Program-made: the position numbers and the translations under genes
The notes under the pieces: generated by a model
Told to the model about the DNA's origin: nothing
The model's database searches: none
The model's input: the letters and a program-made list of their open reading frames with translations, nothing else
Part shown: piece after piece, positions 1 through 36,739 of the stretch
How the letters are laid out: each line of letters begins with the position of its first letter
Numbering within the stretch: position 1 is the stretch's first letter
Assembly (NCBI GenBank): GCA_947258515.1
Contig: CAMYIO010000026.1
Span: 1 to 36,739, forward strand
Direction of reading: 5' to 3'
DNA from: an uncultured Ectothiorhodospiraceae bacterium
GTDB lineage: Bacteria > Pseudomonadota > Gammaproteobacteria > UBA9214
DNA: 36,739 nt

Positions 1-92
1 AACTGTACGCTCGTAGGAGCGGATCGCATCCGCGAACGCAGTCACTAACTGTACACTCGTAGGAGCGGATCGCATCCGCGAACGCAGTCACA
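1..92. repeat. Tandem 46-bp repeat, each copy carrying one REP-like palindrome
   Basis: Two nearly identical 46-base units abut at 1-46 and 47-92, with one clear difference near the start (GTACGC versus GTACAC). Each carries the palindromic core GTAGGAGCG...CGCGA, whose arms GCGGAT and ATCCGC flank a three-base CGC loop. The same core recurs near 3168-3333, 9892-10037 and, in variant form, 30354-30447. The family resembles the REP elements of Pseudomonas and relatives, which are mobilised by REP-associated tyrosine transposases; none is in this window. The array lies just beyond the stop codon of the leftward DUF1269-like gene, so a role in 3'-end protection of its mRNA is possible but not shown. 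Confidence 0.85.
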
Positions 93-106
93 ACCATAAG
101 CAATTG

Positions 107-622
107 TTACGGGAAAGCCGGTATGACCGGTTCGGTACCCTCAATCTCTGCTTCCGGGTGATGCTGTTTGATCAAAGCAGTGATTTCGTCCACCCGGGTT
201 TTCGGTATGTCCACCATCATCAGAAAGCTGCCCGCCTTGATTGCATCTTCAAACTCGGTCAGGCGTGTACTGGGTGCAGAGATACCGATCATGCCGGACG
301 CCCATGCCCCCAGACCGGCGCCTGCCAGGCCAATGCCGAGGATGGCCCCGCCGCCGAGTGCCAGGCCGACACCCGGTAATGCAACGGCAGCGATACCGGC
401 AAGAATCCCGGTTGCGCCACCAATGGCAACGCCGCGTTCTACTGCAGGTACGAAATCACTCTCCTGCAGCAGGTTGGCTTCAGGTAGATTGGCTTCGATC
501 AGCGCATGATGGTCTGCCGCGGCAATGTGCATATGCCGTTGTTCCACACGTGCCAGCAGCAATTCATCGACGATGGTTTTTGCGCTGTCTACGGTAGGGA
601 TCAAGAAATAGAGCCGTCTCAT
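107..622 (-). CDS. DUF1269-like protein with a glycine-zipper membrane segment
   Basis: This 171-residue protein starts MRRLYFLIP and looks like the DUF1269 family, whose function is not established. A soluble N-terminal part of about 65 residues is followed by a long Gly/Ala-rich hydrophobic stretch (about residues 66-115) with many GxxxG-type spacings, as in glycine-zipper membrane proteins. A soluble C-terminal part of about 55 residues contains a 'FLMMVDIP' strand. No enzyme motif is visible. The ATG is preceded by a good Shine-Dalgarno sequence (GAGGAG, 8 bases upstream). The 133-base gap from the arsenosugar genes suggests its own transcription unit. Family assignment is fairly sure, function unknown. 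Confidence 0.8.
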   Translation of the reverse strand: MRRLYFLIPTVDSAKTIVDELLLARVEQRHMHIAAADHHALIEANLPEANLLQESDFVPAVERGVAIGGATGILAGIAAVALPGVGLALGGGAILGIGLAGAGLGAWASGMIGISAPSTRLTEFEDAIKAGSFLMMVDIPKTRVDEITALIKQHHPEAEIEGTEPVIPAFP

Positions 623-755
623 ATATCATCTCCTCGTTCTGAGTATGGGTGTCATGATGCGTACTGTGGTAAGTATCAGGACGATTATATGTAATTATTA
701 GGACACTTTCCCGGCTTATGCCAGTCAATGTCTGGTTTGTCCGGATAATGTTGAG

Positions 756-1370
756 TTAATTCCCTTCCCTATATACCGCATAATCCTCAGGTGTATCAAG
801 GTCTTTGCGCAACGGTAATGTATGCAGAGACAGATTTTGCCGCTGTATCCGGCCCTCGGTGATGGCTAGCACGGCCGGGGTACTCCAGGGAATGTCGGTA
901 AACAGGGAGGCATGATGATGTCGCATGCCAATCAGGTAGTAGCCGCCGTCTTCAGCGGGCCCGATGACAACATCGCTGCCGGTATCCAGTGCATTGAACG
1001 CGGCCACAAGATCTGCCGGGCCAAGCGCCGGGCAATCGGCCCCGATCACTACAACGTAATCAGCCTCTTCCAGTGTTGTCCGGATCGCCTCTGACATGCG
1101 CTGTCCCAGGTCACCGGGCGCCTGCGTGTGGAGCGTTGCCTGGTATCGGACTTTGCATTGCTGGAAGAATGGATGATCGCTCGACGGGCTGCACCAGATA
1201 TCAACCGGACACAGTGCTGCACGGCTGCACATTCCCAGGCAGTCGTGAACCAGTTGTGAATAAAGACCGGCTGCCCGGGCTTCTCCCAGTAGCGGAATGA
1301 GCCGGGTTTTAACCAGGCCGGGATCGGGTGCCTTGGTCAGCAGCAACAGCCGCGCACGCGGATAGTTCAT
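756..1370 (-). CDS. Small nucleotide-sugar-transferase-like protein, arsenosugar-associated (TIGR04282/DUF2064 type)
   Basis: This 204-residue protein belongs to the DUF2064/TIGR04282 glycosyltransferase family, which is linked to arsenosugar biosynthesis mainly by co-occurrence with arsM and arsS. Features include the N-terminal 'LLLLTKAPDPGLVKTRL' nucleotide-binding loop, 'VVIGADCPAL' with the DxD-like acidic site, and 'GPAEDGGYYLIG'. These resemble GT-A or nucleotidyltransferase folds. The reading frame is open upstream to 1523, but the ATG at 1370 is preferred: it overlaps the previous gene's stop in a 4-base ATGA and the protein then starts directly at the family's first strand. It is translationally coupled to the second glycosyltransferase upstream. 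The transferred sugar cannot be read from the sequence. Confidence 0.85.
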   Translation of the reverse strand: MNYPRARLLLLTKAPDPGLVKTRLIPLLGEARAAGLYSQLVHDCLGMCSRAALCPVDIWCSPSSDHPFFQQCKVRYQATLHTQAPGDLGQRMSEAIRTTLEEADYVVVIGADCPALGPADLVAAFNALDTGSDVVIGPAEDGGYYLIGMRHHHASLFTDIPWSTPAVLAITEGRIQRQNLSLHTLPLRKDLDTPEDYAVYREGN

Positions 1371-2077
1371 CCGCTCTTGACCGTATAGATTTTTGCCAGT
1401 CGCTCGGGGCTGATGCCGGCAAAGTAGGCCAGCCGTAGTCCCCACATGGTCACGATCGTTCGCAGAATGCCCTGTGCATGCCAGCGTCGCGGTGAAGTGC
1501 CAAGTGTCTGTGTGATGCGGCAAGGTCGGCCGTGTTGTTTAAGCGAACGACTGAAACCGATGTCTTCCATTAACGGGATTGAAGGGAATCCGCCGACCCT
1601 GTCAAAAAGCGTGCGCCGAACGAAGATGCCCTGGTCACCGGTAGCTATCCCGGTCAGGCGGGAGCGTTGATTCATGAACCACGCCACGCACTTCAGCAGC
1701 GGCTGGCCGTCCGTGAACGCGATGTCGAATCGTCCCCAGCCCGCCTGTGACTTTTCCAGTGCCTCAGATATCAGGGTATCTGCACCATCGGGCAGGTCGC
1801 TGTCAGCGTGCAGAAACCAGAGGACGCTGCCATGGGCAATGTCTGCACCCGCCTGCATCTGGTGTGCACGCCCGGGTAGCGTATTCAGTGCCCGGTCAAC
1901 GAGTGGCTGGCTCAGGGCAAGCGTTGCGTCGCTGCTGCCGCCATCAACGAGGATAATCTCGTGACCACGTGCCCGCAGTGGCTGCAGTGCCTCGAGGGTT
2001 GACTGAATGCAGCCTGCCTCGTTGAGGGTCGGTATGACGACGGAGAGTTGCCCGTTGTCAGCAGCAACCGTTGCCAC
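1367..2077 (-). CDS. Family 2-type glycosyltransferase, arsenosugar-associated (TIGR04283)
   Basis: The protein has 236 residues from the proposed GTG start. The GT-A features of family 2 are clear: 'LSVVIPTLNEAG' at the N terminus, 'EIILVDGGSSDAT', 'WFLHADSDLP' with the metal-binding DSD, and 'GDQGIFVRR...FPSIPLMED'. TIGR04283 is the family seen beside ArsM/ArsS in arsenosugar loci; it is expected to act in the cytoplasm on a sugar donor not identified here. The open frame runs upstream to 2137. I chose GTG at 2077 because GGAG sits seven bases before it and the core domain then starts near residue 10. This start overlaps the end of arsM by 20 bases, indicating coupling. A pathway role is inferred from neighbours. 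Confidence 0.85.
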   Translation of the reverse strand: MATVAADNGQLSVVIPTLNEAGCIQSTLEALQPLRARGHEIILVDGGSSDATLALSQPLVDRALNTLPGRAHQMQAGADIAHGSVLWFLHADSDLPDGADTLISEALEKSQAGWGRFDIAFTDGQPLLKCVAWFMNQRSRLTGIATGDQGIFVRRTLFDRVGGFPSIPLMEDIGFSRSLKQHGRPCRITQTLGTSPRRWHAQGILRTIVTMWGLRLAYFAGISPERLAKIYTVKSG

Positions 2078-3134
2078 CGGGCGACTCCGTGCTGCAACAA
2101 CCGGCAGCGACAGTGCTGCCGGTGTCCGACAGATCAATAAAGGCTGTGTCGTATGCCGGGTTTGTCAGCAGTGCGTGTGTTGACCCGGGGACAGCGGTGC
2201 GTTGACCGCGCTGATAGGTGTTTCCCGCGTCATCTGCCACCATGGCAAAGGGACCGCGATATATCACGGTATGCTGGCCGTTCAGATTGCCGGCTGCATC
2301 AGGTTTGATTGCCGTTAATGTGACTGACCGAAAGTCGATGCCATTAATCGTTTTCCACGGTTCGATATCCCACTTGTCATATTTTGTCGCCACGAACCCG
2401 CTTGCCGCGAAGGCGTCGAGGAATTCTGTTTCCTGGAAGGCCCCGGAGATGCAGCCACTCCAGAGTTCCGGGTCAGTTTTCATCGACCGGGGAATGGCGC
2501 GATCACTGACGATATCCGCTATGGCAACCCGGCCGCCCGGTTTAAGCACCCGGAATATTTCCCGGAGTAGCTGTTGTTTATGCTGGTCATCGACCAGGTT
2601 GAGGACGCAGTTGGAAATGACCAGGTCGACTGAATCGTCGGCAATCAGCGGGGCGTTCCGTCTTTGTGCGGATTCCCGGTTCTTCAGTGCAACATAGTCG
2701 GCATGGCTGTTGACCGGATGTGTTTGCAGATAGCTGTCCAGTTCATCAATATTCAGGGCAAGGTCCTGTATATAACCTTTCACAAACCTGACGCGATCAC
2801 CGCACAGGCGCTGTGCCATTTCATCCTGGTAGCTGCGTGCCAGCGCCAGCATGTCATCGTTCATGTCGACACCGATAACCTGTCCGCTATTGCCTGTGAG
2901 TTGCGCGGCCATGTAGCAAATCTTGCCGCCCCCTGAGCCGAGATCCAGCACCACGTCTCCCTCTCGCACGTAGCGTGAGGGGTCGCCGCAGCCATAATCC
3001 CGTTCAATGATTTCATCCGGCAGCATGGCCAGCAGATCTGTGTCATAGGAAACCGGGCAGCAGAGTGACTCCTGCCGTTCCCTGGCGCCTTCTGAATAAC
3101 GCTCAAGGACGCTGATTTCAATATTCATGGACAT
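2058..3134 (-). CDS. arsM: Arsenite S-adenosylmethyltransferase
   Basis: This 358-residue protein methylates trivalent arsenic using S-adenosylmethionine, the first committed step toward methylated arsenicals and arsenosugars. The SAM-binding motif DLGSGGG is at residues 64-70, followed by the acidic 'VIGVD' strand. The three cysteine positions expected for As(III) binding are present: a CC pair at 25-26, Cys176 in 'SNCVLNLV' and Cys228 in 'GCISGAF'. A C-terminal extension of about 80 residues ends in two CC pairs ('AAGCC' and 'NGCC'), as in many bacterial ArsM proteins. AGGAG lies six bases before the ATG. A 246-base REP-filled gap separates it from arsS, while the next gene overlaps its 3' end. 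Function is well supported. Confidence 0.92.
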   Translation of the reverse strand: MSMNIEISVLERYSEGARERQESLCCPVSYDTDLLAMLPDEIIERDYGCGDPSRYVREGDVVLDLGSGGGKICYMAAQLTGNSGQVIGVDMNDDMLALARSYQDEMAQRLCGDRVRFVKGYIQDLALNIDELDSYLQTHPVNSHADYVALKNRESAQRRNAPLIADDSVDLVISNCVLNLVDDQHKQQLLREIFRVLKPGGRVAIADIVSDRAIPRSMKTDPELWSGCISGAFQETEFLDAFAASGFVATKYDKWDIEPWKTINGIDFRSVTLTAIKPDAAGNLNGQHTVIYRGPFAMVADDAGNTYQRGQRTAVPGSTHALLTNPAYDTAFIDLSDTGSTVAAGCCSTESPGGNGCC

Positions 3135-3167
3135 GGGTGACTCCTGACTCTTTTATTCTGACAATTT

Positions 3168-3333
3168 GTAGGAGCGCCGTCCCCGGCGCGATTTTGGAAA
3201 CCTGTTCGGTGCAGGCGCCATCGCGGATGCGATCCGCTCCTACAAAAGAAGATAGACCTGTAGGAGCCCTGCAGGAGCGGATCGCATCCGCGATGGCTGT
3301 GATTGTCCTGATCGCGCTTGCACAGCGCTCCTG
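3168..3333. repeat. Cluster of four REP-like palindromes between arsS and arsM
   Basis: Four elements sharing the GTAGGAGC head or CGCGA foot lie in alternating orientation. A forward copy at 3168-3191 has arms around GCCGTCCCCGGC. A reverse copy of the 'GGATCGCATCC' type is at 3221-3243. A forward copy at 3260-3293 has an inserted head duplication (GTAGGAGCCCTGCAGGAGCGG). A degenerate reverse copy is at 3311-3333. Inverted pairs of this kind are typical of REPINs or BIMEs. The cluster occupies most of the space between arsS and arsM, which otherwise look co-transcribed. It could fold in the mRNA and set different expression levels for the two genes; this is inference. Confidence 0.85.
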
Positions 3334-3380
3334 GGCCAATAGAAACTTCTGCGAAAATTCATACCCGCTAACCTGTATTT

Positions 3381-4346
3381 TCAAGTTTCCAGTGCGCCGC
3401 CACAGCTTGATCCCTGCCCGGCTGTGCAGGCGTAGCAGTGATCAGCCACCCTGATAGGCTGGTTGGCCAGATCAACACCGGTCAGGTCAGCGATATGCAG
3501 CCGTGATCTGTGATCAATCTGCAGAGGTATATCAAGCATCTGGTTAAAGTCGCAATCGTAAACATAGCCCTGCCAGTCAACGCTGATTAACGAGCGGCAC
3601 ATGACCGAGCAGGTGTTGTCATCCTGATGCGCAGTTTTAAGCAGTGTCATGTAGCTTCCAAATTCCCCACGACTGACGAGCGTGCTGCCAAAACGCTTGA
3701 TGGGCATATTGGTCAGCGTCAACAGCTGGTTGAATTCAATACCGTACTGTTGCGCCAGGTGCTGTTTGTAATCCTGTTCGAGCGTTTCCTGGGACGGTGG
3801 CAACTGTGGGCCCTGCGGGTTATAGACCAGGTCGAGTCGCCGTTCCGAACCGGCCGTTCCGTAGCCCAGTGAATTCAACAGGCGCAGTGCTTGCAGGCTG
3901 CACTCAAACGTACCGTCACCCCGTTGCCTGTCAACATTATCTTTTAAATAACAAGGCATTGAGGCAACAATCTTAACCTTGTTATCAGCAAGAAAGCGGG
4001 CGGTGTCCTGTTGCCCGGGCTCAAACAAGACCGTCAGATTACAGCGATCGATGACCTCCAGTCCACGCTGGCGGGCGGCTGTGACGAAATGTCTGAAGTG
4101 TCGATTGAGTTCCGGTGCGCCACCGGTAAGGTCGAGTGTCCTGATAGAAGCGCCGTCGATAAACGCAAGCAGTTGTTCGATGGTCTTGCGGTCCATCATT
4201 TCCGTGCGATTGGGGCCGGCATTGACATGGCAATGCAGGCAGGACTGGTTGCACTTGTAACCGAGGTTCACCTGCAGTGTTTCCAGGGCAGCACGCCGAA
4301 GCGCCGGGAAGTCGCTGGCAATCAGTAATGGCAGGGTCGCATGCAT
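3381..4346 (-). CDS. arsS: Arsenosugar biosynthesis radical SAM protein ArsS
   Basis: This 321-residue radical SAM enzyme is expected to transfer a 5'-deoxyadenosyl group to dimethylated arsenic, giving the precursor of arsenosugars. The [4Fe-4S] motif is CNQSCLHC with Cys32, Cys36 and Cys39, followed by 'LDLTGGAPELN', the SAM-binding GGEP-like loop. The C-terminal half contains several further cysteines ('CSVMCRS', 'YDCDFNQMLD', 'CYACTAGQGSSCGG') that fit the extra cluster-binding domain of this family. The length fits the family. The ATG lies 25 bases after the stop of the upstream oxidoreductase, so the two are probably co-transcribed. Its closeness to arsM and the two TIGR04282/TIGR04283 transferases makes the assignment strong. 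Confidence 0.92.
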   Translation of the reverse strand: MHATLPLLIASDFPALRRAALETLQVNLGYKCNQSCLHCHVNAGPNRTEMMDRKTIEQLLAFIDGASIRTLDLTGGAPELNRHFRHFVTAARQRGLEVIDRCNLTVLFEPGQQDTARFLADNKVKIVASMPCYLKDNVDRQRGDGTFECSLQALRLLNSLGYGTAGSERRLDLVYNPQGPQLPPSQETLEQDYKQHLAQQYGIEFNQLLTLTNMPIKRFGSTLVSRGEFGSYMTLLKTAHQDDNTCSVMCRSLISVDWQGYVYDCDFNQMLDIPLQIDHRSRLHIADLTGVDLANQPIRVADHCYACTAGQGSSCGGALET

Positions 4347-4371
4347 CGTTTCGTATCAGTGTAGCGGCTAT

Positions 4372-5787
4372 TTACGGCAGAATCCGGTTCAGCATCCAGA
4401 CAAGAAAACGCACCTTTTTCGATTGCAGCAAGTGCGCATAGGACTTGTTGATCGTTCTGCGGTGGATTTGTGCATAGGTCGGATAGGCATGGACCATCGC
4501 CGCGATGTCCTTCACTTTTACATTGGCCTGCATGGCCAGTGCAAGTTCATGTATCAATTCCCCGGCATGCGCTCCGACAAGACTGGCACCCGCGAGGCGT
4601 CCCTTGCAGATCAGTAACCGGGCACGGCCCTGTTCATGGCCATCGGTTATGGCACGGTCAATCCCGGCCATTTCAAATTCTGCGGTATGATACTTGATGC
4701 CTTTCTTTTTCGCCTCGGCCTCTGTCAGCCCGACCGAGGCCACCTCGGGGTCGGTATAGACCACGCGCGGCACCACCCGGTAATCCGTCTTTTTCGGCGT
4801 GCGAAACACGATATTGGCCAGCGCAATACCGGCCTGGTACTCGGCCATATGCGTGAACGGGTACGGTCCACAGACATCACCGACGGCGTAGATATGCTTT
4901 TGCGAGGTACGCAGGCGCCGGTCGACAGTAATGCCCTGCCTGCCGAATTCTACTCCCGCCTCTTCAAGTCCCAGCCCGTGAACTACCGGACGTCTGCCAG
5001 TCGCAACCAGTATGCGCTCGCATTCGACCGTGCGGCCATCCTCCAGTGCAATCTGCCGGGCATCACCCGCACGCCGCACGCCGGCTACCTGGGCTGCCGT
5101 GATGACGTGTATACCCTCCTCTTCCAGGGCTTCCTGGAGCAATTGCGACGTCTGCGCGTCTTCATGTATCAGCAGCCTGTCAGCAGCTTCAATCACGGTC
5201 ACCTGGCTGCCAAATCGTGAAAAGGCCTGGGCCAGTTCGACACCCACCGGGCCGCCACCGATCACAGCGAGATGCTCAGGCAGCGAGCGTCGTTTAAAGA
5301 TGGTTTCGTTGGTCTCAAAGCCGGTCTGTTCCAGCAGCGGTATCGGCGGGATGGCAGGCATGGAACCGGTCGCAATGACAAAGCGTCTGGCGCTGATGAT
5401 TTCTTCACCCACGGTCACTTCGTGCGGGCTGATGAAGCGGGCCGCGCCGAAACGTACCTCGCAACCATAGCCGCGAAAGCGCTCCGGATCATCATGCTGC
5501 TGAATTCTGTCGACGACCTGCTCGACCCGGTCAATGACCTTGTTGTAGTCGATGTCCGGCATGACAGAGAGCAGCCCTGTTGCTGCGCCCCTGCGTGCAA
5601 CGTGTGCGGTACGGGCCATGTGGATGAGTGTCTTGCTGGGTACGCAGCCGCTATGCAGGCAGTCGCCGCCGAGGCGCTCTGACTTTTCTATGAGGGTGAC
5701 CCGCAGGCCGACCTGTGCGGCAACACTGGCAACGACCAGGCCACCGGGGCCACCACCAATGACGACAAGGTCCTGTTTCTTTTTCAC
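4372..5787 (-). CDS. FAD-dependent pyridine nucleotide-disulfide oxidoreductase (mercuric reductase/lipoamide dehydrogenase-like)
   Basis: This 471-residue flavoprotein has an N-terminal FAD motif GGGPGG (residues 11-16) and the redox-active disulfide GGDCLHSGCVPSK with Cys43 and Cys48. It also has an NAD(P)-binding 'VIGGGPVGVELAQ', a second FAD contact 'IYAVGDVCG' and the C-terminal dimerisation domain with 'HAYPTYAQ'. The His is present but the usual HPT-E partner motif is altered. It lacks both the N-terminal HMA domain and the C-terminal Cys pair of mercuric reductase MerA, so mercury reduction is unlikely. Its GTG start overlaps the TVP38 gene stop by four bases. Beside arsS it may reduce an arsenic- or thiol-containing intermediate, but the substrate is unknown. 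Confidence 0.85.
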   Translation of the reverse strand: MKKKQDLVVIGGGPGGLVVASVAAQVGLRVTLIEKSERLGGDCLHSGCVPSKTLIHMARTAHVARRGAATGLLSVMPDIDYNKVIDRVEQVVDRIQQHDDPERFRGYGCEVRFGAARFISPHEVTVGEEIISARRFVIATGSMPAIPPIPLLEQTGFETNETIFKRRSLPEHLAVIGGGPVGVELAQAFSRFGSQVTVIEAADRLLIHEDAQTSQLLQEALEEEGIHVITAAQVAGVRRAGDARQIALEDGRTVECERILVATGRRPVVHGLGLEEAGVEFGRQGITVDRRLRTSQKHIYAVGDVCGPYPFTHMAEYQAGIALANIVFRTPKKTDYRVVPRVVYTDPEVASVGLTEAEAKKKGIKYHTAEFEMAGIDRAITDGHEQGRARLLICKGRLAGASLVGAHAGELIHELALAMQANVKVKDIAAMVHAYPTYAQIHRRTINKSYAHLLQSKKVRFLVWMLNRILP

Positions 5788-6449
5788 TGTATCTCGATCC
5801 TGTTACGTCGATTGCGCATCCATATCCTCGAGACAAAGGCAATGGTCGCAATCACGGCAATTGCCAGCAAGACCTTCCTGATGACATCTTCACCGCCTGC
5901 GGCGGCCTCGCGACCGGCATAACCCAGGTAAGTATAGGCTGCACCGCTGGGCGCCATGAAAATAAAGGAGGTAACAATATAATGCGACAGTCGAATATTT
6001 GTCAGGCCCAGTGCATAGTTGAGCAGGTTAAACGGGAACAGGGGTACCAGGCGCGTGAAGGCAACGAAGCGCCAGCCTTCCTTCTCGACACCGGTGACCA
6101 GCTGTCGCAAACGGCTGCCCGTTCGCTGTGTGACCCACTCATAGGCAACATAGCGTGCGGTCAGGAACGCCAGGGTGGCACCGATGGTCGCACCGGTGAG
6201 GTTATAGAATGTGCCGTACAACGGGCCAAACAGCACGCCGCCGGCCAGTGTGAACAGCAATCCGGGCATGAAGAAGACGGCAGACACGGCATAGGCGGCA
6301 ATGAACACCAGCGGTGCCAGCCATCCCAGCTGCTGAACCCAGGCAACCAGTGCATCAACCGATATATGATCACGCCAGATAATGGCGGCTGCAATTCCTG
6401 CCAGCAGCAACGAAAATACAATAATGCGCCGTCGTGTATCAGGACTCAT
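5784..6449 (-). CDS. TVP38/TMEM64 (DedA-like, SNARE-associated fold) membrane protein
   Basis: This 221-residue inner-membrane protein has about five to six hydrophobic segments: an N-terminal anchor (residues 8-25), two around 'WLAPLVFIAAYAVSAVFFMPG' and 'FTLAGGVLFGPLYG', and C-terminal ones. The conserved re-entrant motif 'FTRLVPLFPFNLLNYALGL' is typical of VTT-domain proteins, which include lipid scramblase-like members. The frame is open to 6503, but the ATG at 6449 has GGGAG eight bases upstream and gives a normal length. It overlaps the sterol-desaturase-like gene by 11 bases and the oxidoreductase by 4, so all three are tightly coupled. TVP38 genes often sit next to such oxidoreductases; a transported compound is not known. 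Confidence 0.87.
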   Translation of the reverse strand: MSPDTRRRIIVFSLLLAGIAAAIIWRDHISVDALVAWVQQLGWLAPLVFIAAYAVSAVFFMPGLLFTLAGGVLFGPLYGTFYNLTGATIGATLAFLTARYVAYEWVTQRTGSRLRQLVTGVEKEGWRFVAFTRLVPLFPFNLLNYALGLTNIRLSHYIVTSFIFMAPSGAAYTYLGYAGREAAAGGEDVIRKVLLAIAVIATIAFVSRIWMRNRRNRIEIQ

Positions 6450-7311
6450 CGGGGTTCTCCCAGCGGCGGCGGTTGATCGCGTAGTCGTTGATCCTTCCAA
6501 CAAACGGCATTAGTAACAGCCGTGGCAGCCATGTACATTGCACGCCATCGTGAAAGGTATCGATGCCTATTTTCATACCTGTATGTCCATCCTGCGGCTG
6601 CGCCCGGTAGGTGCCGAACAGGCGGTCCCAGAGCGACAGGTTAAAGCCGAAGTTACTGTTGGTCTCGTGCGCCAGGTGCGAGTGATGCACCCGGTGCATG
6701 TCCGGCGTCACGATGAACAGGCGGATGGCACGGTCCAGCGCCAGCGGTAATCGCACATTGCTGTGATTGAACATGGCGGTGGCATTCAGCAGGGCCTCGA
6801 AAATGACGACGGCCACCAGTGGGGGGCCCAGCAAGATAATGGCGGCGAACTTGATGAGCATTGAAAGCAGAATTTCTATAGTGTGAAATCGTGAGCCGGT
6901 GGTGACATCAAAATCCAGATCGGCATGGTGCACACGGTGCAGTCGCCAGAATACGGGTACAGCATGGAACATGACGTGCTGCAAATAGATGACCCCGTCA
7001 AGAATGATGACAGACGCGAGTACGGCCAGCCAGTCGGGAGCATCAAGCCGGTTAAAGAGTCCCCATTGCTGCTGCGCTGCATGGGCCGCAACACCGACCG
7101 CTGCCGTCGGAAAGACTACGCGTACAACCACGGTATTCAGCACCACCAGTCCGATGTTATTGAGCCAGCGTGTTGATTTCGGTTGCGTCAGTTCCCGGCG
7201 TGGGGCAAGTATTTCCCAGATCGCCATGACAGCAAAGACACCAAAGAAGACCCCGAGTCTGATCGGTGCCTCATATGTGCTGACAAAGTTATCCATGAAT
7301 CTGACAGTCAT
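6439..7311 (-). CDS. Sterol desaturase / fatty acid hydroxylase family membrane protein
   Basis: This 290-residue integral membrane di-iron enzyme carries the histidine boxes of the fatty acid hydroxylase superfamily: HVMFH (HX3H), HRVHH (HX2HH) and a second HRVHH, plus 'NHSN'. Hydrophobic segments flank them, including '[19 protein letters not shown]' near the N terminus. Members hydroxylate or desaturate lipids; the substrate here is unknown. The open frame extends to 7407 inside dusA. I chose ATG at 7311 (preceded by CGGGAA with short spacing); ATG at 7296 (MDNFVS) is an equally reasonable start. It overlaps the end of dusA and the start of the TVP38 gene. Co-location with arsenosugar genes suggests a lipid partner, but this is inference. 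Confidence 0.85.
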
Positions 7312-8320
7312 TATTCCCGTTTGTATGGACTTCCCCGATTTCGGCGAGCTTTTCCAGTGCCCGGGTAACCACCTCGATACCCGCACCGCTGCGAGGGCCA
7401 TGTTCACTTAAATGCCTGCGCCAGTGACGTGCACCGGGCATGCCCTGGAACAAACCCAGCATATGTCGCGTTATATGTTTGAGTGGTGCTCCCTGATTCA
7501 GTTCCCTTTCAATGTAGGGCAGCATGCGCTGCACGACTTCACCGCGGCTCGGTACAGGTCGTCTGTCATGGAACAGGCGTCTGTCGACCTCTGCGAGTAT
7601 ATAGGGATTGTGGTAGGCGCTGCGCCCGAGCATGACGCCATCCACGGCGATTAAATGCCGTTCAGCTGCCTCCAGGTCAGTAATACCGCCGTTGATTATG
7701 ATGCTCAGCTCCGGGAATTGTTGCTTGATTCGATAGGCAAACTCATAGTTGAGCGGTGGCACTGTGCGGTTCTCTTTTGGACTCAGTCCCTGCAGGAATG
7801 CCTTGCGCGCGTGAATAATGAACGTTTCGCAGCCCGCCTGCTGCACGCACTCAATAAAGTGCGCGAGTTCTTCGTATGAATCCCTGTCATCAATCCCGAT
7901 GCGGGTCTTCACCGTGACGGGCACTGACACAGCCCTGATCATGGCCGCGATGCAGTCAGCCACCAGCTCGGGTTCTGCCATGAGGCAGGCGCCAAAGCGT
8001 CCGGACTGGACCCGGTCGCTGGGACAGCCAACATTTAGATTGATTTCATCGTAGCCTGCATCTTCAGCGATGCGGCTGCACTCGGCGAGTTGCTGTGGGT
8101 CGCTGCCCCCGAGCTGGAGTGCCAGCGGGTGTTCGCAGGGATCATAACGAAGGAAACGCACACGGTCGCCATGCAGGATGGCGCCAGTTGTGACCATTTC
8201 CGTATACAGCAAGGCATGTTGACTGATCTGCCGCAGCAGGTAGCGGCAGTGCCTGTCCGTCCAGTCCATCATGGGGGCAACGGAGAATCGATGTGAAAGG
8301 GGCTGTGTAATCCGGGTCAC
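7289..8320 (-). CDS. dusA: tRNA-dihydrouridine(20/20a) synthase DusA
   Basis: This 343-residue FMN- and NADPH-dependent enzyme reduces uridine 20/20a in the tRNA D-loop. DusA hallmarks are plain: '[19 protein letters not shown]' at the N terminus, '[19 protein letters not shown]' with the catalytic cysteine, '[17 protein letters not shown]', and 'INGGI...[15 protein letters not shown]' for FMN phosphate binding. The start codon is GTG, chosen because it places the conserved block at the usual distance and no better ATG lies upstream. It heads the leftward gene run and overlaps the next gene. A divergent intergenic region with a CRP/FNR-like site lies upstream, but that site seems to serve the rightward gene. 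Confidence 0.95.
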
Positions 8321-8396
8321 TCCGGTTGTACGGGTTTCAACCTGCCGCGTGCCTGGCCGATAGCCGTATAGTGATTAGAGATATTAACTGCAGGCA

Positions 8397-8446
8397 AGTG
8401 ATTCATATCACATTATATTAATAATTACTTTTGTATTCTGACTGTC
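8397..8446 (+). promoter_or_regulatory. CRP/FNR-family operator and putative class II promoter
   Basis: The 16-mer AGTGATTCATATCACA at 8397-8412 matches the CRP consensus (TGTGA-N6-TCACA) with one change and also reads as an FNR/Anr-like GTGAT-N4-ATCAC. Its centre is 8404.5. A -10-like TATTCT lies at 8434-8439. A start at about 8446 would put the operator at -41.5, the classic class II activator position with no need for a -35 box. The surrounding 110 bases are AT-rich. It lies between dusA and the small exported protein gene and most likely drives the latter, perhaps together with aguA. The protein that binds cannot be decided from sequence. Confidence 0.5.
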
Positions 8447-8510
8447 AGTGATATAGTTATCCGGTTATCCAGAAATAGATTATTTATTCAATTAAATCAA
8501 GGGGTTACAA

Positions 8511-8801
8511 ATGAAAAGCAGACATGCACTGGTGTCGTTACTGACCCTCCTCCTGATAAGTTCAGGTCCTGCCCTTGCCGATGTACTCCTCGTGGACAGT
8601 ATTCAGTCTGCCCCGCAAGTAAAAACGCCCCGAAATGGTCTTACCATGTCACAGGTTCGACAGCAGTATGGTAACCCGACAGCAGAGGTTCCCGCCGTTG
8701 GTGATCCGCCGATATCACGCTGGGAATACGATAGTTTCTCCGTGTACTTTGAACACGACCTGGCTCTGCACGCCGTGATCCATCGCCCGGTGACTAAATA
8801 G
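8511..8801 (+). CDS. Small exported protein of unknown function
   Basis: This 96-residue protein has a clear Sec signal peptide (MKSRHALVSLLTLLLISSGPALA) with cleavage expected after Ala-Leu-Ala, leaving about 73 residues. The mature part contains 'GLTMSQVRQQYGNPTAEVPAVGDPPISRWEYDSF', a G-M-VxxxYGxP pattern reminiscent of the SmpA/BamE-like small fold. It ends in 'YFEHDLALHAVIHRP'. Similar short proteins occur in Pseudomonas and relatives, but I know of no assigned role. AAGGGG lies eight bases before the ATG. It follows a CRP/FNR-like operator and precedes aguA by 57 bases, so the two may form one transcript. Confidence 0.8.
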   Translation: MKSRHALVSLLTLLLISSGPALADVLLVDSIQSAPQVKTPRNGLTMSQVRQQYGNPTAEVPAVGDPPISRWEYDSFSVYFEHDLALHAVIHRPVTK

Positions 8802-8830
8802 TCCATTTGGCATTTCATGATGATGTTTGC

Positions 8831-8856
8831 GATGGGCTCGGTGTAGCGAGTCCATC
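8831..8856 (+). promoter_or_regulatory. Hairpin covering the aguA ribosome binding site
   Basis: The arms GATGGGCTCG (8831-8840) and CGAGTCCATC (8847-8856) pair over ten positions with one G-U wobble around the six-base loop GTGTAG. The only Shine-Dalgarno-like sequence before the aguA ATG (GCGAG, 8846-8850) is in the right arm, and the stem ends two bases before the start codon. There is no T-tract, so it is not a terminator. It may limit translation of aguA unless opened by an upstream ribosome or a regulator; this is inferred from base pairing alone. Confidence 0.45.
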
Positions 8857-8858
8857 GA

Positions 8859-9893
8859 ATGTCCCTCCCTCGCTTGATCCCCGAATTCGCACCCCAGTCC
8901 GGGGTGATGCTTACCTGGCCGCACCCTGATTCCGACTGGCGGGACTGTCTCGATGATATCGAGCCTGTTTACCTGCAGATGACACGCGCCATCAGCCGTC
9001 ATGAACAGGTGCTGGTTATTTGCCATGACGACCCGCATATTCTTCAGGTAAGCGCCGCGCTCAAACAGGCAGGTGCCACATCAGGGTCAATCCGCTGTGT
9101 CACTGCACGTACCAATGACACCTGGATCCGCGATTATGGTCCCTTGTCTGTCGCCGGCAGTAACGGCACGTGGCTGCTGGATTTCATATTCGATGGCTGG
9201 GGCGGAAAGCATGAGTCATGTTACGACAACCAGGTCACACAACTGCTATTTGATGCGCGTGTCTTTACTGCCTCCGGTCTTGTGCAACATTCACTGGTGC
9301 TTGAAGGAGGCGCAATCGATAGCGACGGCTACGGGACCTTGCTGACGACGACGCGCTGCCTGCTTGAGTCGGCACGCAATCCGGGCAAGGACAAGGTGGC
9401 GCTGGAGGCCTGCTTCCATGAACAGCTTGGTATTGAACGGACCCTGTGGCTTGATCACGGCAGGCTCCCTGGCGATGACACCGATGGCCATGTGGATATG
9501 CTGGCCCGGTTTTGCACACCCCATGATATAGCCTACCTGCAATGCACGAATCCCAATGATGCGTATTATGAGGAACTGGCTGCCATGGAACAGCAGCTGC
9601 AAGAGTTTATTGCTCATGATGGCATTCCCTACACCCTGCACCCGTTACCCATGCCCCGGGCGGTCTGTTCAGACAGCGGCGAACGGCTGCCGGCAAGTTA
9701 TGCAAACTTCCTGATCATCAACCAGGCGGTGCTGGTGCCTGTTTATAATGATCCGGCCGACAGGCAGGCGTTGGACGTGTTGCAGCGCTGTTTCCCCGAG
9801 CGTGAAATAATAGCGATCAATTGCCTGCCCTTGATACAGCAGTATGGCAGTTTGCACTGCGCTACAATGCAGTTGCCGGCGGGTGTGTTGTAA
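8859..9893 (+). CDS. aguA: Agmatine deiminase family protein
   Basis: This 344-residue guanidino-group-modifying enzyme is expected to convert agmatine to N-carbamoylputrescine and ammonia. The family blocks are 'MLTWPHPDSDW' near residue 17, 'ARTNDTWIRDYGP' (substrate-binding Asp and Arg), 'LEGGAIDSDGYGTLLTTTRCLL', 'DDTDGHVDMLARF' with the catalytic His, and the nucleophile Cys334 in 'GSLHCATMQLP'. Length is slightly shorter than the usual 360-370 residues, mainly at the N terminus. The next gene but for a repeat insertion encodes the amidase that uses its product, which supports the call strongly. Its stop codon TAA is also the first part of the following REPIN. Confidence 0.92.
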   Translation: MSLPRLIPEFAPQSGVMLTWPHPDSDWRDCLDDIEPVYLQMTRAISRHEQVLVICHDDPHILQVSAALKQAGATSGSIRCVTARTNDTWIRDYGPLSVAGSNGTWLLDFIFDGWGGKHESCYDNQVTQLLFDARVFTASGLVQHSLVLEGGAIDSDGYGTLLTTTRCLLESARNPGKDKVALEACFHEQLGIERTLWLDHGRLPGDDTDGHVDMLARFCTPHDIAYLQCTNPNDAYYEELAAMEQQLQEFIAHDGIPYTLHPLPMPRAVCSDSGERLPASYANFLIINQAVLVPVYNDPADRQALDVLQRCFPEREIIAINCLPLIQQYGSLHCATMQLPAGVL

Positions 9894-10037
9894 TCGCGCT
9901 TGCGAAGCGCTCCTGCACGTGCATCAGCAACAGGTAGGAGCGGATCGCATCCGCGATTCGGGGCATAAAAACAATCGCGCTGGTGAAGCGCTCCTGCACG
10001 TGCATCAGCATCAGGTAGGAGCGGATCGCATCCGCGA
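9892..10037. repeat. Two tandem 65-bp REPIN units between aguA and aguB
   Basis: The units at 9892-9956 and 9973-10037 are each 65 bases long and nearly identical. Each consists of a reverse element (AATCGCGCT...AGCGCTCCTG), a short spacer with GTGCATCAGCA, and a forward element (GTAGGAGCG...CGCGA). Each unit is thus an inverted REP pair, the REPIN form. They are separated by 16 bases. The first begins within the aguA stop codon. Together they fill most of the 191-base gap between two genes of the same pathway and could shape mRNA stability. Confidence 0.85.
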
Positions 10038-10084
10038 ATGTGCACCTGCACAATTAATGCGTTCGTGTACAGGTATCATAACCC

Positions 10085-10975
10085 ATGAGTAACAAACCAC
10101 TGACCGTCGGACTGGTGCAACATGCGTGCGGCAACAGCCGTGAAGCCAATCTTGACAGCAGTATTCAGGGGATACGTCGAGCGGCACAACAGGGCGCAAA
10201 ACTGGTGTTGCTAGAGGAGTTGCACGGCAGCCGCTATTTTTGTCAAACGGCAGATGCCGCCAGCTTTGCTCTTGCAGAAACCATCCCTGGTCCAACCACT
10301 GACTTGCTGGGTCAGGTCGCCGCTGAACTCGGGGTCGTGATCGTTGCCTCGCTGTTTGAGCGTCGCGCGAGCGGTGTCTATCACAATACCGCCGTGGTGC
10401 TTGAGTCTGATGGCCGCATTGCCGGTTGCTATCGCAAGATGCATATCCCGGATGATCCCGGTTACTGTGAAAAATACTACTTCACACCCGGCGACCTGGG
10501 ATTTGAACCTGTCAGCACCTCGGTGGGAAGACTGGGTGTTCTGGTGTGCTGGGATCAATGGTTTCCGGAAGCCGCGCGCCTGATGGCACTTGCCGGGGCG
10601 GATGTGCTGCTCTATCCCACGGCAATTGGCTGGGATGCCCGTGATGACAGTCAGGAGCAGCGACGGCAGCAGGATGCCTGGTTGACCGTGCAGCGTGGCC
10701 ATGCAGTTGCCAACTGCCTGCCGGTCATGGCCTGCAACCGGACCGGGCATGAAGCAGATCCGTCCGCTCAGAGTGACGGCATCCAGTTCTGGGGCGGCAG
10801 CTGCATCATTGGTCCACAGGGTGAAATGCTTGCACAGGCTGGCGCCGCTGGGGATGATGTGCTGGTGACCGCGATAGATTATGCCCGCACCGAGGCATTG
10901 CGCCAGCTATGGCCGTTTCTGCGCGATCGCCGCATCGATGCCTACACGCATTTGCTAAAACGTTTCCGCGACTGA
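10085..10975 (+). CDS. aguB: N-carbamoylputrescine amidase (carbon-nitrogen hydrolase)
   Basis: This 296-residue nitrilase-superfamily enzyme is expected to hydrolyse N-carbamoylputrescine to putrescine, carbon dioxide and ammonia. The catalytic triad is visible: Glu44 in 'LLEELHGSRYF', Lys118 in 'YRKMHIPDDPG' and Cys155 in 'VLVCWDQWFPEA'. The 'PDDPGYCEKYYF' and 'GWDARDDSQEQRRQQDAW' segments are typical of the plant/Pseudomonas AguB group rather than other amidases. The length matches the family. It lies downstream of aguA in the same direction, completing the agmatine-to-putrescine route. The Shine-Dalgarno sequence is weak (AGG about 11 bases away), and the REPIN array separates it from aguA. 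Confidence 0.93.
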   Translation: MSNKPLTVGLVQHACGNSREANLDSSIQGIRRAAQQGAKLVLLEELHGSRYFCQTADAASFALAETIPGPTTDLLGQVAAELGVVIVASLFERRASGVYHNTAVVLESDGRIAGCYRKMHIPDDPGYCEKYYFTPGDLGFEPVSTSVGRLGVLVCWDQWFPEAARLMALAGADVLLYPTAIGWDARDDSQEQRRQQDAWLTVQRGHAVANCLPVMACNRTGHEADPSAQSDGIQFWGGSCIIGPQGEMLAQAGAAGDDVLVTAIDYARTEALRQLWPFLRDRRIDAYTHLLKRFRD

Positions 10976-11064
10976 CATCGAGGCCCGCTGTCACGGCATA
11001 GTCAATCACGGGCGTTTCATGGATAATAACGCGCCACGCTCTTCACGCATTCAGGACAACAGGC

Positions 11065-12195
11065 ATGATCCTCATTTTGCACGCCGATACAGACAAGAAC
11101 GGTGATGACTACCGGCAGTTGATGGCGTTTCTGTCCAACCTGGGCAATATCCAGACGCGCGTGCACGATGAAGTCGGTACACAGCAGGTGCTGACGGAAA
11201 TCTACCTGGTGGGTGATACTGCGGCATTGTCAATCGAGGACATGCAGGGTTTTACCTGTGTTGAACGGGTGGTGCGTATATCCGAGGAATACCGGATACT
11301 GGGGCGCCATCATGACGATAAACGCGCCACCTTTTTTGATTACAACGGCGTACGTTTTGGTCAGGACAACCTGCACGTGTTCGCCGGTCTGTGTGCGGTA
11401 GACACGCCGGAACATGTCGAGGTCATGATGAAGGCCTTGCAGGAACATGGCCAGCAATGTACACGCATGGGTGCCTACAAGCCGCGCACCAATCCCTACT
11501 CATTCCAGGGGCATGGTAAAAGCTGCCTGCCCTGGGTGTTCGAACTGGCGGGCAAATATGGCATCAAGGTCATTGCGATGGAAGTGACCCATGACACACA
11601 TGTCAGGGAGATACACGAGGCGCTGGAATCGACCGGCCATCCCACCGGCGTGATGTTACAGATCGGAACCCGTAATACCCAGAATTTCGAACTCCTTAAA
11701 TCCATTGGCCGCGAACCTGACTTTCCGGTGCTGCTGAAACGCGGTTTCGGAATCACCCTGGAAGAGTCCCTGAATGCGGCAGAATACCTTGCGAGCGAAG
11801 GCAATCGTCGCGTGGTATTCGGGCTGCGTGGCATGAAAACAAACATGGGAGACCCGCATCGCAATTTTATTGATTTCGCACATGTGCCGGTCGTACACCG
11901 CCTGACGCGCATGCCCGTGTGTATCGACCCATCGCACTCGGTCGGTACCCGTGAGGCGACCCATGAGGGGATCATGGATGTATTTCATGTTACGGCACAG
12001 GGCGTCATTGCCGGTGCCAACATGGTGCTGGTCGATTTTCACCCGCAGCCAAGCAAGGCACTGGTTGATGGTCCACAAGCCCTGCATATGGACGAGCTGG
12101 GTTACTTCCTTGAGGATATCCGCATTGCCCGGGATGCGTACGAGCAACGCGTGACACTGGCGCGACAACAGAAAAAGGATTCGGCATCCGGGTGA
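11065..12195 (+). CDS. Divergent type I-beta DAHP synthase-like protein
   Basis: This 376-residue protein has the layout of a type I-beta 3-deoxy-7-phosphoheptulonate synthase: a ferredoxin-like N-terminal regulatory domain (about 1-75) and a TIM barrel. Conserved parts are 'RMGAYKPRTNPYSFQG' (134-149), 'QIGTRNTQN' (199-207), 'LLKRG' (223-227), Cys110, and His291 in 'IDPSHSVG'. Several normally invariant motifs differ from what I recall: AGPCSVE is AGLCAVD, the CERG loop is GLRG (253-256), and the E-V-H metal-ligand motif is D-F-H (Asp324, His326). It may be a normal enzyme with drift or a paralog with another aldol reaction. AGGA lies eight bases before the ATG. No other aromatic pathway gene is nearby. 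Confidence 0.8.
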   Translation: MILILHADTDKNGDDYRQLMAFLSNLGNIQTRVHDEVGTQQVLTEIYLVGDTAALSIEDMQGFTCVERVVRISEEYRILGRHHDDKRATFFDYNGVRFGQDNLHVFAGLCAVDTPEHVEVMMKALQEHGQQCTRMGAYKPRTNPYSFQGHGKSCLPWVFELAGKYGIKVIAMEVTHDTHVREIHEALESTGHPTGVMLQIGTRNTQNFELLKSIGREPDFPVLLKRGFGITLEESLNAAEYLASEGNRRVVFGLRGMKTNMGDPHRNFIDFAHVPVVHRLTRMPVCIDPSHSVGTREATHEGIMDVFHVTAQGVIAGANMVLVDFHPQPSKALVDGPQALHMDELGYFLEDIRIARDAYEQRVTLARQQKKDSASG

Positions 12196-12286
12196 TAACA
12201 AAGAGAGCGACAACAGATTGTGAGTAGTTCATCAGGTTGACTATTTGGCTGTCGTTTAACGCACATACAACTATTATTTGAGGACC

Positions 12287-12955
12287 ATGAACACCATGAA
12301 CACCATGAACGCCATGAAAACCCTGTTTGTCACTGCCATTGTCTCTGGCGTTGCCGCAGACAAGGTCGAGGTAAACATCACGCAAGACATGGCATCCGTT
12401 GACGTCATGCATGATGGCAAAAAGACGACCATTACGCGTAACCAGGACCAGAAAAGTACCGTCAATCCGGATTTTGCCAAGACCTCGCGCAAGTGCCCGC
12501 CATTCTGTATCCAGCCGGGTACTCTGGCTCCCGGCGTTGAAACGATTGGGGAGCTTGAGGTGCTTGCATACCTCGGCAAGATGAATGCAGGTGATGCGTC
12601 GATCCTTGTGATCGATTCGCGCACACCGGACTGGGTCAAGAGAGGTACGATCCCGGGGTCAGTGAACATTCCGTGGACGGCACTGAATCCGGCCAGGGGC
12701 GCTGACCCGATCTCGATCAGCGAGATTATGGTCGACAAGTTTGGTGTCAAGGAAATGGAAGGTCTGTGGGATTATTCCGATGCGAAGACCCTGGTGATGT
12801 TCTGTAACGGCATGTGGTGCGGGCAATCGCCAAACAACATCCTCAACCTGCTGAAATTCGGGTATCCGGCTGACAAGATCAAGTGGTACCGCGGTGGCAT
12901 GCAGGACTGGGAAATTCTCGGCCTGAGTACTGTGCCGGGTAACCAGGACTTTTAA
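12287..12955 (+). CDS. Exported rhodanese-domain protein
   Basis: This protein has 222 residues from the first ATG. The N terminus is MNTMNTMNAMKTLF followed by a short hydrophobic stretch ending in 'SGVAA', a probable signal peptide, so it likely acts in the periplasm. The C-terminal 110 residues form a single rhodanese domain: 'ILVIDSRTPDWVKRGTIPGSVNIPW' and the active loop 'CNGMWCGQS' with catalytic Cys173 and a second Cys178, then 'WYRGGMQDWEILGL'. It may transfer sulfane sulfur, but the acceptor is unknown. Four in-frame ATGs (12287, 12296, 12305, 12314) arise from an ATGAACACC tandem repeat. GAGG at 12280-12283 is too close to the first ATG for ideal spacing, so the second may be used. 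A terminator follows. Confidence 0.85.
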   Translation: MNTMNTMNAMKTLFVTAIVSGVAADKVEVNITQDMASVDVMHDGKKTTITRNQDQKSTVNPDFAKTSRKCPPFCIQPGTLAPGVETIGELEVLAYLGKMNAGDASILVIDSRTPDWVKRGTIPGSVNIPWTALNPARGADPISISEIMVDKFGVKEMEGLWDYSDAKTLVMFCNGMWCGQSPNNILNLLKFGYPADKIKWYRGGMQDWEILGLSTVPGNQDF

Positions 12956-12970
12956 TCGATTTGGAATTGA

Positions 12971-12997
12971 GGGTGGCTGTTGGCCGCCCTTGTTTTT
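12971..12997 (+). terminator. Rho-independent terminator after the rhodanese gene
   Basis: GGGTGGC (12971-12977) pairs with GCCGCCC (12983-12989), seven pairs including one U-G wobble, around a five-base loop. The T-rich run TTGTTTTT follows at once. It lies 15 bases after the rhodanese stop codon and separates that gene from the DsrE-like gene. Confidence 0.75.
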
Positions 12998-13055
12998 GCG
13001 CCGCTATTATTATTTCAGATTAATAGGCTATATATTAGTCAAGCGCTGATTTATT

Positions 13056-13114
13056 CGTCATGCCGGCAGCCAGTGCATTGAAAACCCTGGATCCCGGCAT
13101 GCGCCGGGATGACG
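13056..13114. repeat. Dispersed palindromic repeat with CGTCAT...ATGACG ends
   Basis: The ends CGTCATGCCGGC and GCCGGGATGACG are inverted repeats with one mismatch. Inside lies the perfect hairpin ATCCCGGC-ATGC-GCCGGGAT (eight pairs, four-base loop). Elements of the form 'CCTGGATCCCGGC...GCCGGGATGACG' are widespread intergenic palindromes in proteobacteria. Only this copy is in the window. It creates an apparent 38-codon in-frame extension of the DsrE-like gene that I do not regard as coding. Confidence 0.7.
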
Positions 13115-13173
13115 ATAATGGCATTAAACAGTGGTTCTCTAACACAATTTCAGGACAATCGAGGGCGCCAGCC

Positions 13174-13692
13174 ATGACCTACCTGCGTACAGTATTAATG
13201 TTCATGATTGCGGTCACAAGCCTGACGGGATGGGCGGAGGACAAGTTATCCCGTATCGTGGAAACGCCCTACTCCGAGCAGCAGGTGCTCTACGACTTTT
13301 ATTTTGATAATCCGGAAAAGATGGGAAATGCGCTTTTCTGGATTCGCTCCCTGATGAACCCGTTGATGGATGCCCCCTACAATATCGCCCCGGAATTTCT
13401 GGATATTGTCGTCGTTATCCACGGTACCGAGATTGTCACTGTGGCACGCAAAAATTATGATAAATACAAGGATTCGGTTGAGCGTATGCGCTACTACGCC
13501 AGTCTCGGTGTGAAGTTCAAGGTGTGTGGTATCGCGGCACATGATTACGGCTATGAAACCGATGCCTTTTACGAATTTATAGAGGTGGTACCTTCCGCTA
13601 TCACTGAGCTGGCGCACTGGCAACTGCAAGGCTACGCGCTGATTACACCGACGGTGATGGAAAAACGGTTCTCTATCGAAGAGATCCGCTAG
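13174..13692 (+). CDS. Exported DsrE-like protein
   Basis: This 172-residue protein has a signal peptide (MTYLRTVLMFMIAVTSLTGWA, cleavage before Glu-Asp), so it is periplasmic. The mature part resembles the DsrE/DsrF-like fold: 'VLYDFYFDNPEKMGNALFWIRSLMNP', the strand 'LDIVVVIHGTEIVTV' and a single cysteine in 'GVKFKVCGIAAHDYG' at the place of the sulfur-binding cysteine of DsrE proteins. The frame is open to 13060, but the ATG at 13174 has GAGGG nine bases upstream and starts the signal peptide. Family members handle sulfur in relay systems; periplasmic ones are poorly known. The rhodanese upstream has its own terminator. It converges on the RND gene with only seven bases between stop codons. 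Confidence 0.78.
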   Translation: MTYLRTVLMFMIAVTSLTGWAEDKLSRIVETPYSEQQVLYDFYFDNPEKMGNALFWIRSLMNPLMDAPYNIAPEFLDIVVVIHGTEIVTVARKNYDKYKDSVERMRYYASLGVKFKVCGIAAHDYGYETDAFYEFIEVVPSAITELAHWQLQGYALITPTVMEKRFSIEEIR

Positions 13693-13699
13693 CCCCGCA

Positions 13700-15985
13700 T
13701 TAGCGGGCCTTGTTGTCTGCTTTCATTAGTAACGGCGGCAGGAATATAAAGTCGGCGATCAGTGCCAGGCCGATGGTGATGGCCGTCAGCAGACCCATGT
13801 CAGAATTCAGCTTGAATGCCGACTGGTGCAACACCATGAAACCGGCGATCAATACCAGCGTCGTAACCAGCAAGGCGATGCCAACCGTGTGGAAGGCATA
13901 GCGCACCGCGTCCTGCGAACTCAGGCCCTGTTCCCGGCGTGCGCGCAGGTACTTGCTGAGAAAATGCACGGTGTCATCGACGACGATGCCCAGCGTCAGG
14001 CCCGCGACGATAGACAGGCCCAGACCGACCTGGCCGTAGAGCAGGCCCCAGAGACCAAATCCCATGGCAGCCGGTGCCAGGTTCGGGACCAGGCTGATGA
14101 GGCCAATCTTTACCGAGCGCAGTGCAAATATCAGGATCAGCGAAATCAGCACCAGCGCGATGCTGGTGCCGGTCAGCATGCTGCGGATATTGCGCTGGCC
14201 GATGTAGGCAAACATCATCGACGGGCTGGCGCCGCTCGACTTCATATAGGGGGCGTTTTCGTGCAGCCACGCCTGAGCCAGGTTCTCTGTTTCAAGCAGT
14301 TCATTGCTCGACACGCTTTCCATGGTGACGGTCAAGCGCGTGGCGGATTTGCCAATATCGATCTGGTTGTTCAGGTCAAGGCCGTAGGGCAAGGACATCT
14401 CGTAGAGCAGCAGGTACTGTGCCGAGAGTTCACGTGAATCAGGCAACCGGTACCAGGCCTCATCATCGCCATGCATGTTTTTGTTGAGGCGCTTCATGAT
14501 GTCGGTGAGGGTGTTGACATGCAAAACACCCGGTTGCTGCCGGTACCAGTTTGCGAAACGTTCAACGTCCTGCAGGAATTCAGGCTCGTTGATACCGCCG
14601 TTTTCACCGTTGCCGAGGGAATAGTCAATGGTGTAAAGACCGGTGAGGTTTTCCGTGGCGAATTCGGTCGCCACCCTGAACGCTACCGACTCGTCAAAAT
14701 ATTTCACAAACTCGTCATTGAGTTCGTTTTTTGGCACGAAGCTCACCAGTGTCAGCACCACGATGCCCATGCCCCAGAAGAGGGGGGTGCGGCGTGCCAC
14801 GACAAAGTCCGCGAAGCGGTCAACGAACCGGGTATTGCGATCGGTACCGGGTTTTACACGTACAGGCAGCAGCAGCACGAATGCCGGCAGGAACGTGACA
14901 GACATTATGAAGGCAATGGTCACGCCCATGGCAACGATATTGCCCAGGTCCCTGAACGGTGGCACATCACTGAAATTCATGCTCAAAAAGCCGATCACGG
15001 TGGTCAGGGATGTCAGGAAGATCGGCTGCAGGTTGATTCGTATGCTCTCTACCATGGCACTGGTCTTGTCGGCGCCACGCCGCATGGCGTGCAGGAACGT
15101 CACCAGTACATGCACACAGTCGGCGACTGCAAGTGTCAGGATGACCGTTGGTGATGATGCTGACGGCGGCGTCACTGCTATGCCCAGCCAGCCGGCCAGT
15201 CCCATGGCGGAGAGAATGGTGAAGATGATCACCAGGAAGGTGCCAAGCGTTGACGTGACCGAGCGTAACAGCAGCACGAGTGTCAGCAGTACAACAGCAA
15301 GCATGATGGGTACCAGCGTTTTCTGGTCATGGATGCTGACTTCAGGGAAGGAGTTGTTCATGATCACCATGCCGGTGAGATAAACATCCAGGTCCGGGTT
15401 TTCCGCCTGGACTTCCTTGACCAGGTTACGCGCAAAAGCGGTGATTTCCGGGACTTCCTTGCCGCTGCCGTCATCCGGCAGCTGGATGGTTACATTGACA
15501 GCGGTGACCTGCCCGTTGTGTGAAATCAGGCGGTTGACCAGTAACGGCTCATTAACGGCAATCTTTTCGATACGCTGCAGGTCAGCCTCACCCAGTTGTG
15601 CCGGGTCCGGAACCAGGTCTGCAACAATCAGGTCATCTTCAATGGCCTCGGTGTGCTGGTAATTGGTGACAGAATCGACCCGCAGGGAATACGGCATCTG
15701 CCACGAGGCCGTTGTCAGCTTTGCGACGGCTGCCAGCGTCCCGGGCTTAAAGACGGTTTTGTCCCCCGGCGCCAGCACAAACATGACATTGTCAGTTTTT
15801 GTGTAGGTGTTTTGCAGTTGCTCAAAGGCCAGCAACTGGGGATTGTCGTCGCTGAAAAAGACACGGTAATCGGTTTTGAAGGTAATAAAGCGCGCACCGC
15901 TGGCGGCGGCGGCCACCAGTACGAGTGTGGCGAGAATGATGACATAGCGCCAGCGAACCAGCCATTCTGCATATGATTTAGCCAC
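13700..15985 (-). CDS. RND superfamily (MMPL-type) exporter
   Basis: This inner-membrane transporter has 761 residues from the proposed GTG start. The topology is two repeats of one transmembrane helix, a large periplasmic loop and five helices. TM1 is 'YVIILATLVLVAAAASG'. The first loop runs to about residue 230, followed by helices including 'TLVPIMLAVVLLTLVLLL' and 'SPTVILTLAVADCVHVLVTFLHAMRRG'. The second repeat ends with 'LGIVVDDTVHFLSKYLRARREQG'. The two Asp-rich helix-4 motifs (LAVAD and VVDDT) fit proton-driven MMPL-like transporters of lipids or hopanoids; the substrate is unknown. The frame extends to a TTG at 16051, but GTG at 15985 with GCGAG upstream starts just before 'AKSYAEWLVRWR', the usual N terminus. 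No membrane-fusion partner is nearby. Confidence 0.85.
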   Translation of the reverse strand: MAKSYAEWLVRWRYVIILATLVLVAAAASGARFITFKTDYRVFFSDDNPQLLAFEQLQNTYTKTDNVMFVLAPGDKTVFKPGTLAAVAKLTTASWQMPYSLRVDSVTNYQHTEAIEDDLIVADLVPDPAQLGEADLQRIEKIAVNEPLLVNRLISHNGQVTAVNVTIQLPDDGSGKEVPEITAFARNLVKEVQAENPDLDVYLTGMVIMNNSFPEVSIHDQKTLVPIMLAVVLLTLVLLLRSVTSTLGTFLVIIFTILSAMGLAGWLGIAVTPPSASSPTVILTLAVADCVHVLVTFLHAMRRGADKTSAMVESIRINLQPIFLTSLTTVIGFLSMNFSDVPPFRDLGNIVAMGVTIAFIMSVTFLPAFVLLLPVRVKPGTDRNTRFVDRFADFVVARRTPLFWGMGIVVLTLVSFVPKNELNDEFVKYFDESVAFRVATEFATENLTGLYTIDYSLGNGENGGINEPEFLQDVERFANWYRQQPGVLHVNTLTDIMKRLNKNMHGDDEAWYRLPDSRELSAQYLLLYEMSLPYGLDLNNQIDIGKSATRLTVTMESVSSNELLETENLAQAWLHENAPYMKSSGASPSMMFAYIGQRNIRSMLTGTSIALVLISLILIFALRSVKIGLISLVPNLAPAAMGFGLWGLLYGQVGLGLSIVAGLTLGIVVDDTVHFLSKYLRARREQGLSSQDAVRYAFHTVGIALLVTTLVLIAGFMVLHQSAFKLNSDMGLLTAITIGLALIADFIFLPPLLMKADNKAR

Positions 15986-16052
15986 TACAGCTCGCTTTCT
16001 TTTAAACCTGGACAGCCAGAAACATTTGTAACGCACCTGTTGGTTGACCAAA

Positions 16053-16256
16053 ATGAGTGCAATTCGAATGCTGTTCCTGATGATGGCGGCCTTTATCCTG
16101 CTGGGTATATGGCTGACAGGTTTTGGTGTGGTTCACTGGGTGCTCTACCTCCCTGTCGCTGCGCTGATATTCGCAGGTATCACGGGGATCTGTCCCGGTT
16201 ATATGATATTCAAAAAACTGGGTTTGAAGGGCCAGACCATGGGCGACAAACTGTAA
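16053..16256 (+). CDS. Small membrane protein, DUF2892/YgaP-like
   Basis: This 67-residue protein has two hydrophobic helices ('MLFLMMAAFILLGIWLTGFG' and 'WVLYLPVAALIFAGITGICPGY') and a basic C-terminal tail (KKLGLKGQTMGDKL). The pattern of two helices followed by a G-x-CP-x-Y motif resembles DUF2892 inner-membrane proteins, which often join rhodanese domains, but similarity is limited to that pattern. An in-frame TTG at 16044 would add three residues. It is divergent from the RND exporter with 67 bases between starts, and precedes mfd by 90 bases. Function is unknown. Confidence 0.65.
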   Translation: MSAIRMLFLMMAAFILLGIWLTGFGVVHWVLYLPVAALIFAGITGICPGYMIFKKLGLKGQTMGDKL

Positions 16257-16346
16257 GTAAACCCGGTACCTTACTGACGGCACTACCACGGACCCTGGCA
16301 ACGCTGCAGGGTCTGATGATAGTGGCCACTTAATCCTCCATACCTC

Positions 16347-19300
16347 ATGTCACGCACGGCCCAGGCAGACGAGCGAACCTGCAGTGCCAGTTCACTACTG
16401 GAACCCGGGTTTCCTGCTGCCCGTGAACAGCTGGTCTGGACGGGACTGAGTGGTGACAGCCTGCCACTGGCGGTGGCCGCTGCGGCACTGCAACACGACA
16501 GCCTGCTGGTCGTGATTACCCCCGATATGCAGTCCGCCGATTTGCTGCAGGACCAGGTGGCCTTCTTCTCGGGACAACAGGCACTGCCTGTGACGACGTT
16601 TCCCGACTGGGAAACCCTGCCCTACGACAGTTTCTCACCGCACCCGGATATCGTTTCCGAACGCCTGGCCACACTGTACGCATTGCATGAACAGCGTCGC
16701 GGCCTGCTGATTGTTTCAGCGCCGACGCTGCTGCAGCGACTGCCGGCGCGCGATTATATCTATCAGAACAGCCTGATTCTGAAGACCGGTGAGAAATTGA
16801 ACCTGGACGAAATGCGCACACGTCTGGAGAGTGCCGGTTACCGCTGTGTCTCACAGGTGATGGAACACGGTGAATTCGCCGTGCGTGGTTCATTGCTTGA
16901 CCTGTATCCGATGGGCAATCCCCTGCCCTTCAGGATCGACCTGTTCGATGATGAAATCGAGTCGATCAAGACGTTCGACACCGAAACACAACGTTCGCTG
17001 GAGACCCTGAACTCGATTCGCATGCTGCCGGCACGCGAGTTCCCGCTGCACGAGGCGGCGATTCGTATGTTTCGCCAGCGTTTCCGTGCAAGGTTTGAAG
17101 GCGACCCGCAGAACTGTTCAATCTATCGGGACGTCAGCAACGGCATTGCGCCCCCCGGCATCGAGTACTATCTGCCGCTGTTCAGCGAGCAGACCTGCAC
17201 GCTGTTTGACTACCTGCCGGCAGATGCCTGCATGCTGCAGCTGGATTCAACCGCGTCCGCCTGTGAGGACTTCCAGGAGCAGTTGCAGGAACGCTATGAA
17301 GCGCGACGACACAATGTTGAACGGCCGGTCTTGCCGCCGGAACTGTTGTTTATCGAGCAGCCTGAACTGCAGCAGCGCCTGTCTGAATATGCACGCATCG
17401 ATGTCGATCTTTTCAGGGGCACGAAAGCCGCACACAGGAAAATTGACTATGGTGTGCGTCTGCCCGCTGACGTCAGGTTAAGGCCGCATGCTGATCGGCC
17501 GGCGGCTTCGCTGCAGGCGTTTATTGCCGGTTTTAACGGTCGCATTCTCATTACTGCAGAATCGACCGGTCGCCGTGAAAGCCTGCTCGACCAGTTGCGT
17601 GCCTTTGATATTCGTCTGTCCCCCGTCAATGGCTGGGATGATTTCCTGGCCTCGAAAGACGGCATCTGCGTGACGGTGGCCCCGCTTGAGCAGGGTCTGG
17701 TTCTGGAAGCGGCCCGGCTGGCCGTCATTACCGAAACCGCGCTGTTCGGCGATCATGCGCGACAGACACGCCGCCGCAAGCCCGCACGTGACCCGGCGAG
17801 CATCGTCAGGAATCTGAACAATCTGGAGATCAATGCCCCCGTTGTTCATGAGGAACACGGTGTCGGTCGCTACCGGGGACTGGAAACCCTCAGGGTCGGT
17901 GACATCGAGACCGAGTACCTGGCCATTGAATATGCCGGTAATGACAAGCTCTATGTACCCGTGGCCTCGCTGGCGCTGGTGAGCCGCTATACCGGCGCCA
18001 CGCCCGAGCATGCGCCGCTGCACAAGCTTGGCAGTGAGCAATGGGATCGGGCCCGGCGCAAGGCGAGCAAGCGGATACATGATATTGCCGTGGAATTGCT
18101 CGACATCTATGCGCGTCGCGCGGCACGCAAGGGGCATGCCTACGCGGGGCCGGGTGCCGAGTATGCAACCTTTGCGGCGGACTTCCCGTTCGAGGAAACA
18201 CCGGACCAGGAAGATACGATCAACGTGGTACTGGCTGACATGCAGTCCGGCATGCCCATGGACCGGCTGGTGTGCGGCGATGTCGGTTTTGGCAAGACCG
18301 AGGTGGCCATGCGCGCAGCGTTCATGGCGGTACAGGACGGTCAGCAGGTTGCCCTGCTGGTGCCAACGACCTTGCTGGCACAACAGCATTACCAGAACTT
18401 TTGTGACCGTTTTTCCGAGTGGCCGATACGCATCGAGGTGCTGTCGCGTTTTCGCTCCGGTAAACAGCAGGACGAGATCCTCGCCGGGCTGAAATCAGGC
18501 GCGATCGATATCGTGGTCGGGACGCACAAGCTGCTGCAGCCGGCGATAAAGTTCAAGCGCCTCGGCCTGTTGATTATTGACGAAGAGCACCGCTTCGGAG
18601 TGCGGCAGAAAGAGGCCGTCAAGCGTCTGCGTGCCGAAATCGATATCCTGACCCTGACCGCAACGCCGATTCCGCGCACGCTCAACATGTCACTGTCGGG
18701 TATGCGCGACCTGTCTATCATCGGTACACCGCCACCGGGCCGTCTTGCCATCAAGACGTTCGTTTGCGAGTGGGACAGGGAAACGATACGCGAGGCATGC
18801 CTGCGCGAAATCAAGCGTGGCGGACAGGTTTACTTCCTGCATAACGATGTCGCCTCGATCGAGCGCATGGCAAAGGAACTGGCTGACATCGTTCCAGAGG
18901 CGCATATCGAGGTGGCCCACGGCCAGATGCGCGAGCGCGATCTTGAGAAGGTGATGCTGGATTTCTACCATCGACGCTTCAATCTGCTGTTGTGCAGCAC
19001 CATTGTCGAAAGCGGCATTGACGTACCCACTGCGAACACCATCATTATGAACCGCGCCGACAAACTCGGTCTTGCACAGTTGCACCAGTTACGCGGACGT
19101 GTCGGGCGCTCGCATCACCGCGCCTATGCCTACCTGTTGATCCCCTCGCGTCGCACCCTGACGGCGGATGCAGAGAAGCGCCTCGCGGCGATTGAATCCA
19201 TGGAAGAGCTGGGCGCCGGTTTCACCCTTGCAACCCATGACCTGGAGATACGTGGTGCCGGCGAACTGCTGGGGGACGACCAGAGCGGGCAAATCCATGA

Positions 19301-19838
19301 GATCGGATTCTCGCTGTATACCGATTTGCTGGAACGCGCGGTCAAGGCGCTCAAGGAGGGTCGTACCCCCGAGCTGGACCGGCCCTTGCACCAGGGCGCG
19401 GAAATCGACCTGTCGGTGCCGGCATTGATCCCGGATGACTATGTTCATGATGTGCATACCCGCCTGGTACTCTACAAGCGGATAGCCGGCATGGAGTCGG
19501 ATGAGCAACTGCGCGACCTGCAGATCGAGATGATCGACCGTTTCGGCCTGTTGCCGGAGCCTGTCAAGAACCTGTTCAGGATCGCATCGCTGAAACTGCT
19601 TGCCACCCCCATGGGCTTAAGGAAAATCGAGATTGGCAGCGAAGAAGGCCGTATACTGTTCGACGCTGAACCGGCCATCGATACCGACAGGCTGATTGAG
19701 TTGATCCAGTCACAACCACAACGGTACCGGCTGGAAGGTGGCACCAAACTGCGCCTCTATGGTGATTTCCACGACGAGGAAGACCGCTTTGCCGGGGTTG
19801 CCGAACTACTGAAGACACTTGCACGAAAAACACACTGA
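16347..19838 (+). CDS. mfd: Transcription-repair coupling factor Mfd
   Basis: This 1163-residue ATP-dependent translocase releases RNA polymerase stalled at DNA lesions and recruits UvrA, coupling transcription to nucleotide excision repair. The N-terminal UvrB-like module has 'DWETLPYDSFSPHPD'. The RNA-polymerase-interacting CarD-like domain is around residues 490-555 ('VVHEEHGVGRYRGLE...DKLYVPV'). The helicase core has Walker A 'GDVGFGKTEVAMRA' near 642, the Walker B DEEHRFGV near 744, 'LTATPIPRTLNMS', 'GQMRERDLEKVM' and 'QLRGRVGRS'. The C-terminal Mfd domain occupies the last 150 residues. The length is normal. The Shine-Dalgarno sequence is weak. It ends 10 bases before csiV, so the pair is likely co-transcribed, in the arrangement seen in Pseudomonas. 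Confidence 0.97.
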   Translation: MSRTAQADERTCSASSLLEPGFPAAREQLVWTGLSGDSLPLAVAAAALQHDSLLVVITPDMQSADLLQDQVAFFSGQQALPVTTFPDWETLPYDSFSPHPDIVSERLATLYALHEQRRGLLIVSAPTLLQRLPARDYIYQNSLILKTGEKLNLDEMRTRLESAGYRCVSQVMEHGEFAVRGSLLDLYPMGNPLPFRIDLFDDEIESIKTFDTETQRSLETLNSIRMLPAREFPLHEAAIRMFRQRFRARFEGDPQNCSIYRDVSNGIAPPGIEYYLPLFSEQTCTLFDYLPADACMLQLDSTASACEDFQEQLQERYEARRHNVERPVLPPELLFIEQPELQQRLSEYARIDVDLFRGTKAAHRKIDYGVRLPADVRLRPHADRPAASLQAFIAGFNGRILITAESTGRRESLLDQLRAFDIRLSPVNGWDDFLASKDGICVTVAPLEQGLVLEAARLAVITETALFGDHARQTRRRKPARDPASIVRNLNNLEINAPVVHEEHGVGRYRGLETLRVGDIETEYLAIEYAGNDKLYVPVASLALVSRYTGATPEHAPLHKLGSEQWDRARRKASKRIHDIAVELLDIYARRAARKGHAYAGPGAEYATFAADFPFEETPDQEDTINVVLADMQSGMPMDRLVCGDVGFGKTEVAMRAAFMAVQDGQQVALLVPTTLLAQQHYQNFCDRFSEWPIRIEVLSRFRSGKQQDEILAGLKSGAIDIVVGTHKLLQPAIKFKRLGLLIIDEEHRFGVRQKEAVKRLRAEIDILTLTATPIPRTLNMSLSGMRDLSIIGTPPPGRLAIKTFVCEWDRETIREACLREIKRGGQVYFLHNDVASIERMAKELADIVPEAHIEVAHGQMRERDLEKVMLDFYHRRFNLLLCSTIVESGIDVPTANTIIMNRADKLGLAQLHQLRGRVGRSHHRAYAYLLIPSRRTLTADAEKRLAAIESMEELGAGFTLATHDLEIRGAGELLGDDQSGQIHEIGFSLYTDLLERAVKALKEGRTPELDRPLHQGAEIDLSVPALIPDDYVHDVHTRLVLYKRIAGMESDEQLRDLQIEMIDRFGLLPEPVKNLFRIASLKLLATPMGLRKIEIGSEEGRILFDAEPAIDTDRLIELIQSQPQRYRLEGGTKLRLYGDFHDEEDRFAGVAELLKTLARKTH

Positions 19839-19848
19839 CCGACAGACC

Positions 19849-20559
19849 ATGCGCATGAATACCCTACAATCCCTCGCCTCCCTTACCCGCAAAGCCAGCC
19901 AGCCTGTGATGGCTTGTATTACCCTTGTCCTTACCCTTGCCGGCAGCTCGATGGCCCTTGCTGAGGTGCCCATCTATGATGTCGAGGTTATTGTTTTCAG
20001 TAACCAGAACTCGGGTGATGACGGTGAACGCTGGCCAGTGAGCGTCCGCGATGATATCGGTGCACGGGGTTTTGCGGCTCAGGGTCAGATCAGCGAACGA
20101 CCCGCATCCAGCTACCAGCTGGGTGGCATCGCCTACGAACTGACCCAGTCCCGTGGCTATACGGTGTTGCTGCACACAGCCTGGCGACAGCCTGCCTATG
20201 GCAGCGGCAACGCGATCGGTTATGCCGTTGACATCGATGTCCAGAATGGCACCCGGCAGCTTGCCGGCCGTATAAACCTGGTCCGGGAACGCCACCTGCA
20301 CCTGGACGTGGACCTGTTGCTGTCATCCGCCGATTCACCGGTGTATGAACTCAGTGAACGGCGCCGTATCAAGAAGAGCGGTAGAGTACATTATTTTGAT
20401 CACCCGCGATTCGGCATGATTGCCATCCTGACACGCTACCAGTCACCGCAAATGCAGCAGCAGTTACTCGAAGAGGAAGAGAGGGAGGCCGCAGACGCTG
20501 CTGAGGAAGTCGTCGCGGATGAAGAACCGCTGCCGGCAGACGATCAGCTGACGCGTTAG
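19849..20559 (+). CDS. csiV: CsiV-family exported protein
   Basis: This 236-residue protein has a signal peptide ('VMACITLVLTLAGSSMALA') after a basic n-region. CsiV of Vibrio binds peptidoglycan and supports cell-shape integrity through interaction with penicillin-binding protein activation. The mature part has the family's start 'VPIYDVEVIVFSNQN', a central 'YQLGGIAYELTQSRGYTVLLHTAWRQP' and 'VHYFDHPRFGMIAILTRYQ'. A low-complexity acidic tail rich in Glu and Ala ends the protein. The frame runs back to 19819, but ATG at 19849 avoids a 20-base overlap with mfd; ATG at 19855 is also possible. The family call rests on motif recall and position after mfd. Confidence 0.8.
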   Translation: MRMNTLQSLASLTRKASQPVMACITLVLTLAGSSMALAEVPIYDVEVIVFSNQNSGDDGERWPVSVRDDIGARGFAAQGQISERPASSYQLGGIAYELTQSRGYTVLLHTAWRQPAYGSGNAIGYAVDIDVQNGTRQLAGRINLVRERHLHLDVDLLLSSADSPVYELSERRRIKKSGRVHYFDHPRFGMIAILTRYQSPQMQQQLLEEEEREAADAAEEVVADEEPLPADDQLTR

Positions 20560-21299
20560 CGGCGGGCCTGGAGCAGCTGCTGCAGTATCAGCTTGACGCC
20601 GCGCAAACCGCTCTCCAGCCAGCGCTTTATCGCGTCCATCTCGATAGGACCTGTCCCCCGGCCGGCGGCATCATTGGCGGATACGGCGACCGCCGCATAA
20701 CACAGTCCCAGTTCACGGGCCAGCGAGGCCTCGGGCATGCCGGTCATGCCAACAATGTCACAACCGTCTTTTTCCATGCGATTGATTTCCGCGGCCGTTT
20801 CCAGCCGCGGTCCCTGGGTTGCCCCGTAGGTGGCGCCCGGAACGATCTCAATGGCTGCTGCCGCGGCCGCTGCGAGCAACGCCTGGCGTAATTCGGCACA
20901 GTATGGTTCGGTGAAGTCGATGTGGGTCACTTCCGCCAGGTCCTGTTCATAGAGGGTGTGTTCCCTGCCCCAGGTGTAGTCAATGATCTGGTCCGGGACG
21001 ATGATGGTGCCCGCCCTGATGGACGCGCGGATACCGCCAACGGCGCACACTGAAATGACAGTGTCGACGCCCATGTGTTTCAGTGCCCAGAGATTTGCCC
21101 GATAGTTGACCCGGTGTGGCGGGAGGGTGTGCGCCGTGCCGTGCCGGGCAAGAAACACGACGCTTTCTCCGTGCATCGAACCAATGGTGAGCGCATCGGA
21201 CGGCTCGCCGTACGGGGTCGACACGGTTTCCGTGCGGCTATTTTCGAGGGCGTCCAGCTGGTACAGGCCGCTACCGCCGATAATCGCGATGCCGGTCAC
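20556..21299 (-). CDS. S-methyl-5'-thioinosine phosphorylase
   Basis: This 247-residue enzyme of the MTA/PNP phosphorylase family is expected to cleave methylthioinosine with phosphate to hypoxanthine and methylthioribose-1-phosphate. Motifs are 'IAIIGGSGLYQL' (phosphate-binding Ser), 'FLARHGTAHTLPPHRVNYRANLWAL', 'GATYGATQGPRLETAAEI' and 'DIVGMTGMPEASLARELGLCYA'. The last segment has Asp-free purine contacts as in the Pseudomonas MTIP group; the position near nagZ and next to hpt, whose substrate it produces, supports MTIP over MTA phosphorylase. Its GTG start overlaps the hpt stop by four bases. Its stop codon overlaps that of csiV, which runs the other way. Confidence 0.87.
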   Translation of the reverse strand: MTGIAIIGGSGLYQLDALENSRTETVSTPYGEPSDALTIGSMHGESVVFLARHGTAHTLPPHRVNYRANLWALKHMGVDTVISVCAVGGIRASIRAGTIIVPDQIIDYTWGREHTLYEQDLAEVTHIDFTEPYCAELRQALLAAAAAAAIEIVPGATYGATQGPRLETAAEINRMEKDGCDIVGMTGMPEASLARELGLCYAAVAVSANDAAGRGTGPIEMDAIKRWLESGLRGVKLILQQLLQARR

Positions 21300-21859
21300 T
21301 GGCTGCTCTCTTCCCCGAGCGCATAGACGCCATTCATGTTACGCAAGTAGCCCTTGTAATCCATGCCAAAGCCGAAGACATAACGGTCTTCGACCTGCAG
21401 ACCGACAAAATCCGCGCTAACGCCAGCGGCGCAGCGCTGATGCTGCTTTTGAACCAGCACGGCACTGTAGACCTGTGCGGCGCCCGAGCTCTCGCAGAAA
21501 TCTACGATGTCCGCCAGTGTCAGGCCTTCATCGAGGATATCGTCAACAATCAGTACCGTGCGGTCCTGCAACTCGATCGAGGGTTCACACAGCCAGTGCA
21601 TATCGGCACCGCTGGTTTTGCCGCGGTAACGGGTGGCGTGCAGATAGCCGGTCTCCAGCGGGAACCCCAGGCGTGTCAGTAGCTGTCCCGTCGGGATGAT
21701 GCCGCCGTTGAGTACGCACAGCACGACCGGCAGGGTCTCGCCGAGGATCTCTGTGATGGCCGCGGCCATTTGATCGAGTGCCTCATGTACCGCGCCGGCA
21801 TCATGCAGGCACTCGGCATCGTCCTCTATGGCTTTGATTTCAGTGTGTGTCAGGGTCAC
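21296..21859 (-). CDS. hpt: Hypoxanthine-guanine phosphoribosyltransferase
   Basis: This 187-residue purine-salvage enzyme joins hypoxanthine or guanine to PRPP. The PRPP-binding motif is 'VLIVDDILDEGLTL', preceded by 'VVLCVLNGGIIPTGQLL' (the PPi loop) and followed by 'DFVGLQVEDRYVFGFGMDYKGYLRNM', which contacts the base. It would consume hypoxanthine made by the phosphorylase encoded just downstream; the two overlap by four bases. The start is GTG, since the next Met lies about 30 residues in. A TATAAT-type promoter lies between it and nagZ, so hpt-mtiP can be expressed separately from nagZ. Confidence 0.93.
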   Translation of the reverse strand: MTLTHTEIKAIEDDAECLHDAGAVHEALDQMAAAITEILGETLPVVLCVLNGGIIPTGQLLTRLGFPLETGYLHATRYRGKTSGADMHWLCEPSIELQDRTVLIVDDILDEGLTLADIVDFCESSGAAQVYSAVLVQKQHQRCAAGVSADFVGLQVEDRYVFGFGMDYKGYLRNMNGVYALGEESSQ

Positions 21860-21886
21860 CCTTTGAGTTCCGCCATCAGGTTTAAA

Positions 21887-21922
21887 TAATATTATTATAA
21901 ATAGCCTGTAATTAGCTGTTTA
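21887..21922 (-). promoter_or_regulatory. Promoter for hpt-mtiP
   Basis: On the minus strand a perfect -10 TATAAT occupies 21899-21894. TAAACA lies 17 bases upstream at 21922-21917, matching TTGACA at four of six positions. The start would be near 21887, about 28 bases before the hpt GTG. The segment is strongly AT-rich compared with its neighbours. Confidence 0.55.
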
Positions 21923-21924
21923 TA

Positions 21925-22977
21925 TTAATAATCAATGTCAAGATCAAGCTCTGGTGTTTCCTCGTAACCCTTGACGGCGGCAACCGCCTGCGCCCAGCGG
22001 GGATCGTGATGCAGCATGTTCAGATTGAGCGGCTTGCGCCCGTGCATGCGCATCATGCGGGTGTGCGCGATGGGATTCTGGTAATCACCGAGTGTCTCCG
22101 CAACACAGCCCGCCTGTTCACGATTATTGCACACCAGCACCATGTCGCAGCCGGCCTCCAGTGCGGCCTGCGCGCGCGCGCTATGATCGCCGATACAGGC
22201 GGCGCCCTCCATGCTCAGGTCATCGCTGAAGACCAGGCCGTTAAAGCCGAGTTGCTCACGCAATATGGTCTTGATCCAGTAACGTGAAAAGCTTGCCGGT
22301 TGTTTATCAACGGCAGAATACACCACATGCGCCATCATGATGGCCGCCAGGCCGGCATCGATCATGCGCCTGAAGGGCACCATGTCCCACAGGGCCATAT
22401 CTTCAAAGCGGCGCTCATCAATCGGCAAGGCAACGTGCGAATCTGCAGCGACGGCACCATGGCCCGGAAAGTGTTTGCCGGTGGCGGCCATGCCGGCATC
22501 GTGCATTCCCGCTTGATAGGCCAGCGCCAGTTCCGCAACGACTTCGGGACGTTTATGCAGGGCGCGGTTACCGATGATGGAAGAGACACCGAACTCAAGA
22601 TCAAGCACCGGAGCAAAACTGAGATCGATACCGACGGCACGCAGCTCGGATGCCATCAGCCAGCCGCTGACACGGGCAAGATGCCGGGCACGGCCCGTAT
22701 CCGTGTCATGTATTTTGCCGAGACAGGCCAGTGGAGGAAGATGGGTAAACTCATCCCTGAAGCGCTGTACCCGTCCACCCTCCTGGTCGACTGCAACCAG
22801 CAGGTGTGGGTCACGCAGGCGGTGCAGTTCATCTACGAGAGCGCCGAGCTGCCCGATCGATGCGTAATTGCGGCTAAACAGGATGACGCCCCCGACGGCC
22901 GGGTGCCGCAGCAAGGCCCGGTCCTCGTCGGTGAGTTCCAGGCCATCGATATCCGCCATCAGGGGTCCAAGTGTCAT
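21925..22977 (-). CDS. nagZ: Beta-N-acetylhexosaminidase NagZ
   Basis: This 350-residue cytoplasmic family 3 glycoside hydrolase removes N-acetylglucosamine from anhydromuropeptides in peptidoglycan recycling. NagZ signatures are all present: 'VAVDQEGGRVQRF', 'SFAPVLDLEFG', 'IGNRALHKRPEVV', 'ATGKHFPGHGAVAADSHVALP' with the catalytic His of the mobile loop, and 'VFSDDLSMEGA' holding the nucleophile Asp. The length is normal. The Shine-Dalgarno sequence is weak. It is the first gene of a leftward group with hpt and the methylthioinosine phosphorylase, matching the Pseudomonas neighbourhood. The region upstream is the long non-coding stretch shared with the signalling operon. Confidence 0.95.
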   Translation of the reverse strand: MTLGPLMADIDGLELTDEDRALLRHPAVGGVILFSRNYASIGQLGALVDELHRLRDPHLLVAVDQEGGRVQRFRDEFTHLPPLACLGKIHDTDTGRARHLARVSGWLMASELRAVGIDLSFAPVLDLEFGVSSIIGNRALHKRPEVVAELALAYQAGMHDAGMAATGKHFPGHGAVAADSHVALPIDERRFEDMALWDMVPFRRMIDAGLAAIMMAHVVYSAVDKQPASFSRYWIKTILREQLGFNGLVFSDDLSMEGAACIGDHSARAQAALEAGCDMVLVCNNREQAGCVAETLGDYQNPIAHTRMMRMHGRKPLNLNMLHHDPRWAQAVAAVKGYEETPELDLDIDY

Positions 22978-23059
22978 GCTGTTATGTTGCCCTTACTTAA
23001 TGAGTAAAAAGGTTGATATATATGATGTAGCCAATTGAATAATAGAAAATATCAAGTCC

Positions 23060-23330
23060 CATGTAGTCCGCTATCGCGTGCCCGGGTTTCGCCTCGAATA
23101 TATCCAGAGGGGCATCCAGCAGGCAAGCCTGAGCGGGGCGAAAGTCCGTACATCCCGATGCGGCGACCACGCCTGGTGCCAGGATGCCGGATCGGGATTA
23201 TACCTGCGTATCCGCAAGGGTGATGCAAAGGTCGGGGTGAGCCGGCACCCTCAGCATGGCAAAACCCGAGTCATCACCCCTGGCGACTACCCTACCCGCA
23301 AACATCGACCCCCTTCCGGTGGAAGGCAGC
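23060..23330. other. GC-rich, hairpin-dense non-coding region of unknown function
   Basis: The 451 bases between nagZ and the MBL-fold gene contain no convincing gene. Three foldable elements stand out. First, ATCCCGATGCGGC (23152-23164) pairs with GCCGGATCGGGAT (23186-23198) with one mismatch, with CCTGG-TG-CCAGG inside. Second, GGGTGATG (23219-23226) pairs with CATCACCC further on, enclosing TCGGG/CCCGA and GGGTG-AGCCGG-CACCC. Third, CCTTCC-GGT-GGAAGG lies at 23312-23326. Its flanks are AT-rich. It does not match any riboswitch consensus I know. It may be a structured RNA, a leader, a regulator-binding region or the remains of a mobile repeat. The strand is undecided. Confidence 0.4.
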
Positions 23331-23373
23331 TTTCACATGGAAAATGAAGTCAACCCTGTTACTGTATAAACCA

Positions 23374-23421
23374 TCTACAATCATAACAATGACTTTTATA
23401 TTCAATCAGTAAGGGGGGGGG
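23374..23421 (+). promoter_or_regulatory. Putative promoter and nine-G Shine-Dalgarno tract of the signalling operon
   Basis: TCTACA (23374-23379) and TATATT (23397-23402) are spaced by 17 bases and match the sigma-70 boxes at four and five of six positions, with a start near 23409. A run of nine G residues at 23413-23421 follows AA and ends seven bases before the ATG, serving as the ribosome binding site. If the promoter is right the leader is about 20 bases and the structured region upstream is not part of this transcript. The promoter call is weak; the G tract is certain. Confidence 0.4.
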
Positions 23422-23428
23422 ATTGATA

Positions 23429-24322
23429 ATGAAAATAACATTTTACGGTGTGCGCGGTTCAATCCCTTCCCCGGGATATGATACTTACCGCTACGGTGGC
23501 AATACTTCCTGTGTACACATTGAAACAGCCAGCGGTCAGGACCTGGTACTGGATTGCGGAACGGGCATCAGGAATCTGGGCAAGCGACTGATAGAGAAAA
23601 ACAACACAATCAACATCCTGTTGTCCCATGGACACTGGGACCACATCCAGGGCTATCCGTTCTTTATGCCCATCTACCAGCCGGATAGACAAATCCATGT
23701 TTATACAAGTGCAGCAGAGGGTCACGAGCAAATCTGCGCGCTGTTTGAGCAGATTGACGGTGCCAACTTTCCGGTGAAAGCAACTGAATTGCCATCCCGA
23801 TCAGAATGCATAACAGAAAACTTCGAGGCCGGACTGGCCAGGCAGAACATTTGCGTCAGGCGTATACCAATCAATCACCCGGGTGGCGGTTACGGCTACC
23901 GCATCGAGGATGATGGAGCGTCCTGTGCATTCATTACTGACAATGAACTTGAACCACCGGGGAAGCTGTCTACAACATACGATCAATGGGTAGAGTTCTG
24001 CCGCGGTGCTGATGTCCTGATCCATGACGCCCAGTACCTGGAATCTGACATGCCCCACAAGCACGGCTGGGGACATTCACTGGTATCACAGGTGCGGCAA
24101 CTCGCACTCGATGCCGAGGTTGGGTGTCTGGCCATGTTCCACCATGATCCTGACAGAACGGATACCGAGATTGATTTCATCCAGAAAGACAATGAGCACT
24201 ATTTTTATGGTCAGCGTGCCCCGTCAATCAGTCTCTGCGCTGCCGAGGGTATGCAAATAAAACTCACACCCCAACAGAACAAAAACTCGGTTATTGAAGT
24301 TGGCAAGGTATCATCCGGATGA
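23429..24322 (+). CDS. MBL-fold metallohydrolase
   Basis: This 297-residue cytoplasmic metallo-beta-lactamase-fold hydrolase starts 'MKITFYGVRGSIPSPG', then 'YRYGGNTSCVHIE', the pattern of the PhnP/COG1235-like group. The two-metal site is complete: HGHWDH at residues 67-72, a His in 'PINHPGGGYGYRI', the bridging Asp in 'CAFITDNE' or 'VLIHDAQY', and His in 'AMFHHDPDRTD'. The group contains phosphodiesterases for cyclic nucleotides or related small molecules, but the substrate is unknown. ATG at 23429 was chosen over the in-frame TTG at 23423 because of the G-tract spacing. It is the first gene of a signalling operon, 88 bases before the sensor kinase. Confidence 0.87.
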   Translation: MKITFYGVRGSIPSPGYDTYRYGGNTSCVHIETASGQDLVLDCGTGIRNLGKRLIEKNNTINILLSHGHWDHIQGYPFFMPIYQPDRQIHVYTSAAEGHEQICALFEQIDGANFPVKATELPSRSECITENFEAGLARQNICVRRIPINHPGGGYGYRIEDDGASCAFITDNELEPPGKLSTTYDQWVEFCRGADVLIHDAQYLESDMPHKHGWGHSLVSQVRQLALDAEVGCLAMFHHDPDRTDTEIDFIQKDNEHYFYGQRAPSISLCAAEGMQIKLTPQQNKNSVIEVGKVSSG

Positions 24323-24410
24323 TGTGTTCATCTGTAAATCGCCTGCTCTTCACCGGTTGCTCCTGTGTATGTGTGGTCAGACTCCCTGAAGCAGCGGCAG
24401 TGATCATCGC

Positions 24411-27400
24411 GTGAAGAATTACACCTCGATACTGATTGTCTGTACGTTGATCCTGGTTGGCTTTTTCCTGTCCTGGTACGTGGACAGGAGCTACGAAAGC
24501 TACTACGAAAGTCAACAAGTCCTGGCGCAACACTCGACGCGGGGCGTGGCAAGGATCATTAAACTCTATATCAATGAGGTCCGCCGGCGTGTTGATTTAT
24601 TTGCCGAGGAAGAAGGCGACGTTATAAGCAAGCTGTCGCGGAACCCTGCGGATGCAGAAATGCACGAACAGTTCACGAACCGGGTTAAACGACATTTTCC
24701 CGATTTATTTGCCTATACCATAACTAACAGTCTCGGCGAGGTGCTGCTGGACGATTTCGAGGGAAAAGTCGCCAACCTGTGCCAGACAGACATTCATCAA
24801 TTTGCCGCCGGGGAAGATCAAAAGGTTTTCATCCATCCCAACCCGGTTGGCTATCACTTTGACATTATGGCCACCTGGAAGAACCTCGCTGGAGACCAGG
24901 GGGTTTTCTTCATCAGCATCAACCCGAAGGTGTTGGCGCGCATCCTCGCCAACAGCCAGCTGCACGACCATGAACTGATACTGCTGCACAGGGAAAAGCC
25001 CGGCTTGATTGAAATCACAGCCGATGGCACACGTGCCGACTTGCAGGGTAAAACCAGCCTGGATCCGGAGGAAATGGCGCGCATCGGTTTTACGGCCCCA
25101 GTCAAGGGCAGCCTGTGGACACTTGCCGATTTGCCTGCCGCCAACCTGTTCAGCGCGCACAAAAAGCTGCTATGGCGCCGTGCAGTCTCAATCTTCCTCG
25201 TGTTTCTGCTGTTCAGCGGTGTCATGGCCGTGCTGATCAGGCGGGCAGAGCTGCGGCGCGGCAAGGCCGAACAGGCGGTGCGTGAATCCCGCAGCCAGCT
25301 TGAAAAACGTGTAGCCAGCCGCACCCAGCAATTATCGATCACCAATACCCAGCTGGAATCCGAGATACACGACCGCCAGCGGGCGGAGCGGGCACTCAAA
25401 CACGAAATCAACGAGCGCAGGCAAACCGGGGACACACTGCGTGCACTGCATGAAATTACCTCGGCGCAGAAGCTGCCGTTTCATGACAAGGTCAAGGCAC
25501 TGCTGGAAAATGGCTGTCAGCAGTTCAAGCTGCCGATCGGGATACTCGCGCACATCGAGGGTGACCGCTACGAGGTCGTTCAGTCCATCTCACCCGATGA
25601 ATCCATTGTCCCGGGCACAGTATTCGAGCTTGGCAATACCTATTGTCGTGAAACGCTCAGGGCCGACGGCCCCGTCGGCTTTGAGCATGCCGCGCACTCA
25701 GACTGGAAGAACCACCCCTGCTACCAGGCGTTCAAGCTGGAGACCTACCTCGGGATACCGGTGATCGCGGGTAGCAAGGCCTATGGAACCCTCAACTTTT
25801 CCAGCCCTGCGCCACGTAAGGAGCGCTTTACCACCACCGACGTGGAAATCCTGCGGATGATGGGCCAGTGGCTCGGTAGCGAAATCTACCGCCAGCAGAC
25901 TGAACAGGCCTACAAGCAGGAAAGAAACAAGGTACAGCGCTATCTCGATGTCGCCGGCGTCATTATGCTGGTTGTTGGCGCCGATCAACGGGTCAGCATG
26001 ATCAACAGGAAGGGCTGCGAACTGTTGGGCGGATCGGAACAGGACATCATCGGCAAGAACTGGTTTGACAATTACATACCCGCCGCTGACAGGGAAGATA
26101 TCAAAAAGTTCTTTGTGAAAATTATGGCGAATGAAGGTGAGCTCATCGAGTACTACCAGAATCCGGTGGTCACCCGCAGTGGCGAGGAACGGCTGATTGC
26201 CTGGCACAACACCCTGCTGTACGACGATGCAGGTAACATAACCGCATCACTGAGTTCCGGTGAGGACATCACGTTACAACAGCAGGCGCAGGAACAACTC
26301 CGACAAAGCGAGGAACAACTGCGCCTGACGCTTGAAAATGCACCCATTGGCATACTGACATCCGGACTGGACGGCCGCCTGCTCAGTGTTAACCCGGCCT
26401 TCTGCAATATTCTCGGCTACAGCGCCGCAGAACTCATCCACCTGTCCGTCGAGGACATCACCCACCCCGATGACTGGAAGGAAACCAGGACAAGGTTTCA
26501 GGCACTGGTGAGTGGTGACATCGACAGCTACGAGCTGGAGAAACGCTATCTCCGCCGCGATGGTTCCGTCATCACCGGGCGTGCGCGCGCTGGCCTGGTG
26601 CGGGATGCGCAGGGCAAGCCACTGATGGTCGTTGGAGAGGTCGAGGATATTACCCAGCGCGAACGCACCGAGAAGATGTTCCAGCGGGTTGTCGAGTCGG
26701 CTCCCAATGCCATCGTCATGATGAATTCGGAAAGCCGGATTGTGCTGGTGAATTCACAGACGGAAAAATACTTCGGCTACCGGCGGGAGGAGTTGCTTGG
26801 CAAGCCCATCGAGGTCCTGATACCCGAGCGTCTGCGCGAAAACCATCCGGTTTACGTCGAGAGCTTCAAGTCCGAGCAGCGCGCCCGTCCCATGGGTCTC
26901 GGGCGCAACCTGTTCGGCCTGCGCAAGGATGGCAGCGAGTTTCCCATCGAGGTCGGCCTCAGTCCGGTTGAAACGGGCCAGGAACTGCTCATCCTGAGTG
27001 CCATTGTCGACATCTCCGAGCGGGTTCGCAGCGACCGGGAATTGCAGCGCATGCGCACCTATCTCAAGAACATCATCGATTCCATGCCATCGGTACTCGT
27101 CGGGGTGGACAAACAAGGCCGGGTCACCGAATGGAACCAGAGTGCCGAGAAGGCCACCGGTGTTCAAAACGATAAGGCAATCGGGCAACCATTCAGACAG
27201 CTGTTCCCGGAACTCGAATCCCAACTCGACAATATCAGTGAGGCAATTCGCACCCATACCCCGATGCGAACGGAACGCCTGATTACAGAGAAGAACGGAG
27301 AACCACGCTATGCTGACGTCATGGTCTACCCGTTGCTGGCAAACGGCTCTGCCGGCGCCGTGATCCGGGTTGATGACATCACCAGCCGCGTGCGTATCGA

Positions 27401-28205
27401 ACAGATGATGGTACAGACGGAAAAGATGATGTCCGTCGGCGGACTTGCCGCCGGGATGGCGCACGAGATCAACAACCCGCTGAGCGGCGTGCTGCAAAGC
27501 TGCCAGAATATCCAGCGCCGACTCTCGCCCGACCTGGAACCCAATCAGCGTACCGCCGAGGCGCTGGGTGTTGACCTTGAACGGGTGTACCGCTATCTGG
27601 ATGCGCGTGGCATCATCGATTTCGTGAATGCCATCCAGCAGTCCGCCAGCCGCGCCAGCCATATCGTGGCCGACATGCTGGCCTACAGTCGCAGTACCAG
27701 TACCGACTTTCAGACGGCGCGTGTCGAGGAAATGCTGGATACCGTGGTACGTCTGGCCGCCAGCGACTATGATCTGAAGAAGAAGTACGATTTCAAACAA
27801 GTTGAGATCGTACGCGATTTTGACCCGGAACTTGACACCCTGATTTGCGACCACACGGAAATAGAACAAGTGTTGCTCAACCTGATCAAGAATGCTGCCC
27901 AGGCCATGTCCGATGGCGGCACTCCCCTGCCACACCGCATCACCCTGCGTACCCGCAGGGAGGATGGATTCGGACGCATCGAGGTAGAGGATAATGGACC
28001 CGGCATGGACGTACAGACGCAGCGCCGGGTATTCGAACCGTTCTTCACCACCAAAACGGTGGGAGTGGGAACCGGGCTTGGCCTCTCCGTGTCCTATTTT
28101 ATTATTACCGAGCAACACAAAGGCACCATAGACGTTACCTCGAACCCCGGAGAAGGCACCTGTTTTACCGTCCGCCTGCCGTTGCACGGGAAGCCCGACA
28201 AGTGA
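24411..28205 (+). CDS. Membrane sensor histidine kinase with GAF and four PAS domains
   Basis: This 1264-residue kinase has the following order. TM1 is at about 7-25 and a periplasmic sensor-like region runs over 26-250, with the second membrane segment 'AVSIFLVFLLFSGVMAVLI' at about 261-280. A coiled coil (285-340) and a GAF domain (about 341-497) follow, then PAS domains near 507-627, 637-755, 757-880 and 880-998. The dimerisation domain has phospho-acceptor His1018 in 'GMAHEINNPLSG', and the ATPase domain has the N-box 'NLIKNAAQAM', G1 'DNGPGMD' and G2 'GTGLGLSVS'. About 30 extra residues lie between the two dimerisation helices. There is no fused receiver. The GTG start lacks a clear Shine-Dalgarno sequence. 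Its stop overlaps the next gene's GTG, so its direct partner is probably the encoded receiver. Confidence 0.93.
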   Translation: MKNYTSILIVCTLILVGFFLSWYVDRSYESYYESQQVLAQHSTRGVARIIKLYINEVRRRVDLFAEEEGDVISKLSRNPADAEMHEQFTNRVKRHFPDLFAYTITNSLGEVLLDDFEGKVANLCQTDIHQFAAGEDQKVFIHPNPVGYHFDIMATWKNLAGDQGVFFISINPKVLARILANSQLHDHELILLHREKPGLIEITADGTRADLQGKTSLDPEEMARIGFTAPVKGSLWTLADLPAANLFSAHKKLLWRRAVSIFLVFLLFSGVMAVLIRRAELRRGKAEQAVRESRSQLEKRVASRTQQLSITNTQLESEIHDRQRAERALKHEINERRQTGDTLRALHEITSAQKLPFHDKVKALLENGCQQFKLPIGILAHIEGDRYEVVQSISPDESIVPGTVFELGNTYCRETLRADGPVGFEHAAHSDWKNHPCYQAFKLETYLGIPVIAGSKAYGTLNFSSPAPRKERFTTTDVEILRMMGQWLGSEIYRQQTEQAYKQERNKVQRYLDVAGVIMLVVGADQRVSMINRKGCELLGGSEQDIIGKNWFDNYIPAADREDIKKFFVKIMANEGELIEYYQNPVVTRSGEERLIAWHNTLLYDDAGNITASLSSGEDITLQQQAQEQLRQSEEQLRLTLENAPIGILTSGLDGRLLSVNPAFCNILGYSAAELIHLSVEDITHPDDWKETRTRFQALVSGDIDSYELEKRYLRRDGSVITGRARAGLVRDAQGKPLMVVGEVEDITQRERTEKMFQRVVESAPNAIVMMNSESRIVLVNSQTEKYFGYRREELLGKPIEVLIPERLRENHPVYVESFKSEQRARPMGLGRNLFGLRKDGSEFPIEVGLSPVETGQELLILSAIVDISERVRSDRELQRMRTYLKNIIDSMPSVLVGVDKQGRVTEWNQSAEKATGVQNDKAIGQPFRQLFPELESQLDNISEAIRTHTPMRTERLITEKNGEPRYADVMVYPLLANGSAGAVIRVDDITSRVRIEQMMVQTEKMMSVGGLAAGMAHEINNPLSGVLQSCQNIQRRLSPDLEPNQRTAEALGVDLERVYRYLDARGIIDFVNAIQQSASRASHIVADMLAYSRSTSTDFQTARVEEMLDTVVRLAASDYDLKKKYDFKQVEIVRDFDPELDTLICDHTEIEQVLLNLIKNAAQAMSDGGTPLPHRITLRTRREDGFGRIEVEDNGPGMDVQTQRRVFEPFFTTKTVGVGTGLGLSVSYFIITEQHKGTIDVTSNPGEGTCFTVRLPLHGKPDK

Positions 28206-28582
28206 GTCCGCGGGTCCTGGTCGTGGATGACGAACCGTTCATCGTCACTGGACTACGGACCTTTCTGGAGGATGAAGGCATGCACGTAGACAGCGCAGGC
28301 TCCGGGGAAGAGGCCGTGGACATCGTGCGCAATGATTCCGGCATCGATGTATGCATCATGGACATGCGGCTGCCCGGCATGAATGGCGATACCACCATTC
28401 GCACCCTTTATGAAATTTGCCCGGATTTGAGGTTCATAATCCATACCGGATCGGCGGACTACAGCATCCCGGATGATCTGCGCGCCATAGGAATTGATGA
28501 ACGGCAGTTGTTCGCCAAACCGCTGCTGGACATGATGCCGCTGGCGGAAACCGTAGCCGCGCTGGCGGGCGGCAGGGACTAG
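28202..28582 (+). CDS. Stand-alone response regulator receiver
   Basis: This 126-residue single-domain receiver has the acidic pocket Asp9-Asp10 ('VVDDEP'), phospho-acceptor Asp54 ('CIMDMRLPG'), a conserved Thr in 'IHTGS' and Lys in 'FAKPL'. No output domain is present. The GTG start overlaps the kinase stop in GTGA, which implies translational coupling and a matched amount of both proteins. It could pass phosphate on, compete with the next protein for the kinase, or act as a sink. Only three bases separate it from the receiver-phosphatase gene. Confidence 0.93.
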   Translation: MSPRVLVVDDEPFIVTGLRTFLEDEGMHVDSAGSGEEAVDIVRNDSGIDVCIMDMRLPGMNGDTTIRTLYEICPDLRFIIHTGSADYSIPDDLRAIGIDERQLFAKPLLDMMPLAETVAALAGGRD

Positions 28583-28585
28583 CGT

Positions 28586-29785
28586 ATGAACACCGTGATG
28601 ACCACACCGGCCAGGATCCTCACCATCGAGGACGAACCGCCGATCCGTGACGGCATTGTTGCCTACCTCGAGGACAGCGGCTTTACCATGCTGCAGGCCA
28701 GTGATGGTCCCAGCGGCATCGACATCTTCCGCCAGGAGCACCCGGATGTCGTGTTATGCGACCTGCGCTTGCCGGGCATGGACGGGCTGGAAGTCCTGTC
28801 CACCATCACCGCCGAATCCCCGGAAACGCCGGTGATCGTGGTCTCGGGCGTCAGCCTGCTCAGTTACGCCGTACAGGCGCTGAAGCGCGGCGCCTGGGAC
28901 TATGTGACAAAACCCATCCAGGATATGGCCGTGCTGGAAAGCGCCATACGCCGGGTAATCGAGCATGCAGGGTTATTGCGCCAGAACCGGGAATACCGTG
29001 AACACCTGGAAACGCTGAACCGGGAGCTGACCCTGACCCTGGAGCAACTCCAGGACGACGAGGAAGCCGGGCGCAAGATCCAGTTCCAGTTACTGCCGGA
29101 AGACAACACGTGCTTCGGCAACTACACCTTCCAGCGGCGCCTGTATCCGTCCATGTATCTCAGCGGGGACTTTATCGACTACTTCCGCATCGATGACCGG
29201 CATATCGGCTTCTACATGGCGGATGTATCCGGTCATGGTGCGGCCTCGGCATTCGTGACCGTGATGCTCAGAACACTGGTGATCCAGTATCGAGATGCGT
29301 TATGGCAGTCGGGTGACGATACCATTCGGCACCCGCAGCAAACCCTGCAGCGCCTTAACCGTGATGTGTGCCGCCAGAATCTGGACAAGCACCTTACCCT
29401 GTTCTACGGGGTTATCGACCTGGAGGAGAACACCCTGTGCTACAGCAACGGCGGGCAATTTCCCTATCCGCTACTGTCCGACGGGCGTGAGGTCCGGACA
29501 CTCGAATGCCCGGGGCGGCCGCTCGGGCTGTTTGAGGAAGCGGAATTCAGGATCTGGCAGAGCGACCTGCCGCGGGAATGCGTGCTGCTACTGGTATCCG
29601 ACGGGATTCTGGAACTGATACCCGAAGATACCATGCTGGAAAGATACAACGCCCTGCTCACGGCGACCCACGGGATGGATCTGGATCTGGATGAGATGAC
29701 GGTCGGCCTCGATGTCCTGGCGGACAAGCATCTGCCGGATGATATTGCCTTCCTGGTAATCAGCGGGCGCCGCGGCGATGGATAA
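28586..29785 (+). CDS. Response regulator with PP2C/SpoIIE-type phosphatase output
   Basis: This 399-residue protein has a receiver at 10-125 (acidic residues in 'IEDEPPI', phospho-acceptor Asp59 in 'VLCDLRLPGMDG', Lys in 'YVTKPIQDM'). A coiled coil follows at about 127-165, then a PP2C/RsbU-like phosphatase to the end. Metal-binding acidic residues are visible in 'SGDFIDYF' near 193 and 'ADVSGHGAASAFV' near 213, with 'DDIAFLVI' at the C terminus. Such proteins dephosphorylate a STAS antagonist, here most likely the product of the next gene, which overlaps by eight bases. The related Pseudomonas HsbR and Shewanella CrsR carry an extra serine-kinase domain; this one stops after PP2C. Confidence 0.92.
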   Translation: MNTVMTTPARILTIEDEPPIRDGIVAYLEDSGFTMLQASDGPSGIDIFRQEHPDVVLCDLRLPGMDGLEVLSTITAESPETPVIVVSGVSLLSYAVQALKRGAWDYVTKPIQDMAVLESAIRRVIEHAGLLRQNREYREHLETLNRELTLTLEQLQDDEEAGRKIQFQLLPEDNTCFGNYTFQRRLYPSMYLSGDFIDYFRIDDRHIGFYMADVSGHGAASAFVTVMLRTLVIQYRDALWQSGDDTIRHPQQTLQRLNRDVCRQNLDKHLTLFYGVIDLEENTLCYSNGGQFPYPLLSDGREVRTLECPGRPLGLFEEAEFRIWQSDLPRECVLLLVSDGILELIPEDTMLERYNALLTATHGMDLDLDEMTVGLDVLADKHLPDDIAFLVISGRRGDG

Positions 29786-30272
29786 CGGCAACGTCCTGCA
29801 TGCCAGCCACGATGGCGTTCATGTGCTGCGTTTTATCGGGGATATCCGCTATACCCTGAGTCCCTCCATCGACCGCTTCCTGGAAGGGATTTTTGCCGGA
29901 CCGAAACCGGCAGGTTTTGTCATCGACCTCACAGAAACCGACAGTATTGACAGCACCAATCTCGGCCTGCTCGCCCGTATCGCCAAGCGGATGCAGACAC
30001 TCCACGCCCCGCGAGTTACCGTCGTGTCGAACCGCGCAGCCATCAATTCCGTACTGACCAGCATGGCCCTGGATGAAGTCTTTGATATCGTCGAGGATAC
30101 CGGTCTGGAGACAGGTGTATCAAAGGAGGTGCCACAGGAGCACGCCGACAGGGAGACCCTGGCGCGTACCCTGGTTAATTCACACCGTGCTCTGATGGAC
30201 CTCAACGAGCACAACAGGGAGATGTTCCAGGACGTGGTCGCTTCCCTGGAGAAGAAGGGTCACAGTGGCTAA
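29778..30272 (+). CDS. STAS-domain anti-sigma factor antagonist-like protein
   Basis: This 164-residue protein has a STAS domain over about residues 5-110, with 'GFVIDLTETDSIDSTNLGLLARIAKRM' holding the likely phosphorylated Ser59 in 'DSTNLG'. A C-terminal helical extension of about 50 residues is rich in charged residues and ends '...ASLEKKGHSG'. In partner switching, a serine kinase phosphorylates this Ser and a PP2C enzyme removes the phosphate; the dephosphorylated form binds the kinase or another target. The start codon lies inside the end of the phosphatase gene, so the two are coupled. The target (an anti-sigma kinase, a cyclase or a flagellar regulator) is not in this window. Confidence 0.9.
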   Translation: MDNGNVLHASHDGVHVLRFIGDIRYTLSPSIDRFLEGIFAGPKPAGFVIDLTETDSIDSTNLGLLARIAKRMQTLHAPRVTVVSNRAAINSVLTSMALDEVFDIVEDTGLETGVSKEVPQEHADRETLARTLVNSHRALMDLNEHNREMFQDVVASLEKKGHSG

Positions 30273-30286
30273 TGCCGGCTTAGCCA
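30266..30286 (+). terminator. Hairpin at the 3' end of the signalling operon
   Basis: TGGCTAA (30266-30272) and TTAGCCA (30280-30286) pair perfectly around a seven-base loop. The stop codon of the STAS gene lies in the left arm. No T-tract follows, so it is not a standard intrinsic terminator; it may mark a Rho-dependent end or protect the mRNA 3' end. Confidence 0.3.
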
Positions 30287-30353
30287 TAATGGAAAGTTGC
30301 TGCGCCCCGGTACAGTTCTCTTAATTACCCCAATCATTGCAAAAAGTCTTATT

Positions 30354-30447
30354 GTAGGAGCGGCGTCGCCTACAGGATGTAGGTGAGGGGCGTAAGCAGG
30401 ACGCGGAAGCTTCTCGCCGCGATTCGCGCCGGGGACGGCGCTCCTAC
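30354..30447. repeat. Inverted pair of REP-like elements
   Basis: A forward head GTAGGAGCGGCGTCGCC begins at 30354 and a complete reverse element lies at 30424-30447. The latter is the exact reverse complement of the 24-base element at 3168-3191. The outer ends TGTAGGAGC and GCTCCTACA are complementary, so the whole 94-base segment can fold back. It fills part of the 327-base gene-free gap between the STAS gene and the convergent ABC permease gene; the rest of that gap (30448-30599) is AT-rich and shows nothing I recognise. Confidence 0.75.
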
Positions 30448-30599
30448 AGCACTGATCCAGAACCTCATTGGTGGTGAACTCCAGAATAATATTAAATATT
30501 CATTCCATCCTGTCAATCATGTGGCGAAACCAGCTTTCAGGCCGGGATTTATGCAATTATCGGGTTACGTTTAATTTCTTGTAAATACGTTGCCCAACC

Positions 30600-31418
30600 T
30601 CACGTCCGCCTGCTGCCGGCCAGTCGTATATCCAGTCGGTCGCGCAAGCGGTCGCCGAGCAGGTTCACCGACAATACCACGGCGAAAAGTGCCACGCCCG
30701 GGGCCAGCACCATGTGCGGCGCGACCAGCATATAGCGCGTGCCGTCACGTATCATCGCACCCCATGAGGCCTGCGGCGGCTGTACGCCAAGTCCGAGGAA
30801 GGATAATCCGGCTTCTGCAATCACCACCGCCGCGATACCGAAGGTTGCCTCGATAATCAGGGGTGCCGCCATCAGCGGCAGCAGGTGTTTGCGAATAATA
30901 CGCCACTTGCTGTTACCCAGTGCCTCGGCGGCCTGAACATGTTCGCGGTGCCTGAGCGACAGCACCTGTGCCCGTGATAACCGTGCAAAGCCTACCCAGC
31001 CGACGGTGGTGAGTGCAATCACGACGTTGTCAATTCCCGGCCCCAGCAGGCCGGCCAGCGCGATCGCCAGCAGGATGCCTGGAAACGCGAGAAACACGTC
31101 CACCACCAGTACCGTCGTGCGGTCCCACCAGCCACCGTGATAGGCACTGGCGGTGCCCAGCAGTGTACCTGCCAGCAAGGACAGGCTCACCACCCAGACG
31201 GAGACCAGAAAGGACGTCCGCGCGCCGACGATCATGCGATCAAGGATGTTCCGTCCCAGGTCATCATAACCGAGCAAGGCGCCGTCACCGGGTGCCGCAA
31301 GGATTCGCGGCAGCTGAATCACGTCGGGTTGCAGCGGCAGGTAGTGCGCACCGATCGCCAGCACGGCCCACAGTACCAGCAGCACGACGGGCACGGTGCC
31401 GGCCAGTCCGTTGCGCAT
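30600..31418 (-). CDS. ABC transporter permease, DppC/NikC-like
   Basis: This 272-residue inner-membrane permease is of the oligopeptide/nickel importer type. It has about six hydrophobic helices, the periplasmic 'LGYDDLGRNILDRMIVGARTSF' typical of DppC/OppC/NikC and the ATPase-contacting EAA loop 'AAEALGNSKWRIIRKHLLPL'. 'SFLGLGVQPPQASWGAMI' near the C terminus is a further family mark. It starts with an ATG that shares one base with the stop of the partner permease (TGATG), so it is translated by coupling. No ATPase or substrate-binding protein gene adjoins. The transported substrate cannot be told. Confidence 0.92.
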   Translation of the reverse strand: MRNGLAGTVPVVLLVLWAVLAIGAHYLPLQPDVIQLPRILAAPGDGALLGYDDLGRNILDRMIVGARTSFLVSVWVVSLSLLAGTLLGTASAYHGGWWDRTTVLVVDVFLAFPGILLAIALAGLLGPGIDNVVIALTTVGWVGFARLSRAQVLSLRHREHVQAAEALGNSKWRIIRKHLLPLMAAPLIIEATFGIAAVVIAEAGLSFLGLGVQPPQASWGAMIRDGTRYMLVAPHMVLAPGVALFAVVLSVNLLGDRLRDRLDIRLAGSRRT

Positions 31419-32347
31419 CAGTGCCCGCCTCCCAGACGGATGCGCGGGTCAATCCAGGCATACGCCAGGTCCGTTAAAAGATTCACAACGACATAGGTCA
31501 CGCTGATGAGCAGGACGCAGGCCTGTACCACCGGGTAATCGCGCGATTGTATCGATTCAATCGTCAACAGCCCGATACCCGGCCAGGAGAACACGGTTTC
31601 AGTGATCACGGCCCCGGCCAGCAGGGCACCGAGCTGCAAACCCAGCAGGGTGATCACGGGTAACAGGGCGTTGCGTAATCCATGATGCAGTATCACCCTG
31701 CCCGGCGGCATACCCTTGGCCCTGGCCGTGCGCATGTAATCCTCGCCCAGCACTTCCAGCATGCTGCTGCGCACCATGCGCGAGAGCACGGCAATCAGCC
31801 CGGTCGCCAGTGTCAGCGCCGGCAGGATCACCGAGCTGAAGCCACTGCGGCCACTGATCGGAAACCAGCCCAGCCACAGTGAGAACACCAGTATCAGCAA
31901 GGGTCCCAGCCAGAAATTGGGTATCGATATGCCCAGCATGGAGAAACTCATGGCACCGGTATCCCACCAGGTATTGTGGCGTATCGCGGCAAGCACCCCG
32001 AGCGGCAGCGCCAGCGACAGCGTTATCGCCAGGGTGACCAGTGCCAGCAGACCGGTTGCCGGCAGGCGTTCCAGCAACAAGTCTGCCACCGGTCGCCGCA
32101 AGTGAATGGAGCTGCCGAGATCCAGTTGCAGCAGGCCGTAGAGGTAGTTTTGAAACTGCACGCCGATCGGCAGGTGCAGTCCGAGCGCTACGCGCAGCGC
32201 CTCCCTGTCTGCCGTGGACGCCGATTCGCCCAGCATGATCTCGACCGGGTCACCGGGAATCAGGTGTATCAGCAGGAACACGATGCTGACGACGCCGAGG
32301 ATTACCAGAAGTGCGCCCAGCAGGCGCTGCGTGATGAAGGCCAGCAT
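31418..32347 (-). CDS. ABC transporter permease, DppB/NikB-like
   Basis: This 309-residue permease partner starts 'MLAFITQRLLGALLVILGVVSIVFLLIHLIPGDPV', the standard DppB/OppB N terminus with the periplasmic 'GDP' motif. It has the EAA loop 'DYMRTARAKGMPPGRVILHHGLRNALLPVIT' and 'ITETVFSWPGIGLLTIESIQSRDYP'. The frame is open to 32464, but the ATG at 32347 gives the family's normal start; the extra 39 codons would cover the likely promoter. There is no Shine-Dalgarno sequence, and a TATAAT box lies only six bases upstream. It pairs with the DppC-like permease downstream. Confidence 0.92.
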   Translation of the reverse strand: MLAFITQRLLGALLVILGVVSIVFLLIHLIPGDPVEIMLGESASTADREALRVALGLHLPIGVQFQNYLYGLLQLDLGSSIHLRRPVADLLLERLPATGLLALVTLAITLSLALPLGVLAAIRHNTWWDTGAMSFSMLGISIPNFWLGPLLILVFSLWLGWFPISGRSGFSSVILPALTLATGLIAVLSRMVRSSMLEVLGEDYMRTARAKGMPPGRVILHHGLRNALLPVITLLGLQLGALLAGAVITETVFSWPGIGLLTIESIQSRDYPVVQACVLLISVTYVVVNLLTDLAYAWIDPRIRLGGGH

Positions 32348-32353
32348 CGGCTG

Positions 32354-32382
32354 ATTATACGTAGGATCATGTATTATGTGAC
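32354..32382 (-). promoter_or_regulatory. Promoter of the permease genes, possibly leaderless
   Basis: On the minus strand TATAAT (32359-32354) lies 17 bases after GTCACA (32382-32377), matching the sigma-70 boxes at six and four of six positions. Six bases separate the -10 box from the ATG of the DppB-like gene, so transcription would begin at or within a base or two of the start codon. Confidence 0.5.
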
Positions 32383-32499
32383 TGAAATTTGCCCGTTTGG
32401 CCGAGTACAGTGGCCAGTGTGTTCGCTGGCCTGTTGTCTGCCGGGGAAATATACTGGGAGCCAATGACGAAACGCGATGTCCATGCCGTCCGAGGCCAC

Positions 32500-33447
32500 A
32501 TGCACCGCTGGATCGCGGTGTTTTGTGTGTTGCTCATGCAGGTCGCCTGCGCGACCGTGCCGGCGAACGTCGCCACTGTTATCCAGCCACCGTCCACCCG
32601 GATTGCACTGTCAACGGACACGCTCAAGGTCCTCAGCCTCAACATTGCGCACGGCCGCAAGGATGGCAGTAACCAGTTGTTACTTAGTGGTACGACGATC
32701 AGGAATAACCTCGATGCAATTGCCTCGGTTCTTGGCCAAAGCGGCGCCGATATTATCGCCCTGCAGGAAGGCGATGCTGCCTCCCGCTGGAGTGGTAACT
32801 TTGATCACATCGCCGTGCTTGCTGCGCGGGCCAATTACCCTGCCGTGGTACACACGACACATGCCCGCAGCTGGTTATACAACTACGGGACCGCAATCCT
32901 GTCGCAGGCCTCCTTCACCGAGACGCTCAATTATACCTTTGAACCTTCACCGCCCACACTGAACAAGGGCTTCACCCTGGCACAGATCGTGTGGCAGCCG
33001 CACGGGCAGAACGAGGCCCCCGTTTTGCTTGATATCGTATCCGTTCACCTGGACTTTTCACGAAAGCAGGTTAGGGAACGCCAGGTCGAGGAAATTTCAC
33101 GGGTATTTGACGGGCGAGAAAACCCGTTAATCGTCCTCGGTGACTTCAACAGTGACTGGCTGGCGGATGAACGCGTGGTCAGGGCGCTAGCCAATGATAA
33201 TGACTTGCAAGTCTATCGACCTACGGCAGATGACCTGGGCACCTACCCGTCAGGCAATAAGCGGCTGGACTGGATACTGATATCCGACACGCTGGAATTC
33301 ATCCGCTATGAAGTCCTGCCTGACGTGTTATCGGACCACAAGGCGGTTATTGCGGAGATCGGTTTCAAAGGGCATACGTCATCGATAGAAACAAGCATGA
33401 AGAATCATGCTGCACATCCGGCGAACCATCATGACGGCAAACCATAA
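32500..33447 (+). CDS. Exported endonuclease/exonuclease/phosphatase-family protein
   Basis: The protein has 315 residues from the chosen ATG. The N terminus MHRWIAVFCVLLMQVACATV is a signal peptide, perhaps of a lipoprotein (Cys in 'QVAC', though Gln at -3 is unusual). The EEP/DNase I-like core is complete: 'LKVLSLNIAHGR', 'DIIALQEGDA', 'DIVSVHLDFS', 'LIVLGDFNSDW', 'RLDWILIS' and 'SDHKAVIAEIG', covering the metal and catalytic residues. It is a phosphodiesterase acting outside the cytoplasm on DNA, a phospholipid head group or another ester. The ATG at 32500 has GAGG with short spacing and gives a normal signal peptide; ATG at 32464 (GGGAG) would add 12 residues. It is followed 13 bases later by a phospholipase-D-like gene. 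Confidence 0.85.
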   Translation: MHRWIAVFCVLLMQVACATVPANVATVIQPPSTRIALSTDTLKVLSLNIAHGRKDGSNQLLLSGTTIRNNLDAIASVLGQSGADIIALQEGDAASRWSGNFDHIAVLAARANYPAVVHTTHARSWLYNYGTAILSQASFTETLNYTFEPSPPTLNKGFTLAQIVWQPHGQNEAPVLLDIVSVHLDFSRKQVRERQVEEISRVFDGRENPLIVLGDFNSDWLADERVVRALANDNDLQVYRPTADDLGTYPSGNKRLDWILISDTLEFIRYEVLPDVLSDHKAVIAEIGFKGHTSSIETSMKNHAAHPANHHDGKP

Positions 33448-33460
33448 GGAGGCTGCTTCC

Positions 33461-35314
33461 ATGCGGCTAACAAGACTCTTCCCGCTACTGGTCATTGTTT
33501 TATTGCTGGCTGCCTGTGCCACTCCGGCACACCGGCAGCCAGCCCCGCTACTGTCGATTGAACAGCTGCTCGATGATGCGAGTGGCAACGCAGGCAATGA
33601 AGAATATATCCGGCAGTTGCTCGATTCCAGAACCTGGGTCAGTTACAAGCACCTGAGTGAGGACCCGATCGAACTCGGCAAGCAGGCCGAAATCCCGGTG
33701 CAACACGAAGAGGTAAAAATTCTCGGACCGTCACAGCAGGATTCCGTGCGTTCGCTGGCGCTGAAATTGTGGATGATCGAAAACGCAGAGCATACGATTG
33801 ACGTCGTCTATTACATATTCAAGTACGACGTTGTCGGGCGTGCGCTGCTCGGTGCACTCTGCAATGCCGTTCAGCGGGGTGTCGACGTACGCATCATGGT
33901 GGATTCTATTGGTTCCATCGATCCGTCACATACCCCCTTGATGGCACTGGAGACCTGTGCGCAAGCTGCCGGCACCATGCGAACGGTGGATGGACAGCTG
34001 ACCGACTACCGGGCCCGCGTTCAGGCGGTGATATTTAATGCCCTGACCAGTATGTCCAGCTGGGCAAATCGCCGCTCGCATGACAAGCTGCTGGTCGTCG
34101 ACGGTGCCTTTCCCGGCAAGGCAAAAGTCATTACCGGCGGCCGTAATGTGTCACTGTCATACTATGGTATCAAGGCGGATGGTTCGGAAGACCCGAGTGC
34201 CTACCGTGATGTCGAGATACTCCTGAAGTCGCGCGCCTCAGACACCTTCAGTGAACCCACGGTCGGTGATACCAGCACCATCTATTACAGCCTGCTGTTC
34301 CTGCACAAGGGTAATAAACGGCTCAGGCCGGTGTATTTTGATGACCCCGAGGAACCCGGCGAAGATCCAGACCCGTTTCGGGCCGAGCGGGAGCGCGCCC
34401 AGCAGAGCCTTGCGTTTCTGAAATCGCAACCGCTGATCAAGCGCTACATGGCGGAAATGCCCGTCTATATGAACACTGGTTTCGATGATGCAGAGGTCTT
34501 GCTGGCGCATGAACTGGCCAATCTGACCAACCGCAACGTGGTGGCAGATGTGCACGGCAATCTGGCGGATAATCCGAACTCGATCATGCATGTAATCGCG
34601 AAGTATGGTGATGAGTTGTCCGATAAAGGCACACTACGCATCGTTTCACCCTATCTTTTCATTGCCCGGTACTACGATGCGGACGGCAATGTTGTTGAGG
34701 ATGGTGCCGTCGGAATTCATGAATGGTTGCGTGAACACCCGAACAACAGGATAGAGATTATCACCAACTCGGTGCTCACCAGTGATAACTTCATGACGCA
34801 GGCCATGATCGATATGGATGTGGGGCCGCGCCTGTTGCTGAGCCCGGAGCTGGAAGCGGCCTGGTTATCCAGTCGCAAGGGCGGTGAAATGAACGCCGCG
34901 GTTGTTGCCAGTGAGGCATGGCGCACATGTGTAAATCATCCACAACTGTTTATTTACCAGACCGGCAAGCTGGATGCCGCTTTACTTGGCAGCGGCTCTG
35001 TGCACTACGGCAAGCTGCATGCCAAATACTTCACCGGTAATAAAGCGGGCTTTGTCGGCACGGCGAATTTTGACTACCGCTCGCGACTGTTTAACAATGA
35101 AATGGGCTTTTTCTATCAAAGCGATGCCGTGCAACAGGACCTCATCGATATCTTCGAAGACCTGAAGGCGGGTTCCTATCGCTGGGGGACGCCGGAATGG
35201 CTGGAAATGCGCAAGCAGGTCATGGCACTGGGTGGCATGAAAGGCTGGTCTACGCGTAATCAGCGACCTGTTTTCAAGTTTATGCGTGCCACCGGACTGG
35301 ACTGGTTAATGTAG
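33461..35314 (+). CDS. Phospholipase D-like (cardiolipin synthase-type) lipoprotein
   Basis: This 617-residue protein has a lipoprotein signal peptide MRLTRLFPLLVIVLLLAAC, with lipobox LAAC and lipid-modified Cys19. The PLD superfamily appears as two half-sites. Residues 207-214 give a full HKD motif (HDKLLVVD) followed by 'ITGGRNVS'. At 520-527, HAKYFTGN has His520 and Lys522 but Asn527 in place of Asp, followed by 'FVGTANFDYRSRLFNNEMG'. The latter matches cardiolipin synthase C-like proteins. A spacer of about 300 residues separates the motifs, longer than in ClsC. It likely acts at a membrane facing the periplasm on phospholipids, or on nucleic acid. AAGGAGG lies eight bases before the ATG, one of the best sites in the window. 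Confidence 0.88.
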   Translation: MRLTRLFPLLVIVLLLAACATPAHRQPAPLLSIEQLLDDASGNAGNEEYIRQLLDSRTWVSYKHLSEDPIELGKQAEIPVQHEEVKILGPSQQDSVRSLALKLWMIENAEHTIDVVYYIFKYDVVGRALLGALCNAVQRGVDVRIMVDSIGSIDPSHTPLMALETCAQAAGTMRTVDGQLTDYRARVQAVIFNALTSMSSWANRRSHDKLLVVDGAFPGKAKVITGGRNVSLSYYGIKADGSEDPSAYRDVEILLKSRASDTFSEPTVGDTSTIYYSLLFLHKGNKRLRPVYFDDPEEPGEDPDPFRAERERAQQSLAFLKSQPLIKRYMAEMPVYMNTGFDDAEVLLAHELANLTNRNVVADVHGNLADNPNSIMHVIAKYGDELSDKGTLRIVSPYLFIARYYDADGNVVEDGAVGIHEWLREHPNNRIEIITNSVLTSDNFMTQAMIDMDVGPRLLLSPELEAAWLSSRKGGEMNAAVVASEAWRTCVNHPQLFIYQTGKLDAALLGSGSVHYGKLHAKYFTGNKAGFVGTANFDYRSRLFNNEMGFFYQSDAVQQDLIDIFEDLKAGSYRWGTPEWLEMRKQVMALGGMKGWSTRNQRPVFKFMRATGLDWLM

Positions 35315-35334
35315 CGATTATCCGGGGAGCAAAC

Positions 35335-35724
35335 GTGTCTGACAGCAAGGAAACTGCCGTGATTGGCTATATTGTAGCCGTGTTAATATTGGCCACGTTC
35401 TTCTGGTTCACACTGGGAGATGCCTATGGCCGGTTTATGATCGGATTCGATCCTGGTAAAAGCACGATGAGCTATTATCTTCAGCCCTTTACCCGTGGCA
35501 TGACCGGACTTGTCTGCCTGGCAGCGCCCATGTTGATCGGCTATGTGCTACGTTCTGTCGTCGGCCGCTGGGTGGAAAGCGGGTGGGACGTGTCAGCCAG
35601 GGCCGGAGACTGGCTGCTGGTCAATGGAAAGCAACTGGCGGTCTATTCATGGCATCACGCATCACGTATCGCATGCAGTCTGAGAAAAACGGTTATCGAG
35701 AAATTTAATGGGCTCAAGCAATAA
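35335..35724 (+). CDS. Small membrane protein of unknown function
   Basis: This 129-residue protein has two hydrophobic helices, 'AVIGYIVAVLILATFFWFTLG' (about 7-27) and 'GMTGLVCLAAPMLIGYVL' (about 58-75), with a short loop between. A C-terminal region of about 50 residues contains 'WVESGWDVSARAGDWLLVNGKQLAVYSWHHASRIACSLRK', probably amphipathic. I do not recognise a family. The start is GTG, with GGGGAG seven bases upstream. It sits 20 bases after the PLD gene and 24 before the hydrolase gene, and is likely part of the same transcript. Confidence 0.75.
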   Translation: MSDSKETAVIGYIVAVLILATFFWFTLGDAYGRFMIGFDPGKSTMSYYLQPFTRGMTGLVCLAAPMLIGYVLRSVVGRWVESGWDVSARAGDWLLVNGKQLAVYSWHHASRIACSLRKTVIEKFNGLKQ

Positions 35725-35748
35725 AACCGGTCGAGGTAAACAGTCCTC

Positions 35749-36603
35749 ATGCTGCACCTGTTGCTGGTTGTTTTCATTACCTGGTGTGGTATTACACTGT
35801 ATTTGTATTTTTCACAGTCGCGCATGTTGTACTACCCCGAGTTACCTTCGCGGGTGCTGGATGCGACGCCTGCAGCTGTTGGCCTGCCGTTTGAGAATAT
35901 ACGCCTGACGACCGAGGACGGCGTTCAGCTGCACGCCTGGTATGTGCCGGCGCTTGCTGCCCGCGGTACGCTGCTGTTTAATCATGGCAATGCCGGCAAT
36001 ATAGCGCATCGGCTGGACTCCATCCGGCTGTTTAATTCGCTGGGCCTGAATGTCCTGATCTTCGATTACCGTGGCTTCGGTGAAAGTGAAGGCAAACCGT
36101 CAGAGCAAGGGACCTATAGAGATGCCCGCGCCGCCTGGAATTACCTGCACGAGAATCGCGCTATTGCCGCGCAGCAGATTGTTATCTTTGGCCGCTCACT
36201 GGGCGCTGCCATTGCGGTTGATCTTGCGAGCCAGGTGCCGTCGGCCGGCGTGATAATCGAGTCAGCGTTTACCTCTGTGCCCGATATGGCCGCCCACCTG
36301 TATCCGTGGCTGCCAGTGCGTTTTCTTGTGCGTTACCGGTATGACAGTGCCGCCAAGATTGGACGGATTTCGTCACCCTTGCTGGTGATGCACAGCCGCG
36401 AGGACGATATAATCCCCTACTCCCAGGGCGAGGAACTGTTCGCGCAGGCCAATCAGCCGAAGCAGTTTCTGCAATTGAATGGTGGACACAACGATGGGCA
36501 TAATGCCAGTCAGGCGGTCTACACGAAAACACTGCAACAGTACCTGGACACGATCCTGCCACGTACCGGCGATGGCGCCGCAGCGCCACTGTCGTCGCAT
36601 TAA
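35749..36603 (+). CDS. Alpha/beta hydrolase with N-terminal membrane anchor
   Basis: This 284-residue protein starts with a hydrophobic anchor ('MLHLLLVVFITWCGITLYLYF') and then shows the BEM46/YqkD-like alpha/beta hydrolase core. The oxyanion motif is 'LLFNHGNAGNIAHRL'. The nucleophile is Ser150 in 'GRSLGAA', the acid Asp219 or Asp220 in 'HSREDDIIPYSQG' and the base His247 in 'GGHNDG'. 'FDYRGFGESEG' is a typical strand-loop of the group. A serine esterase or lipase activity at the membrane is plausible, with unknown substrate. It is the last gene of the rightward hydrolase operon and converges on the L,D-transpeptidase gene eight bases away. Confidence 0.9.
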   Translation: MLHLLLVVFITWCGITLYLYFSQSRMLYYPELPSRVLDATPAAVGLPFENIRLTTEDGVQLHAWYVPALAARGTLLFNHGNAGNIAHRLDSIRLFNSLGLNVLIFDYRGFGESEGKPSEQGTYRDARAAWNYLHENRAIAAQQIVIFGRSLGAAIAVDLASQVPSAGVIIESAFTSVPDMAAHLYPWLPVRFLVRYRYDSAAKIGRISSPLLVMHSREDDIIPYSQGEELFAQANQPKQFLQLNGGHNDGHNASQAVYTKTLQQYLDTILPRTGDGAAAPLSSH

Positions 36604-36611
36604 GCTGCCGG

Positions 36612-36739
36612 CTACAATGGTGTTTCCTGAATCAGTACCGGTGTACCCGCCGCGACAAGGTCAAACAGCTGAATCATTTCTGCATTACGCATCTTGATGC
36701 AACCGTGTGAGGAGGGTGTGCCCATGGCATCTTCTTCCG
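36612..36739 (-). CDS. L,D-transpeptidase (YkuD domain), C-terminal part, cut by the window edge
   Basis: Only the last 42 codons are inside the window. They read 'EEDAMGTPSSHGCIKMRNAEMIQLFDLV...GTPVLIQETPL' to a TAG stop. The sequence SHGCIKM holds the catalytic Cys and His of the YkuD L,D-transpeptidase domain, followed by the conserved R-N and the 'GTPV-I' strand. The enzyme forms 3-3 crosslinks in peptidoglycan or anchors lipoproteins to it. The domain lies at the extreme C terminus, as in short YkuD proteins. The N-terminal part, signal peptide and exact subgroup lie beyond the edge. Confidence 0.88.
   Translation of the reverse strand, partial: EEDAMGTPSSHGCIKMRNAEMIQLFDLVAAGTPVLIQETPL

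Follow-up and report, generated by a model that had tools for sequence, protein, structure and literature searches.

Nine consecutive G residues as a probable, slip-tolerant Shine-Dalgarno site of an MBL-fold hydrolase gene in an uncultured gammaproteobacterium

The window analysed here, a stretch of 36,739 nucleotides from the draft genome of an uncultured Ectothiorhodospiraceae bacterium (assembly GCA_947258515.1, contig CAMYIO010000026.1), encodes on its forward strand an MBL-fold metallo-hydrolase of 297 codons, counted from the ATG (23429..24322; PF12706, 55.3 bits, cut-off 27). The match to ribonuclease Z falls far short of the curated cut-off (69.9 bits versus 252), and the hydrolase is filed as MBL-fold (PF12706) only. 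The N-terminus MKITFYGVRGSIPSPG from the ATG at 23429 is common to the genus orthologues; the TTG at 23423, given as the start in the open reading frame list, lies one base after the G tract and was rejected, as the shared N-terminus begins at the ATG. The tract itself occupies positions 23413..23421 of the forward strand and is followed by the seven nucleotides ATTGATA and the ATG at 23429-23431, an arrangement described in an earlier note on this DNA and confirmed by direct reading. A pattern match at 23402-23426 places an inverted repeat around it, with the left arm TCAATC at 23402..23407 and the right arm GATTGA at 23421..23426 (both forward strand), the first G of the right arm being the last G of the tract. 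Further upstream, leader alignment points to a possible promoter (CTGTAT, 17 nt, AACAAT; 23362..23390, forward strand), which aligns with TTGTAT/TTGTAG ... CATAAT in genus relatives; a rival consensus match, TCTACA-17-TATATT, is found at 23374-23402. Downstream of the hydrolase, on the same strand, lie a PAS/GAF histidine kinase (24411..28205; Pfam) and, at 28202..30272, genes for a receiver protein, an RssB-like receiver-SpoIIE phosphatase and an RssC-like STAS protein (Pfam, NCBIfam).

A scan of the window for G or C runs of at least six bases and A or T runs of at least seven returned four runs in all, namely this tract, two G6 and one C6, which bears out the observation that no other homopolymer in the window is as long as the nine-G tract. 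In 200 simulations, windows with at least one G/C run of nine or more amounted to 22% under an order-1 Markov model, 5.5% under order 2 and 3.5% under order 3; with the tract omitted from training the values were 27% (order 1) and 1% (order 3). Since this chance depends on the null model (1% to 27%), the tract ranges from unremarkable to mildly unusual. The organism's own genome (G000) holds 31 distinct G runs of at least eight bases, nine of which reach at least nine (44 overlapping matches to the eight-G pattern). A mononucleotide null predicts 211 and 60 such runs, respectively, and the order-3 window model, scaled to genome length by hand arithmetic, roughly 9-15 and 1-3. What is notable about the run is its placement at a start site, not the run as such. 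No reading frame of at least 80 codons crosses the tract, and a role in joining two reading frames was rejected on this ground. An assembly error, by which a true tract that is shorter, longer or interrupted was collapsed in the MAG consensus, might be suspected in a draft of 269 contigs, homopolymers being error-prone; however, the tract lies inside a contig of 45,937 bases, far from contig ends, and short reads usually resolve nine Gs. We regard such an error as extremely unlikely.

The computed pairing agrees well with the proposal that the G run serves the MBL-fold gene as its ribosome-binding site. Against the 16S 3′ tail, for which the standard sequence was assumed from general knowledge, the best-pairing register is TAAGGGGG (23410..23417, forward strand; ViennaRNA duplexfold), one G-U pair included. 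Its energy of -11.7 kcal/mol is the strongest among nine gene starts compared within the window, and the tract forms the core of this site. Eleven bases separate the 8-mer from the ATG, and the aligned registers lie 4 to 12 nt from the ATG, within Shine-Dalgarno spacing. A 16S gene was not found in the organism's own draft genome; one of the 23 family genomes, that of a genus relative (G003), includes an exact match to the usual 16S end.

It had also been proposed that slippage of the tract may switch expression of the gene. In this scenario the locus would be a phase-variable contingency locus, in which changes in G-tract length alter the strength or spacing of the Shine-Dalgarno site and turn the hydrolase, and perhaps the following genes, on and off. 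The computed best duplex, though, stays at -11.7 kcal/mol for 6 to 12 Gs because the run pairs in several registers, and it weakens only with fewer Gs (-11.2 kcal/mol for five, -8.3 for four and -5.2 for three). For nine Gs an ungapped scan yields five registers between -8.2 and -9.9 kcal/mol, so that a slip would leave near-equal registers at near-equal spacing; a one-base slip shifts the spacing by one, and other registers of near-equal computed energy remain. The computed local fold is -8.4 with seven Gs, -8.0 with nine and -6.8 with eleven. Tract length thus has little computed effect on pairing. The mismatch-repair genes are intact as well: mutS and mutL of the own genome both score above cut-off and are free of internal stops, so nothing points to an unusual rate of slippage.

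Comparison within the genus points in the same direction. Among the 13 genus genomes, own included, the hydrolase has orthologues at 77-87% identity in four relatives, and the leader is available for three of these, the contig of the fourth (G004) starting within the gene. The own leader reads CAATC-AGTAA-G9-ATTGATA, compared with CAATC-ACTAA-GGGGATG-ATTGATA in G003, CAATC-ACTGA-GGGAATG-ATTGAGA in G001 and CAATC-GTCGG-GGGGCTG-ATTGAAA in G010. The aligned block thus comprises nine bases here and seven in each of the three relatives, all of them interrupted, with longest G runs in the leaders of 4 (G003), 3 (G001) and 6 (G010), and the computed Shine-Dalgarno pairing in the three relatives is weaker (-8.2, -6.1 and -9.4 kcal/mol). 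The interrupted seven-base blocks suggest that the expansion to nine Gs took place in this lineage. Over the final 30 bases of 60 other leaders from named genomes, the three genus relatives included, the longest G run was 1-3 in 54 cases, 4 in three, and 5, 6 and 8 in one each; 20 of the 80 loci (L034, L090-L104, L107-L110) were left out of this count, their start being missing or the locus more distant. The single run of at least seven among the 60 is a G8 in Thiothrix sp. HyVt-477 (L088, upstream of 1615), whose end is separated by 14 bases from the ATG of a homologue of 44% identity; it is distant and best seen as independent. A tract kept at the same gene in relatives with varying length, as a phase-variable locus would show, was not found in these leaders.

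G tracts before start codons were also surveyed across the 23 family genomes. The pattern G8-N4..10-ATG occurs at 64 places and C8-N4..10-ATG at 59; selection for G tracts at start sites in the family was rejected, given the similar number for the C-run control. A reversed-pattern control was lower for both (35 versus 64 for G runs, 38 versus 59 for C runs) and, being lower for C runs too, mainly reflects word frequency, ATG versus GTA. Merging overlaps and identical flanks and discarding tracts whose full run was followed by fewer than four bases reduced the 64 places to 54 distinct G tracts, ten of which were picked by eye as likely gene starts and scanned with Pfam. Seven of the ten precede recognised genes that are unrelated to one another: MtrB/PioB, PEP synthase-like, COX1, histidine kinase, multihaem cytochrome, LysR regulator and HypC. 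Among these ten scanned tracts, no recognised gene with a start-site tract of at least eight Gs was seen in two species. The sole recurrence at a possible start concerns two species of one genus (G016:C40 and G020:C15; L145, L171), which share a 32-codon frame preceded, at a distance of five bases, by a G8 of unchanged length.

Of the 31 runs of at least eight Gs in the own genome, a mechanical test puts 22 inside some open frame of at least 80 codons and two at the start of a long gene: the hydrolase tract and a G8 separated by five bases from the ATG of a 517-codon frame, an MtrB/PioB outer-membrane gene (G000:C199, L138). A further G9 (G000:C56:21728-21736, L130) is located seven bases before a 52-codon frame near a contig end and was not counted among the start-site tracts; it adjoins C, T and A runs and may be an assembly edge. 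An intergenic tract is G10 in one genus member (L193, G001:C195) and G8 in another (L196, G006:C318), in surroundings that are 97% identical with 17 gaps in 2172 aligned bases; Rfam gave no match on these two loci.

Several of these observations speak in favour of phase variation or against the preferred reading. The G10/G8 difference in 97% identical surroundings shows that such tracts do change length, the order 2-3 nulls make the hydrolase tract mildly unusual, and the second gene of the own genome with a G8 before its ATG (MtrB/PioB) counts against the reading of the tract as a plain Shine-Dalgarno site. A cut-off of at least seven is used for poly-G tracts in Campylobacter, by which an uninterrupted tract of nine is within the phase-variable range and long enough to slip, and poly-G tracts of at least eight are capable of switching in C. 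jejuni (PMC6321876). In the 5′ UTR of espR of M. tuberculosis, G-tract indels change translation, a single G insertion raising it (PMC11898584). On the other side, the three genus relatives with a leader do not share the tract, the computed pairing is insensitive to length between 6 and 12 Gs, mismatch repair appears intact, and, among the scanned ones, no other start-site tract of at least eight Gs was seen at one recognised gene in two species. Moreover, a Campylobacter study expects quantitative rather than ON/OFF effects of simple sequence repeats in Shine-Dalgarno contexts (PMC13317227). A literature search requiring all terms together returned no paper on homopolymer switches that operate via ribosome binding and spacing. 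With the computed pairing constant and the uninterrupted tract absent from the three genus orthologues, the suggested switch of expression is not supported, and we consider it quite improbable.

The espR case indicates that a graded effect of G-tract length is possible in general. The tract could act as a graded, slippage-driven tuner of translation, in which the loop of a putative hairpin conserved in the genus has become a mutable homopolymer in this lineage, its length sets loop size and spacing, and cells of a population differ in the amount of hydrolase; for the locus described here, this appears very improbable.

The inverted repeat deserves separate consideration. Both arms are invariant, with all six pairs kept, in four of four genus leaders, while the region from -75 to -1 before the ATG is only 66-71% identical among them; the loop measures 13 bases here and 11 in the three relatives. 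Such a repeat occurs in four of four genus leaders versus two of 57 other leaders, against a background of 3.1% of window 35-mers and 0.7-4.0% in shuffled leaders. These data may suggest a regulated leader, in which the repeat forms a hairpin or a protein-binding site (RNA or DNA) that controls translation or transcription of the hydrolase, the G tract merely being its loop. Fold z-scores of the four genus leaders (-2.17, -2.61, -0.62 and -1.60) support a predicted hairpin in part, the leader at -0.62 folding no better than its shuffles. The pairs never vary; hence, there is no covariation evidence, and a DNA-binding site is equally possible. The repeat was furthermore noticed after the fact, its stem has only 6-7 bp, and it is seen neither in five orthologue leaders outside the genus nor in 55 of the 57 non-genus leaders. 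The repeat pattern is present at 30 places in the 23 genomes, close to a uniform-base estimate of 24 (hand arithmetic), and within the genus only the hydrolase leader could be recognised as a repeated occurrence at the same gene; the reversed pattern occurs at one place, but contains rare words. As just four of the 30 places are the hydrolase leader, the repeat was rejected as the mark of a regulon. Taken together, we judge a regulated leader unlikely. The conserved inverted repeat around the Shine-Dalgarno site is nevertheless a new detail and a small testable lead.

The earlier note had further placed the nine Gs at the head of a signalling operon, for which we find no support: the hydrolase stands beside the kinase, receiver, RssB-like or RssC-like genes in none of 40 related loci. 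In this test, the window neighbours (nagZ, kinase, receiver, RssB-like, RssC-like and DppC-like genes) gave no match at 1e-15 in 40 of the 80 loci (L031-L068, L088, L089), which cover up to 7 kb on each side, many being shorter than 15 kb; a positive control run on the window worked. At 1e-4 only seven weak, generic matches appeared, at 26-37% identity. G014 carries a cluster of the kinase, receiver, RssB-like (71%) and RssC-like (59%) genes that lacks the hydrolase, whose gene is located on another contig. The order of this cluster is that of the own genome, and its kinase is in two pieces (53% and 66%); a contig of G015 carries RssB-like and RssC-like genes, stopping short of the kinase. Synteny thus places the kinase outside the hydrolase unit. 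The downstream genes are RssB/RssC-like only: the NCBIfam models for RssB and RssC of Pseudomonas match over full length but below their curated cut-offs (388 bits versus 700 and 129 versus 250). The hydrolase stop and the kinase start are 88 nt apart, and the computed Shine-Dalgarno pairing of the kinase is weak (-2.3). No terminator-like site was found in 22900-24800, so read-through from the hydrolase into the kinase is possible. Membership of the hydrolase in the downstream signalling operon is doubtful.

Based on this dataset, we hypothesize that the nine Gs, which lie in the loop of an inverted repeat, are a strong Shine-Dalgarno site for an MBL-fold hydrolase gene that is transcribed separately, and that the site expanded in this lineage and tolerates slippage; we consider this explanation probable. 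It builds directly on sequence, position, comparison and computed pairing. The site would be an ordinary strong Shine-Dalgarno sequence with a lineage-specific G expansion, presumably used as such by the ribosome and presented in the loop that the short TCAATC / GATTGA repeat of the 5′ leader would form if it folds into a hairpin in vivo. An ancestral seven-base G-rich block, resembling those of the sisters (GGGGATG, GGGAATG, GGGGCTG), would have been converted into nine uninterrupted Gs by substitution and a two-base gain. The leader may have tolerated this expansion, since a G can pair with either C or U in the anti-Shine-Dalgarno sequence and several registers are available; length changes would then be close to neutral. 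The hydrolase would form its own transcription unit, separate from the kinase and the RssB/RssC-like genes.

If the switch were real, it would represent a contingency locus acting via Shine-Dalgarno pairing in a non-pathogenic environmental gammaproteobacterium. The present case calls for caution in this respect, as a G homopolymer in a Shine-Dalgarno site is explicable by wobble pairing and register redundancy. Hence, phase variation should not be inferred from such a homopolymer without length variation in reads.

Three known systems are suitable for comparison. With an ordinary Shine-Dalgarno site of the AAGGAGG type, the tract shares complementarity to the 16S 3′ end, the usual distance to the ATG and strong computed pairing; it differs in that its core is a G homopolymer using a G-U pair, with several registers being nearly equivalent. 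The poly-G contingency loci of Campylobacter have an uninterrupted nine-G tract in common with the locus described here; most of their tracts fall within reading frames, are found repeatedly at the same genes and differ from genome to genome (PMC6321876). Unlike these loci, the present tract lies in a leader, and in one species of the genus (one genome per species). The 5′ UTR of espR in M. tuberculosis likewise carries a G homopolymer in an untranslated leader, whose length can alter leader folding, and this tract is located 144 bp upstream of espR (PMC11898584), whereas here the tract is the putative Shine-Dalgarno site itself and the computed effect of a single base is small.
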